From Sthenelais limicola (lineage: Eukaryota > Annelida > Polychaeta > Phyllodocida > Sigalionidae), in contig OW804094.1 in assembly GCA_942159475.1 (NCBI GenBank), positions 135,890,755-135,954,754 on the forward strand: DNA of 64,000 nt. Direction: 5' to 3'. Position numbers and translations under genes: made by a program. Of the stretch, positions 1 through 64,000 are shown one piece after another. Each line of letters begins with the position of its first letter. The stretch's first letter is position 1. A model generated the notes under the pieces. The model ran no database searches. It worked only from the letters and a program-made list of their open reading frames with translations, and was not told the DNA's origin.

Positions 1-353
1 AAACAACTCTTAACACTGGGTTTTTGAGCGCCTATGATTTATGATATCCCGATGGGATCAGATTGGCAACTCGCCCATAAGTAATCCATCACTGGCGTCG
101 CATCCGCGTCCCAACCCGTTCAGCAGACGACATTTGATTGAATCGTCCTTCATTCATATCTAGGTGCGGCATAGCAGCATAACAGGCCCTCCTCCCTATC
201 ACCCTGGTACCAGGGGAGACATATATACTCATGCAATATATATATTATATGTGTATAGATGTATATATGTATATGTGTATGTATATATGGGTCAGTTCCT
301 CCCAAAATGTACAAATATCGGGTTGCTGTATTCTCTTGCTGTTTATCTTATAT
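1..353. other. Unassigned sequence with decayed A-like end
   Basis: No gene or clear repeat is seen. A short stretch at about 289-312 (GGGTCAGTTCCTCCC followed by AAATGTACAA) resembles one family A terminal repeat and may be the relic of an older copy directly upstream of the intact one. Confidence 0.4.
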
Positions 354-588
354 GGGTCAGATTTTCAGAAAATGTACAATTAAACTCAGCCAATCTTCTC
401 AAATAACCCTAATTTCAGACGAAAATAAAGTTCAAAAATACAGTTTAACCTAACCAAACAGATTGCTAGAATCAATGCAATGGCGAAGATACTCCAATTT
501 ACCTAGTATTGACCAAATTGCAGCCTAATTTAGCAGAAGTTACTAAATGTGTACAGCTGCCAATTGTACATTCTCTAAAAATCTGACC
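354..588 (-). mobile_element. Family A MITE, copy 1
   Basis: Non-autonomous inverted-repeat element. Family hallmarks: ends GGGTCAGATTTTCAG and CTGAAAATCTGACCC, with ATGTACAATT just inside each end. Plus orientation is defined as reading AAATTCTGCTAAATTAGG near the left end and GGGTTATTTGAGA near the right end. This copy is in minus orientation with a decayed right end (TCTGACC). It encodes nothing; short ORFs through it are accidental. Confidence 0.85.
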
Positions 589-625
589 AATTATTACTAG
601 CAAAGTACCCGTCCACCGGACGGTC

Positions 626-1012
626 ACCCTCTTCCTCTCTCTGTCTCTCCTCTCCTCCTTTCTCCGTGCCTTTCCTCCTTTTCTCCCCTTTCTCTCCCTG
701 TCCCTACCCCCCTTCTCCTCTCCCCTTCCCTATTCTCTCTCCCTCTCTTTTCTCTCTATCCTCTTGTCCCTCACCTCCCTCTGCTTCTTTCATTCTCTCC
801 TTCCCTCTCCCTCCCCTCCCTCTTTCCTCTCCCCCATCCTCACCCTCCCGTCTTTCTCTCCCTCTTCTTCTCTCTATCCTATTATCCCTGTCCCTATCTG
901 ATTTCTCCCACCCTCTCCCTCTGCTTCTTCGCTCTCCCCCTCCCCTCCCCCTCTGATCTCTGCTCTCTCTCCTCACCCCACCCTCTCTTTTTCCTCGCTC
1001 TCCCCCTCCCTT
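626..1012. repeat. Pyrimidine-rich (CT/CCT) simple repeat
   Basis: Almost only C and T on the plus strand (CTCTCCCTCTCC-type units). Open frames on both strands here are low-complexity Pro/Ser/Leu or Arg/Glu/Gly and are not genes. Confidence 0.9.
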
Positions 1013-1107
1013 AGATACAAAACAATCTGCCTATGCCATTAAGAAGAATTACGAGAATAAATTACTGTTATGTTCTTTCTATAATCATTCAGATCTGACC
1101 TTCAGAC

Positions 1108-1412
1108 CTATAACTTGTCTTACAGCAATTCCTGGGGTAGTATACTACCACCTATTGTTGTATGATGTTTTACCAGGTTGTTTAGTACAGCTTCTATAGC
1201 TTGTCTTACACTAACTCCTGGGGTAGTATACTACCACCTATTGTTGTATGATGTTTTACCAGGTTGTTTCGTACAGCTTCTATAGCTTGTCTTACACTAA
1301 CTCCTGGGATAGTATACTACCATCTATTGTTGTATTTTGTTTTATCAGGTTGTTTTGTACAATTTCTATAGCTTGTCTTATACCAACTCCTGGGATAGTA
1401 TACTACCATCTA
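1108..1412. repeat. 86-bp minisatellite, four units
   Basis: Units begin CTATAGCTTGTCTTACA at 1108, 1194, 1280 and 1366, an exact 86-bp spacing. Each contains CCTGGGGTAGTATACTACC, a short palindrome. A fifth partial unit lies at 1560. Confidence 0.85.
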
Positions 1413-1552
1413 TTGTTTGTTTTTTTTAAAAAGAACTTTTATTGAGCACATTTTCATGGCACATGATAATGTCATGATACTCAATGGAAAGTCAATTTAA
1501 TAAATGGTAAGCAAAGGTAGTATAAGTTTTAAATCATTTAAACAGTAATATT
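1413..1552 (-). mobile_element. Retroposon 3' end interrupting minisatellite
   Basis: An insertion of about 140 bp separates the fourth and fifth 86-bp units. It starts with a T-run followed by AACTTTTATTGAG, so on the minus strand it reads as an AATAAA-type 3' end with an A tail. Family not identified. Confidence 0.4.
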
Positions 1553-1555
1553 ACA

Positions 1556-1606
1556 GCTTCTATAGCTTGTCGTACATCAACTCCTGGGGTAGTATACTAC
1601 AATGTA
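1556..1606. repeat. Fifth, partial 86-bp minisatellite unit
   Basis: Repeats CTTCTATAGCTTGTCGTACA and the CCTGGGGTAGTATACTAC core of the upstream array, showing that the array was split by the intervening insertion. Confidence 0.75.
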
Positions 1607-1639
1607 ATGCTAAAAAGATATTCTGCCTAAGTAAATTTG

Positions 1640-2341
1640 ATGAAATAATTGTATTCCACACATGAAGCTTGGGGACAACATTAAAGAATTCGTCTAGGAG
1701 TAGATTCAGCAATCTTGTGTAGGTCGTAATAGCTGAGAATGAATGCAGCATTAATTGATTCATGTTCCAACAGGTTGCAATCAATAAGCACAATATTCAT
1801 AGCATTCACGTACCACCAGCTTCTCCCACCATTCAAGTCAAGTCAAGGCAAATCGTTATTTACATACTATATTCCTACCAAGGAAGGTTTAAACTGAGGT
1901 CATATAATAGTAAGCCTTTTGAAGGAAATCCATCCCAGGTGAGATGGAATTTGTATGCTTGTAAAATCGTTCATATTTTGGTCAATCCACTTCCCGTATT
2001 TTTATTGAGTACAAGGATATAATAATTTGTGCCTAGATTTTCTTATATAATATAGATTGGTTATATATAGGTATATAAATATAGTCTCTTATTGCATGCA
2101 AATATATCGATATCAATTACTATGTTATGCAATATATTTAGGTATGCCAATCTGCATCATATCAGACATACATAGCGCAAAGTTGTATACATTCCTTTTA
2201 TATTAATATGTCTTTTCAATTAACTGCTTAATTTTAACAACTGATAGTTCTCTGAATTTAAGGGTGAACATGAACCTTTCAATCATACTATGACGATTCT
2301 ATGCATTTTTAAAAGACATTTTAATTCCCCCACATTGATAT
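1640..2341. other. AT-rich unassigned sequence
   Basis: No supported gene, RNA or repeat unit. The longest open frames are under 90 codons and show no family signature. Confidence 0.5.
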
Positions 2342-2568
2342 GGGTCAGATTGTCAGAAAATGTACAATTCGCATTCACCAATTCTCTCAAATAACCCAAA
2401 TCTAAGACAAAAAAGAGCTTCAAAATATAGTTTAACATAGCAGAAGTAATATTCCAAAAAAACACAATACAAAATAAATTCAGATATATTCATCATTTCT
2501 AAGCCTAATTTAGCAGAAATTACTAATGTGTAGAGCTGCCAATTGTACATTTTCTGGCGATCTGACCC
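2342..2568 (-). mobile_element. Family A MITE, copy 2
   Basis: Minus orientation, 227 bp. The left end is GGGTCAGATTGTCAG and the right end CTGGCGATCTGACCC, a variant end pair also seen in other copies. Flanks are ATAT on both sides. Confidence 0.85.
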
Positions 2569-3211
2569 ATATGATCATCATTATTATTATTAACCTGAAT
2601 TATTGTAAGAGTGTGGTATGCATGGTTTCGCTTTGCATTACACAGTTCAAATCCCAGCTATAAATACTCGGGTCGTTGCCCTGCTAGCCTCTCCCAGCCC
2701 AAGCAAAACTATTTCATTAGACCTGGAAAAGATCTACTTTCTACTAGCCTACGAATCGTAGCTAATTCACGACTAGAATCCTAATTGCATGAGAATTTCA
2801 ATGGGGTAATTGGCACTCCTCCTAGCCGAGCAGTTTCGAGCGAAACCTCTATTGAGGGAGAAGAAAGGGCCAGTAATTTGTTACTTCTGAGGAAAGGTGC
2901 AATGATTCCATAAAAAAATCTTGCGCAATCTGCACCCAATAGAGTGGGAATTGATCATGCCTATCAGCGTTAATGAACCACTTGCCCACGGCAGATTGCT
3001 GTGGCCTTGGGCAGAGGCTTCATAAAAGTTCCCCAACCTTTTATACTATCCTTCATTACTTCATTAGATCATCCTAGGTTTCTTTTCCTAACCTAGCAAG
3101 ATTCCTGCTTAGTATTACATGGGAAATATAATGCCATGGAGTTCACATTCTACACGTATTTTCTATTTTAGGGCTGCACTCTCAGTTAACACTTATATTA
3201 AGTCATCGATC
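2569..3211. other. Unassigned sequence; weak tRNA-like B box
   Basis: At about 2646-2659 there is GTTCAAATCCCAG, which resembles a pol III B box, but no tRNA cloverleaf could be built around it. No gene is supported. Confidence 0.35.
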
Positions 3212-3320
3212 TAAAGGGCCTGGTCCACTAAGCCGATTCTCATGCGATTTTGCGCCGCAGAGGACTCTTTAATACTAAAGAGAATCGCATGAAAATCGGC
3301 TTAGTGGATTAGGCCCTTTA
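3212..3320. mobile_element. Foldback element G, copy 1
   Basis: A palindromic element of about 109 bp. The left arm (TAAAGGGCCTGG, then CCACTAAGCCGATT) pairs with the right arm (AATCGGCTTAGTGG, then GGCCCTTTA). A second copy lies at 54803-54911, so this is a dispersed family and not a local hairpin. Confidence 0.75.
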
Positions 3321-3763
3321 GAGTTTCTACTTTCTGTTCGATTGTTCCATCCCTTGCTATCTAAAGGTCATTTGACCATAATTGTGGAGGATTTTGTCCC
3401 GCTGAAATAATTTCATGCGGTGACTTCACTTATTATCGCTCATCACTCAGTCAGTCAGTGACTCAGCAGAATATCGATGAATTTAGTCCTAAGAAGTCAA
3501 TAGTATAAGTATATTGAAATAAAGTTTTTTTATTTCGTAATAGCTGAGAATCCAGCTTTAAACATTAGTTATATTTTCTGTATTTTGAAAGTAATATTGA
3601 ATTGAAATATCCTTTATTCCTCTTAAGGTGTTGGTGCAAATGGATCGAAATCATTTTAATAGATCCAAATCTTCCAGGTCCTGGACCACCTTAAGCTTTA
3701 TTCTTCCCCTCTCCCCTCTCCCCTCTATCTACACCTGTCTATACTACACCCACAATAGCTTTA
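3321..3763. other. Unassigned sequence
   Basis: No gene or repeat family recognised; a short CCTCTCCCCTCTCC tract lies near 3710. Confidence 0.4.
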
Positions 3764-3998
3764 GGGTCAGATCTTCAGAAAATGTACAATTCTTCTTTAC
3801 CAATCCTCTCAAATAACCCACATTTGAGGCAAAAATCAGCTTCAAAATGCCGTGTAACATAACAGAACTGATGCTTTAAATCAATGCGATACCAAATATA
3901 CTCAGATATACCCGGCATTCATCATTTTTCAGCAACATTTAGCAAAATTTCCTAAATGTGTAGAGCTGCCAATTGTAAATTTTCTGAAAATCTGACCC
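3764..3998 (-). mobile_element. Family A MITE, copy 3
   Basis: Minus orientation, 235 bp, flanked by a 4-bp direct duplication TTTA. It contains ATATACCCGGCATTC at about 3906, a one-base variant of the motif that is multiplied in the long element at 26084-28952. Confidence 0.88.
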
Positions 3999-4217
3999 TT
4001 TAACATCATGAATGCGACCCCCGCCCACACCCCCGACCCTCTTTTGTTACCAGAAATTAGAAAAACACTTGAAAATCCTGGCTTGGCCCCTGGCTTTGGC
4101 CCGACATACAATAATGTTTATATAGTGACACCGCATAGCCCTGGAAGACGAGCGCCTTCTGCTCATCCAATTTAATTATTCATGGAAATAAGTCTCGGCA
4201 TTTATCTAGCTTGTTAA

Positions 4218-4719
4218 AGCTGCGTTCCCTAGTATTTCCTATACAAATCTCAAATTTCACTTATTTAGATCTCAAATACCCTACCCAACCTTGTCCCAAG
4301 AGTTTGGGTCTCTTTCTTAATGTTGAAAATAGATATTTGACTATTTCCGTACTGGTGACCACCAGAAGATGTAAATAAAGTTCTCACCATTTGTAAAGCA
4401 CTGTCCTGCCCTCTAGAGTCATAGCCCCACATAACAGTGACCTGCCTCAACCAATAAGATCAGAGCATACAGGAGCAGGCTCTAGCCTGTTGACCCATTT
4501 ACAGGTTACAGGCCACACCACCCTGCCACCTGTTGGCAATTCCAAAACCAAATATAGCTTGGCATTTACTTGACCACGATCTGGTCAGTTCTTAAATCAC
4601 TGAATTTAGATATTTATTGGACTTTCCATTAAGTAAGAGATCAATAATAGTGAGTTTGGGAACTAATCTCAATGTAATTTTGAAAGAACCATCCAATATT
4701 AATACTAGGGAACGCAGCT
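4218..4719. mobile_element. TTAA-flanked inverted-repeat element
   Basis: A 502-bp element with perfect 19-bp terminal inverted repeats (AGCTGCGTTCCCTAGTATT at the left, its complement at the right), directly bounded by TTAA at 4214-4217 and 4720-4723. TTAA duplications are characteristic of piggyBac and Kolobok type transposases. No transposase ORF is present, so it is non-autonomous. Confidence 0.8.
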
Positions 4720-4723
4720 TTAA

Positions 4724-5455
4724 ATATTAGAATAGTATGGCGTGGCTCAGGCAGGAGAGATAGGCATCAACCCTTCAAGATTCTCAGTGTCTGAAGGAAA
4801 AAACATACTCTCCTACTGATAGGTATCACCGTCTACTTTAGCAGAAGGGATTCATCAATGTCACCTTCTTATCAGTATTTACCATGCATGATTCGCAGGC
4901 AACCACCCATAGATAATGTTTCCTCCATCCCTTGAGAAGGATCGGGCAACACTATCAGAGTATTGTTCAGGGTCTGGCTCGGTATAATACATAATTATGC
5001 TTAGTTTCTAAGGGACAACAACAGCTAGTTCTAAGGTAGTTTATCGGGGTTAAGTGCGGTCCCGCGAAGACTTTCTGAAAACTTAAAAATTATAAAAGAA
5101 TTCTTTGTTTGTTGCCATTGATTTATGAAAACTTGTAGATGAAAGCTTTGATGGAAATTAGTTTTTGTAGAAATATTATGTGGTAAATATATACGTATTG
5201 ATTTTAGAAATGGTTAGTAACTTACGGAATAACACCAATTGTTCTGGAAAGGTAAATGCTCAATTTATTCAGCCCATCCTAAGAGAAATATCTAGAGCTT
5301 CCCTAGAAATCTTGACATAAACGCACGGTCGAAGACAGAATTTGGGGATGTGTCACAGAGAAGGTTTCTATGAAGTCCTATCTAACTAAAATTGTGAGAG
5401 ACTTATCTAAGATAGTATACAGGGACCGCGGTTGTCATCGACGTTAGCGGTTATA
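4724..5455. other. Unassigned sequence
   Basis: No supported gene or repeat. Confidence 0.4.
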
Positions 5456-5679
5456 GGGTCAGATTTTCAGAAAATGTACAATTGGCAGCTCTACACATTA
5501 GTAAATTGTCCAAAATTATGCCACAATTTGGCCAATACTTGGTAAATTCGGCATTGCTTTGATTCTAGCAATCTGTTTGGTTAGGTTGAACTGTATTTTG
5601 AACTTTATTTTCGTCTAAAATTTGGGTTATTTGAGAAGATTGGCGAAGTTGAATTGTACATTTTTTGAAAATCTGACCC
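5456..5679 (+). mobile_element. Family A MITE, copy 4
   Basis: Plus orientation, 224 bp, with a 4-bp TATA duplication on both sides. A family C copy begins 14 bp downstream. Confidence 0.88.
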
Positions 5680-5693
5680 TATAACAACTGTAT

Positions 5694-6050
5694 AATAGGG
5701 GATTTGCATGTGCCACTGCGCATGTCTATTACAGTGCACGCTGGGAAGGATTCTGTAGAAATCTGACAGATATATATTTGGCATTATTTTTATCGAAAAT
5801 TGCAAGAATGTTTTCAGCAATATAAGAGCTTTAAAAATGATCTAGGTTAGCCAAATGCATGATGGGAAAGTTGGGGACTTGTGCCACGGAAATATACATA
5901 TATGTATGACACATGGATATTGACATTAGAGCATTGATAAATAGTCAATGCTGAACATGACATGTTTTCTATAGATCTTAGACTGTACCATTAGTCCCAC
6001 AATTCTATGCGAATCAAGATACAAGATGGCGGCTATAGATCTCCCCTATT
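5694..6050 (-). mobile_element. Family C MITE, copy 1
   Basis: A 357-bp element starting AATAGGGGATTTGCAT and ending CCCCTATT. Near the right end it carries CAAGATGGCGGC, a YY1-type motif conserved between family members. Inside is a conserved stretch CATGATGGGAAAG. Non-coding. Minus is defined as the orientation with GATGGCGGC at the right. Confidence 0.8.
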
Positions 6051-7000
6051 GTTATTGACAATAAAGCCTTATCAATCAAACAAAGTCGCAAAAGGATTTT
6101 AATAATTGAAAATGAATGAATATGCATGAATAAATTTGTGGTCATATACATAAAATTTATTCAGATGCAGATTGTTTGACTTTGAGCAAGACTTTTGACA
6201 AAACCATCCCTGAAAAGATATTTCTGTTATTTCACTGTAAGAGAGACTATTATGCAAAACATAAGCTTGAGATGTAGTGGTTTGCAGACACAAGGAATAC
6301 TGACCTAATATTGGCCAACCAATGACGCCCCAAAACTACATTAACATTCTTATTCTGGGTCGTCAATAGGATCCGCTTGAACCAGGGAAGTTGAAAGTTC
6401 TCTAGTTTGTCCCGACAAACTATTCAACCAATTCCTATTAAACTATATGTCCTTAAATCTATAACATTTTGTGATGCTTACAGTAAATTCTTGGGAGAGG
6501 ATGTGCACAACAACCCAGAGAACTAGTTGGTTTATTATCAGCAAAACCTCTGCATTCTCTTCCCAATATTGAAACATGGCGCTCCGACTTGTTTATGTCT
6601 CAGTGCGCATGCCCAAAAGAATGTAAATGAGCTCAAAAATAGTGCTAAACAACACCGCTACAACTGAACTGCCTTATCCATGTTGTAACTTTGACAAACA
6701 TAGCGCCGTTACAGGATTTTTCTGGAGGTGCCACTGTAAAAAAGCTTGTTGTGAATGAATTGGCTTCCATCCACTACTTTTAAAGTAACAAGTAGGACGA
6801 TAAGATATCAAAGATTGCTTTTATTGTCTTTGTTAGGGGTTAGCAACTTCTACAACTCTACACAAACTACTGCAAACCTAACTACCCTGTCTCAATCGAG
6901 CCGATCCAAAGCCCAGTAACAAAGCTGGGCTCATAAAGCTAACCTAATATATAGAGACCAGCATACATTGGCACTTTCCATACACTACTCACTCTCCAGT
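6051..7000. other. Unassigned sequence
   Basis: Nothing recognisable; no ORF longer than about 60 codons and no match to the other repeat families in the window. Confidence 0.4.
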
Positions 7001-7075
7001 GTAAGTAGTATATGAAAAGTGTTATTTTACTCGGGCTGGCAGTATGGTAAACAATAGTTGGGTACTGCTGAATAT
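7001..7075 (+). repeat. 75-bp direct repeat, left copy
   Basis: Begins GTAAGTAGTATATG, resembling a splice donor (GTAAGT). A second copy of equal length lies at 7442-7516. The pair brackets a reverse-transcriptase fragment. Confidence 0.75.
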
Positions 7076-7089
7076 GGTTTGTATAATGA

Positions 7090-7449
7090 TTGTTATGCTT
7101 CTATATCAAAGCGGCAAGAACGATCACCTTGACCGTGGTTACCGGAAGGAAGTGCCGGTTGCCTGGTTACGTCGCAACCGCGCCACTTCTCACATTCAAA
7201 CATTCAAAGCTGTTTACCAGTCAGAACCCATGTTGGTTTTTCTTCCATTTCAAGACAGTGGACAATGTCTCTGGCGCACTCCTGCCTGGGTTTTACATGG
7301 CGTCGGTCGACATAAGAGCGGCGTATATGTCGATTAGTGTACATCCGTCACAGTGGTCGTTTCAGGGCCTCAGATGGGTATTTGACGGTGACTCTGTGAG
7401 GCTTATGGACACTCGCCTATGCTGTTGCCTCTGCCCTGCTTGTAAGTAG
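7090..7449 (+). pseudogene. DIRS-like reverse transcriptase fragment
   Basis: The second half of this frame reads MASVDIRAAYMSISVHPSQW, then FQGLRW, then LMDTRLCCCLCPA. This fits the first catalytic-Asp block (DI..AY...VHP..W...G.RW) and the following D..L..GL..AP block of DIRS/Ngaro-type tyrosine-recombinase retroelement RTs. The YxDD box and everything downstream are missing, and the usual GL..AP block is degraded. The frame stops 3 nt into the 75-bp repeat. It is a truncated, non-functional fragment. Assignment is from motif spacing only; other RT classes are possible. Confidence 0.5.
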
Positions 7450-7516
7450 TATATGAAAAGTGTTATTTTACTCGGGCGGGCAGTATGGTGAACAATAGAT
7501 GCGTCTGGCTGAATAT
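7442..7516 (+). repeat. 75-bp direct repeat, right copy
   Basis: Repeats 7001-7075 with a few substitutions. It again starts with GTAAGTAGTATATG directly after the RT fragment. Confidence 0.75.
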
Positions 7517-7678
7517 AATACATAATACTAAATAATACATACGGGGAAAACTATGGTGGACAATTGCATGATGATTAGCGATTCTGCGAGCTTGCAAATC
7601 CAATTGCTAATATTGTATTGCATACTAATTGTCTCAAATTACCAGGAAATAGCGGGAATACCTGGAATTTAATTCCAT
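7517..7678. other. Unassigned spacer
   Basis: AT-rich, nothing recognised. Confidence 0.3.
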
Positions 7679-7793
7679 ACACTCTGTCCAGCCTCTGAAG
7701 AGCTGGGACTTCAAAGAGACTTCAAGGAGGGACACATACCCCAGTACGCGGGTGCCGCGCTCTACAGAGGCTGGACAGAGTGTAAGCTTGTCG
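7679..7793. mobile_element. Foldback element, 19-bp arms
   Basis: Perfect 19-bp inverted repeats, ACACTCTGTCCAGCCTCTG at the left and its complement at 7775-7793, enclose about 77 bp that includes CGCGGGTGCCGCGC. Probably a small foldback transposon; only one copy is seen here. Confidence 0.6.
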
Positions 7794-8224
7794 ACCTTTT
7801 TGTCACACTAATTTCATAATGTCTGTATCTTTGGTGATGAATAAACAATATTCAAATCAAATAGTTCATCTCTAAATAGCCAGATACTTCTGCACTTCAA
7901 GTGGATTGGGATTGTATTCGCCAATAATACAATAGAATAATGATTGTGTTGACCTTGATTAACTTGAGTTGAAATGGCCTCATTCAACAAACAATGGATA
8001 AGCTAAAATGTTTTCTTCTTGAAGCGACCAAAAACAGAGATACATGTATGGTGTACGTAATACCTTTAAATAACTTGCTCACCACATTATTTTTTATATA
8101 TAATTTTCTTGGCGAAACATTTTCAGGCGAACATGGAACTCTCATGTTACACAATTCAAAAGACATATAATCAATCAAGTTTAACCACTATAGGTCCTAC
8201 TAATATATTTGTATCATTTAAAGA
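7794..8224. other. Unassigned sequence
   Basis: No gene or repeat family recognised. Confidence 0.35.
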
Positions 8225-8345
8225 AATTTTTTTTTTTTTAAGAATTTTATTTACACTTGGTTACCAGCTCCCCTTTTCGGGGTTAGTTCTGCTGGGTCAA
8301 GATTTAAAAGTAATATACAATACAATTTCCTATGTCCTTTGGTCG
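8225..8345 (-). mobile_element. Retroposon 3' end (T-run, TTTATTTAC)
   Basis: A run of T followed by AAGAATTTTATTTACACTTGG reads on the minus strand as an AATAAA-type signal followed by poly(A), the 3' end of a truncated retroposon. Source family unknown. Confidence 0.4.
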
Positions 8346-9111
8346 TACATATGTTGGTAGGTATTTCATGTTTTTTACTCTATGATTATAATCTATATTT
8401 CACATCTAGTATTCAAAGAAAGATAAATTTATAGGTCTTCTACAATCGTATACCTCACAAAGGTTATAAAAAGTTTTTATACAACAATCAAGGGTTAGTT
8501 GTTACGAACGGCTTATAAGATATTTTTTAGTTTTTATTCAAGTAATAGTTTACCAATATATGAATATGATGACAAATGTTAATTACGTACTTCCATGATA
8601 ATGTGACGATTATAACTAATAGGCAATGAATTCATATTTAAGTGTTTTCAAATATATAAAACAATTGCAATGATTATATTTCCATATGATAATTACATTT
8701 CAAATGTTAAAATATCTCTCGTCTTTCTATACCGGTGTTAGAGTAAATGAAATCCAATCAAAGGCACAGCAATTCTTGATATTTACAAATGCCATGAATA
8801 ATAATAAACACCCAAAATAGATGCTACATGTACGGGACCAACAATATATTGTTCCGCTTTGCTCTGACTGATGCAGAAGGAGTGCAAAATAAGCTTCTTT
8901 ATTGAGGTATTGTGTTTCGTGCCAGAAAAGCATAAGGCCGTATGTATATATGGGTTTTTACCTCACTGAATGTGTGCCAAGGAAGCAAGACAGTCAAAAT
9001 AATACTGAATCGATGTTTTGCATGACATCACGTAAACGGGACTAATTGTATAGTGAGTTGAGGAGCCGTTTTATGATGGGGAGACAAGTAATAGTAGCAA
9101 TAGGCAGAGGT
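8346..9111. other. AT-rich unassigned sequence
   Basis: No supported gene or repeat. Confidence 0.4.
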
Positions 9112-9346
9112 GGGTCAGATTTTCAGGAAATGTACAATTAGCAGCTCTACACATTTAGGAAATTCTCCTAAATTAGGCTGAAAAATGAAGAATACCGGGT
9201 ATATCTGAGTTTATTTGGTATCGCATTGATTTACGGTATCAGTTCTGTTATGTTAAACTGCATTTTGAAGCTCATTTTTGTCTTAAATGTGGGCTATTTG
9301 AGAGGATTGGTGAAGGCAAATTGTACATTTTCTGAAAATCTGACCC
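9112..9346 (+). mobile_element. Family A MITE, copy 5
   Basis: Plus orientation, 235 bp, with the non-AT duplication AGGT on both sides, which argues that the 4-bp duplication is real and not part of the inverted repeat. Contains AATACCGGGTATATC at about 9191, the same core motif as the iterons of the long related element. Confidence 0.9.
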
Positions 9347-9482
9347 AGGTATGAAGCAGTCTTCTGCGCTATAAAAGGAACTTCCAAGAAAGTGGGATTC
9401 CTTCTGTGAAAACAGCGATCAGAGAGTGTTACTGATATACACACTAGTATAACTAATAACTAAAGTAAAGATATCACAGAGA

Positions 9483-9708
9483 ATAGGGAGATTTAGCAAA
9501 CATTACGCAATGCTAACGCATCCACTAACTATTTGTACATTATTACCTATGTGGGGATATCTCGAGAGGCGCTAGGCTAGGCCAGGCCTCGAGAGGCACT
9601 AGGCTAAGCCAGGCCTCGAGAGATATCCCTCCATCGGTAGTAATATACACATAGTTAGTGGATGCGTTAGCGTTGCGTAGCAGCGTTGTGGTTGCTAAAT
9701 CTCCCTAT
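9483..9708. mobile_element. Foldback element H
   Basis: A palindrome of about 226 bp. TAGGGAGATTTAGCAA at the left pairs with TTGCTAAATCTCCCTA at the right, and GCTAACGCATCCACTAACTA pairs with TAGTTAGTGGATGCG. The centre holds a tandem GGCCAGGCCTCGAGAGGC-type repeat flanked by GATATCTCGAGAG and its complement. Confidence 0.8.
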
Positions 9709-10081
9709 TGTATTACCCTATGGTGCTTTTAAGGACCTTATGGTTGCTCTTTTATAAATAAGATTGAAAGACTGGATATAGGAGATGGTAAGCCAAACTC
9801 AAAGGGAATACATTTTGGATGATATGATATTGATCTATTCAATAAATCTCCCTTCAAAAACATTACTCCCATATTGGTCTGAATTAATTTGAATGAGATC
9901 CAACTTTTTCAGAAGTTTATTCTACTTCTGATTCGGGAACTGGAACTTTGGCTGTTCAACCTAATCATTCAATTCAAACTTTCTTAGTTCAGTGCCTCAT
10001 ATAATAGATCAGTTCCTTCAGCTCCATATCCCTTTTAATGCTTGCTACTCATATAGCTTTTACCAAACAAGATCCGAGAGA
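9709..10081. other. Unassigned sequence
   Basis: No supported gene or repeat. Confidence 0.35.
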
Positions 10082-10085
10082 TTAA

Positions 10086-10296
10086 GACTCTGCCCACACA
10101 CAGCCGATTTGCCTTCCGATTGCCTCCCCCCCCCCCCTCCCCGATTTAGGTCGCCTAGTGCATCCTATGATCTCATTTCAAATCCTGGTTTTTGTTTTTG
10201 TATAACATGAACCAGGATTGGAAATGAAATCTTAGGATTCATCGGAAATCCTAAATCGGGCAATCGGAAGGCAAATCGGCTGTGTGTGGGCAGGGT
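10086..10296. mobile_element. TTAA-flanked foldback element I
   Basis: About 211 bp bounded by TTAA at 10082-10085 and 10297-10300. The arms CTGCCCACACACAGCCGATT and AATCGGCTGTGTGTGGGCAG pair, and a second arm pair involves CCTGGTT and AACCAGG. A poly-C run (about 15 C) lies in the left arm. Confidence 0.75.
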
Positions 10297-10300
10297 TTAA

Positions 10301-10574
10301 GGCTTTCATATGTGATTAATGGATGTTATCATCAATATTGTCAGAATAAATCCAGTTGTAGGCATACACAAGTAAATCATTCTGCCTGCAGCTCACCCAC
10401 AGTCGGCACAGCGACAGGTCTGTGAAGTGAGGAAAACATCTCAAAGAGATCTGGATTTAACTTCTTTTTACCATTGCTCTACCACGAGGAACAGAAGGCT
10501 AAGACCGTTGGCTAAACCAAGTATCACTAACACGCATCTAAGGAGTGCTAGTGTATGGTGTATTGCAAGTATAG
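10301..10574. other. Unassigned spacer
   Basis: Nothing recognised. Confidence 0.3.
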
Positions 10575-10698
10575 GGGTCAAATCGTCAGAAAATGTACAA
10601 TTCCCCTTCACTAATCCTCTCAAATGATCCAAATTTAGGACAAAAATAAGGTTCAAAATGCAGTCCAACATAACCAAACAGATTGTTTGAATCCACCC
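10575..10698 (-). mobile_element. Family A MITE, copy 6 (left half)
   Basis: Minus orientation; ends abruptly after GATTGTTTGAATC. It is followed by a 26-bp spacer (CACCCAGCAGAACCC...) and then another A copy. The same spacer joins two A ends at about 40187-40219. Confidence 0.8.
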
Positions 10699-10724
10699 AG
10701 CAGAACCCACCTGCATCCTGATGT

Positions 10725-10938
10725 GGGTGAAATCGCCAGAAAATGTATAATTCCCCTTCACCAATTCTCTCAAATAATCCAAATTCAGTCCAACATAACC
10801 AAACAGATTGTTTGAATCAAGGCAATATCAAATATACTCAGATATACCTAGTACTGCCCATTTCTCAGTCTAATTTAACAAAAGTTTACTAAAAACGTAT
10901 ATATCTGCCGATTGTACATTTTTCTGAAAATCTGACCC
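10725..10938 (-). mobile_element. Family A MITE, copy 7
   Basis: Minus orientation, asymmetric subfamily with left end GGGTGAAATCGCCAG and right end CTGAAAATCTGACCC. A short internal deletion removes part of the AAATTTAAGACAAAAAT block. Confidence 0.85.
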
Positions 10939-11770
10939 ATATATGTGGGTTGTCGCAGGAGGAAAGGGAAAGAACAGAGGAAGCACTTTATAAAGGCAAT
11001 GGATTGTGGCCTACGAGCATCTTGGCTGTGTATGTCATTTTCTCACAAATATAAACCTCTGGGAGAGTGAAAATGTTGTTTGTCGCCAGGTTAGCGACTA
11101 TTTTTATGCCGCTAAAGAGTATTCACGTGATTTTATTGCCCAATTCTCACTACTCCAGCTTGTTAGGGGGGCAACAAAGTGTTTGTGATGATGGCTTGGT
11201 TATTAGGCTGTGGTATGTGTCAGAAAGGGAGCGACACATTGCTATCGCCTTCAGATGTTCAAATGGAGACTTATCGCTACTAAGGGACCGTTCCATCAAG
11301 GGATAGCCAGGTTTTTACGATAGACTTGGCATTCTTACATAAAAACACTTGACAATCTTGTGGAAGAGATCTGTGGAAGATGTGGGAAATCAAGATGCTA
11401 TTGGGAGAACTAATCAAGCAAAATAATGCACCTAAGGACATTGACATTTTCAAGCTGTGTATGCAATAATGTGTTTTGGATTATTTTTCAATGTGTAGTC
11501 ACATAATTGAACAAGCGTTTTATGTAATGAAATGTTTAAATGTCATGGGCTGAAAATGGATTAAAAATAAATAAAAAATCCTACCTATGCTGTAAACAGT
11601 TTACTCGTGTGACACAATTAAATGGCGATCATGCAATTGAATGAGATTTAATTTGAAATAAATGTCATATTTCTCGCATTTCACATGTACTTACTCCTGT
11701 GAAAATTGGATTAGTTGTTTGTAAGTAAGTTCAAAACAGAATTTAATATCCGGTTCTGTGTCGGGACAGA
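10939..11770. other. Unassigned sequence
   Basis: Two overlapping short frames (about 60 and 79 codons, 11006-11306) show no recognisable motif. An A-rich TTAAAAATAAATAAAAAAT at about 11562 could be an old retroposon tail. Confidence 0.35.
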
Positions 11771-11872
11771 TATGTGATGTGTTCCAGATAAATGAGTCAC
11801 AAGTCGCAAAATTAGTATTTTCAAAGTCATTTATTTACCAAATATCTTTGTTGGGATGTTCTCTCATTTGAG
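11771..11872 (-). mobile_element. Family B MITE, copy 1, left part
   Basis: Starts TATGTGATGTGTTCCAG, then ATGAGTCACAAGTCGC. Homology to other B copies stops near 11870. The matching opposite end of a B element is found 2.6 kb away at 14519-14675. Confidence 0.75.
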
Positions 11873-11874
11873 AG

Positions 11875-12000
11875 ATGAGGTCATGTAAGTTGAGGTCATG
11901 CCAGGACCTTTACAAGATGGCAATTTTACCTTACCCAGATTACTGCCAATTTATTTATGATTCAGGACCCAAGTATCTATGTCAAAGATTGCAAACAGTA
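11875..12000 (+). pseudogene. LINE reverse-transcriptase C-terminal fragment
   Basis: The plus frame reads LYKMAILPYPDYCQFIYDSG followed by LCQRLQTVGK. This matches the block that follows the RT domain in many CR1/Jockey-type LINEs (LY...I.P...YC..IWD....L..LQ..Q). Upstream RT and downstream sequence are missing. It lies exactly where the neighbouring B element is interrupted. Confidence 0.5.
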
Positions 12001-12520
12001 GGGAAGTTCCACAAGCAAACGTATCTCAATTACGTAACCGTATCCGTATCTTTTTTGTGAATTACATCGTATTTTTATGGATAAAAAATAAATTGTGATA
12101 TAAAACATTTTGCTTGATATTTAACGTTACGTTTTCCCGCTATGTTTCTCTGAACCTCTTTCTTCCTTTTAACATATGTTTGTATATCAGAGATATGGAT
12201 ACGTTTACGTTTACGTTTACATACAGGTTAGACTTGCTGAACCTCCCTATTACAGAACTTTTTGACAAAAATAGTCCAGGAAGTGTGCAGACCTGTGTGC
12301 ATTCGCATATTATAGAAATAGATTGCAGATGCAAGATATATTTTTACGATTAGTTTGATTTATTAAATCAGGGACTTTCAAAGATTTCAAACACAGGGAC
12401 TTTCAAAGATAATGTATTTCCCCCATTCTCCTCTATCATCATGAGGACAATGGGGGACTAAAGTAAAACTAAACTGTGATGAATGTATGTAAGTGTTTGT
12501 ATGCATATGCCCTTCTATAT
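12001..12520. other. Unassigned sequence
   Basis: Contains ACAGGGACTTTCAAAGAT twice (about 12368 and 12392), a short local duplication. No gene supported. Confidence 0.35.
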
Positions 12521-12595
12521 TCCCCTATAGCTAAGTGGCTAAAGTGTTAAACTTTTAAACTGTACATTGTGAGGTTGAGTCCCAGAGCAGCCAGC
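12521..12595 (+). tRNA. tRNA-like sequence, possibly a SINE head
   Basis: TAGCTAAGTGG at 12528-12538 matches a pol III A box/D arm and GGTTGAGTCCC at 12573-12583 resembles a B box. The intervening CTTTTAA would place a TTT (Lys) anticodon. The anticodon stem pairs poorly and the acceptor ends do not match well, so it is likely a tRNA pseudogene or tRNA-derived SINE head and not a working gene. Confidence 0.25.
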
Positions 12596-12957
12596 CTTTT
12601 TACATTTGTCTCATTTTCAAGTCATTATATTATTAATTTCACTAATATCTTCATATCTGGCACTCGGTTTTCTTCACACATGTAGTTATTTATGCAATTC
12701 GCTTTCGATTTGTCAAAAAATTAGAGAGGCTAAGATCAAATTAAGCAAGAAAAGTGAGTTGTATGGGGTTTGGGGATACATAGGTTCTCTGTTATAGAGG
12801 CATGGGTGGCAGTCATAAACTTGTGCTTATTTTTGGCGAAAATGGTTTTTGCGTGGGGCCACAATTTGTCTAGACGATGTTGAAAATGAGCAGCGAAAGG
12901 AGAGAAAGACACATTATTGAAATTGCTAACTTGAAATTGCTCAAATTGCTCACTTGA
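12596..12957. other. Unassigned sequence
   Basis: Nothing recognised. Confidence 0.3.
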
Positions 12958-13033
12958 ATCGATCTCGACGTTGGGTCAAATCGCACTCCACCCCTTTGGC
13001 AGGTAATGCAATTTGACCCTCCATCTCAATTGA
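12958..13033. mobile_element. Foldback element J, decayed copy
   Basis: Shares GGGTCAAATCGCACTCCACC with the intact J palindrome at 21022-21155. The two arms (TCGATCTCGACGT and the degraded CATCTCAATTGATTC) still pair weakly. Confidence 0.6.
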
Positions 13034-13196
13034 TTCAAAACCTCCATTGTGCCATTGGATATAATGATATCTTGTATTGAAATTGTTATTGCACCTCGTG
13101 ATATTAAGTCACACTTTTGTCCTGGTAACTGAATCATTCATAATATGTACCTATTTTACATCGACAACAAATAAAGAAAATTTTGTTTTATTGGGA

Positions 13197-13255
13197 AGTC
13201 TATACTGAAAGTGGTAAGATAAGATAAGATAAGAAGTTGTTTATTGTCTTAATAG
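13197..13255 (-). mobile_element. Retroposon tail, (GATAA)n type
   Basis: (GATAA)n followed by AAGTTGTTTATTGTC. On the minus strand this is AATAAA-like sequence followed by a (TTATC)n tail. The same tail recurs at 13540-13612, 24205, 48930, 60374 and 61736, so it marks a dispersed non-LTR or SINE family. Confidence 0.5.
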
Positions 13256-13429
13256 AAAGGTACAGAGGTAAAGAGAGACTTATTACTGATTATTAATGAT
13301 ATTAATAATAACATTGAGACATTTTGTAGTTTTCATTCACTTTTAATTTACATTGTTAGTTCTAAGACAGAACCTTACTCAAAACTGTATTACATATGTA
13401 ATCTCTTTTGACTCATCGTTATAGATGCA

Positions 13430-13612
13430 TACTGTGTGATTTACATGCACACACAGAAAGTTCCTGTACGTCGTTTAGGTAGAATTAGATATTATGTAAC
13501 AAGGAGAAGAAACGCAACAAAGGCTTGGTCTGGAAGAACTCTTTTTGAGAAGACTACAACCTTTTTGTCTGTTACATCTGTGACGAATAAAGAATTCTCT
13601 TATCTTGTTTGT
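13430..13612 (+). mobile_element. Retroposon 3' end, (TTATC/TTTG) tail
   Basis: Ends GACGAATAAAGAATTCTC then TTATCTTG and (TTTG)n. AATAAA followed by the TTATC tail is the same arrangement as the minus-strand copies. The upstream short frame RRLGRIRYYVTRRRNATKAW is not assignable. Confidence 0.4.
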
Positions 13613-14518
13613 TTGTTTGTTATACTTTGTTTGGCAAATGCCCTCTCTACTAGACTCTGCTAGACACGGTGGTATTTTAACACCGAAACAGTTAGAAACA
13701 GGGAACAGTCTACCATTAATAGTACAGGCATTTTAGCATGGAACCCGGAATGAAATATGTAAAGCGGATTTTTGGATATATGATGCGGGACACATGGGGA
13801 AACATTCTCTGAAAAGTTCCCGCCTAGGGACTGTGTGCTTTTTGAGATTTTGACGTTTCTGCGTCATTTTCCACAAAATAGCATTGGTCTCTATAGGAAA
13901 AAACACCTGGCTCAGGCCATTATTGCCAACATTAAGAATATCTAGCATTGTTATTTGCATCATGTATCCAAAAATCAGCTTTACATTATTTTATTCCGGG
14001 TTTGGCCTGAAATCTACCTAAAATGCCTGTACTATAAGTCAACGCCTTAATGGTAGCCCTTATTTTGATGGTGGTTCAATTACTTTTACTAGAGAAAATA
14101 CAATATGGCAAATATTAGGAGTAAGCATTACTTTATATGTTCAATTCTGATCTTAATTCGATTGTAATAATGTATATATAATAAATATTGAATTTACAAA
14201 ATTGCAAAGTCTTTTGTAAGCAGGAAAATATTACAAGAACATGCTGAGAACAGCCCAAACTAATAGTATGACTGTGGAATCCTCCGTACAGAAAATTATA
14301 TCTTATCTTATCTTAATACATAAATTCATGCACCACATTTCAAGACATCGTATTGAATATATCTTTGCATTTCTAAGGTCATTCCATAGAGTCCATCTAT
14401 CCATTTTTTTATATTTTGTATTTAGAATTTTTATACAGCCTTCCGTGAAATGACAGTTGAACATAAACGGGCATGCACAGTGTACAAATAATGTTATGAA
14501 CAATGGATGTATTGCAAA
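13613..14518. other. Unassigned sequence
   Basis: GTACAGGCATTTTAG (13720) and its near complement AAAATGCCTGTACTATA (14017) bracket about 300 bp that also holds ATGGAACCCGGAATG and CATTATTTTATTCCGGGTT. This suggests a decayed inverted-repeat element at about 13718-14040. No coding sequence is supported. Confidence 0.4.
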
Positions 14519-14675
14519 CTTTTCAAAGATAAGATATCAAACTTAAAATATACAAATACTACTTAGATGTCCTTGATGTTTACCATCATTGGAATCCCCC
14601 CTGGCCTCATCTGTCCAAATATGATGATATCTCAAAATCCATTTTTGCGACTTGTGACTCATTTCTCGGTAACAG
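14519..14675 (-). mobile_element. Family B MITE, right part
   Basis: GATGATATCTCAAAATCC then TTTTTGCGACTTGTGACTCATT, the right end of a B element without its left half. It pairs best with the orphan left end at 11771. Confidence 0.7.
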
Positions 14676-15501
14676 TAGATTCATTAATCCCAAATAAAGT
14701 GTCAATGACCTTGGGATTGTTTGCGCTTCAGCAATAGCCATGTCTGGTCAAATATTGCTGCGAGGAGCACAAGAGTGTTTTGGAAAGGCAGTGATTTATC
14801 GCCCTCAGCCATAGCACTCACATTATTGAACTTCTCACCGTTTCAAATCCCCCTCAAGGCCTAAAAATAACCCCATCATCATCCCAGCACACAGCAACAG
14901 TACCTATTTAGCTATATCACATTCAGCCTCGATATTCTAACCCTATTCATCGATTATGAACAGAAATCAATAAACAAAAAGGAAATCACGAAATGTGGAT
15001 CAGCTAACAGACCATATTACACTTACTACATCAATATTGGCCGGGCTATTAGAAATGGAAAGCGTGGTGATTATTTAGAGCGGGTTTGCTCGCAAAGTGA
15101 TATACATTTACAATTATTATCGAGGTAAACTGAAACGATCATCAATATCTATGAAGGCCATAGCCACGGTTGGGGGAGGGAATATACCGACAAATGGCCA
15201 TCTCTTCATAGTGCGGACAGCCCACGGCACCAACGGCCAATGGCAGTTGATAAGTGTGATTTTGTGTGCAAACAACATTCGCGGGATATGATGTACACCG
15301 TTGCCTTATGCATCCAAAGCCTTCGGGTACATTATCCTGATAGCTTTCCGCGCGCCCGTTTCGTGTCAGATCGAGATAAATCAGTATTTTCGACTGGTAC
15401 CAGCTTTAAAACCCCATCTCGCTGATGTTTCTCCGCGAGACGTAAAAGTGATCAGTAGGACAGGGTGCGGCATGGGCCGACCTCCACTCAACCGAATAGA
15501 T
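14676..15501. other. Unassigned sequence
   Basis: No supported gene. Somewhat higher in GC than its surroundings, running into the purine tract. Confidence 0.35.
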
Positions 15502-17030
15502 TGGGCAGGGGAAGGGGGAGGGGGGAGGGGGAGGGGAGGGGGGAAAGGGGAGGGAGGAGGAGTGGAGAGGAGGGGGGGGGGAGGGGAGAGGAGGGGGAGG
15601 GGAAGGGAGGAGGGGTAGAAGGGGAGAAGGGGGAGAAGGGGGAGCAGGGGGAGCAGGGGGAGCAGGGGAGGGGGAGGAGGGGAGGGGGAGGAGGAGGGCA
15701 GAGGAGGAGGAGGGGAGGGGGAGGAGGAGGGGAGGAGGAGGGAAGAAGGAGGGGAGGAGGAGGGCAGGGGGAGGAGGCGAGGGGGAGGAGGAGGGCAGAG
15801 GAGGAGGAGGAGGGGAGGGGGAGGAGGAGGGGAGGAGGAGGGAAGAAGGAGGGGAGGAGGAGGGGAGGGGGAGGAGGGCAGGGGAGGGGGAGGAGGAGGG
15901 GAGGAGGAGGGAAGAAGGAGGGGAGGAGGAGGGGAGGGGGAGGAGGGGAGGGGGAGGAGGAGGGGAGGAGGAGGGAAGAAGGAGGGGAGGAGGAGGGGAG
16001 GGGGAGGAGGGGAGGGGAGGGGGAGGAGGGGAAGGGGAGGAGGGGGAGAAGGGGAGGGGAGGAGCAGAGGGAGGAGCAGGAGAAGGGGGCGGGGCAGGAG
16101 GGGAGGGGAGGGGGGGAGGAGAGGAGGGGGAGGGGGAGGGGAGAGGAGGGGGAGGGGAAGGGAGGAGGGGGAGAAGGGGAGAAGGGGAGAAGGGGGAGCA
16201 GGGGGAGCAGGGGGAGGGGGAGGAGGAGGGGGAGGAACAGGGGAAAGGAGGAGGGGCGGGGGGGAGGAGGGGGAGGAGGAGGGGGAGGAGGAGGGGGAGA
16301 GGAGGAGGGGGAGGGGAGGAGGAGGGGAGGGGGAGGAGGAGGAGAGGGGGAGGAGGAGGGGAGGAGGAGGGGGAGGAGGGGGAGGAGGGGGGAGGAGGGG
16401 AGGGGGAGGAGGGGAGGGGGAGGAGGAGGGCAGAGGAGGAGGAGGGGGAGGGGGAGGAGGAGGGGAGGAGGAGGGGGAGGGGGAGGAGGGGAGGGGGAGG
16501 AGGGGAGGGGGAGGAGGGGGAGGAGGGGAGGGGGAGGAGGGGGAGGAGGGGAGGGGGAGGAGGGGAGGGGGAGGAGGGGAGGGGGAGGAGGGGAGGGGGA
16601 GGAGGGGAGGGGAGGGGGAGGAGGGGAGGGGAGGGGGAGGAGGGGAAGGGGAGGAGGGGAAGGGGAGGAGGGGGAGGGGGAGAAGGGGTGGGGAGGAGCA
16701 GAGGGAGGAGCAGGAGAAGGGGGCGGGGCAGGAGGGGGAGGGGAGGGGGAGGAGGAGGGGAGGAGGGGAGGGGAGGAGCAGAGGGAGGAGCAGGAGAAGG
16801 GGGCGGAGCAGGAGGGGGAGGGGAGGGGGAGGGGAGCAGGAGGAGCAGGAGGAGCAGGAGCAGGAGGAGCAGGAGCAGGAGGAGCAGGAGGGGGAGGAGG
16901 AGCAGGGGGAGGGGGAGGAGAAGGAGGAGAAGGAGGGGGAGGAGAGGGAGGGGGAGGGGGAGGAGAGGAAGGGGGGGAAGGAGAGGAAGGAGGAGGAGGG
17001 AGAGGAGGAGCAGGGGGAGGAGGAGGTGGG
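15502..17030 (+). repeat. 1.5-kb purine tract, (GGGGAGGAGGAG)n type
   Basis: About 1,530 bp with nearly only G and A on the plus strand (GGGGGAGGAGGGGAGG-type variants), with rare C in GGAGCAG or GGGCAG. Larger duplicated blocks recur, for example AGGAGCAGGAGAAGGGGGCG at about 16071, 16708 and 16785. G-runs of 4-6 are spaced to allow G-quadruplexes, and mirror symmetry allows triplex DNA. Frames of over 500 codons on both strands arise only because TA-containing stops are absent. Confidence 0.95.
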
Positions 17031-17105
17031 TTTGTGTTGGGGGAAAAAAGGGCAATGGGCCAAGTGCGTATGGACCGGTAAAGTGAACGATATTTGTATT
17101 TATAA

Positions 17106-17341
17106 GGGTCAAGCCGCCTGAAAATATACAATTCGCCTTCACCAATCCTCTCAAATAACCCAAATTTAAGACAAAAATTAAGTTCAAAATACAGTTCAAC
17201 ATAACGGAACTGATAATATGAATCAACTTAACATCAAATATAATCAAATATACCTAATATTCATCATCATTTTCAGCCTAATTTTGCAGAATTTCATCAA
17301 TGTGTAGAGCTGTAATTGTACATTTTATGACGATCTGACCC
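17106..17341 (-). mobile_element. Family A MITE, copy 8
   Basis: Minus orientation. The left end has diverged (GGGTCAAGCCGCCTG); the right end is CGATCTGACCC. Confidence 0.82.
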
Positions 17342-17589
17342 ATATAGGCCTCCGTGACTACTGGCCGTAGACTAGGTAGTGTTTTTCATACAGGGCTTGG
17401 GTAGCCATAGTTGGGCATTCGGCCCGTACAAAAGCCAAGCAGTTTTACGGCACCGTCTCACTGGTCCAGACCTTCCTGCACGGAACTATTTTCTCTGTGG
17501 TTAGTTTATTTTATGTGCCTTTAGCATCGCACAACTCATTAAGGATCCCTAAAGAAGCCCGCCAATCAATAGGCATCGAATTTATTTAT

Positions 17590-17814
17590 GGGTCAGATCG
17601 TCAGAAAATGCACACTCGGCAGATCTACATTTTTAGTCAATTTTGTTAAATAAGACCGAGAAATTGTCAATACTAGGTATATTTGATATTGCCTTGATTC
17701 GAACAATCGGTTTGGTTATGTTAGACTGAAATTTTAACCTTATTTTTGTCTTAAATTTGGATTATTTGAGAGGATTGGTGAAGGGGAATTGTACATTTTC
17801 TGATGAGCTTACCC
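17590..17814 (+). mobile_element. Family A MITE, copy 9
   Basis: Plus orientation, 225 bp. GGGTCAGATCGTCAG at the left, TGATGAGCTTACCC at the right. Confidence 0.82.
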
Positions 17815-18091
17815 ATAAACACGTTCCATGAGATGCCGCCAACAAGCGCTATCCCCAACCGGCTCTTCAAGCGGTTTTTAATTGTCGTAAAATAATAATC
17901 TGTGTCACGCCAGGTACCAATCAGGGCGCCAGTTGTGAACACGTGACCCTGGCCAGACAATGACTGTTATACTGTTCGTTATTCTCTGAAGAGATTTTCT
18001 TTATCTCCTAACAATAGAACATTAGAATTGCGATATATGAAAAAGTTGCGAAGTTTTAAATAATACATTACAAATTAGAGGGGTTGGTATC
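17815..18091. other. Unassigned spacer
   Basis: Nothing recognised. Confidence 0.3.
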
Positions 18092-18435
18092 AATACTGGG
18101 TTTGCATAGCCGCCATTTTGACTCTTGATTCGCATGGAATTATGGGACTAATGGTACAGTGTAAATTCTATAGAAAACATGTCATGTTCAGCATGGACTA
18201 TTTATCAATGCTCTAATGTCAATATCCATGTGTTATACATGTTTCCATGGCATAAGTCCCAATCTTTCCCATCATGCATTTGGTTTTCATAGATCATTTA
18301 TACCAACTCTAATATTGGTGAAAACATTCTTGAAACCTTTTAAAAAGTTGCTACATATTTGTATGTCAGATTTCATCCCAGGATGCACAGTAGCCTACTA
18401 TAGATATGCGCAGTGGCACATGCAAATCCCCTATT
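18092..18435 (+). mobile_element. Family C MITE, copy 2
   Basis: Opposite orientation to copy 1: AGCCGCCATTTTG near the left end, ATGCAAATCCCCTATT at the right. The left terminal AATACTGGG is mutated. Confidence 0.8.
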
Positions 18436-18683
18436 TCGACAATGCAATTCCCCTATTCCTGCTTAATCATAATTCATACTATACGGAATTGTTACATGTT
18501 TCTATTTCGTAGTACCTGTACATAACATTGAAACTAGTAATACAATTTCTGCAAAATGCAGGTCTTCCATTTGACCCTATGACATACCCAGTCAATAAAA
18601 TATGATATCTAAATCTAACTACAATGTTAATCCAACTATTTCCAACCAGTTCCATCCGGTTGGGGTAACATATTACATGAATA
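18436..18683. other. Unassigned spacer
   Basis: Contains TGCAGGTCTTCCA at about 18560, the signature also found inside the neighbouring retroposon tails. Confidence 0.3.
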
Positions 18684-18960
18684 TAAGAAACTTTATTTCC
18701 ATTTGTGTATACAAATAACGGTTATGGGTTTCTAAATGGAAATAGGTTCTTGTTCCCTGTCCAGGAAAATTCTTCCAAGCAGACCTTCTGCAACTATGTC
18801 ACTTACTACAAGTTATGAAATAGAATAAACAATGTATCAACACTGATGCAGTGTACACAATCCCATTACTCTCTTTGGCGGGCTAGGTAGCCGGGCAGTT
18901 CTTTTGGGGCAGGGCTTACATGCCTGCTTTTATGGTTTAGCTTGTAGTCTCTTGCTTACC
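18684..18960 (-). mobile_element. Retroposon 3' fragment, family R
   Basis: Begins ACTTTATTTCCATTTGTG and contains GGCTAGGTAGCC at about 18889. Both signatures recur in the insertion at 22396-22695, and the AATAAA/TTTATT plus GGTCTTCC arrangement recurs near 48.4, 53.3 and 55.2 kb. Confidence 0.4.
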
Positions 18961-19059
18961 TATACACAATAAGTGCTGAGTATGGTAATTATAGATGAAT
19001 AAATGAATAGTACAGGGATTGTAGGTTGAGGAGGTAGGACGGCGACTCAGACTTCCTTG

Positions 19060-20095
19060 ATCTTAATCTTCTAACATAATCCCTTAGGAAGCTTCTGAAT
19101 TATTTTATGCCAAAAGATTTCACCTCATTTGCGATGTTGTTCCAAAGGTTGCTCTTCTGCATATTCGAGATCTTTTGATTTTTTTATATTCTAGATTAAG
19201 TACGCCTACTTTTAGGTTTTTCCCTGAAGTTACATTCCGCAGATTAACTTTTCTCTGGTCTAAACTGTCTTCATTGTTGCTCAGTTTGAATGCATATTCT
19301 AATGCATGCCATTCTTTCTTCTTGGCAAGTAGAGGCATTCCCAGCTCTCTATGGAGGTGATTTACATCTGTCCTTTTGTTTAAGCCCTCTGATCTCCTTA
19401 AAGCTGTGTTCTGTAATGTTTATAATTGGTCTAAAATGTACTTTGGGGCAGCATCATACAGTATTCCCGGTATTCAATGATGGGGCTGATGGCTACTTTA
19501 CACAGCATTCTTATGGTACTAGGTGTAGCAAATGGCCTCAATTTGGACAGGTGGTAGATCTTATCATTTGCTTTCGTTATCTTATTTTGTAGGTGGGTCA
19601 GATTTTCAGAAAATGTACAATTGGCAGATGTACGCATTTAGTAAATTCTGCTAAATTAGGCTGCAATTTGGCCAAAACTAGGTAAATTTTAGTATATTCG
19701 GCATTGCATTGATTCTAGCAATCTGTTTGGTTATGTTGAACTGTATTTTGAACTTTATTTTTGTCTGAAATTTGAGTTATTTGAGAAGATTGGTGAAGGG
19801 GAATTGTACATATTCTGAAAATCTTACCCATGTGTGATGTGAATGTTAAGTTCTTATCAATAATTACTCCCAAATAGGTATAATTACTCGTCCTTTTGAT
19901 TTCTTCTGTCCCTATAAACACTTTTGTTGGATTTTCCTCCACTTTTCTGTTTGAGTGAGTTACAGCCATAATGTTGCTTTTACCTACGTTTAAAGATATT
20001 TTGTCAGTTCAACGCCAAATATCAATATTTGTCGGATCATCTTGTAAATTTTGTTCTGCTACCCCTGTGTCCTTATGTGCTGTATAAAGAGAGAG
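19060..20095 (-). pseudogene. Degraded LINE pol, split by a family A MITE
   Basis: Minus strand, read from about 20095 downward. NVGKSNIMAVTHSNRK and YTYLGVIIDKNLTFTSH fit the block after the RT domain of CR1/Jockey-like LINEs (N..K...M; YLGV.ID..L.F..H). After the inserted MITE it resumes with NKITKANDKIYHLSKLRPF and LCKVAISPIIEY, then VNLRNVTSGKNLKVGVL typical of the LINE C-terminus. Several stops and frame changes show it is dead. The catalytic RT region and endonuclease are absent. Confidence 0.65.
19595..19829 (+). mobile_element. Family A MITE, copy 10
   Basis: Plus orientation. Inserted within the LINE coding remnant between the ..FTSH and ..NKITKANDK blocks, so it is younger than the LINE. 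Right end slightly mutated (ATCTTACCC). Confidence 0.88.
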
Positions 20096-20231
20096 AATGG
20101 GACGAGCCGGCAATAATCGAAAATTTATAGGACGAGATTCGTCCACATAAGCACGATGCTGTAGGCAGAGTGCTTATGTGGACGAATCAAGTCCTATAAA
20201 TTTTCGCTTTATTGCTGGCGAGTTCCATTCT
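20093..20231. mobile_element. Foldback element K
   Basis: Arms GATTCGTCCACATAAGCAC and GTGCTTATGTGGACGAATC pair perfectly. The outer arms AAAATTTATAGGAC and GTCCTATAAATTTT, then GCCGGCAATAA and TTATTGCTGGC, continue the palindrome. Confidence 0.75.
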
Positions 20232-21021
20232 ATATTTATTATATGTGCATAAAATTTGATCATATGTCATCAGATATCACTGAAAAAATACTAAAGAAGT
20301 CCCGCTGACAGCCCCGTTAGTATATTGATGAATTAAAACGTCCATATCATGGCCATTCCTTGAGCTACATTAATACAATTTATATCATTCAAAAGAGAAT
20401 CTAATGCTCTATTTAATGATGTAGATTTTATTATGTATTTCTATAATCATAGTACCAGAATCACGGGTGGATTACCGATCGCGGGGATTTGTTTACATGC
20501 TCCGCGGAGAGCCAAAGCTCTGCAAAGCATAACAACAGAGCTATTTTTAGACAACTACATTTCATATAGGACACGTCCTTTATGAATATTTTTATAGCAC
20601 CCCACTTATAGCACGTCTCATATAGAATGCGCGTATAATAAATCACCGTATCATCTGCAAACATCTGTTTATTGATCGTGGCATGTCCCCTTTATATGCA
20701 GTGTGATTTAAAAGTAATGAAGTATATAAGTTAAGATTACTCAGTTCTGGGTTGCATTTCATGCTTTTTCTACCCCATCCTAAGTCTCCTGGAGGTAGAC
20801 TGTTCACAAGAAAGTACGAAAGTCTTTTCTAGATTTGCACCTGAAGCCTCTTTAAACTATTATTACATACGTATGTGATTTCAGGGGTGCTATTCAGGGG
20901 TGCTATTTGAAAAGTCAAATAGCACCTATGTGCTATTTGAGCCATATATCCACAAGATCGATGGAAACCAAGGTAAAATACTATTAAAATCGAGTTCTCT
21001 TGTTGATTTAGTATGTAATAA
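20232..21021. other. Unassigned sequence with one hairpin
   Basis: GGTGCTATTTGA and TCAAATAGCACC at 20899-20926 form a 12-bp stem with a 4-nt loop, inside a small GGGGTGCTATT tandem repeat. Otherwise nothing recognised. Confidence 0.4.
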
Positions 21022-21155
21022 ATACCTAATAGGACTCTGTTTGGTTTGTAATCGATCTTGACGTCGGGTCAAATCGCACTCCACCCCTTTTGGGTGTCGT
21101 GCGATTTGACCTGACGTCGAGATCGATTACAAAGCGAACAGAGTCCTATTAGGTA
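21022..21155. mobile_element. Foldback element J, intact copy
   Basis: ATACCTAATAGGACTCTGTT at the left and AACAGAGTCCTATTAGGTAT at the right form the outer arms. TGTAATCGATCTTGACGTC, then GGGTCAAATCGCAC, continue inward and pair with the right side. A decayed relative is at 12958. Confidence 0.75.
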
Positions 21156-21479
21156 TAACACAAATATCATGTATCAATGAACAGACGATCAAGAACTGTT
21201 TTAGGACTCATGTCGACCTGAACAATTGATATTTTATACGTATATCGATTCCGTCCTTTCTGTCCCTTTCTATTAATATGGAGATTAAAGGCACCAGTCC
21301 AGACATATTGCGAATATATTCCCAAAGACTTAGAATAAAAACCTCCTTCAAATAACAATGAATTGGAGTAAGAAAAAAAGTTTATATTCCCGAATACTAT
21401 CAACCCACCCCAGCAGCGTAGGTCTGACCAACATTCTATACGACACGCGATGACTCCGTGTATTTTTATCTCTTTATAT
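21156..21479. other. Unassigned sequence
   Basis: A 78-codon minus frame (21167-21403) has no recognisable motif. Confidence 0.3.
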
Positions 21480-21678
21480 GGGTCAGATTTTCAGAAAAAA
21501 TGTACAATCGTCAGCTATCCTAGATCCTATGTGTATAACTGAGTAACTTTGGCATTGTGTTGATTAAAGATTTCTCCTTCGTTTCGTCAACTGCATTTTG
21601 AACGTCATTTTTCTCTTAGATTTGGATTATTTGAGAGGATATGTGAGCGCGAATTGTACATTACTAAAGATCTGACCC
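21480..21678 (+). mobile_element. Family A MITE, copy 11
   Basis: Plus orientation with internal deletions (199 bp). Separated by only 10 bp from the next copy in the same orientation. Confidence 0.82.
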
Positions 21679-21688
21679 ATCCATATAT

Positions 21689-21918
21689 GGGTCAGATTTT
21701 CAGAAGATGTACAATGGGCAGCTGTACATATTTAGTAAATCCTGCTAGGCTGCAATTTAGTCAATACTAGGTGAATTCAAGTTTATTCGGCATTGCATTG
21801 ATTATAGCAATCTCTTTGGTTAGGTCGAACTGTATTTTGAACTTTATTTTCGCCTGAAATTCGGGTTATTTGAGAGAATTGGTAAAGGTGAATTGTACAT
21901 TTTCTGGTGACTTCACCC
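21689..21918 (+). mobile_element. Family A MITE, copy 12
   Basis: Plus orientation, flanked by ATAT on both sides. Asymmetric right end CTGGTGACTTCACCC. Confidence 0.85.
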
Positions 21919-22299
21919 ATATTCTCAAGCATGTTAGCTTTGTATTGATTTCCATTGATGGGTTAGACCCTCTAATCTGACTCTAGATTGACAACTGGGA
22001 TTCTAAGCCAAAAATAAGAATGCAAATGGCGGACAGGCGATGAAGGATGCATTTGAGAGCTTAGACAAGTACACAGCCAATCCATTTTCCAGAAAGCTTC
22101 TGGCTTCTGGGTGGCTGACATTTTTCTCCTGGCTTTCCTTGCGAAGAAAAATGGGTTTAGTGTCTAGAAGTGATGAATAATCTGCTCTCCTCTTTGCCAT
22201 GTCATAATTTAAATAGCAAATATTATCCACCTAAGGAAATCCGTTTATCATTCTGGCTCTAATATCTAACCCGCAGGACTATTTTTCAAGATAGGATAT
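21919..22299. other. Unassigned sequence
   Basis: A 75-codon minus frame (22003-22230) has no recognisable motif. Confidence 0.3.
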
Positions 22300-22395
22300 G
22301 TGATGTGTTACAGTAAAATGAGTCGCAAGTCACAAAAATGAGATTTTGAGATATCATCATATTTGAAAAGATGAGATCAAGCCGATTCTAAAGAT
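22300..22395 (+). mobile_element. Family B MITE, copy 2, left part
   Basis: TATGTGATGTGTTACAG start and GATGAGATCAAGCCGATTCT. The element continues at about 22696 after an inserted retroposon fragment. Confidence 0.8.
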
Positions 22396-22695
22396 TTATA
22401 TATATTGGAACTTTATTTTTCCAAATTCTTTTTTTACATATGGCCTACTCGGAAAAACGGGTCACATATCTCTGCCTTGACAGTTCTTCCGACAGAACCC
22501 TCTAATTCACTACAAGAACATAAGTGTTTCTATAATACATACAAGAGAAATACATATAAAATAAATCTAAATTAACATATCATGTTACCACATCTATTGG
22601 GGGGGGGGGCTAGGTAGCCTTGCAGTAGGTTTTAAACAATTTTAAAGAGGGGGTAAGTCTTACAAGCTAGTAATAGCAAGTTAATCGTTAATAGT
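22396..22695 (-). mobile_element. Retroposon fragment inside a B copy, family R
   Basis: Inserted in the B element. It reads GGAACTTTATTTTTCC, then further in GGGGGGGCTAGGTAGCC, shared with 18684-18960. About 300 bp; no coding capacity. Confidence 0.5.
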
Positions 22696-22987
22696 AAACA
22701 TTAGTCTAGTACGTATTTCTATATTTTAAGTTTGACATTTATATTTTTTAAAAGAATGGTATATTTCTGGGTGGGCACTTACTAGTAAAGAAGCTAAATA
22801 TACTCTATAGGATGACCGTGGAAATGCATGGATATATTTAATACACCATCTTGACATTTGGTACATGTATTTATGTTACAAAGAGCGTTAAGCACGCTAA
22901 AAATGAAGTCATCCCCACAAATGTATGATGTGAATAAAACACTTAAAATTATTGATATTGCGACCTTTTTCTTGAACACATCACATA
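22696..22987 (+). mobile_element. Family B MITE, copy 2, right part
   Basis: TAGTAAACATTAGTCTAG through to AACACATCACATA. Internal block GGGTGGGCACTTACTAGTAA is conserved between B copies. The TTTTTGCGACTTGTGACTC block is degraded. Confidence 0.8.
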
Positions 22988-23387
22988 TACTCGTTTTGTC
23001 GTCGAATATGAAATTATTTCCAAATATTTGGACACACCCCACGAATAGATTTCTTCGTTAATGAAATGTATGACTATAACCATAACGACATGATAAGATA
23101 TTATCAAATTTGGGTGCAATAATTGTGCCAGTTAATCGTATTTCAGGGCCTTAAAATTATAGAGCCCCTTTCTGACCCCCTTCTCCTATCGAATACCTCC
23201 TTGATTCTAATTCATCATATACTTAAAACTAATTATATATAAGTCTTAAAACTATAGAACTCATCTTTCTTGATATCACATATCACAGGTATTTCTAGCT
23301 CCCCCAATCCTCTTAGCTAATCGGATCATTTTACAGATTTTACACGTTGTTGCACAAGTGCAAATGAAGTGTACTTTTCTCTCATAT
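22988..23387. other. Unassigned sequence
   Basis: Nothing recognised. Confidence 0.3.
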
Positions 23388-23620
23388 GTCAGATTTTCAG
23401 AAAATAGACACATCACCTTCGACAGTCTTCTGAAATAACCTACATTTAAGACAAAAATGATTTTCAAAATGCAGTTCAACATAACAGAACTGATACTTTA
23501 AATCAACACAAAACCAAATATACTCAGATATACTCGGTATTCTTCATTTCTCAGACTAATTTCTCAATGTCTAAATGTGTAGAGCTGTTGTAAATTGTAC
23601 ATTTTCTGAAAATCTGACCC
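23388..23620 (-). mobile_element. Family A MITE, copy 13
   Basis: Minus orientation, flanked by ATAT on both sides. The first two G of the left end are missing. Confidence 0.85.
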
Positions 23621-23639
23621 ATATAAAAGCTTGTATCAC

Positions 23640-23760
23640 TCAACTTTCCACATTCCCCTGGCGAAGGCTTAGCTTAGCCGAAACGCGTGGGGACATTGCC
23701 ACTGTTTTCAGACAATAAACTATGATTTAAAAACTACAATCGGAGTACTTACTTGTTCGG
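23640..23760 (+). ncRNA. Hammerhead-like motif, possibly from a Penelope element
   Basis: CTGGCGA at 23658-23664, a 4-bp stem GGCT/AGCC with loop TAGCTT, then GAAA at 23680-23683 and CGCGT. This follows the hammerhead ribozyme core (CUGANGA - stem II - GAAA - stem III) with one mismatch, G for the conserved A after CUG. TCCC and GGGA could form stem I. Such motifs occur in terminal repeats of Penelope-like retroelements. AATAAA follows at 23714. The core mismatch suggests a decayed copy. Confidence 0.35.
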
Positions 23761-23954
23761 TGATCTACCTATTTTATAATCGTTACTTTAATGCAGCTTT
23801 GTTTAAATTGCTATAATTATGCAATGCAATGATTAGAACACCTACATTCTGTATTCTCTCCTACATTTCCGTTATTACAAATTACAACAACCTACGAAGC
23901 AATCTTACAAATATCTTTCAACATCATTTTATTTCCTCAAGCTAAGATATAAAA

Positions 23955-24065
23955 TCTAATTCAATTCAATTCAATTTAAAACATTATTTATTTGTATTTG
24001 AGGGCATTATACAAATAGGAACCATACATCTACAATGTAAATCCAGGTCTTCCAGCATTTTCCAC
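23955..24065 (-). mobile_element. Retroposon 3' end with (ATTCA)n
   Basis: (ATTCA)n, then ACATTATTTATTTG, then CCAGGTCTTCCAGC; the same order as in the other minus-strand retroposon tails (TTTATT followed by GGTCTTCC). Confidence 0.4.
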
Positions 24066-24204
24066 TACAGGGGGTGGGTCAGAATTAAAAGTAAAAGTAG
24101 AAGTAGTTTACGATTAATTATAGAGTCTGGGAAACTTGGCTATTGTTCTACTAAGTTCTATTGCTATAATAGTTGGTTGGTAACAAGTAAGTATCGGTTG
24201 TAAA

Positions 24205-24245
24205 ATGATAGAGTATGATAAGATAAGGTAAGATAATTTCACTTT
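24205..24245 (-). mobile_element. (GATAA)n retroposon tail
   Basis: GATAAGATAAGGTAAGATAA followed by TTTCACTTTCTT; tail signature only, body not identified. Confidence 0.35.
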
Positions 24246-24324
24246 CTTAACTAGGTAAATGGAAACTGTACTGCCCCAAAATAACATTTTCAACAATAAG
24301 ATATTGTGGTAAAGCTGTGAAGAG

Positions 24325-24620
24325 TATAGGAGCAGCAGGAGCAGGAGAAGGAGAAGCAGGAGAAGCAGCAGGAGCAGGAGCAGGAGAAGCAGGAGCAGGA
24401 GCAGCAGGAGCAGCAGGAGCAGGAGCAGGAGCAGGAGAAGGAGAAGCAGGAGAAGCAGCAGGAGCAGGAGCAGGAGGAGCAGGAGCAGGAGCAGCAGGAG
24501 CAGCAGGAGCAGGAGCAGGAGCAGGAGAAGGAGAAGGAGAAGCAGCAGGAGCAGCAGCAGGAGCAGCAGGAAGAGGAGCAGGAGAAGCAGAAGCAGCAGG
24601 AGGAGCAGGAGCAGAAGGAG
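24325..24620 (+). repeat. (GGAGCA)n / (GGAGAA)n simple repeat
   Basis: Hexamer-rich repeat with larger internal duplications. The 168-codon Gly/Ala/Glu frame and minus-strand Ser/Cys or Pro/Ala frames through it are low-complexity artefacts. Confidence 0.9.
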
Positions 24621-24660
24621 GGATTGAAATAGAATCCTTCCAGTCCCTCCTCATTTGTGA

Positions 24661-25013
24661 TGTCGCAAAAATGTATTTGAGATATCATCATTATTTGAAA
24701 AGATGGGATCAAGGCGGTTCTAATGATAGTAAACATTTTGGATATCTCATAAGTGTTTCTATATTTTTATTTTTGAAAAATAAGTTTGCAATAATTCTTG
24801 GTGGGCAATTTATAGTAAAGTAACTCAATATACCCCATATGAAGACCTATTTAACCGCAAGAATATATTTAATACAATGTCCTGACATTTGGTACATGTA
24901 TTCATATGACTAAATGTGCTAAACCCTGCAAAAATCAGAACATTTCAACAAAGAGATCTTGTGAATAAAACACTTTAAAAATGTAATTTTTGCGACTTGT
25001 GACTCATTTCTAA
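24661..25013 (+). mobile_element. Family B MITE, copy 3
   Basis: Left end truncated at TGTCGCAAAAATG; right end TTTTTGCGACTTGTGACTCATT. It sits between two GGAGCA-type tracts whose flanking sequences (CCCTCCTCATTTG at 24645 and 25083) are also alike, suggesting insertion followed by duplication of the flank. Confidence 0.75.
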
Positions 25014-25020
25014 GATGTGG

Positions 25021-25095
25021 ACAGCAGGAGGAGCAGGAGGAGCAGGAGGAGCAGGAGAGATTGACACAGTATCCTCCCAGCTCCCTCCTCATTTG
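25021..25095 (+). repeat. Second GGAGCA tract with duplicated flank
   Basis: AGCAGGAGGAGCAGGAGG and then ATCCTCCCAGCTCCCTCCTC, which parallels ATCCTTCCAGTCCCTCCTC at about 24635. Confidence 0.6.
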
Positions 25096-25245
25096 GTCTT
25101 CCACTCAACACTGATCGCATTGCCTTGGCGCATTGGACGACTCTCATTAGGAGCGTGTAAGAAAATAAAGCCCAAGATTGCTGCTTGATTACTGGGTAAA
25201 TACATGTGGGGACAGAAGGGGCGGTCCATCCGAGGGAAAGCATAT

Positions 25246-25483
25246 GGGTCAAGTCTTCAGAAAATGTACAATTGGCCTTCACCAATCCTCTCAAATAACC
25301 CAGATTTAAGATGGAAATCAGGTTCTAAATACAGTTCAACATAACAAGACAGATTTAGTGAATGAATACTATACAGAATACACTCAGATATACTCAGTAT
25401 AATTTATCATTTTTCACTCTGATTTAGCAGACTTTGAGAAATGTGTAGAACTGTAGATTGTGCATTTTCTGAAAATCGGACCC
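25246..25483 (-). mobile_element. Family A MITE, copy 14
   Basis: Minus orientation, flanked by ATAT on both sides; ends GGGTCAAGTCTTCAG and CTGAAAATCGGACCC. Confidence 0.85.
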
Positions 25484-25611
25484 ATATGTTGATGAAAAAC
25501 AACTTTAATCTGCAGGCCAAGAGGTTTATTCGCCAGTCGATGGATGATGGATACAGAGACATAGAAAATGTCACAACAGCATTGCCTTTGCTCGGTATAG
25601 TGTATAGTGTA

Positions 25612-25904
25612 TAGTGGATTCTGTTGAAATCTGACAAACAAATATTTGGCAACATTTTTATCTAAACTTGCAAGTATGTTAGCTCATAGCTTGTGTAAAT
25701 GATCTATGAAAACCTAATGCATGATTGGAAAGATGGAGCCTTGTGTTGTGGAAACATGCATAAGATATGGATATTGACAGTGGAACACCAGTGAATATTC
25801 CATGCTGAACATGGCATGTTTTCTATAGATGTTACACTGTATCATTAGACCCATAATTCCATGCGAATCAAGATTCAAAATGACATCTATGCAACTCCCC
25901 TATT
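25612..25904 (-). mobile_element. Family C MITE, copy 3 (5' truncated)
   Basis: Left terminal AATAGGGG is missing; the right end CCCCTATT is present. The GATGGCGGC motif is mutated to ATGACATC here. Confidence 0.7.
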
Positions 25905-26487
25905 GATACTTTTGTTTAGTACAAGTGTTACTGTCTCCCTCAGATATGAAAAGTCAACAATAAGAAGGAGATTTGAGAAAGGGATTTTCAAGATTTGGAT
26001 ATATTATATCACAACTTGGCTAGTTATCAACCTCGCAACTCACTGATCCGGACTATGCATAATGTTTCGGAAAAGTACATAGTGGGTCAAATTTTTTTAG
26101 AATGTACAATTGCACATTTTGGGACCTTTGCGTATTATACTGAATGGTTATGGCAGAGAAATTAATGAATCCTATTGATCCTGATGTCATCGGAAAGGGA
26201 ACATCCATAGCTTTATGAAAATGTACACATTAGTATACTTATTTGTAACTTTCGTATGGAAAAATGACTTTCAATGTTGATATTCTTGTAAAAACACCTC
26301 AAAATTCACTACTTTTTCACTTTGTACCTCCCTTCTGAAAAAAAGGAACTGTTCTAGGTATCAAATTTCACATGGTTTCATATGTTATGCATATTTATGA
26401 CAACCTAGTGAAGTTTTAGCCTTCTATTAGCTCTCATCAGAGTGTGTCAGTCCTATACTGAAATGTCCAATCTTCAGGAGTCATTAG

Positions 26488-26876
26488 GGGATGCCCGGTA
26501 TCAAACTTAGATTGGTGTATACTGGCTGAAAATATATCTGCCACATATGATTTAAAGTATCTAAAATACACTTTAACATATTAGTGATGCAATTCTGGTA
26601 CAATTTGGCCAGTAATACAGACAATAGCTGGGCCATGCTTCATTGTTTACCAGACCAGAGATTTTATACTATTCCATACCGGGTATGCCCTGTACCCTAA
26701 TATAATGTAGATCCAATTTCTGGGGCAACTGGGGAATTAAAACCCAGTATATGTAATCCTAGTATCTATCCTAATATTCACACCAAATGACAATCTTCCA
26801 AATAAATTTATTGTGGGGATATGAATGAAAATGATATGAGGGGTATGCCCGGTATATTGAGGGGTATACCCGGTAT
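26488..26876. repeat. Iterons 1-4 of the long element
   Basis: GGGATGCCCGGTAT at 26488-26501 (+); ATACCGGGTATGCCC at 26676-26690 (minus type); GGGTATGCCCGGTAT at 26841-26855 (+); GGGTATACCCGGTAT at 26862-26876 (+). The last two are 21 bp apart, start to start, about two helical turns. The sequence between them is not repeated. Confidence 0.9.
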
Positions 26877-27227
26877 GGCAGGAAAGGAAAAGCTAGAACA
26901 CACATTCAAATTGTTTTTACAAGACCAAGCCTCTGTTTTTTCGTCTGTAAACCAAGACAACCACCCTATATAGTTATTGGATAGGTATTCCTGGGATTTC
27001 TTGGACATTGTCAACCAGAATGAGAGTGACCAAAGATTATACATGCCCTTGTATGGTGTGGAATTATTGTTAAGATGTTTAGGAATTAACCATCTGTGTG
27101 ATATTCATCAGTCTAATCATTATTTATATGTTTAAAAAGTTGTTTTCAACAATTCTAAGTGAAGCATTTTCCTGTCATAGATTAAAGGAAAGATTAATAT
27201 AGCCTCACAGTTAACAAGAATCCAAGA

Positions 27228-27782
27228 GGGTATACCCGGTACCATCATTATTTAACATGATTTCTATGCACATTTAATAATTATTTTTCAATGGGGATCA
27301 TGTTAAGTTAGTTTTTATTAATCAGAAATATCATATGTATAATTCTACATACTTTTAAGACTATGGGGTCAGGCATGTTGAGACAAATGTGATATAAATT
27401 GATACCGGGCATCCCACAGAAATCATTTTCTGTTGATAAATGATAGCAAAATAGCATAATTATTGCAGGTAGGCTCCTCCTATTATATGTCAATGTCCCT
27501 TGCAATTCCTTTGTCAATGTACAAGTGAAAATCTGTTCATAAACGCAATAGAGGCCTTTTTAAAGCATATTAAAAGAGTGGTTGATACCGGGCATCCCCT
27601 AATACCGGGCATCCCTCCTTCTATCTTAGTAACCTTGACTAAGTCCATTTTTAACCTACAAATCGCCATAAAACTTACCATTTGAACATATCATGCCTCA
27701 CTGTACATATGTATGTAGCTTTATGCCTCATTTCCATGCAATTTAATTCAACTTTAACCAAAATCATGATACCGGGCATCCC
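27228..27782. repeat. Iterons 5-9 of the long element
   Basis: GGGTATACCCGGTAC at 27228-27242 (+); then four identical minus-type sites ATACCGGGCATCCC at 27402-27415, 27585-27598, 27602-27615 and 27769-27782. Sites 7 and 8 are 17 bp apart. Confidence 0.9.
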
Positions 27783-28122
27783 TTGGCAACCCCTGTAAGT
27801 TAGAACTTTTGTTATAACTTCTACCCATGTGACCTTATCTTCTGTATTGTTATGCAGAAACATGCCCTGTTTCCTCCCCGAAAATGTGAGAACATTAGAA
27901 ATAAGATATGACAACTTTTATTTTTTAGATGTTTTTTTAGATGTCTTAACCACCATATAATTTCATTAAAAAATATTATGATGCATCATATCGAGTTATT
28001 ATCATCGATTTTAGAGCCTGTATCCATTACTACATATGTTTCTTGTGTACTTACTGTGTTTCATGTGATCGCGCCCATAATCATAGCCATAATGTGATGT
28101 TAGATAACCTGTACTCTTCTGG

Positions 28123-28756
28123 GGGATGCCCGGTATATAGAGGGATGCCCGGTATATTTGAGAAGGTGTTGGTCTCAGGACAAGTGAGGTGATATTTAGT
28201 CAAGGAGTGACTTGAAATTAGATCAATTGTATACCAAATATATTTCTCCTTTGATGTAGATCATTTTCTATTATTGATATGAAGACTTTCTGACTTATTT
28301 ATGATGGGAAAGTTGATGGGGAAAGTTGATGGGGAAGGGTATGCCCGGTATATGTGAAAAGGGATGCCCGGTATCAAAGATGGCTTTCTATTACCAATTT
28401 TCCCAGGAATACTAAACATGATAACTTGGTAATAAGTTGCTATATTGATTGAATAGATGTATATGTTTTCAGAAAACAGGTTTTCACCCTGTTTATGGCA
28501 ACAACTGCAGCATTATTGAATTTATATTTGAACCATACGTTACCAACCAAAACACTCCTGTTTTGGGTAAATGTGATCCATTTGCTTTCATGTCTCACAT
28601 GAAACCCTTAGATGATACATAGTTATGGATTGGTATACTTGTAAAGGAACATTTAATCCTGATAAGGAACTACTTTTTATTTGGAAATTGAATCATTATG
28701 TTCTGGGTTATTGAGGATATAAGGACCTGCCACTTCATTTGATACCGGGTATACCC
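28123..28756. repeat. Iterons 10-14 of the long element
   Basis: GGGATGCCCGGTAT at 28123-28136, 28142-28155 and 28361-28374 (+); GGGTATGCCCGGTAT at 28337-28351 (+); ATACCGGGTATACCC at 28742-28756 (minus type). Pairs at 28123/28142 and 28337/28361 are 19 and 24 bp apart. Confidence 0.9.
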
Positions 28757-29164
28757 TAAAAAAAGATCACCTTGTTTCAACTACAATAAAAAGTGACATA
28801 TTGAAATCTGGTGAATATAATTGGTGTTTTTAGGTGATTGGGACATCTATGATACCAGTCAGAAGGAATATGAGTTTATATTTACTAATTTTTTTTTCAA
28901 TCTTCCTAAATCTCTCAAAATCGCAATTGTACATTCTAAAAAAATTTGACCCATAATTGTGTGTTCCGGCCACTAACGAAGGCGCTTGTTATCTTGGCTC
29001 TGATTGGTTCGGTGTGCACTCAGGAAAAGTGGGTCACCAGTCATGCACGCTGTATTATCCAATGAGATTGAGTCTTTCATAAGGTGTTTGGGATGCATAA
29101 GATAAACAAGTTTCGGCGGAAAGCCATGCGAGGTAAATAAATCATTTTTTAACACTTTTTTACT

Positions 29165-29271
29165 CATTGGAATCATATATGCACGTAGTTGAAACGGTTG
29201 TATCATCGATCGTGGCTATGCCACTTGCGATGATACAACCGTTTCAACTACGAGTGCATATGATCCCAACT
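29165..29271. mobile_element. Foldback element L
   Basis: GTAGTTGAAACGGTTGTATC at the left pairs with GATACAACCGTTTCAACTAC at the right; the outer arms (ATTGGAATCATATATGCAC and GTGCATATGATCCCAA) extend the palindrome. Confidence 0.75.
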
Positions 29272-29572
29272 CATAGATCACTTTTCTTTGCATTCCATCT
29301 AATTTCTACAGTTTGATAAATATATGATATATGGATATCCAGGGACAGTTACTGTATAACGTTATTTGCCTGGTTGGAAAGTTTGTCATTCATAAGTTGA
29401 AATGCATTCATTGAATGACACAGACAAAAAGGATTCTAGGTCACTTTGCCCTCCAGAAAATTCCGTGCTTGTCAAGCTAATTTCCTTCTGAAAGTGAGCA
29501 GTGTATACATACATAAGGTCATTGACCTTTATTTGCTAGAAATTCTTTCATGACTGCAGCCCTCAGAAATGA
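29272..29572. other. Unassigned sequence
   Basis: Nothing recognised. Confidence 0.3.
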
Positions 29573-29807
29573 GGGTCCGATTTTCAGAAAAAGCACAATC
29601 TAAAGTTCTACACATCTTTCAAATTCTGCTAAATTAGAGTGAAAAATAATAAATACTGAGTGTATCTGGGTGTATTCTGCATTGTATTCATTCAATAGAT
29701 ATGTTAGATTACGTTGAACTGTATTTTGAAGCTTATTTTTGTCTTAAATTTAGGTTATTTGAGAGGATTGGTGAAGGTCAATTGTACATTTTCTAGAAAT
29801 CTGACCC
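29573..29807 (+). mobile_element. Family A MITE, copy 15
   Basis: Plus orientation with the 4-bp duplication ATGA on both sides; left end GGGTCCGATTTTCAG. Confidence 0.88.
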
Positions 29808-30033
29808 ATGAAGCAAAAGCATAACACATCCTCTCATATATACTCATATCGAAAGTGATGCAAATGTTATGTTACTTCACAAAACAAGTCCTAATAGAAT
29901 TCATCCATTCACCATTTCTCCCAGTAAATGTCATACTTGTATGAAGGGAGGTAAGTGAAGTGTATGACACACAATCCAAGGCACATATTGGTATTGTTCC
30001 ATACTTGGCACACTCAGCCTTTTGACAATATTA

Positions 30034-30268
30034 GGGTCAGATTTTCAGAAAATGTACAATACACCTTCACCAATCCTCTCAAATAACCCAAATCTAGGAC
30101 AAAAATCAGCTTCAAAATGCAGTTTAACATAACAGAACTGATGCTTTAAATCGATGCAATACCAAATATACTCAGTTATACCTGGTATTCATCCTTTGTC
30201 AGCAGAATTTAGCAGAATTTCCTAAATGTGTGGAGCTGCCAAGTGTACATTTTCTGAAAATCTTAGCC
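30034..30268 (-). mobile_element. Family A MITE, copy 16
   Basis: Minus orientation; right end mutated to AATCTTAGCC. Confidence 0.85.
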
Positions 30269-30406
30269 ATAGACGAGTGCAAATACAGTAGCATCTTTTT
30301 GTCCCATACTATGACTTCTCTCAATGTTATCTGCAGCAAGCAGCTAAAGGGTTTCTAATGTGTTTTCTTCAATTGTAAAGCTTTGGTATTGATTGCACAT
30401 ACATAT

Positions 30407-30628
30407 ATATGAGATGTGTTTCAGGAAAATGAGTCACAAGTCGCAAAAAATAGATTCTGTGGTATCATCATATAAGATGGGATCAAGCCGAGTCTAATGA
30501 TAGTAAATATTAGGTTGTACTTCTATATAACTTATGCATGAAAAAAAGGTAGCAACATTTCTTGAGGGACAATCATTAGTAAATTAGCTAAATATAATGC
30601 TCAAGATGACCTCAGAAACGTATAGATA
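30407..30628 (+). mobile_element. Family B MITE, copy 4, left part
   Basis: TATGAGATGTGTTTCAGG start. Cut at 30628 by the Ty3/Gypsy element, whose target duplication ATAC is 30625-30628; the right part resumes at 38568. Confidence 0.85.
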
Positions 30629-30775
30629 CTGTTATAGAGTCAAAATAATAGTATTTGTTGTCTATTCGTCCTTTTGACGTTTCGCTTGTTCTTAAGAAAT
30701 AACTAACTTTCTGGAGATGTCATCTCAGGTGACGGTTCGCCCTCTGGCGATTCGCCTTTTCTTTCTCTAACATTA

Positions 30776-30843
30776 TATGACGAATGTACTTGTATGACGA
30801 ATGTACTTGTATGACGAATGTACTTGTCTGACGAATGTACTTA
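30776..30843 (+). promoter_or_regulatory. Four 17-bp tandem repeats in U3
   Basis: TATGACGAATGTACTTG three times, then TCTGACGAATGTACTTA. They lie about 75-140 bp upstream of the TATA box, where LTR enhancers usually lie. Function is inferred from position only. The same array is in the 3' LTR. Confidence 0.65.
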
Positions 30844-30915
30844 GGTGGCGAATTACAACTACTTGGAGGCATTGTACTGTATTTTGATTGGCCTGCTTAT
30901 GGTCCGCATTTTTAC

Positions 30916-30954
30916 TATAAAAGCTGTGATTGTCATAACCAGAATGAGAATAAA
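30916..30954 (+). promoter_or_regulatory. LTR TATA box and poly(A) signal
   Basis: TATAAAA at 30916-30922 and AATAAAA at 30949. Such close spacing fits an R region beginning shortly after 30940, with the signal being used only at the 3' LTR. Confidence 0.7.
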
Positions 30955-31124
30955 ACTGGCTGCTAACTTAGACAGAGCTTGTCCATTATTCTACCAACAC
31001 TCCTAGTCGATTAAGAAGTATCCTCACGAGTAATCTGACGATTTACCTATCAGGCGAGAAGCAACTAAGGCGAATATCTCTAAGTCTTTATTAAGAAGCG
31101 AATAACATATCAGGCGAAAGTACA

Positions 31125-32243
31125 ATGGCCTATTCGACATCACCATCACTCGAACATCTGTGGGATGACCAGCCCCAGGGGGAAGACCCCCTTCATCTAA
31201 TGAGTCAGCAACTGGACGAAAGGCGAAACCGTATCATTGGTGGCAGCGGTGGGATATGTGATGCCCTGGAGGAAGACGGATCCTCCTCATCCATGACGGA
31301 TCCACATCCCTTCGCCTTAACCCCGTCGCTGGAAGTTACAGTGAATCCCAGACAGTATGAGAATTGGAGAACCTCTCAGCCAGCTCGAGATAGGAGGGTG
31401 AGGGTACTGGACGAAGTACCAAAGCCAGATACCAAGCCAAAGCCAGGGAGTGGAGGAGGCATCGCCACGGCCAGGCCAGGACGAAAGGTGAAAGCTTCAC
31501 CTCGCATCTATGATGGTTCTACCTCCTTGGGCGATTTCCTGAATCATTTCCAGGTAGTTGCCGACCTAAATGATTGGACTGACAAAGAATGTGCACTGTA
31601 CTTGGGCGCCAGCCTCGACGGGTCGGCCCTTGCTGTATTGGAAAAGGTCGACTTAGACGCACCAAACAGTTACCTGCTGCTGGTGGAAGAACTGGAGAAA
31701 CGCTACCAACCTGCTGACCAGCTGGCATTGTACCGCACCCAGTTGAGGCTGAGGAGGCAACAGAAAGACGAGGATGTGAATGTGGTTGCTGATGACATTG
31801 AACGAATGATTCGCCTGGCATACCCACGAGTGGACAGAGAGGTGAGGGATGACTTGAGTAGGGATGCCTACATTGCTGCCTTACGTGATGAACGACTGAG
31901 ACAATGGGTGGTGCAAGCTCGACCAGGGACATTCGCTGAGGCCAGAGCTGCTGCCCTCCATGCTGAAGCTTTCACCCAAGCCGAAAAGGACAGGTACTCT
32001 ACACCAAAAGGCCAGATCAGAGTCGCCGTAAGTGAAGGGACTAAGAGGGCTGACCCCATGGAGACAGTGTTTGAGAAGATCCTGGAGCGGCTAGAACGTC
32101 TAGAGACCAGTAGAAGTCAACCCAGGAGTAGGGGCTGCTTCCAGTGTGGCGAAATGGGGCATTTCAAGCGAGACTGCCCGAATCGGCCAAGACTGCCCGT
32201 TGTAGAGGGCCAGCAACCCCAGGGAAACGACCAAGGACAGTGA
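31125..32243 (+). CDS. gag: Gag polyprotein (starts inside the LTR)
   Basis: 372 residues. Structural protein that packages the element RNA. The ATG has a good context (ACAATGG). The first 37 codons lie in the LTR, and the next codons read through the primer-binding site as IIGGSGG. Residues about 125-290 (YDGSTSLGDFLNHF, then LSRDAYIAALRDERLRQWV) fit the Retrotrans_gag capsid domain. A CCHC zinc knuckle at residues 338-351 (CFQCGEMGHFKRDC) is the nucleocapsid RNA-binding motif. The frame ends in TGA at 32241, after overlapping pol. No upstream in-frame ATG downstream of the LTR could replace this start without losing the capsid N-terminus only partly, so an alternative start within gag cannot be excluded. 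Confidence 0.93.
   Translation: MAYSTSPSLEHLWDDQPQGEDPLHLMSQQLDERRNRIIGGSGGICDALEEDGSSSSMTDPHPFALTPSLEVTVNPRQYENWRTSQPARDRRVRVLDEVPKPDTKPKPGSGGGIATARPGRKVKASPRIYDGSTSLGDFLNHFQVVADLNDWTDKECALYLGASLDGSALAVLEKVDLDAPNSYLLLVEELEKRYQPADQLALYRTQLRLRRQQKDEDVNVVADDIERMIRLAYPRVDREVRDDLSRDAYIAALRDERLRQWVVQARPGTFAEARAAALHAEAFTQAEKDRYSTPKGQIRVAVSEGTKRADPMETVFEKILERLERLETSRSQPRSRGCFQCGEMGHFKRDCPNRPRLPVVEGQQPQGNDQGQ
31238..31255 (+). promoter_or_regulatory. Primer-binding site, tRNA-Leu
   Basis: TGGTGGCAGCGGTGGGAT begins 1 nt after the LTR. It is complementary to the 3' end of animal tRNA-Leu of the AAG/TAG type (..ATCCCACCGCTGCCA plus CCA) as I recall that sequence, over 18 nt. It lies within the gag reading frame and encodes a Gly/Ser stretch. 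Confidence 0.88.
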
Positions 32244-32275
32244 ACAACCGGGATCCTGTCCAACGCATAACCGGT
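32222..32275 (+). promoter_or_regulatory. -1 frameshift site with possible pseudoknot
   Basis: GGGAAAC at 32222-32228 is phased as G GGA AAC relative to gag, the canonical X XXY YYZ form. After a 6-nt spacer, GGACAG (32235-32240) can pair with CTGTCC (32256-32261). Loop bases ACCGG (32247-32251) can pair with CCGGT (32271-32275), giving an H-type pseudoknot. This would join gag and pol 15 nt before the gag stop. Confidence 0.8.
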
Positions 32276-35200
32276 GGGAAGGAGGGATGGATCGCGGTAC
32301 AAGGGCGATGGGACCCCTCCACAGCAGGAGTGATAGTAGATGGACGATGTAGAGGGGTCATGATCCAGTGGCTAGTGGACACAGGGGCGTGTACAACCAT
32401 CATTAGCAAGCAAGTCTGGCAGAGCATGAACGAATCACCCCCTCTGAGAGCATCCCCTGTGAGGATAACTGGAGCTGGAGGAATGCCGGTGGATGTGTTA
32501 GGGGAAACAGACATTGAGGTGGACTTTGGGACATTGAAAATTCAAATGCCAGTGATTGTGGCTAAATTGGACCAAGGAGGCATACTAGGTATGGATGTGA
32601 TCAGGAGTAGGAAAGGCCAGGTGGATACAGGCAGCGGTATCATCTGGCTGGAAACCAATGGGACAGTGGCTCCTGAGAGACTGGAAGGCTATGCTTATGC
32701 TGCCCATGAGACTACTGTAAAAGCGGGTAGCAGAATGATGATGAAGGTCGAGTGGACAGCTAGGACGGATGAGGACCAAGTACTGATCCTGGAGGACGGA
32801 GGATTCGTTCCTGACCTCAGAGTGGCAAGGTCTGTACACACTTCCCAAGCAGGGGGGAGTGTGGCTGAGGTGCTGAACAATGGAGATCAAGACATTCGTG
32901 TGCCCAAGGGAAGCAAGATGGCCGTCTGGGTTGAGGGAGAGAAACCCCCACCAGCAGGAGATAGACCTGGGCGAATGAGGACGCAGGAGCAAGAGGAGCA
33001 GCTCATGAAAGATCTGTGGGCTCAGACGGATGAGGAACTAGTGGAGAAATGTGCCGAAACAATTGATAATCTCTATCGGCAATTCCTGCATGTATTCTTT
33101 GTGGAGGGGGAAGAACTAGGAAGGACTGACCTAGCAAAACACCATATCATGACAGGCACCAACCCACCAGTCAGGAATAAACCAAGACGGGTCCCCATTC
33201 ATAGGAGACAAGTAGTGGAAACAGAACTGGAGCGAATGGCGAAAGGAGGAATTATAGAACCTGCTTCTGGACCATGGGCTTCGCCAGTGGTGTTGGTAAA
33301 GAAGAAAGACGGGGGCTGGCGGTTTTGTGTAGACTATAGGGACCTAAACAAGATTACGAAGAAAGACGCCTACCCCCTACCCAGAATGGATGACACCTTG
33401 GACATGTTGAATGGGGCTAGAGTCTTTGCAACATTGGACTTGGCGAGTGGCTACTGGCAGGTCGAGATGGAAGAAGACAGTAAGGAGAAAACCGCCTTCT
33501 GTACTCATCAAGGGCTATTCCAGTTCAAAGTCATGCCCTTTGGCCTAGTGAATGCTCCTTCCACGTTTGAAAGACTAATGGACACTGTGCTATCTGGACT
33601 GGTAGGAGACCAATGCCTGGTCTACCTAGATGATGTGATTGTATTTGGGAAAGATGTGAAGGAGTGCGCAGAACGCCTGGCTGTGATTCTAGAGCGAATC
33701 GACCATGCAGGGCTAGTCGTCAAACCCAGCAAGTGCCAACTATTCAGGACATCAGTTGCGTTCCTAGGGCATGTCGTCTCAGGAGAAGGAGTGGAGACTG
33801 ACCCGTCGAAAATAGAAGCAGTCCAGTCCTGGCCCATCCCTACTACCAGGGAGATGTTGAGGAGCTTCCTAGGCTTCTGTTCCTACTACAGGTCCTTCGT
33901 CAGAGATTTCGCCACGATAGCCAGCCCACTTTTTCAACTAACAAAGAAGGATGTTACATTCGTATGGACTCCAGAGTGTCAGACAGCCATGGAAGAGCTG
34001 AGAGACAGACTGTGCACAGCACCTATCCTGAGATACCCAGACGCCAATCTCCCTATGACTCTTGATACGGATGCATCTAATAGTGGTTTAGGAGCCGTGT
34101 TATCTCAGCATATAGAGGACAGGGAAATGGTGTTAGGATTCGCCAGCAGATCCCTGACTAAAGCAGAGAAAAACTATTGTGTCACGAGGAAGGAGCTACT
34201 AGCCATCCTGTTTGGTATCAGGAGATATCGCTCATACTTAGTGGGAAGCCATTTCACAGTCAGAACCGACCATAGTGCACTCAAGTGGTTGTTGGAGATG
34301 AAGGAGCCCGAGGGTCAGTTGGCTAGATGGATGGAAGAACTCGCCTCCTACTCATTTACTGTACAACATAGGGCTGGAAAACGACATGGGAATGCGGATG
34401 GACTCTCACGAATCCCCTGTGGACAGTGCCACAGAGTTGATTATGAGGAGGAGGAAATAGTCACGAGTCGTCTGAGAGTAATTACCTGGGATGTGGGACA
34501 GAACTGGGTGGAAGAACACCAAACTGACGATCCACTGTGTGTGCTGTTCAAAGAGGCAGTGGAGAGGGACGAGTGTCCAGGCGAACGTGATCGCATACCT
34601 GGGCGCGACTGGAACTGGTTTTTATGCAATTTCCAATCCCTAGCCATCCAGTCAGGACTATTGGGGAGTTGGAGATGGACTGGTCAAGGGGGAAGAGAAT
34701 GGCGAGTGTACATCCCTGTGTCAGCCCGAGAGGAATTTCTGAAACAAGTGCATGAGGGCCCTCTGGGGGCCCATTTAGGCCGAGACAAAACTTTTAGCAA
34801 AGCCCGGAAATCAGCCTACTGGCCTAATATGACTAAGGACAATGCCCTGTTTGTCTCCACCTGCATGCCCTGCCAGCAGAGGAAAAGCCCTAACAACAAG
34901 AGGAGAACTAAGATGGGGGAACGCCCCCTGAAGGGGCCATGGGAGGAGATGGCCATGGATATTACTGGCCCTTTACCAGAGACTGAACGAGGCAACAAGT
35001 ACATCTTGGTGGTGACTGACTTATTCTCAAAGTGGACAGAGGGATTTCCCATTCGTGATTTCACAGCACAAACAGTAGCCGACGTCTTAGTCCGAGAAAT
35101 CATCTGCCGCTTCGGTACCCCCCTCATATGGCACTCAGACCAGGGGAGGAACTTTGAGGCTAGTCTGTTCCAAGAAGTGGCTAGGGTGTTGGGGATATAC

Positions 35201-37687
35201 AAGACGAGAACCACACCATACCACCCAGAGGCCGATGGCCAGACGGAGAAATTTAACTCTACGATGTCCACCATGTTAACAGGCCTAGTGGACGAGGAGC
35301 ATAGTGATTGGGACTTGTGGGTGTGTTTTGTGACAGCAGCGTACAGGGCCTCTACACACACTACCACTGGCTTCTCGCCTAATTTCCTGTCCCTTGGCAG
35401 AGAAACCAATATGCCCTGGGATGTAGCATACCCAACCCCCGGAGGGGAACTGATGACGAGAGAACATTATGTGAGGAACATGGTCACCATGATGGAAGGA
35501 GCCCATTCAATCGCCTTCCAAGCCATGCAAGCTACTCGGCTAAGACAGAAGGACTACTATGATAAGTTTACTAGAGAGACTAAGTATCAGGAGGGCCAGT
35601 CTGTTTGGATCTACCAACCCATAAAGAAGATGGGCCGGTCCCCCAAGTTTCGCCAGTATTGGACGGGCCCCTGGCTGGTGGTTGAGGCTCTCAGTGACAT
35701 GATATACCGGGTCCAGAGAGGCAGAAAACGGCGAGTAGTACATGGAAATGTCATGAAACCAGCCAACGTGGGGGAGCGAGTCACCCGTGTATGTTATGAC
35801 AACACTGAAACTAGGTCGCCGGGGGAAAACCCATTGGCAGAGGAGCCGAGCGAAGCGCCCTTGACTACGAGAAGGGAACCTAGCAACAGTGACCTAATTC
35901 CAGAACGAGACGGGCGCCGACCGCAGGCGGCGAGTCACCTAGCAACGCTTCAAACCAATGAGATACATTCTGATACAGGTCCCGCGCGCGGAGCTGTGAT
36001 AGCGACCTGCCATGACGTCACGTCGCCTGTTCTGAGGATCGAGAGGCGAGAGCGGGAGCCAAACATCCAAATGCAAAAAGGGCATGTAAGGACAATAACT
36101 AGGAGTATGAAACGAAAAGAGAAAGAGGATGCCAAAACTTTATGTTCTGACCAAAAAAATCAAATAAAGCAGTTGTGTAACGACCAAGAGAAGGCAGGGA
36201 GACCGACTGCAGAGGTGGCGGGGAGGACTGGCGGCCAGCTTGAAGCCAGTGCAGGGGACTTGTTGCTTGGTAGCAGTTCCTACAAAGTATCAGGCAAGAA
36301 CAATAAAAGCGATCGGGGCTCGGGTGGCTTTTCAGTTCAACTCGACATGGCTTCGAAGCAACTACATGAGTGTCGTTACCCCACCTGCGATTATGTCACC
36401 AGAGATAGGGGCCAGGCTGAGGAACATCAACGAGACAAGCATGATGACTTGATCCTGGGCGTGAAGTGCGATCTCTGCCCAAAGATTGTGTACAACCGGA
36501 GAAAGCGAGACCTCATCAAGCATCGCCAGAATGTACATCAAGATCAGAGGCTAGACTGGCCTGGGCCGGTTCAGGTGCTAGTGCTCACCTGCCGGCGACC
36601 GCTCTCCGGACGAATCGCCACAGAACAAGAGGCGGAGTTTTTCTACCAGGGAATCAGATGTACTCATGATTTCCCAGCTGGACAGAGGGTACAGCCAACC
36701 CCCACCCCTGCCGATTCACCCAAGTATCCACCTCAGCCGACTCGCCAGCCCTACCGTCCCCAGGTAGAGCCAGTGACACCTGCGAGGGCCGAGTCACCGG
36801 TGCAAGACGGGCTGCTACAGGAGTTCGCCCTGGAGGCGATTGGCCAGACTCCGGGAGTAGTTAAAGTGACAGACCTGACTGACTCCACCATTCCCCCAAG
36901 AGCTGTGAGAGTGGCTAGCAAGATGATTAGGCCTGCTTCGCCACTGCCTCCCCAACAAGTAGGTCTAGTGACGTCTGAGACCACCTTCAACGGGCCAGTA
37001 GCACAAGACGAGGGGCCGCAGGAGACGGCCACACCTAATGCTGACCAGTCGCCAACCAAGAGTGGATCGCCTGTGCTTCCCACCTCCCCTGTCCGCAACC
37101 CCCCTGCTTTCCCCCCAGAGCAGTCCCAGTCGCCAGGTGGACAACTGGCACTGGAGGAAGTCCCACCCCCTGTCAGACAAGAGCCTTCTGTCCTCCATAC
37201 CCCTCCTCCCCCCTCTACTCCCCAAGGCCAATCGCCAGGAGAACGCCAGCTGCAGTGGAGTCTGACCCCCAGGACCTGTGATAGCCTGAACCAGCTGGTC
37301 ACTGAGACTGTCAGAGACGTTGCCCCTCCCCCTCACACCTCCCTCAAGAGTGGATCTGTTTTTAGACCGGAGCTAGGACTGCCCCAGTGCAGCCCTATGA
37401 TAGTGCCAACCAACATCCTTCTGGACGAAGAAGACGAGACTTGGGAATTGTTGGAAGGTACGCAAGTGTGTAAGCTTGCTTACAAGCGTACTTTCAAGTG
37501 GGAGACTATCGACCCTCTTCTTCCCTCCCCCAATCCAGAAGGACCACCACATCTCCCCGACTGGCCTGGTTTCCCTCGGCGAGTCAACCGCAGCAAGGTC
37601 AAGTGCCGACGGATGCTGGGACACTTTCACTACACCCAAGAGGTGTCTGCCACTTACAGGCTGGAGGAAGAGGATGAAGACATGTGA
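32222..37687 (+). CDS. pol: Pol polyprotein with C2H2 C-terminal extension
   Basis: Frame -1 to gag; expressed as Gag-Pol (about 2,187 residues) by frameshifting. Numbering here counts from the in-frame ATG at 32144, which is probably not a start. Protease: DTGA at 79-82. RT: about 342-560, with YLDD at 494-497. RNase H: TDAS at 642-645 and DHSALKWL near 709. Integrase: zinc motif H870, H877, C907, C910; catalytic D939, D999, E1035 (35-residue spacing), then a GPY/F-like WTGPW near 1172. From about 1200 an extension not found in ordinary Gypsy pol holds two C2H2 fingers (C1410, C1415, H1428, H1433; C1442, C1445, H1460, H1465) and a Pro/Ser-rich tail ending in acidic EEEDEDM. No stop or frameshift interrupts it. 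Confidence 0.95.
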   Translation, partial: GKRPRTVNNRDPVQRITGGKEGWIAVQGRWDPSTAGVIVDGRCRGVMIQWLVDTGACTTIISKQVWQSMNESPPLRASPVRITGAGGMPVDVLGETDIEVDFGTLKIQMPVIVAKLDQGGILGMDVIRSRKGQVDTGSGIIWLETNGTVAPERLEGYAYAAHETTVKAGSRMMMKVEWTARTDEDQVLILEDGGFVPDLRVARSVHTSQAGGSVAEVLNNGDQDIRVPKGSKMAVWVEGEKPPPAGDRPGRMRTQEQEEQLMKDLWAQTDEELVEKCAETIDNLYRQFLHVFFVEGEELGRTDLAKHHIMTGTNPPVRNKPRRVPIHRRQVVETELERMAKGGIIEPASGPWASPVVLVKKKDGGWRFCVDYRDLNKITKKDAYPLPRMDDTLDMLNGARVFATLDLASGYWQVEMEEDSKEKTAFCTHQGLFQFKVMPFGLVNAPSTFERLMDTVLSGLVGDQCLVYLDDVIVFGKDVKECAERLAVILERIDHAGLVVKPSKCQLFRTSVAFLGHVVSGEGVETDPSKIEAVQSWPIPTTREMLRSFLGFCSYYRSFVRDFATIASPLFQLTKKDVTFVWTPECQTAMEELRDRLCTAPILRYPDANLPMTLDTDASNSGLGAVLSQHIEDREMVLGFASRSLTKAEKNYCVTRKELLAILFGIRRYRSYLVGSHFTVRTDHSALKWLLEMKEPEGQLARWMEELASYSFTVQHRAGKRHGNADGLSRIPCGQCHRVDYEEEEIVTSRLRVITWDVGQNWVEEHQTDDPLCVLFKEAVERDECPGERDRIPGRDWNWFLCNFQSLAIQSGLLGSWRWTGQGGREWRVYIPVSAREEFLKQVHEGPLGAHLGRDKTFSKARKSAYWPNMTKDNALFVSTCMPCQQRKSPNNKRRTKMGERPLKGPWEEMAMDITGPLPETERGNKYILVVTDLFSKWTEGFPIRDFTAQTVADVLVREIICRFGTPLIWHSDQGRNFEASLFQEVARVLGIYKTRTTPYHPEADGQTEKFNSTMSTMLTGLVDEEHSDWDLWVCFVTAAYRASTHTTTGFSPNFLSLGRETNMPWDVAYPTPGGELMTREHYVRNMVTMMEGAHSIAFQAMQATRLRQKDYYDKFTRETKYQEGQSVWIYQPIKKMGRSPKFRQYWTGPWLVVEALSDMIYRVQRGRKRRVVHGNVMKPANVGERVTRVCYDNTETRSPGENPLAEEPSEAPLTTRREPSNSDLIPERDGRRPQAASHLATLQTNEIHSDTGPARGAVIATCHDVTSPVLRIERREREPNIQMQKGHVRTITRSMKRKEKEDAKTLCSDQKNQIKQLCNDQEKAGRPTAEVAGRTGGQLEASAGDLLLGSSSYKVSGKNNKSDRGSGGFSVQLDMASKQLHECRYPTCDYVTRDRGQAEEHQRDKHDDLILGVKCDLCPKIVYNRRKRDLIKHRQNVHQDQRLDWPGPVQVLVLTCRRPLSGRIATEQEAEFFYQGIRCTHDFPAGQRVQPTPTPADSPKYPPQPTRQPYRPQVEPVTPARAESPVQDGLLQEFALEAIGQTPGVVKVTDLTDSTIPPRAVRVASKMIRPASPLPPQQVGLVTSETTFNGPVAQDEGPQETATPNADQSPTKSGSPVLPTSPVRNPPAFPPEQSQSPGGQLALEEVPPPVRQEPSVLHTPPPPSTPQGQSPGERQLQWSLTPRTCDSLNQLVTETVRDVAPPPHTSLKSGSVFRPELGLPQCSPMIVPTNILLDEEDETWELLEGTQVCKLAYKRTFKWETIDPLLPSPNPEGPPHLPDWPGFPRRVNRSKVKCRRMLGHFHYTQEVSATYRLEEEDEDM
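36371..36538 (+). other. Two C2H2 zinc fingers within Pol
   Basis: Coding for CRYPTCDYV...HQRDKH (C-x4-C-x12-H-x4-H), then CDLCPKIV...HRQNVH (C-x2-C-x14-H-x4-H). It follows the integrase C-terminal region by about 230 residues and precedes a tail of about 380 residues rich in P, S, T and Q. Might tether the pre-integration complex to DNA or chromatin, a role chromodomains play in other Gypsy integrases; this role is inference. Confidence 0.8.
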
Positions 37688-37948
37688 TTGAGAGAACAAT
37701 TGTGTTAGTTAGTGTTGCTTCTCTCTAGAGTGACTAGTTTTAAAACTTGGGACGTTTTCCACCATATCTACTCCTTCGAATTATTCCAATGGACGCTTTG
37801 CTGTGTGATTTTTGCAGAGACGATGAACAATAAGGTATGCTGAACTGTGATTAGAGACAATTATCTCCGGTGCTTCTTGACTACTGTGGCAGCTGATTTC
37901 CAGAACAGTATTGATATTTATCTTTTCTTACGGGTCAAGAAAGCTAGT
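37688..37948 (+). other. 3' untranslated region of the Gypsy element
   Basis: Between the pol stop and the polypurine tract. No further ORF, so no env. Confidence 0.6.
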
Positions 37949-37960
37949 GGGGGGGGATAA
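37949..37960 (+). promoter_or_regulatory. Polypurine tract
   Basis: GGGGGGGGATAA directly next to the 3' LTR; expected primer for plus-strand DNA synthesis. Confidence 0.8.
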
Positions 37961-38567
37961 TGTTATAGAGTCAAAATAATAGTATTTGTTGTCTATTCGT
38001 CCTTTTGACGTTTCGCTTGTTCTTAAGAAATAACTAACTTTCTGGAGATGTCATCTCAGGTGACGGTTCGCCCTCTGGCGATTCGCCTTTTCTTTCTCTA
38101 ACATTATATGACGAATGTACTTGTATGACGAATGTACTTGTATGACGAATGTACTTGTCTGACGAATGTACTTAGGTGGCGAATTACAACTACTTGGAGG
38201 CATTGTACTGTATTTTGATTGGCCTGCTTATGGTCCGCATTTTTACTATAAAAGCTGTGATTGTCATAACCAGAATGAGAATAAAACTGGCTGCTAACTT
38301 AGACAGAGCTTGTCCATTATTCTACCAACACTCCTAGTCGATTAAGAAGTATCCTCACGAGTAATCTGACGATTTACCTATCAGGCGAGAAGCAACTAAG
38401 GCGAATATCTCTAAGTCTTTATTAAGAAGCGAATAACATATCAGGCGAAAGTACAATGGCCTATTCGACATCACCATCACTCGAACATCTGTGGGATGAC
38501 CAGCCCCAGGGGGAAGACCCCCTTCATCTAATGAGTCAGCAACTGGACGAAAGGCGAAACCGTATCA
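37961..38567 (+). repeat. 3' LTR
   Basis: 607 bp, identical by eye to the 5' LTR except for one missing T. It carries its own copy of the gag ATG and first 37 codons (38456-38567). That frame continues into the flanking MITE to a stop at 38650, giving a 64-codon chimeric ORF. Confidence 0.97.
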
Positions 38568-38729
38568 ATACATTAAGCCCGGTCTTCTTCGGATTTGTAT
38601 TGGTACTACAAAGAACATCAAACTGTCAAAAGATGAAAATATCCCTATAAAGAGATCTTGTGATAAAGCCTTTTGAAAAATACCATTTTTGCGACTTGTG
38701 ACTCATTTTCCCGAAACAGATCACATATG
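38568..38729 (+). mobile_element. Family B MITE, copy 4, right part
   Basis: Begins with the ATAC duplication and ends TTTTTGCGACTTGTGACTC then CAGATCACATA. Completes the element started at 30407. Confidence 0.85.
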
Positions 38730-38975
38730 GCATGCATGTACGTAGAGAATAGCATCAATTAGTTCTATACAGTATATTTACATAATGACATTCATTTCAT
38801 AGTCAGTACAACAGAGTATATATATCAAGTGGTAGGTTCATGTACTTGTAATATCTATAAATAGGGTTGGTCCAAGGATAGATCCTTGGGGGACACCTTC
38901 TGTTAGACCTATAGCAGGTTTCATGTGACATGGTTGGCATGTTTGTCTAACTGTTGGGTAACTATAATACTATAT

Positions 38976-39241
38976 GGGTGAAATCGCCAGAAAATGTACA
39001 ATTTGCCTTCACCAATCCTCTCAAATAACCCAAAATGAAGTAACAAATAAAGTTCAAAATACAGTTCAACCTAGCCAAACAGATTGCCAGGTAGGTAAAT
39101 TTGAGTATATTCAGCATTGCATGATTCTAGCAATCTGTTTGGTTAGGTTGAACTGTATTTTGAACCTAATTCTCATCTGAAATTCGGGTTATTTGAGAAG
39201 ATTGGTGAAGGTGAATTGTACATTTTCTGAAAATCTGACCC
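38976..39241. mobile_element. Family A MITE, copy 17, foldback form
   Basis: Both halves come from the same end of the A element, in opposite orientations. Left: GCCTTCACCAATCCTCTCAA to AACAGATTGCC. Right: GCAATCTGTTTGGTTAGG to GGTGAAGGTGAATTGTACA. The whole copy is therefore a near-complete hairpin of about 110-bp arms. Flanked by ATAT on both sides. Confidence 0.85.
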
Positions 39242-39531
39242 ATATACTTCTACATTTTAGGTAACTCCCATAAATCACAAAGAAGGATAAACTTTCGGCC
39301 GCGTCTACTTCTTATAACATGCTGACCGTTCAAAACTCCTCCGTCTCTCAAAAAACACAAAATGGAAACACAAAATCTCTTGCAATATGGCGGACAAGGA
39401 AGGAATTGTTTTATGTTTGCATGACATGACGATTTATTTCTTTTCTTTTTCTTTGTCTCGCTCGTCTTTCAGCGGAGGATAACTCAGAGCATTAGGGCAC
39501 TGGTCACTCACTTGATTGGAAAATTGTAGTT
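39242..39531. other. Unassigned spacer
   Basis: Nothing recognised. Confidence 0.3.
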
Positions 39532-39768
39532 GGGTCAGATCATCAGAAAATGTACAATTGACAGCTGTACACATTTAGTAATCTCTGCTAAATTAGGCTG
39601 AGAAATGATGAATACGGGGTATATCTGAGTCTATTTTGTATTGTGTTGTTTTGAAACATCACTTCTGCTATGTTAAACTGTATTTTGAAGCTCATTTTTC
39701 TGTCTTAAATTTGGGTTATTTGAGAGGATTGGTGAAGGGGAATTGAACATTTTCTGACGATCTGACCC
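39532..39768 (+). mobile_element. Family A MITE, copy 18
   Basis: Plus orientation, ends GGGTCAGATCATCAG and CTGACGATCTGACCC. Confidence 0.87.
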
Positions 39769-39800
39769 ATTTACAGCTTTCACCACTCTTCCTTGGAACC

Positions 39801-40154
39801 AATAGCGGATTTGCATAGCCGCCATTTTGAATCTTGATTCGCATGGAATTATGGGGCTACGGGTACAGTCTAAAATCTATAGATAACATGCCATATTCAG
39901 CATGGAATATTTATTAATGCTCTAATGTCAATATCCACGTGTTTTACATGTTTCCATAACAAAAGTCCTGTCTCTCCCATCGTGCCTTTGGTTTTCATAA
40001 ATCATTTATATAAGCTATATATATGATTTTAGTGAAAACATTCTTACAATTTTCGATCATATCTTGCCAAATATTTGTATGTCAGATTTTAACAGAATCC
40101 ATCCTAGCATGCACTGCAGTAGACATACGCAGTAAGATATGCACATCCCCTATT
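39801..40154 (+). mobile_element. Family C MITE, copy 4
   Basis: AATAGCGGATTTGCATAGCC start, GCCGCCATTTTG motif, CCCCTATT end. Full length (354 bp). Confidence 0.82.
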
Positions 40155-40219
40155 CCTGGGGAAGTGCTACAGTGCATGGATCTGACCCCACCCAGCAGAA
40201 CCCACCTGCATTATGATGT

Positions 40220-40674
40220 GGGGGAAATTACCAAAAAATAGTGCTTTGAACCTCATTTCTGTCTTGAATTTGGGTTTGTTGAGACAATAGGTGAGTTACA
40301 CAGCCGCCATTTTGAATCTTGATTCGCATGGAATTATGGGAGTAATGGTACAGTATAAAATCTATAGAAAACATGTTATCTTTAGCTTGGGGTATTTATC
40401 AGTGGTCCAATATCAATATCCATATGTTTTAGATGTTTCTATGACACACAAACTTCATCTTTCCCATCATGCATTTGGTTTCTATAGATCATTTACACAA
40501 CCAATGATATTGTTGAAAACATTCTTGCAATTTTCGATAAAATTGTTACTAAATATTTGTATGTCAGATTTATACTGAATCTATCCCAGCATGCACTGCC
40601 ATAGACATGCGCAGTGAGACATGCAACTCCCCTATTGGTGAAGGCGGAATGTACATTTTCTGACGATCTGACCC
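40220..40674 (+). mobile_element. Family A MITE, copy 19, split by a C element
   Basis: Degraded left end GGGGGAAATTACC, a large internal deletion, and a normal right end CTGACGATCTGACCC. A family C copy is inserted at the conserved GAT-TGGTGAAGG site. Preceded by a GATCTGACCC end and the spacer CACCCAGCAGAACCCACC, as at 10.7 kb. Confidence 0.75.
40286..40636 (+). mobile_element. Family C MITE, copy 5
   Basis: AATAGGTGAGTTAC start, CAGCCGCCATTTTG, CCCCTATT end. Nested inside family A copy 19. Confidence 0.82.
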
Positions 40675-40825
40675 ACTTATTTACTCGATTTGGGGTTGTT
40701 ATTTAGTCAAAGCCTTGGAGACCACATGGGGTCAGGCTTTTATTGATTTGACATTGCATCTCATAACAATATTGAAAATAAGAAAGTCATCTTACCTGTG
40801 GACCTCTTGAGCATAGAACATGTCA

Positions 40826-41222
40826 GTGATGTGTTCCAGGAAAATGAGTCACAAGTCGCAAAATTGATATTTTTCAAAGTGATTTATTCACAAGATCTCT
40901 TTTTTGGAATATTCGCATTTTCGGGGAATTCAGCGCTGTTCATACCATGAATACATGTGCAAAATTTCAAGACCGTGTATTAAACATATTCATGCATATA
41001 TCCTATGGTGTATATTTAGCTACTTTACTAGTATATTGTCCACCCAGAAATTTAAACTTTTTTTTAAAAAAAATAAAGATATCAAACTTAAAATATAGAA
41101 ATTCGTATTACATATCCTAAAGTATTCCATCATTAAAACATGCTTGATCTCATCGTTTCAAATATGATGATATCTCAATATCCAGTTTTTGCAACTTACA
41201 TTTCCTGTAAAACATCACATAT
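40826..41222 (-). mobile_element. Family B MITE, copy 5
   Basis: About 397 bp, GTGATGTGTTCCAGG start, AACATCACATATC end. The left TIR keeps ATGAGTCACAAGTCGC; the right one has lost the matching GACTCAT. Confidence 0.85.
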
Positions 41223-41370
41223 CATCAACATGACCTATAAAACTGCATCGATCCACGAGGAAAGAACAACACAATACTAAACCTTAGTGTAACCCCATTC
41301 CTCGCAGGGTGACCAGAAACTGTAGCCGACTAATTCAATGGTCTGATCGATCTATAATGTAGCAGTATAT

Positions 41371-41606
41371 GGGTCAGACATTCAGAAAATGTACAATTCA
41401 CCTTTTACCAATCCTCTCAAATAACCCACATTTAAGACAAAAATGTGCTTTAAAATGCAGTTTAACATAACAGAACTGATACTTTAAAACAATGTGATAC
41501 CAAATATACTCAGATATACCTGGTATTCATCATTTTTCAGCCAAATTTAGCAGAATTTCCTGAATGTGTAGAGTTGCCAATTGAACATTTTCGGAAAATC
41601 TGACCC
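41371..41606 (-). mobile_element. Family A MITE, copy 20
   Basis: Minus orientation; ATAT on both sides; right inner end altered to TTGAACATTTTCGG. Confidence 0.87.
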
Positions 41607-41718
41607 ATATATGTAAGGTAATGATGTAAGCTCACGCAGTTTACAGGTAAAAAGGGAAGCGATCTATTTCACGCCCCCTGAGGTAAGAGATGGAGCTGTA
41701 TAAGCTATAGCTACTTGT

Positions 41719-41952
41719 GGGTCAAATCGCCAGAAAATGCACAATTCGCCTTCACCAATCCTCTCAAATAACCCAAATTTAAGACAGAAATGACGATCAA
41801 AATACAGCTCAACATAACCAAACAGATCGTTTGAATCAAGGCAATATCAAATATACTCAGATATACCTAGTATTTATCATTTTACAGACTAATTATGCAG
41901 AATTAACTAAATGTGTACAGCTGCCAATTGTACATTTTCTGAAAACCGACCC
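41719..41952 (-). mobile_element. Family A MITE, copy 21
   Basis: Minus orientation; duplication TTGT on both sides; ends GGGTCAAATCGCCAG and CTGAAAACCGACCC. Confidence 0.88.
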
Positions 41953-42218
41953 TTGTGTTTCCCTCTGGTGGAGTGCCTTGTAGGGAGAGGCGTGACAGAT
42001 AGGTGGTGCTAGTGTATTAGATTGCAATGAATGAAGTACTTGCCGTGAGTCAAGAAAAATCTTGATAGATTTACATCGTCATGAGAAGCTCCTAAACTGA
42101 AGCTCATCTATACTTAAGCGGTTTCTCCTTATACAGTGAACTGCAGATTCGTAGGGGTTAGAGTCGCGATTCTTCGGAAAGGACAATGAAAACAAAGAGG
42201 TTTTTGTTTGCACTGAGT

Positions 42219-42224
42219 TTTATT
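42219..42224 (-). terminator. AATAAA poly(A) signal of putative minus-strand exon
   Basis: TTTATT on the plus strand, about 450 bp downstream of the stop of the putative exon on the minus strand. It abuts the TTAA of foldback element N. Confidence 0.4.
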
Positions 42225-42226
42225 AA

Positions 42227-42582
42227 AGCCTGGGTTCCACTGCGCTGCTACTTCTCCTGCTACTGGGTCAGATTTTCAGAAAATGTATAATTAGCAGCTG
42301 TACGATTTTAGTAAATTCTGCTAAATTAGGCCGCAATTTGGTCAATACTGGGTGAATCCGAATATTTTCAGCATTACATTGATTATGGCAATCTGTTTGG
42401 TTATATTGAACTGTATTTTGAACTTTATTTTTGTCTGAAATTTGGGTTATTTGAGAGAATTGATGAAGGTGAATTGTACATTTTCTGGGGATTTCACCCT
42501 ACTACTCCCGTTTCTTTGGTCCCGCTACTTTTAGAAGCAGGAGCAAGTAGCGGGAGAAGTAGCGTGGCAGTGGAACCTAGGC
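42227..42582. mobile_element. TTAA-flanked foldback element N, split by a MITE
   Basis: GCCTGGGTTCCACTG at the left pairs with CAGTGGAACCTAGGC at the right, and GCTACTTCTCCTGCTACT pairs with AGTAGCGGGAGAAGTAGC. Bounded by TTAA (42223-42226 and 42583-42586). A family A copy sits inside the left arm. Confidence 0.75.
42265..42499 (+). mobile_element. Family A MITE, copy 22
   Basis: Plus orientation; duplication TACT on both sides, at a position where element N itself would read TACT once. Right end CTGGGGATTTCACCC. Confidence 0.9.
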
Positions 42583-42676
42583 TTAACTCACAATCACAAG
42601 GTCAAAGCAGCAGTGAGTACAGCTTGATTTGAACAACAGACGTATCTTGTTCCCCAAGCAGCACAAATCCATAGTA

Positions 42677-42897
42677 TCAAGCAAAGGCCAGATCCCTTTG
42701 CAGAGTGTTTGCATGCTCCGCCAGTACCATCCACAGAAGGGTGTCTTTAGCAAACAAGGCCACGTAGTATGATGTCGCCTCCTGCTGGAACTGGCCAGAA
42801 CTGAATAGTATGTCCTGCTCTAGTAGAGATGCCCTTCCCTGCTGCTGTAGGTTGGTAGTGGTAGTCAGCAGCAATGATTTAAAGCGTGGACCCACTA
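42677..42897 (-). CDS. Possible terminal exon of an unidentified host gene
   Basis: A minus-strand open frame with no ATG, entering from upstream (in frame from about 42914) and ending in TGA at 42677. It encodes PRFKSLLLTTTTNLQQQGRA, then LLEQDILFSSGQFQQEAT and LWMVLAEHANTLQRDLAFA. Composition is balanced and unlike the low-complexity or TE frames around it. A possible acceptor is GTGTAG before TGGGTCC, or GAGCAG before GACAT; neither has a good pyrimidine tract. An AATAAA lies about 450 bp downstream. I do not recognise the protein; a fragment of an old retroelement is an alternative. Confidence 0.4.
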
Positions 42898-42930
42898 CAC
42901 TTATATATATGTCCTGCTCTGTGATTATAT

Positions 42931-42984
42931 GGTGAGTGAGTGAGTGAGACTGGTTGCTTCACGCCCTTATCAACACATTGAAAG
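42931..42984 (+). mobile_element. SINE-like family F, left part
   Basis: (GTGA)n then GACTGGTTGCTTCACGCC and CTTATCAACACATTGAAAG. Split here by an LTR element; it continues at 44238 with GTTATATCAAGGGCGGG. Confidence 0.7.
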
Positions 42985-43588
42985 TGTCACGACCACAAAT
43001 CACACCTTTTTGATTACATATGATTACATAATATTGTATAACATTACTCAAGTCTCATTTGATCTTATATACATTTATTGCCTAACATTGTGCAACATTA
43101 ATCAATGGCATTAATTACCCATCTCTCTATTATGCATCATTACTCATAATATATGTATGGTAATATCGCACCTACACACAAGGGGGAGCCAGGGGTCAGA
43201 CTGGTGTGACGTCACCACTGACCCACCCCCTCAGGTCACGGACAGTGAACCAACTAACACCACCTGATTGGTTGCCTTAATGAGGCACCTACAAGGTGAT
43301 TGGTTAAGGCCTGTCATTGGTTAATTACTCAAGAGATGTAAATATGTACCACATGATTCCTTCCGATTGGAGGAATATGTAATTAATGCGCATGCGCAAT
43401 GGGCTTCATGGTCAACTGACCAGCTGTATAAATTAAGCTGAATAAATGAGATTCATTAGTCTAGAAACGGGACTACGTTGTTACGTATTATTATTATTAT
43501 TATTAATATTCATATAGGCTATCCTCTAGCCTGGCTTCGCCTGAACATACCTCTACTCTACCTGACTGATAGTATAGCAGTCATATCA
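42985..43588 (+). repeat. 5' LTR of the deleted element
   Basis: 604 bp. U3 contains a perfect CRE (TGACGTCA, 43207-43214) and a perfect NRF1-type palindrome TGCGCATGCGCA (43387-43398) about 30 bp upstream of TATAAA (43427). AATAAA follows at 43441, then an (ATT)n stretch. A primer site TGGTGTAAGAACC would start at 43591; I cannot name the tRNA. Confidence 0.7.
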
Positions 43589-43599
43589 AATGGTGTAAG

Positions 43600-44063
43600 A
43601 ACCAAATAAGCTGAAGCTGGAGGACCTCACTATAAACCTGAGAAAGAGAATTGTCGTCAAGCATCCCCCAAAGGTACGAGCTTACACTAGAAGACGACCA
43701 GTGCAACAAGATCAGAACGTATTGGCTGAAGTTCAGCTAGATGAGGCAGACCAAGAGCTAAATCCAAATCCACCCATAATGGACGAAGCACAGATGCAGG
43801 AGGTTAGGAATCGGCTAAATCAGTTAATCGAGCAGAATATAGCCAACCAGGGAAATGACCAGCAATGGAATGGTAACCAAAACTGGCAGGACAACCAAAG
43901 TTGGCAAGGAAACCAACCCTGGAATCAAGGATTCAACAATGGTTACCAACAACAGCAACGGCAGCAATCCCACTTAGGAGGATCGGATGACCATCTCCTA
44001 AAGGAATTTCAAGAATTCCTCCACCAAAGGAACCAGGGAAACGGTCAAAACCAGACGTATTAG
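43600..44063 (+). pseudogene. Gag-like fragment, Gln/Asn-rich
   Basis: Open for about 154 codons after an in-frame TAA at the primer site, with no ATG until past 43780 (GTG at 43701 opens the longest downstream frame). Begins KLKLEDLTINLRKRIVVKHP, then a Q/N/W-rich part (WNGNQNWQDNQSWQGNQPW) and stops at TAG. Probably the N-terminal part of gag left after the deletion. Family not assignable (no zinc knuckle). Confidence 0.5.
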
Positions 44064-44237
44064 GGCCAACACATACTGGAAACCAAATTTCCCTCGGGCA
44101 GGAAAACAAGAATAATATGGTGACAAACAAGGAACGACAGGACTATGATTTTGAAAATATGAACTATGAGGAGAAATCCTATAGGGAGGAAATACTGACA
44201 ATCTACCTGACTGATAGTATAGCAGTCATATCAAAAG

Positions 44238-44398
44238 GTTATATCAAGGGCGGGAGAGCTGAGAGGGAGGCAGTTTATGGTCATACCCAGGAAATAGAGA
44301 TAGAGAAGAAAGGAGAGAGAGAGAGACAGAGAAAAGAGACAGAAAGGCATTTTATGGTCATACCCAGGACTGACTGTGAGTGGACTGACTGTGATTAT
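44238..44398 (+). mobile_element. SINE-like family F, right part
   Basis: GTTATATCAAGGGCGGGAG, GAGGGAGGCAGTTTATGGTC, a GA-rich tract, and again TTTATGGTCATACCCAGGAC. Confidence 0.7.
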
Positions 44399-44400
44399 AT

Positions 44401-44636
44401 GGGTCAAACCGTCAGAAAATATACAATTCGCTTCCAGCTATCCACTCAAATAACACACATTTTGAGACAAAAATGAGGTTCGAAATATAATTCAGCACAA
44501 CCAAGCAAATTTCGAAAACCAACACAATGCCAAATATACTCAGATATTCCTAGTTTTCATAATCTTTCTGTCTAATTTAACAGATTGCATTAAATGTGTG
44601 GACCTGTTGATTGTACATTTTCTGACGATCTGACCC
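44401..44636 (-). mobile_element. Family A MITE, copy 23
   Basis: Minus orientation; ATAT on both sides. More diverged than most (GGGTCAAACCGTCAG). Confidence 0.85.
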
Positions 44637-44659
44637 ATATATCTATTATATCATTAGCG

Positions 44660-44935
44660 TAGGGGCAATGATAATATTACTCACACTAATTATCATCATA
44701 CTCAAGATGAAATCCGACATACATATATTTGGCAAAATGTTTATCAAAAATGTTATCAAAAATGTTTTCACCAATATCATGTTTTGTAAATAATATATAT
44801 AATATAATATAATAAGCTTTTGATAAATAGTCCATGCTGAACATGGCATGTTTTCTATAGATTTTATACTGTACCATTTGTCCCATAATTTCATGCGAAT
44901 CAATATTCAAAATGGCGGCTATGCGAATCCCCTAT
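44660..44935 (-). mobile_element. Family C MITE, copy 6 (left end decayed)
   Basis: Internal blocks TCATGCGAATCAATATTC and AAAATGGCGGCTATGCG match other copies; right end CCCCTAT. Confidence 0.75.
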
Positions 44936-45409
44936 CAGGGTACAACTATGATGTTCATAAGCTTGGATAAACAATGGTATTTGAATCTGTTTGTGCAAAC
45001 TTCCTCCCTCATTTATTGGTTTCTCACCTCTTCTTGTTCTGCATCATTTCGTGTGACATTCAATGGTAATCTTCACATCCAAATTATTTAAGTTTTGCAC
45101 TTGTCATTTGTTTCCAATAAATTCTTTTTAAACATTTTTTATTGTCGTTGGAGTGACAGGTGGAATTATTATGTGGTTAGTAAATCATGTCATGTAAGCT
45201 GGTCGGAGGGGAAGACCAGGTGAGCGTTATAGTTTCATTATTGATTTATTGGGGTAACCAGCGTATTCATGTTAGTGCCCCAGTCAACTTCTACTGTAAT
45301 CAGATGATCCTATAGGAGTGGCAACAGGAGGAAGAGACTGAGACAGGCAGAGAATGGGGCACACATGATAATTAGAAATAAGTAAATAGAGCGAGAGAAA
45401 AAGTGACAC
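44936..45409. other. Unassigned sequence
   Basis: CCAATAAATTCTTTTTAAAC near 45114 may be an old poly(A) region. No gene supported. Confidence 0.3.
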
Positions 45410-46612
45410 TGAGAAAGGGGGAGTGAGAGAAAGTGTCAAACAAGTATAGGGCGATAGGTTGTGAGGGAATAGGGAGAGAAAGGGGAAGTGAGCCAAGAAG
45501 GTATAGAGAGAGAGGTTGTGAGAGAATGGGGAGAGAAAGGGGGATAGAACCAAGGAGGTATAGAGAGAGAGAGGAGAGGAGAGTAAGAGAAAGAAAGGGG
45601 GAGAGAGCCAAGGAGGTATAGAGACAGAGGTTGTGAGAGAATAGGGAGAGAGAAAGGGGAAGTGAGCCGAGGAGGTATATATATGAGAGAGGAGGGGAGA
45701 GTAAGGGAGAGAGAAAGGGGGAGAGAACCAAGGAGGTACGGTATATGGAGAGAGGAGGGGAGAGTAAGGGAGAGAGAAAGGGGGAGAGAACAAGTATATG
45801 GAGAGAGGAGGGGAGAGTAAGGGAGAGAGAAAGGGGGAGAGAGCCAAGGAGGTATATGGAGAGAGGAGGGGAGAGTAAGGGGAAGAGAAAGGGGGAGAGA
45901 ACCAAGGAGGTATAGAGAGAGAGAGGAGGGGAGAGTAAGGGAGAGAGAAAGGGGGAGAGAGCCAAGGAGGTATAGAGAGAGAGGAGGGGAGAGTAAGAGA
46001 GAGAGAAAGGAAAAGAGAATCAAGGAGGTATATATATGAGAGAGGAGGGGAGAGTAAGAGAGAGAGAGAAAGGGGAGAGTAAGGGGAAGAGAGTCAAGGA
46101 GGTATATGGAGAGGGGAGGGGAGAGTAAGGGAGAGAGAAAGGGGGAGAGAACCAAGGAGGTATATGGAGAGGAGGGGAGAGTAAGGGAGAGAGAAAGGGG
46201 AGAGTAAGGGAGAGAGAAAGGGGGAGAGAGCTAAGGAGGTATAGAGAGAGGAGGGGGTGGCAGGGAGCGAAGGATAGGAGTGAGAGAAAGGGAGAGGAGG
46301 GGAGAGTAAGGCAGAGGAGGGGAGAGGAGGGGAGAGTAGACAGTGAGAGGAAGAGAGAGGAGGCGAGAGGAGGGGAGAGGAAGGGAAGGAAGGGAGTGGA
46401 GGGTACAGGAAGGGAGAGGAATGGAGAGGAATGGAGAGCAACGGGAGAGAAGACAATGAGAGAAAGGGAGAGAGAGTCAAAGAGCCAAGATCCAAGAGAG
46501 AAGTTGTAGGAGGGGAGAGGAGGGGAGAAAAGAGAGAGAAGTAATATAGGAGAGACGGGGAGTGAGGCCTGAGAGAAATAGAGAGAAAGAGCGATGAGGA
46601 AAAGAAGGGTCT
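45410..46612. repeat. GA-rich minisatellite, about 59-bp units
   Basis: Units marked by GCCAAGGAGGTATA recur at about 45491, 45551, 45609, 45667, 45728, 45842, 45901, 45961, 46021, 46092, 46150 and 46229. They are separated by GAGAGAGGAGGGGAGAGTAA and GAGAGAAAGGGGGAGAGA. From 46260 it degrades into GAGAGGAGG repeats. Minus-strand frames of up to 239 codons repeat a PPFSLPYSPLLS-like peptide and are not genes. Confidence 0.9.
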
Positions 46613-46862
46613 GCTGAGGAAACGAGATGAAGCCTACAACTAATGCACCGCCTCCTCACAGGCCGGCTTCCCTGCTGTAGACACAACAACACATATGGAC
46701 TGGTCAACTGAATACAGATCACCTTACAGAGAAAATACAAGATGGCAGAACCATTGTAGGGCGTCTGAACGGCAATCTAGTTGTCACATTTTAGTCGGTA
46801 GTCCCGTTTATTTTTTATCCCTCAATTAAACAGATGAATGTGTCATTTTGGTTTTAATATAT
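46613..46862. other. Unassigned spacer
   Basis: Nothing recognised. Confidence 0.3.
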
Positions 46863-47097
46863 GGGTGAAATCGCCAGAAAATGTACAATTCCCCTTCACC
46901 AATCCTCTCAAATAATCCAAATTTAATAACAAAATAAGGTTCAAAATTCAGTCCAACATAAGCGAACAGATTGTTTGAATTAAAGCAATTTCAAATATAC
47001 TCATATATACATAGCTTTGACCATTGCTCAGTATAACTTAACAAAATTTACTAGATATATAGATCTGCCGATTGTACATTTTCTGAAGATCTGACCC
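46863..47097 (-). mobile_element. Family A MITE, copy 24
   Basis: Minus orientation, GGGTGAAATCGCCAG subfamily; ATAT on both sides. Confidence 0.87.
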
Positions 47098-48349
47098 ATA
47101 TAGTTAAACTGGATACCTGCCCTGTCGGAGTAGTACTCAGTCTAGGCCCAAACCCTCAGATCAGATAAGAATGGTATGTCAGTGATTGGACGCCTACTTC
47201 GCTAAATGGGGTTATAATGACATGCTGCGGTCTTAATTATAATGGCACTTTGAGGCGTTTGAGGCGAGATCCTTTCCCTCCGTTTGAAGGGACTCTCTCA
47301 TCTTTGGGCCTAGATTGTATTGCGCTTTCATATATATTTTCGCCTTAAATTCATTTATCTTTTACAGACCGCCACTGCTGTTTGAGGTAACGGTGTAATA
47401 ATACTTAACACTTCTTTACATTGTATGAAGGGGAAATGTACACGCGTCCTTTTTCAACAGAGGTGGAAACGGTGGACTCTATACATAATAAAGCGAGCGA
47501 TTCGCTGAGTATGTTAGCTATGTCCCCAGGACAACATTTTGCACTTATTTCTTTGGCATTCTATTACTGATTCTGCGCCCGCTCGCCGGAAGCTTGCGGT
47601 TCCCGCCATTTCCGGTCGGAGCAGACGACAATCAGATATCAATAAAGAATCATTGATGGAAGTGCCCCCTTGAGGTACAGAATGAAGATAAATTGAAACG
47701 TCATAGCCCCGAGCTGTCACGGGCGTTACCACCGACAGATAAATGCCCTCGATACCATGACATTCTCAAAAATAATTTCATTGAATTATAAAACATCCTC
47801 GGGGTTTCATTACCACCGTCAACCGGAGCGGCCCCTAGGATGTCCTCCGCATACAAAAGAAATAGCGATGAATAATGAAAAAGCGTTCAAAGGGCCGGAA
47901 CCAATAGCCCCAGTAACAAAAGCACTTTGGGGAGTAATATCAGTTTCTCCATTCACAATTGAGAGTAAAGGCTCTGTAATCTTTTCCCCATTTTTTCTCC
48001 CTCATCCCTCACAAGTTTTGCACACAGAGCGATGGGTTAAAATGGCGGCTATGACTGTGATATCGCTAGAGGGGTAGGCGAAACTAATACACACCATAGG
48101 ATCGATTCCAATTAGCCTCTAGACCAAACTTAATGAAAGGCAATGGTAGGCTGAATAGCTTCTATATAGGTTCATATCTTGGCAATCAATAGGGTGTCGC
48201 GTACCAACTGGACCGAGTAGGATCGATTACTACTATGCCTGTGTTTATTTGCATGTTTCCAATGCACCAAATCGTGTTTTCAATACTGGGTCTGAAATTA
48301 ACGTGTATATATATGGAGGTATTGCAAGGATATTTAGTATATATAAATA
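47098..48349. other. Unassigned sequence
   Basis: 1.25 kb with no repeat family recognised; one of the few long stretches not made of known elements. Short frames at 47514-47732 (minus) and 47757-48077 (plus, 106 codons) show no motif or codon pattern convincing enough to call genes. Confidence 0.4.
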
Positions 48350-48560
48350 GATTTTATTTCCTTTTTGTACAAGTACATTAAAAACAAAGTTTCTCAGATT
48401 CTACAACCTGCAGGTCTTCCTACTGGACTTTTTTTTTATTAGGAGTATTTATCAGCCAATACACATAAAATAACATTGTAATACAGACATTAAACATATT
48501 ATAAACATAGCAAGATAGTGTGTTGGACGGGTAGGGAACAGCCTCAGTCTTAGTCTAGCT
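48350..48560 (-). mobile_element. Retroposon 3' fragment, family R
   Basis: GATTTTATTTCCTTTTTGTA, CCTGCAGGTCTTCCTACTGG, then ACATAAAATAACATTGTAAT. Matches the layout of the fragments at 18.7 and 22.4 kb. Confidence 0.45.
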
Positions 48561-48929
48561 AAGTCTGGTAAAATGGCTATTACCTTACACAAATCTTGAC
48601 CTTTCTCATGTAGCTGAATAGTGAAAGAGACTATCTAAGAGAGAACTAGGAGATAGCTAAGATGAAGGATGCACTGTGTTTTGTGATGAATATATAAAAA
48701 GAACGCACTATACAAATACATTTTAGTGGAAGAATCCAATTCTTCCCAGCTTATTCCATATCACTGGGGCATCAATTGACGATATAGTTAATGGTCGAGG
48801 AAAGTAAAGTCAGATAAAATGAAAACGCCACTGAACATGATTATAATCATCTGCTGAAATGAATTTATATAAAATTAGATCTTTCAACTTGTATTCTTGA
48901 TTTGTTGACGAAGAATGAAATAAACATAT
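48561..48929. other. Unassigned sequence
   Basis: Nothing recognised; may include more of the retroposon body. Confidence 0.3.
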
Positions 48930-48962
48930 AGGATAAGATAAGATAATTCTTTTTTCGTCCTA
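48930..48962 (-). mobile_element. (GATAA)n retroposon tail
   Basis: GGATAAGATAAGATAATTC followed by TTTTTTCGTCC; tail signature, interrupted by the family A copy at 48970. Confidence 0.35.
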
Positions 48963-48969
48963 TATTTTT

Positions 48970-49150
48970 GGGTCAGATCTACAGAAAATGTACAATCTGC
49001 AGATCTACATACATTGTATTTGGTAAATTTGTTTAAATTAGACTGAGAAATAGTCAACACTATGTATATCTGAGTATATTTGATATTGCCTTGAATTAAA
49101 CAACCGGTTTGGTTATGTTGGACATTTTGGACATTTTCTGGCGGTTTCAC
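48970..49150 (+). mobile_element. Family A MITE, copy 25 (deleted)
   Basis: Plus orientation; about 55 bp lost before the right end, which is degraded (GGCGGTTTCAC). Confidence 0.8.
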
Positions 49151-49233
49151 ACATGTGCATGTGCACCCATTTGTACATAAAAAAATAGATTTGTAAGAAG
49201 TATATAAAAAGTGAGCCTAATGCATGGCATTAC

Positions 49234-49505
49234 AGATCTAATGAGTGAGTGAGTGAGTGAGTGAGTTTGGTTGCTTTACACCCTTATAAACACATTTCAA
49301 ATGGTTATATCAAGGGCGGGAGAGCTGAGAGGGAGTGAGATTGGTTGCTTTACGCCCTCATCAACACATTGAAGGTTATATCATGGGCGGGAGAGCGGAG
49401 AGGGAGGCAGTTTATGATCATACCCAGGAAATAGAGATAGAGAAGAAGGGAGAGAGAGACAGAGAAAAGAGACAGAAAGGCACTTTTTGGTCATACCCAG
49501 GACCA
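49234..49505 (+). mobile_element. SINE-like family F, tandem heads plus body
   Basis: Two partial heads ((GAGT)n, TTGGTTGCTTTACACCC; then GATTGGTTGCTTTACGCCC) followed by one body with GGCAGTTTATGATCATACCC and TTTTGGTCATACCCAGGACC. Confidence 0.7.
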
Positions 49506-49514
49506 ATAGAGATC

Positions 49515-49727
49515 TAATGACCATATAGGATGACCTCTGAAACGCTTAGAAACAATTCGCACACCGTCTTGTAATCTGTAGGCTACATCTTTTACATATT
49601 TTGCTCTTACTAAGAACACAAATCTATAAAAAAAATTATTCCTATAAAGAGTTCTTACGATAACGACATTTGAAAAATACCATTTCTGCGACCTGGGACT
49701 CATTTTTCTGCAACACATCACATTTTG
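49515..49727 (+). mobile_element. Family B MITE, copy 6 (right part only)
   Basis: CCATATAGGATGACCTCTGA through CATTTCTGCGACCTGGGACTC and CAACACATCACA. Left half missing. Confidence 0.7.
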
Positions 49728-49787
49728 AGTCAAGTTTGAAATTGTACGTATATGTGACACATTTTCCTAAAACTTCACATAATCGAA

Positions 49788-50155
49788 TATGTGATGTGTT
49801 CCAGGAAAATGAGTCACACATCGCAAAAGATGGATTTTGAGATATCATTATATTTGAAATATTGAGATCAAGCCGTGTCTAATTATAGTAAACAGTAGGA
49901 TGTAATACGAATTTCTATTTTTAAGTTTGTATTTGTATTTATTTTTTTTTAAATTCTGGGCGGACATTCACTAGTATAAATTAGCTAAATATACCCTGTA
50001 AGATGACCTTGGAAATGCAAGGATATATTCCATACACTGTTGTGAAATTTGGTACATGTATTCCTACACCTTCAAGCACTACATACCCCAAGAATGAAAA
50101 CATTCCACTAAAGAAATCTTGGAATAAATCACTTTGAAAAATATCATTTTTGCGG
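49788..50155 (+). mobile_element. Family B MITE, copy 7
   Basis: TATGTGATGTGTTCCAGG start. The right TIR stops at TTTTTGCGG, 10 bp before a family A copy. Confidence 0.8.
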
Positions 50156-50165
50156 CATCCCATAT

Positions 50166-50400
50166 GGGTCAGATTTTCAGAAAATGTACAATTCGCCTTC
50201 ACCAATCCTCTCAAATAACCCACATTTAAGACAAAAATGAACTTCAAAATGCAATTTAACATAACAGACCTGATACTATAAATCAACGCGATCCCAAATA
50301 TACTCAGATATACCTGGTATTCATCATTTTTCAGCTTAATTTAGCAAAATTTTCTAAATGAGTAGAGCTGCTAATTGTACATTTTCTGAAAATCTGACCC
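50166..50400 (-). mobile_element. Family A MITE, copy 26
   Basis: Minus orientation, 235 bp, close to consensus. Confidence 0.88.
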
Positions 50401-50931
50401 ACATATATGTAATATTCTTAGAAAAGCTGCCACCACCACTACCACCACCACACATACACACAGATCCATCCGCTTAAATACAAGGCACCGTCTCGGTGCT
50501 TAAGCTTTACGTTGCAAACATATAAGAAGAAAATCTTTTTGATGGCTCACTTCTGGGAGGTGTCTGGCGCCCAGGCTGTAACTGTCAACCCCTTCATATT
50601 TTATTATGTGACCTATGGTCGTCCAACCCTCCAATGATTCTCAGCCCAGGCCTCAAGGCGCCCAAGGATTTAGTGGTAATGCTCTACCGATTCTGGTCTT
50701 GTACTGGCTGGCACGTGCAAAAGCCTTTCTCATTCGGCAGTGATCGAGTGGCATTACCTGATATAAATAGTGGCTCTGGAATGCTAAGCTCTAGTATAAT
50801 GAATATATAGGGAAAGGAATAATTCTGCACAGTGTGTAAAGCTGAGTTGGCTGGCAAAGGAAAGACAACGTAAGGCGGTAAGATTGAAGGTGTTTATCTT
50901 GGCAGGATTTGGGATAATGCTTTTAATAAAT
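50401..50931. other. Unassigned sequence
   Basis: A short (ACC)n run near 50430; otherwise nothing recognised. Confidence 0.35.
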
Positions 50932-51165
50932 CGGTCAGATTTTCAGAAAATGTACAATTGGCAGCTGTACATATTTAGTCAATTCTGCTAAATTAGGCTG
51001 CAATTTGGTCAATACTAGGTAAATTCCTTGATATTCGGCATTGCATTGATTCTAGGAATCTGTTTGGTTGAGTTAAACTGTATTAGAACTTTATTTTTGT
51101 CTGAAATTTGTCTTATTTGAGAAGATTGGCGAAGTTGAATTGTACATTTTCTGAAAATCTGACCC
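50932..51165 (+). mobile_element. Family A MITE, copy 27
   Basis: Plus orientation; duplication AAAT on both sides; first base changed (CGGTCAG). Confidence 0.88.
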
Positions 51166-51237
51166 AAATGCTAATAATGTGTTCGCCTTTAAATGAAATG
51201 CTGATGCTATGTGGATTGAATGTTTATTGAGAGTACC

Positions 51238-51655
51238 ATATGTGATGTGTTTCAGGAAAATGAGTCATAAGTCGCAAAAAATAGATTTTGAGATACTATT
51301 ATATTTGAAAAGATGAGATCAAGCCGATTCCAATGATAGTAAACAGTCTAATAATCTAATAAGTATTTCTAGATTTTAAGTTTGATATTTTCGGGTTTTT
51401 TTAAAAAAAGTTTCCAATATTTCTAGGGGTCACTAAACAGTAAAGTAACTAAATGTAGTCCATATGAGGACCTTTAAAACCAAAGGATGTATTACATAGA
51501 TTGTCCTGAAATTTGATACATCGATTGACATAACCATAGGTGACCCACTCTTCAAAGATCAGAACATTCCAATAATGTGATCTTGTGAAAAAAACGCTTT
51601 GAAAAATATTGATTTTGCGACTTATGACTCATTTTCCTGAAACACATCACATATG
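51238..51655 (+). mobile_element. Family B MITE, copy 8 (full length)
   Basis: 418 bp with both ends intact: TATGTGATGTGTTTCAGG and CCTGAAACACATCACATA. Both TIRs hold ATGAGTCA/TGACTCAT or a one-base variant. The sequence outside (CCA, TGG) leaves only TA as a possible duplication. Confidence 0.88.
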
Positions 51656-51676
51656 GACAAATGCGTATCTATATAT

Positions 51677-51911
51677 GGGTGAAATCGCCGGGAAAAGGAC
51701 AATCCCCCTTCTCCAATCCTCTCAAATAATCCAAATTTAAGACAGATATAAGGTCAAAATTCCAGTCCAACATAACCAGACAGATTGTTTGAATCAAGGC
51801 AATATCAAAAATACTCCGATATACCTAGTATTGACCATTTCTCAGTCTAATTTAACATAATTTACTAAATATGTAGATCTGTCGATTGTCCATTTTCTGA
51901 CAATCTGACCC
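51677..51911 (-). mobile_element. Family A MITE, copy 28
   Basis: Minus orientation, GGGTGAAATCGCC subfamily, right end CTGACAATCTGACCC. Confidence 0.87.
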
Positions 51912-51914
51912 ATG

Positions 51915-52050
51915 TATATAGATCTATAGATCTATAGATCTGTCTATCGTTAGATCTAGTTATCTACATCCACCTTTCCATCCATCTGCCATGCCTAATT
52001 ATTTATCGATCTATCTGTCTGTTTGTCTATCAATCTTTGTATGTATCTAT
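51915..52050. repeat. (TAGATC)/(ATCT)n simple repeat
   Basis: ATAGATCTATAGATCTATAG then interrupted TCTATCTGTCTG-type units. Confidence 0.75.
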
Positions 52051-52051
52051 T

Positions 52052-52361
52052 TATAGGGGTTTTGCATGTCGCATGCTGGTATAGATTCAGTTCAGGTTTG
52101 AGATGTATACAAATATTTAGCAACATTTTTGTTGAAAATTGGAAAAGATTTTCACCAATATCATCGCTTGTATGAATGATCTATAAAAACTAAATGCATC
52201 ATGGGAAAGATAGGGACTTGTGTTATGGAAACATGTATAACACATGCCATTGGCAACACCGATAAATATCCCATGTTTTCTATTGATTTTAAACTGTACC
52301 ATAAGTCCCATAATTCCATGTCAATCACGATTCAAGATGGCGGATATGCAAGTCCCCTATT
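52052..52361 (-). mobile_element. Family C MITE, copy 7
   Basis: TATAGGGGTTTTGCATGTC start; CAAGATGGCGGATATGCA and CCCCTAT at the right end. Confidence 0.8.
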
Positions 52362-52485
52362 GATTTTAGTTCTTCTAATTATGTCCCATTAGACGAATAG
52401 AAGAACCTTTGGCCAAGCAGGAAAAGCGCAAACAGAAGAACAACACCAATATAAAGGCATGGAATCTGCTTGCCGGTTTGTATAT

Positions 52486-52720
52486 GGGTCAGATCGTCGG
52501 AAAATGTTCAATTGACAGCTCTAAACATTCATTAAGTTCAGTTAAATTCAGCTGAAGAATGGGAAATATTAGGTATATCTGAGTATATTTGTTATTGTGT
52601 TGATTTAAATAATGGATTTGGTAATACTGAACTGTATTTTGAACCTAATTTTCACATTAAATTGACAACATTTCAGAGGATTGGTGAGAGTGAATTGTAC
52701 ATTTCCTGACGATCTGACCC
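52486..52720 (+). mobile_element. Family A MITE, copy 29
   Basis: Plus orientation; ATAT on both sides; ends GGGTCAGATCGTCGG and CTGACGATCTGACCC. Confidence 0.87.
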
Positions 52721-52948
52721 ATATGATAATAATATTAATATAACTGACTGTCGACAGGAGGCGTGGATTGATACACTGAAGAATAAGAAGTGGGCTTCAA
52801 TGGGATGAAACTAATCCTCCCCTTTATTCCAACAAGTAACAAGTAAAGAAATGATTTTACATGCGCTCTCAAGTGGTGCAATAGTTAGAATGGATACACA
52901 GGTGTCCTGTGCTTTGGGGTTCACCTGACTACCTGAACCATGGTAATT

Positions 52949-53179
52949 GGGTCAGATTTTCATGTACAATTTGCAGATCTACACATTTAGTAAATTCTGC
53001 TAAATTAGGCTACAATTTGGTCAATACATAGATAAATTCGAGTATATTCAACATTGCATTGATTCTAGAAATCTGTTTGGTTAGGTTGAACTGTGTTTTG
53101 AACTTTATTTTTGTCTGAAATTTGGGCTATTTGAGAAGATTGGCGAAGTTGAATTGTACATTTTCTGAAAATCTGACCC
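52949..53179 (+). mobile_element. Family A MITE, copy 30
   Basis: Plus orientation; duplication AATT on both sides; left TIR lacks 6 bp (TTTTCATGTACAATT). Confidence 0.88.
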
Positions 53180-53269
53180 AATTAGTGAAGAACAAGGTGA
53201 AGTAACAAGCCCCTTCGGCCTCAGCTATAATCTCCTATTGGTTCCCATAGGAGCATAATAGTAATAATA

Positions 53270-53370
53270 ATAATAATCTTTATTTGCTAGTTGCTAGTCA
53301 CTAATTGGTACAAAAATAGGTTGTACACATCAGATCTGGACCTGGTCTTCCTACACATGCCTTATACTAT
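53270..53370 (-). mobile_element. Retroposon 3' end (TTTATT ... GGTCTTCC)
   Basis: (TAA)n, TCTTTATTTGC, GGTACAAAAATAGGTTGTAC, GACCTGGTCTTCCTAC. Confidence 0.4.
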
Positions 53371-53724
53371 AAGGATTGACTAGCAAGCGCAAAAAACAAT
53401 CGCCTCTCTCTGTCATCTTTGCTCATCTATGTCTCGATACCTTACTTGTTAGCTTGTTAGCTCATTTAGCATAAGCCGTTTTTTATCATTTAAAGTTAGC
53501 CTTAGAAATTTACACATCATAGGTATAGCTCGCACCTCAGCAGCAAGTGTTAACTCATTGGAGAAGCCGTCAAAATAAAGTCTTTTTAAAAAAAGAAGCT
53601 ATTTTGCGGTTGACTAGCTGTTGATGGGGGCTAAGGGAGGGGGTTAACAGTAAGGTTTTTGTTGTACTTTGGTCAAAATTGATGCTTTTAATGTAAGGTA
53701 GAATGCGTTACATATATCTTATAT
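53371..53724. other. Unassigned sequence
   Basis: Ends of a retroposon body may be included; no gene. Confidence 0.3.
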
Positions 53725-53959
53725 GGGTCAGATTTTCAGAAAATGTACAATTGGCAGCTGTACACATTTAGTAAATTCTGCTAAATTAGGCTGCAATTTG
53801 GTCAATACTAGGTAAATTCGAGTATATTCGGCATTGCATTGATTCTAGCAATCTGTCTGGTTAGATTGAACAGTATTTTGAACTTTATTTTGGTCTTAAA
53901 TCTGGGTTATTTAAGAGAATTGGTGAAGGCGAATTGTACATTTTCTGAAAATCTGACCC
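53725..53959 (+). mobile_element. Family A MITE, copy 31 (near consensus)
   Basis: Plus orientation, 235 bp, both ends perfect, ATAT on both sides. Useful as the family type copy. Confidence 0.92.
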
Positions 53960-54802
53960 ATATAGACTCTGTACTAAGGCTTTTACTATTAATATGTCTT
54001 AAACCGAGGAAACGTATGAAAGTACGCAAATATCAAATTAAGGACTATTTTGGTGGCTTTCAGAATAAACCTCTGAATAACAATTGTAAAGTACACTGAA
54101 CAATGTATTCTACCATCTTTTGGCCAATTTGGTCCGGATTTTCAAATAAATGAAGACAATATTGCCACATTTTCAAATTGTGCAAATATCGCCATCTATT
54201 GGATGGCTGACATTTTAATAAATATCCAATAATGCCTGTGAGTGACTAGATTTGAAATGTCAGATGATTCTAACTCAGATGATTGTTATTCAAAATATTT
54301 AATGAATAGTTTTGTTCTGTTAAAGTTAAAGTTCAATGTGTGGGTAAAAAAAAGTTATGGTTCCATAAGTACAACATCCTATATACTAGTCTCAATGTTT
54401 AAGATTTAATCTATAACTGACTTATAATGACTCACAGGGGCCAACTGAGAAAGCTAAGGTAAAAAGGTCTATTCAACACAAGAGGGCACTGAGGGTCCTG
54501 TGTGACGTCAGAAGGTGGCTCCTGAAATGTACACAATGCCACTTCATGTTCATTTCAAGATTTAGCCACATTGTGACGTAGGCTAACAGTGGTGCCTTGA
54601 ATGGAGTGTTAAACTGTGGAACTACGTTTTCTCTCATCTAAATGGGTAAAGCTCACTAAATGTACCACTGGGGCCGTTACATTTGTACAATAACAAAGAT
54701 TTTCTCTTAATGTATCGGGGGTTTAAAGACCCTTTAAATGTTTGGCTGCCGTGGAATTTAAGTTTCCTATGACTCCTTTTATCTCATTGACTGCTTTCAC
54801 CC
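53960..54802. other. Unassigned sequence
   Basis: No repeat or gene recognised. Confidence 0.35.
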
Positions 54803-54911
54803 TTAAAGGGCCTAATCCACTGAGCGAATTCTCATGCGATTTCGCGCTGCAGAGGACTCTACACTGAATTCTGTGAGAATTGCCTGAGAATCAGCTTAGT
54901 GGACTAGGCTT
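54803..54911. mobile_element. Foldback element G, copy 2
   Basis: TTAAAGGGCCTAATCCACTG ... CAGCTTAGTGGACTAGGCTT; the centre GCAGAGGACTCT is shared with copy 1. Confidence 0.72.
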
Positions 54912-54946
54912 GACTACAGGACTAGCTAAATCCAAGGCAATTAAAT

Positions 54947-55150
54947 AGTTGAGTAGCTAGATATACTCTATAAGATGACCTGTAGATATACATGGATATA
55001 TCTAATACACTGTCTTGAAATTTGATTAATGTATTCATGCTACAAACAGCATTAAACACCCCCAAAAATAAAAACATTTCGACAAAGATATCTTGTGAAT
55101 AAGCCACTTATAAATATCAATTTTGCGACTTGTGAGAGATTTTTCTATAT
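54947..55150 (+). mobile_element. Family B MITE, copy 9 (right part)
   Basis: GAGTAGCTAGATATACTCTA through TTTTGCGACTTGTGAGAG; terminal repeat decayed. Confidence 0.7.
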
Positions 55151-55154
55151 AATA

Positions 55155-55250
55155 TATATATAGGATTTTTATTCCAACATCTCAAGTACAATACAGTTGT
55201 TAGAAACGGCCAATACAATCTGCACCATGGACCGTGCAGGTCTTCCATGC
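55155..55250 (-). mobile_element. Retroposon 3' end (TTTTATT ... GGTCTTCC)
   Basis: AGGATTTTTATTCCAACATC, AGTACAATACAGTTG, ACCGTGCAGGTCTTCCATGC. Confidence 0.4.
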
Positions 55251-55355
55251 ATACCAAACAAAAATAACCAAAGGTAATATCATCATCGCCATTTGAAACT
55301 CATAGTTCGTTTTTTGAGTATCCAGATTGTTCTTGTGTTCTATAACACAACACAT

Positions 55356-55589
55356 GGGTCAGATTTTCAGAAAATGTACAATTCAACTTTGCCAATCTTC
55401 TCAAAAAACCCAAATTTCAGACGAAAATAAAGTTCAAAATACAGTTCAACCTAACCAAACAGATTGCTAGAATCAATGCAATGCCGAATATACTAGAATT
55501 TACCTAGTGTTGACCAAATGGCAGCCTAATTTAGCAGAATTTACTTAATGTGTACAGCTGCCAATTGTACATTTACTGAAAATCTGACC
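55356..55589 (-). mobile_element. Family A MITE, copy 32
   Basis: Minus orientation; right end CTGAAAATCTGACC(G). Confidence 0.87.
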
Positions 55590-55899
55590 GACATATCAGT
55601 ACTACCATGCTGTAGGGCGTCAACTAGTACATGTATGTTTCAAGTGACAAGAACACAACAGCAGGTAAAAGTATAATTGGATCAATACACACATCTATGG
55701 ATACAGGTGAGTCTTCTCAAACCCATTAGAAAGATGTAAGAATATACTTTAGGGAATATAGCACTTGCAGTAGTGCACCCAGCCCTCTCCTGCTGCTGAT
55801 GGGGTGAACGTCGAGTAATGCTGGGTTCACAGGGTTTATCTCTTTCATCCACTCTCATCAGGCGGAGAAAACAAGGGGCACCTCCTCCAACATATGTGA
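55590..55899. other. Unassigned sequence
   Basis: Nothing recognised. Confidence 0.3.
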
Positions 55900-56706
55900 T
55901 GTGAGTGAGTGAGTGAGACTGGTCGCTTTACGCCCTTATCAACACATTTAGTATGGTTATATCAAGGGCGGGGGAGTTGAGAGTGAGTGAGTGAGTGAGT
56001 GAGGGAGTGAGTGAGGGAGTGAGGGAGTGAGATTGGTTGCTTTACGCCCTTATCAACACATTTAGTATGGTTATATCAAGGGCGGGAGAGCTGAGAGCTG
56101 AGAGGGAGGCAGTTTATGATCATACCCAGGAAATAGAGATAGAGAAGAAGGGAGAGAGAGACAGAGGAAAAGAGACAGTAAGGCACTTTATGGTCATACC
56201 CAGGACCACTTGTGAGAACATGGAGGCACGACTTATATCAAGGGCGGGGGAGTTGAGAGTGAGTGTGTGAGTGAGATTGGTTGCTTTACGCCCTTATCAA
56301 CACATTTAGTATGGTTATATCAAGGGTGGGGGAGTTGAGAGTGAGTGAGTGAGTGAGATCGGTTGCTTTACACCCTTATCAACACATTTAGTATGGTTAT
56401 ATCAAGGGCGGGAGAGCTGAGAGGGAGTGAGTGAGTGAGATTGGTTGCTTTACGCCCTTATCAACACATTTAGTATGGTTATATCAAGGGCGGGAGGGAT
56501 GAGAGGGAGTGAGTGAGTGAGATTGGTTGCTTTACGCCCTTATCAACACATTTAGTATGGTTATATCAAGGGCGGGAGGGCTGAGAGGGAGTGAGTGAGT
56601 GAGATTGGTTGCTTTACGCCCTTATCAACACATTTAGTATGGTTATATCAAGGGCAGGAGAGCTGAGAGGGAGGCGGTTTATGATCTCACCCAGGAAACA
56701 GAGATA
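55900..56706 (+). repeat. 82-bp tandem array of SINE-like F heads
   Basis: GATTGGTTGCTTTACGCCC starts at 56031, then at 56275, 56357, 56439, 56521 and 56603, the last five exactly 82 bp apart. Each unit carries CTTATCAACACATTTAG, GGTTATATCAAGGGCGGGAG and (GTGA)n. One full body (GGCAGTTTATGATCATACCC...) lies at 56107-56210 and a truncated one at the end. Confidence 0.88.
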
Positions 56707-56782
56707 GAGTGTCACACGAAAATGAGTCACAAGTAACAAAAAATAATTTTGAGATCATATCATATTTGAAAAGATGAGATCT
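56707..56782 (+). mobile_element. Family B MITE, copy 10 (left fragment)
   Basis: AAATGAGTCACAAGTAACAA then AAAGATGAGATC; breaks off abruptly next to the F array. Confidence 0.65.
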
Positions 56783-57139
56783 GTTGCGTCCCAAAGTAGA
56801 CATATGTACCAATGACGAAATCGGTACAGTCTTTTCCTCTTTGGTACATGCTATTTCACATACTACAAATTCTTTTCCAACTCCTCACTTCCTATTTCCG
56901 AGCAGATTTGACTATTTCCCTGCGATATCCACCACACAAAAGTATATCCCCCCACCTTTTCCCTATTTCTCCTCTGGTGAGTTCTATTTCCCCTCTGGTA
57001 CACTACTTTTGTCTCTGTACCAAAGGAGACATCCCCTGTTATGTAATACATGACCACTGTGTGTGGCTGCCAGCTGTATGCATGAGTGATTACTGACCAG
57101 TGGTCACCATAGCAACTAGACTATGTTCACACACATGTC
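56783..57139. other. Unassigned sequence
   Basis: Overlapping frames of 89 and 94 codons (56784-57096) lack motifs. Confidence 0.3.
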
Positions 57140-57285
57140 TCCTTCCCTGCCATGCTTTCTTTTCTTCCTTTCTCTTTCTCCCTCTCCCCCTCTCTCTCCC
57201 TCTCCCTCTCACCCTTCTACTCACCCTCCCTCTCCCTCTCCCTGTCCTGCTCTCCCTCCCTCTCCCTCTCAACCCCATATTGTTT
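57140..57285. repeat. CT-rich simple repeat
   Basis: (CCCTCT)n on the plus strand; frames on both strands are low complexity. Confidence 0.85.
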
Positions 57286-57357
57286 CATTGGACATATACA
57301 CATGGCATAGGAATACATGGTACATTTGGGTGTAAAGAGTTGAGAATAGCCTAATAC

Positions 57358-57490
57358 AGTGGGTATTCCAAAAATGAAAAGGATATTCCGAAAAGGAAAG
57401 GATATTCCAAAAAGGAAAAGGATATTCCAAAAACGGATAAGGATATTCCAAGAACGGATATATAAGGATATTCCAAAAGAAAAGTCTTGG
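57358..57490 (+). repeat. Tandem repeat GGATATTCCAAAAAGGAAAA
   Basis: About six 18-26 bp units based on GGATATTCCAAAAAGGAAA, breaking down toward 57480. Confidence 0.85.
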
Positions 57491-57981
57491 ATATTTTGGA
57501 TTTTTCCTATTTCACATAGATATCCTTTCCGATTGGGGACAAAACAAGATCAAGCTAATTATGTTAAGCACCATCCCCCTCGGGGGGGTCGGTGCCGAAA
57601 AAGAAATAATAAAGAAATTATAAAATAACATTCAAATGTACATAAAAGAAAATCAGCAAAACAGATCTTTGTGAATTTTGGATATGTTATGCTACTTGGG
57701 ATTCCGCTTATTATGCAGGGTAGATGTGCCGAAAAATAACATGTATTGAAATAACTATTTAAAAACATTTAAACCGATTTTTGCGGATTTTTCTACACAG
57801 AATTACGCTTCATTTGATGCCAAAATTGTCTTTATACAATTTAGTTTCGGGTAGGACCTATTTTTCACCTTCAGGGAAAGAATACTCCCAGTATTTCAGC
57901 CAAAATCTGAATTTTATAAATGTGTAGAAGTTGCCCATGCAACATAGCAATACTGTTTATGTGAATTCCTTCTCTATTTAT
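57491..57981. other. Unassigned sequence
   Basis: Contains CACCATCCCCCTCGGGGGGG (57571-57590), a GC-rich hairpin candidate. No gene. Confidence 0.3.
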
Positions 57982-58395
57982 ATATGTGATCTGTTTCAGG
58001 GTAATGAGTTACAAGTCGCAAAAAATGGATTTTGAGATATCATCATAATTTGAAAAGATGAGATCAAGCTGATTCCAATGATGATAAACATTAGGACATC
58101 TAATAAATACTTCTATATATTCAGTTTGATATTTTTAGTTTTGAAAAAGATGTTCTGGGTAGACATTTACAGTAGCTAAATATACTTTTATAAGGTGACC
58201 TTAGAAATGCATGAATATTTTTAAGTCACTGTCTTGAAATTCGGTACATGTATTCATTCTACAGAAAGCATTCTGTCTTATCAGAGCTTATTCTTGTTTA
58301 TGCATTTTATACAAATATATCTTGTAAATAAAACACTTTGAAAAAATAACAATTTTGCGACTTGTGACTCATTTGTCTATAACACATCACATATA
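57982..58395 (+). mobile_element. Family B MITE, copy 11 (full length)
   Basis: ATATGTGATCTGTTTCAGG start and AACACATCACATATA end; 414 bp. Confidence 0.85.
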
Positions 58396-58810
58396 TATCT
58401 AGTCTAGATGGCATTTAACGTTAGTGCTTTTGCTATTTCCATGTCCATGTCCAAGTCCATTTCCATTGCTGATCTCCATTTGGAGACGGCGTTCCAGACG
58501 CTGGTTTGGCACATTTTTACATCTCCTATAAAAAAAGAACTTTATACTACAGAAGCTCAAACAAGAATATCTTGTATTTGGATCGCTCACACCATTCTGG
58601 TCTATTTCTCATATATACTAATTTCGTCGCTAAATCCACTTATTATTATATGGAGCGTAAGTGTCATGGTGGCGGTGAGCAAATTAACTACATTTAATCG
58701 TTCACTTATACCAATGACTGGAAATAAACAATCCACACAGACTTAGCATTGCAGGCCAAAAATATTATATAATACTATATACCCATAGCCCTATTTGAAG
58801 TTTCAAGGGT
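58396..58810. other. Unassigned sequence with a 112-codon frame
   Basis: The frame 58408-58746 (plus) encodes MAFNVSAFAISMSMSKSISI and a hydrophobic middle (FSYILISSLNPLIIIWSV). No family recognised and the start is a simple repeat, so it is left uncalled. Confidence 0.3.
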
Positions 58811-59002
58811 GGGTCTCTACTGGCTGCGGTAAGCTGTGTGGTAAGCCTTGCAATGGTGTTGTGATGGTGAGGAGTGGCGAGGTCCTGCCTACATAGCCAG
58901 TGAACCATGTTGGCATGACCTCGTCATTCCTCTCCACCTACAGAACCAGCACAACACCATCGCAAGGCTTACTGCAGAGCTTACCGCAGCCAGTGGAGAC
59001 CC
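58811..59002. mobile_element. Foldback element M
   Basis: GGGTCTCTACTGGCTGCGGT at the left pairs with ACCGCAGCCAGTGGAGACCC at the right; GTAAGCCTTGC and CACAACACC arms pair further in. About 192 bp. Confidence 0.78.
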
Positions 59003-59352
59003 CTCTATACCCTCCCTATATGTCCACTGAGTCAATTATATTGATGGGGGCAGTGGGAGGTGGATCAGGGGAAAGTCAGGCCAGTCATCCATGTGCTTAG
59101 CTCCCATTGCTTTTCCCAGGTGAGAAGATTGAGCCGATTATTTCTACAAGAAAGGGCAGTCAGAGGAGAAACAGAGAGTGGCTGAGAGTGGCTGGTGGTA
59201 TCAGCGGAGTGCCTACAATCAATTGGATGAAGGAGTCAAACTGTGTCTCAATCTGTCAGCCGACTATAGGCTGACTCCCCAACCACAACCCCATGTGAAA
59301 CTTGCCTCAGAGGACAGAGGGCTTTAAGTAAGAAGATGTTGTTTACTACACA
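59003..59352. other. Unassigned sequence
   Basis: Nothing recognised. Confidence 0.3.
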
Positions 59353-59586
59353 GGTCAGATTTTCAGAAAATGCACAATTGTCAGCTCTACACATTTAGTA
59401 AATTCTGCTAAATTAGGCTGCAATTTGGTCAATACTAGGTAAATTCGAGTATATTCAACACTGCATTGATTCTAGCAATCTGTTTGGTTAGGTTGAACTG
59501 TTTTTTAAACTTTATTTTCGTCTGAAATTTGGGTTATTTGAGAGGATTGGCAAAATTGAATTGTACATTTTCTGAAAATCTGACCC
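59353..59586 (+). mobile_element. Family A MITE, copy 33
   Basis: Plus orientation; left end GGTCAGATTTTCAG lacks one G; right end perfect. Confidence 0.88.
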
Positions 59587-60373
59587 ACATGCATGTCCGT
59601 CTATATTCCACACCCAGCCACCAGCCACCCACTGGCTGCAATACATGCAGGACATGCAATAAATACATTGATATCTCACAAACTCTCTACAGCCTCAGGA
59701 AACAAAAGGAGCATTTATTATTGGTATAATAAAGTCAATGGTCTACTCATCGGCTATGAACCAATAACAGAAGTTGATATGGTTTAGTCACATCAACAGA
59801 TGCTTATATTATAGAGCTTTGGTTGCTGCTTTAAATACCCACATAAATCAGAGACTAATTACAAATAAATAAAAATATTGTGGTGTATATGGTATTATTT
59901 CACGCTTGATATGCTCAGCCCATAGAGATAACATAGGCTCTGTATACTGTTTAGCTGGTCAGTAACTGAAGCGATATTGCTTGCGGGCAATACAACAAAG
60001 TTTGAATAACTGATATGTTTTACTAAATGATCGGTCTTAAATGACTTTATAACTAACATGGTCATGTATTGTTATTGTTATTATGTTGTACTATATTGTA
60101 CTATATTATAGTGTCAAGAGCAATTTGCTCAGAGATTCGGTCTTAAATCGAGTTTGAAGGATGAAGTCAGAGACCGTTGATGTTTGTCAGCTCGATCCAG
60201 GAAAGGAGTGCTTGAGACCTTGCATCAAGCTTTATTTATACTAAAGGAAAACACTTAATTAATTCATGTGCATGCTTCCCTTTCCTATTCTAATTGGACA
60301 AGGGAGAATCCTTCTCCTCCATGTAGACTGACCTCCGCCCCAAATCATGCCAAGGTCATGCATTGTCCACGGG
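59587..60373. other. Unassigned sequence
   Basis: No supported gene or repeat. Confidence 0.3.
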
Positions 60374-60420
60374 GTAGATAAGATAAGATAAGATTCCCTT
60401 GTTTCCCCCACCCCTCCCTT
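60374..60420 (-). mobile_element. (GATAA)n retroposon tail
   Basis: TAGATAAGATAAGATAAGAT followed by TCCCTTG; tail only. Confidence 0.35.
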
Positions 60421-60431
60421 ACTCTCATATA

Positions 60432-60665
60432 GGTCAGATTTTCCGAAAATGTACAATGGGTAGCTCTACACATTTAGTAAAATCTGCTAAATTAGGCTGA
60501 AAAATAATGAAAACCGGGTATATCTGCGTAGATTTGGTATTGTGTTGGTTTAAGATATCAGTTATGTTATTTTAAACTGTATTTTGAAGCTCATTTTTGA
60601 CTTAAATATGGGTCATTGGAGAGGATTGGGGAAGGTGAATTGTACATTTTCTGAAAATCTGACCC
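60432..60665 (+). mobile_element. Family A MITE, copy 34
   Basis: Plus orientation; contains AAACCGGGTATATCTG, one base from the iteron core. Confidence 0.88.
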
Positions 60666-61051
60666 AGATCCAAGCTGGTTATCCCCCACTTCCCACTTGC
60701 CCTTGCCCCCTGCCCACTGATTACCTCAGAGCAGCAAACATTAATTAGGCCGGCCGGGTGGAGGGGTCAGCGTTAGCTACCGCATTATAAATTTGTTCCC
60801 TTCTTTATGTTCATCTTGTATAGCTAATGCCAAGCTCTTATTAGCTGGGGCAAGATTTGTCTTATTCCACTGTTATAAATTGTAATTGCTAAATGTTAAA
60901 ACAATATTTGGTTCTGGAAGACCCTCATAGTTTAGTATCTGTTCATATAATATGTGTGGATTTCATGTGATACGGTATTAATTTGACAAAGCTCTTGTGC
61001 ACATGAGATTATCAGCTCGCTGAAACTGTCACGCAATAAAATTTCTTTTAA
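60666..61051. other. Unassigned sequence
   Basis: Nothing recognised. Confidence 0.3.
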
Positions 61052-61620
61052 AGATAAATACCAGTGTTGTCAGCACTGCAGCAGGCGGGAATTCAAGGAA
61101 CTAATGCATGAAACAATAGAATTCAATATATTTTGTTCAAACTTTGTATTGAGAAAGAACATGGTTGGGGGGATACAAAATGCCAAAAAAACTGGATATT
61201 ATCATATTATTTTGTGTTTTAGGGATGAGTGAAGTTTACTTCCCTTCACTATTGATTTCAATGGGGGAAGCTCATTGTGATACAAATTTAGCTGAATAAC
61301 TTTTTTTTTAGTTCAATGACCCCTTATTTTTTTTAATTGAGAGGGTAGAATAACATGTCAGCAATGTATATGCAGATTTAAAAGAAAATCGTATGATTCA
61401 ATCATATGCTATTGGGGAAAATGCAGAAAATACCCGTTTTTCCATAGACTTCTATAGTGAACAGTAATAAATTTCAGTGGTCCCTGAAATAAAAACTAAT
61501 CCAATGACATATGTTTTTTTGGGGCTTTCTGGGTTCCCCCAACTATGTTCTTTCTAAATCCAAAGTTTAATGAAAATTCCATGATTCATTCATTTTTTAA
61601 GTGAACACTGGTATTTACCT
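61052..61620. mobile_element. TTAA-flanked inverted-repeat element
   Basis: 569 bp with 17-bp ends AGATAAATACCAGTGTT and AACACTGGTATTTACCT (one mismatch), bounded by TTAA at 61048-61051 and 61621-61624. No ORF; non-autonomous, of the piggyBac/Kolobok TTAA type by its target site. Confidence 0.8.
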
Positions 61621-61735
61621 TTAAAAAAAAGTCATTCCCCTCCCAGCTAGATCCACGTGTGGGTATGTGATCCAGCCATGGCTAATTGGATCAAGATCCA
61701 CCCAAAAATGCCATTCTTTACAATAGGCCTTTAAA

Positions 61736-62010
61736 TAAGATAAGATAAGATAAGAGAATCTTTTATTTGTCTGACTTAATACAAGATACAATATGGAACG
61801 ACAAAAGGGTCTACGTGCCTATATGAAAAGTTAATTCCATTTCTGCCGGCGGTTACCTTTAATTTTGATTTTTAACTTAGGTTATGAGGAGAAGAAATAA
61901 AATATAATAATGTTGAGTAAATGAGTTGTGTCAGATGGACCTATGGCTAACAATAAGAATGAAAACAAATAAAATAAAATAAAATACAATACAATACAAA
62001 TGACCTTTAA
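61736..62010 (-). mobile_element. Retroposon with (GATAA)n tail
   Basis: (ATAAG)n then AGAATCTTTTATTTGTCTG; on the minus strand AATAAAAGATTCTC precedes the tail. A second A-rich (AAATA)n(CAATA)n stretch at 61967-62000 may close the other side. Confidence 0.45.
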
Positions 62011-62415
62011 CAGTGTTTTTCTTCTTGGATATACTCCCAAGGGGTTCGATGGACTTAATTATAACATGAGATGGTAAAATTATTAGTTAATTACCTAAGT
62101 CTAATTAGTGTCGGTATTGTGTACACAAGTATGGACGTTTTGTTGTAATCATACATTGGATATACTTCCAAGTATTTCGGTCAAATGAAACAATGTATTG
62201 AATGATAGTAACTATAATGATAACCACAACTACATCATCACCATGAGACTTTAAATGAAATATAAAAAATTGTATATTTTGCTTATACTATTAGTGGGTA
62301 GCCTCTTCTGCAGCAGTTCTTCCGACTTCTCCTTTACTTTTATTTCCTCTATTTTGACTATTGCTTTTTGGTTCTGGCATTCCAGGCTATTATTAGTTGA
62401 TAACAATGTTATGAA
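62011..62415. other. Unassigned sequence
   Basis: A 70-codon plus frame (62255-62467) begins with a hydrophobic stretch but runs into a decayed MITE, so it is not called. Confidence 0.3.
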
Positions 62416-62653
62416 ATGGACGACACCATCAGAACATGTACAATCTGCAGATCTACATATTAAGTAAGTTCTGTTAAATTAGACTGAGAAATGGTCAATA
62501 CTAGGTATATCAGTGTATATTTGATATTGCCTTGATTCAAACAAACTGTTTGGTAATGTTTGACTAAATTTTTAACTTTATTGTTGTCATAAATTTGGAT
62601 TATTTAAGAGGATTGGTGAAGAGGTATTGTACAATTTCTGGCGATTTCAACCC
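62416..62653 (+). mobile_element. Family A MITE, copy 35 (old)
   Basis: Plus orientation, both ends strongly mutated (GACACCATCAGAACATG; GCGATTTCAACCC). Among the most diverged copies. Confidence 0.7.
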
Positions 62654-62998
62654 TATATGTTTTTAAGAGATTTAAGTAGGTTGGGAAAGACAAATAAGAG
62701 AACCTGAAGGCTACATGGAAATTGAAATAGAAAATGTTCTGGAAGAATTAAACTGGGGCCTGTAGAACAGCACTGACGGTCACGCTTCATTGGTCGCTAG
62801 GTCAGGGGTCACCATGATGGAGCTCAGCAGATAAGGCTCCACCTCTGAACCCACCCCTTCCTCAAACTCACATCAATGGATGGATGTGTTCTCCAGGTCG
62901 ACTTTCCTATATAACCCCTTTTAGATCATTTCCTTAAACTGTTATTTCAAGAGTTCACTATAACCTAGAGTGGATTACCACTACATAGGGCTATATGT
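62654..62998. other. Unassigned sequence
   Basis: Nothing recognised. Confidence 0.3.
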
Positions 62999-63234
62999 GG
63001 GTCAGATTTTCAGAAAATGTACAATTCGTCTTTACCAATCCTCTCAAATAACCCACATTTAAGACAAAAATGAGCTTCAAAATGTAGTTTAACATAACAG
63101 AACTCATACTTTAAATCAATGCGATACCAATACTCAGATATATATACCCGGTATTCTTCATTTTTCAGCCTAATTTAGGAGAATTTCCTAAATGTGTAGA
63201 GCTGCCAATTGCACATTTTCTGAAAATCTGACCC
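62999..63234 (-). mobile_element. Family A MITE, copy 36
   Basis: Minus orientation; contains TATACCCGGTAT (63143-63154), identical to the core of the iterons at 26862 and 27228. Its right end abuts a family B element with no spacer. Confidence 0.9.
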
Positions 63235-63552
63235 ACGTGATGTGTTCCAGGGAAATGAGTCACAAGTCGCAAAAGAATGCTAATTTTCAAAGTATTTCAT
63301 CCAAGAGATTTCTTTTGAGGGACATTCTCATTTTTGGGGTATCTACTGTCGCATGTCGTATGAATATGTGTACCAAATTTTAAGAGAGTGTGTGAAATAC
63401 ATCCATGCATTCATAAGGTCATCCTATTGAGGATATTTAGCTACTTTACTAGAGCTTAATTGCCCACCCAGAAACCTCATTTCAAAAATGATGATATCTC
63501 AAAATTCATTTGTTGCTACTTATGACTCATTTTCCTTTAACACATCACATAT
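63235..63552 (-). mobile_element. Family B MITE, copy 12
   Basis: CGTGATGTGTTCCAGGGAAA start, ATGACTCATTTTCC and AACACATCACATAT end; about 318 bp with an internal deletion. Confidence 0.82.
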
Positions 63553-63619
63553 GCCCTATATCATAGTCTGGGTTAAAGCTGCACTGTCAGCTATTAAGAG
63601 AAAAATATATGACCAAATT

Positions 63620-63828
63620 TACTCATATTATGACTTATAGGACTGGATTTATCAATATTCTGCTGCTGTTATATGTTTATACAAGAGTTACTCATATTAT
63701 GACTTATAGGACTGAATTTATCAATATTCTGCTGTGGTTATATATTTATACAAGGGTTACTCATATTATGACTTATAGGACTGAATTTATCAATATTCTG
63801 CTGTGGTTATATATTTATGCAAGAATTA
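63620..63828 (+). repeat. 69-bp tandem repeat, three units
   Basis: ACTCATATTATGACTTATAG starts at 63621, 63690 and 63759. A 69-bp period keeps frame, which produces an 89-codon repetitive ORF that is not a credible gene. Confidence 0.85.
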
Positions 63829-63930
63829 AAATTGAATTGTCTGAGGGAAAATGGCTGCCGGTGAGCGATAATAAGTGAAGCCACCACAGGGAATATATTT
63901 CAGCGGAGCTCCGAAATTTAAATCGTATAT

Positions 63931-64000
63931 GGGTCAGATTTTCAGAAAATGTACAATTCACCTTCCCGAATCGTCTCAAATAACTCACATTTAGGCCAAA
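63931..64000 (-). mobile_element. Family A MITE, copy 37 (cut by window end)
   Basis: Perfect left end GGGTCAGATTTTCAG; minus orientation; continues beyond the window. Confidence 0.88.

Follow-up and report, generated by a model that had tools for sequence, protein, structure and literature searches.

Fourteen conserved sites dispersed through a non-coding DNA transposon of the annelid Sthenelais limicola: candidate cis-acting binding sites needed for its spread

Why should a non-coding DNA transposon carry 14 copies of one short motif, in both orientations and along most of its length, and why should these copies be conserved while the DNA between them is not? The question is raised by an element located in the window, that is, the whole 64-kb stretch of DNA analyzed here. 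The best explanation, to which a probability of roughly 0.6 is assigned, is that the 14 sites would act in cis as binding sites of a sequence-specific protein on which the non-autonomous element depends for its spread. The coordinates of the element, its terminal inverted repeats (TIRs), the sites, and the neighboring features are given in Table 1.

Table 1. Positions in the window of the element, its TIRs, the 14 sites, and neighboring features.
Feature	Position in window	Strand	Form or sequence	Position in element consensus
DNA transposon, window copy	26083-28953	.	2871 bp; non-coding, apparently non-autonomous	
Left TIR	26083-26113	+	TGGGTCAAATTTTTTTAGAATGTACAATTGC	
Right TIR	28923-28953	-	same as left over 31 bp	
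Site 1	26488-26501	+	exact	407
Site 2	26676-26689	-	variant	596
Site 3, paired with site 4	26842-26855	+	variant	760
Site 4	26863-26876	+	variant	779
Site 5	27229-27242	+	variant, last letter C	1145
Site 6	27402-27415	-	exact	1319
Site 7, paired with site 8	27585-27598	-	exact	1502
Site 8	27602-27615	-	exact	1519
Site 9	27769-27782	-	exact	1686
Site 10, paired with site 11	28123-28136	+	exact	2027
Site 11	28142-28155	+	exact	2046
Site 12, paired with site 13	28338-28351	+	variant	2233
Site 13	28361-28374	+	exact	2257
Site 14	28742-28755	-	variant	2639
GGA-rich repeat	15508-17026			
AGCAGG array	24331-24620			
Inverted repeat downstream of element	29167-29269			
Ty3/gypsy-type retrotransposon	30625-38255			
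Tandem array	49255-49406			
Tandem array	56233-56673			

The earlier note had placed the element between perfect inverted repeats of 29 bp; the identity is indeed perfect, and the repeats are 31 bp long. A consensus of 34 copies has a length of 2849 bp and contains all 14 sites, whereas stop-to-stop frames longer than 96 codons are absent from it, and an Rfam search of the window gave no match. In the genome (1.13 Gb in 161 contigs), the exact TIR is present in 213 + 195 = 408 copies, compared with 0 for the reversed control, and 0 matches were obtained in viral contigs. These 408 exact ends suggest that a few hundred full-length copies exist genome-wide. A 2-bp target duplication was detected in 30 of the 33 two-ended copies (TA in 24, GA in two, GG in two, TG in one, and AA in one), and was absent in the window copy, L011, and L035. 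Among these 33 copies, the duplication is mostly flanked by A before its left copy and by T after its right copy.

Among 100 places listed of the 408, exact TIRs form 25 pairs, including 19 of 2809-2871 bp, one of 2058 bp, and five longer ones. The same 100 places include 47 unpaired exact ends, 20 of which were fetched, all on contig C1; every one belongs to the same family (20/20) and retains the one or two sites expected within its 600 bp. The window element is a member of a multi-copy, non-coding family of DNA transposons, which are of the cut-and-paste type judging by their anatomy. When an autonomous partner was sought by size among the exact-TIR pairs, none was found. Several of the longer pairs (L047, L048, and L051+L052) hold inserts of foreign sequence. 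Two of them were considered as partners and rejected: L047 (5.7 kb) is a copy of the element family plus an insert with no frame of at least 110 codons, and L051+L052 (11.8 kb) is a family copy with other inserts, in which the longest frame printed has 164 codons. The insert of L047 (645-3504 of that locus, 2.86 kb) has inverted ends of its own (CACTCTAAGAA...) and resembles another DNA transposon family. At a further locus, L050 (G000:C1:29674000-29680500), tandem units of 1404 bp each open with the first 126 bp of the element fused to other sequence; it carries no sites and reads as a truncated element copy amplified in tandem.

Several other repeats were observed around the element. An inverted repeat of 50 bp, whose arms are 84% complementary and enclose a 3-bp loop, lies just downstream of it and is perhaps a small fold-back element. 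The Ty3/gypsy-type retrotransposon contains a pair of identical direct repeats of 300 bp, separated by 7331 bp, which represent parts of its LTRs, each with a 17-bp tandem array; this identity suggests a young insertion. It has a zinc-knuckle frame and a frame of 1851 aa with protease, RT, RNase H, and integrase domains, followed by a tail of approximately 640 aa without a Pfam match. Among the 120 listed of 4622 matches, relatives of the polyprotein occur in various animals at 37-57% identity over the aligned part, and none is close. In addition, the window contains an AGCAGG array, a GGA-rich repeat of about 1.5 kb with strong strand skew that is open in several frames on both strands, and two tandem arrays, 7 kb apart, of related 74-bp and 82-bp units with TATATCAAGGGCGGGAGAGC.

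With regard to the sites themselves, all 14 in the window copy match GGNATRCCCGGTAY (information approximately 25 bits). The eight identical and six variant copies, the blocks of orientation, and the four close pairs reported in the earlier note were all recovered, the exact form being GGGATGCCCGGTAT and the pairs being 21, 17, 19, and 23 bp apart in the window copy. At position 3 of the motif, G, T, and C occur, whereas A is very rare; position 6 is G or A, and position 14 is T or C. The core is partly palindromic (ATRCC-C-GGTAT). When up to three mismatches are allowed, the window contains 19 matches, whereas 2.91 would be expected; this number was attained in 0 of 100 shuffles. Of these matches, 14 are the sites, another shares bases with site 2, and the remaining four, with three mismatches, are in other places. 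Genome-wide, the exact 14-mer occurs 1155 + 1217 = 2372 times, and the same pattern read backwards does not occur (0). The outermost sites start approximately 406 and 211 bp from the element ends, and the others are distributed over the middle. It was also proposed that the spacers are unrepeated and that the arrangement is neither a satellite nor a CRISPR. In contrast to both, there is no head-to-tail array, the orientation alternates, and the spacers are unrelated, with one exception: an old duplication, about 206 bp in length, connects the site pairs 10/11 and 12/13.

Two sets of copies were used to compare sites with spacers. The motif-picked set derives from 20 loci, which are clusters among the first 100 of the 2372 exact places; 14 of them plus the window gave usable copies. 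The TIR-picked set comprises 19 copies chosen by two exact TIRs, blind to the motif, with L050 dropped as a fragment without sites. Because an exact motif or an exact TIR was required for the choice of copies, young copies are sampled and old ones are under-represented. The site core was defined as 12 positions per site (all except 3 and 6, with position 14 included).

The earlier note had named three outcomes that would count against its reading, namely that other copies lack the sites, that the sites diverge as fast as the spacers, or that the motif is equally frequent throughout the genome; none of the three was seen in the copies and loci sampled, which supports that reading. All 16 standard-length TIR-picked copies carry 10-14 sites. 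In the 19 TIR-picked copies, 34 of 3108 core positions (1.1%) are off the consensus, compared with 5101 of 48,339 spacer positions (10.6%). In the 20 motif-picked loci, scanned with the pattern GGNATRCCCGGTA, all 211 matches fall inside the element, in sequence that can be aligned with it. The motif-picked copies gave similar values (core 22/2420, or 0.9%; spacer 4220/37,936, or 11.1%), and nine truncated or partly fetched copies fit the pattern (core 15/638; spacer 1151/9846). Of 34 copies, 28-33 have any given site intact, and 0 of 5000 sets of pseudo-sites drawn in the spacers were as conserved as the real ones. In the 15 motif-picked copies, 1.7% of the CpG cells within the sites carry a change, compared with 31% at 11 spacer CpG positions. 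The fastest-diverging 100-bp stretch is consensus 2101-2200 (17% from the consensus), between the duplicated site pairs, with 601-700 close behind.

How such conservation is achieved can be read from a tree of 43 copies (the 34 plus 9 of 12 further ones; L073, L077, and L083, with <1800 bp aligned, were excluded), which was built on spacers alone and on which changes were counted by parsimony. On terminal branches shorter than 0.03 (n = 15), 29 core and 352 spacer changes were counted, a per-position ratio of 1.27 that does not differ from neutrality (CI 0.86-1.83, p = 0.23), the branch-length classes having been picked after the data were seen and this neutral class resting on those 29 core changes. 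The ratio is 0.12 on terminal branches of 0.03-0.08 (n = 8; 7 core and 898 spacer changes), 0.13 on those above 0.08 (n = 20; 30 and 3574), and 0.11 on internal branches (n = 41; 22 and 3166). Core changes per copy do not follow the length of the terminal branch (Spearman 0.08, p = 0.61), while spacer changes do (0.97). An earlier tree of 34 copies agrees, with 15 core and 318 spacer changes on 10 terminal branches shorter than 0.05, and 8 and 2144, respectively, on internal branches.

Pairwise comparisons gave the same picture. In five close pairs, 15 of 784 core and 318 of 12,518 spacer positions differ (p = 0.34). Pairs below 3% (n = 6) show a divergence of 1.54% in both core and spacers; at 3-6% (n = 2), the core is faster than the spacers (5.1% vs. 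3.7%), and one further pair shows 2.4% in the core and 8.5% in the spacers. In the four bins from 10% to 25% (852 pairs), the core stays at 1.4-2.2% and the spacers reach 12-20%. Apart from T/C at position 14, the commonest change within a site is G>A at position 10, which represents CpG decay.

It appears that the sites are neutral in copies that have landed and required in lineages that go on spreading, as are the TIRs. Equal change of core and spacers on recent branches, together with near-invariance between lineages, implies that it is the site-bearing copies that found new lineages. A requirement of the sites in cis for propagation is highly likely. As causes of the conservation, maintenance by the host, gene conversion, and a low mutability agree poorly with these data. 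Maintenance of the sites by the host after insertion (regulatory or structural co-option), or their homogenization by gene conversion among copies, is very unlikely: the low divergence of the sites as such would agree with it, as would the variance among copies at the two degenerate positions, which is weakly in excess (P 0.05 and 0.02) and for which shared ancestry alone suffices, but this explanation is largely contradicted by the recent branches and the closest pairs, where sites change like spacers, and by the CpG decay within sites.

Gaps of at least 15 bp, truncated ends included, occur in 14 of the 43 copies, and no deletion of at least 15 bp with the same end points was found in two of the 43. 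The absence of amplified deletion derivatives fits a need for the interior of the element, although it is only suggestive in so small a sample. This bears on a different idea, in which the sites would be targets of a repressor that limits copy number and would be carried because self-restraint keeps the element alive. A dual role of this kind has a precedent, as TNPA of maize En/Spm is reported to double as a negative regulator (PMC2613891). Among copies, however, selection favors escape from a repressor, so loss of sites should spread, and no site-poor lineage was seen: the poorest TIR-picked copy, L049, has six strict sites and owes the loss to a deletion shared with no other of the 43 copies. 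The repressor idea is therefore given almost no credence.

Considering that selection apparently acts on the sites only via spreading, the protein in question should aid mobilization or help new copies to enter the germline. The pattern of conservation, the presence of sites on both strands, the degeneracy at two positions, and a core that is partly palindromic together point to a DNA-binding protein, for which the sites probably serve as docking points. The first choice for such a binder would be the DNA-binding part of a transposase, or a TNPA-like accessory protein, from an autonomous relative; whether the element family itself encodes the binder is judged to be an even bet. Binding sites known for transposon-encoded proteins are located close to the ends, and the wide distribution of the present sites counts against this explanation.

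The arrangement of the sites may provide a further hint. When close pairs are merged, 10 site groups remain, with gaps of 188, 174.5, 375.5, 173, 191.5, 175.5, 351.5, 208.5, and 393 bp, i.e., one or two steps of approximately 184 bp. The ladder that fits best repeats every 184.5 bp (rms error 12 bp) and leaves three of its internal slots vacant. Over periods of 100-300, the probability of such regularity ranges from 0/20,000 to 0.0051 depending on the null, for a ladder that was noticed before it was tested. Without one or the other arm of the duplication, it amounts to 0.00015-0.01, and the first seven site groups taken alone give 0-0.002. The ladder should thus be treated as a lead. No signal in phase with it was found in spacer GC (P 0.83) or substitution rate (P 0.40), and the best remnants of sites in the three vacant internal slots, with 10 of 14 letters, are unconvincing.

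A spacing of this kind might be a relic without function, left from an origin of the element by tandem amplification of a satellite monomer of about 185 bp. The spacing is indeed monomer-like, and one step of the ladder does stem from the genuine ~206-bp duplication. On the other hand, the remaining units show no clear similarity beyond the sites (scores 25-34, with a shuffled maximum of 29; values up to 34 may be due to halves in which the partner site of a close pair is included), the orientations alternate, and near-invariance of the sites while their flanks diverge by 17-20% contradicts a lack of function. Such an origin is considered extremely unlikely as an explanation of the sites.

A nucleosome covers 147 bp, and a repeat of 185 bp leaves a linker about as long as the span of one close pair, which is 31-38 bp for two 14-bp sites 17-24 bp apart. 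The ~184-bp step thus corresponds to about one nucleosome repeat, a match made after the fact. It is possible, although less likely, that the binder is instead a host germline protein (an architectural or pioneer factor, e.g., a multi-finger zinc-finger protein), which the element would recruit to obtain a phased, accessible nucleosome array that favors mobilization. Selection would then act on spreading lineages in the same way, with the protein belonging to the host. The resemblance of the spacing to a nucleosome repeat and the fit of a site pair into a single linker agree with this alternative, and so does the information content of the motif, since a specificity of approximately 25 bits is typical for multi-finger proteins. 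However, a factor of the host should also have binding sites elsewhere in the genome, and the confinement of the motif to the element in the 20 motif-picked loci counts against it, although weaker sites may be accepted; the lack of a phase signal in spacer composition or substitution is a further point against it.

Under the preferred reading, in which the protein would come from the element's own kind, sites in nucleosome linkers along the whole element could let the protein coat or loop it, and coating or looping would bring its two ends together. A tentative and rather unlikely extension is that the transposon has a chromatin scaffold of its own: the sites would lie in successive linkers over most of its length and be required for mobilization, and the bound protein would phase the nucleosomes, fold the 2.85-kb element, and join its ends. 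If so, the target of selection would be the architecture of the whole element, which would explain why shorter derivatives fail to take over.

The known cis-requirements of eukaryotic DNA transposons are mostly at or near their ends. Here, a requirement distributed over 14 sites could be recognized in a non-coding element from sequence alone. Comparison of site and spacer change along a tree of copies can distinguish what is needed to spread from what the host maintains, and the site core may act as a clock that dates the most recent jump. Should the ~184-bp spacing be due to nucleosomes, selection by transposons for a chromatin arrangement, beyond their end sequences, becomes testable.

Several known systems resemble the element in part. 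Similar to MITEs, it is non-coding, has TIRs, and is homogeneous in length, but it is not well under 1 kb, as seen from the 19 of 25 exact-TIR pairs near 2.8 kb. Its target duplication is mostly TA and yet departs from the strict TA of Tc1/mariner in 6 of 30 cases. The CENP-B box of alpha satellite is bound by a transposase-derived protein and recurs at about nucleosome spacing; alpha satellite is tandem, whereas the spacers here are unrelated and the orientation alternates, and the likeness is one of arrangement. Insulator-type factors occupy linkers and keep nucleosomes in register between their sites. In contrast to such phased arrays, the present sites are limited to one transposon family in the sampled loci. 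Literature searches covering titles and abstract openings among the entries listed gave no description of this family or of a ladder of sites over the whole length of an element.

The nearest precedent is found in the CACTA elements (En/Spm, Tam1, and Tgm), which are reported to contain many copies of one 12-20 bp motif in direct and inverted orientation (PMC2613891). These subterminal repeats are cis-acting in excision, are bound by element-encoded TNPA-type proteins, and differ between families; the Tgmt* repeats lie no further than 159 bp from one end and 732 bp from the opposite one (PMC2613891). The likeness consists in one short motif repeated in both orientations inside a DNA transposon. 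Here, the 14 sites are conserved between lineages, and we infer their need in cis; they are spread along the 2.85 kb on the ~184-bp ladder, whereas the CACTA repeats adjoin the ends. The ends start with TGGGTC instead of CACTA or CACTG, and the target duplication is 2 bp, compared with 3 bp in plant CACTA elements. By its ends and its target duplication, the element is outside the CACTA definition. In the hAT element Hermes, several short internal sites are reported to recruit the multimeric transposase via BED domains and to be used to locate the left end (PMC10368747). These are AAGT-type motifs that are concentrated towards the tips, and the transposase prefers 8-bp targets (PMC10368747), whereas the sites here are 14 bp long and distant from the tips, with a duplication of 2 bp. 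What would distinguish this family from both CACTA elements and Hermes is that its sites extend over most of the element's length and keep to a nucleosome-like repeat.
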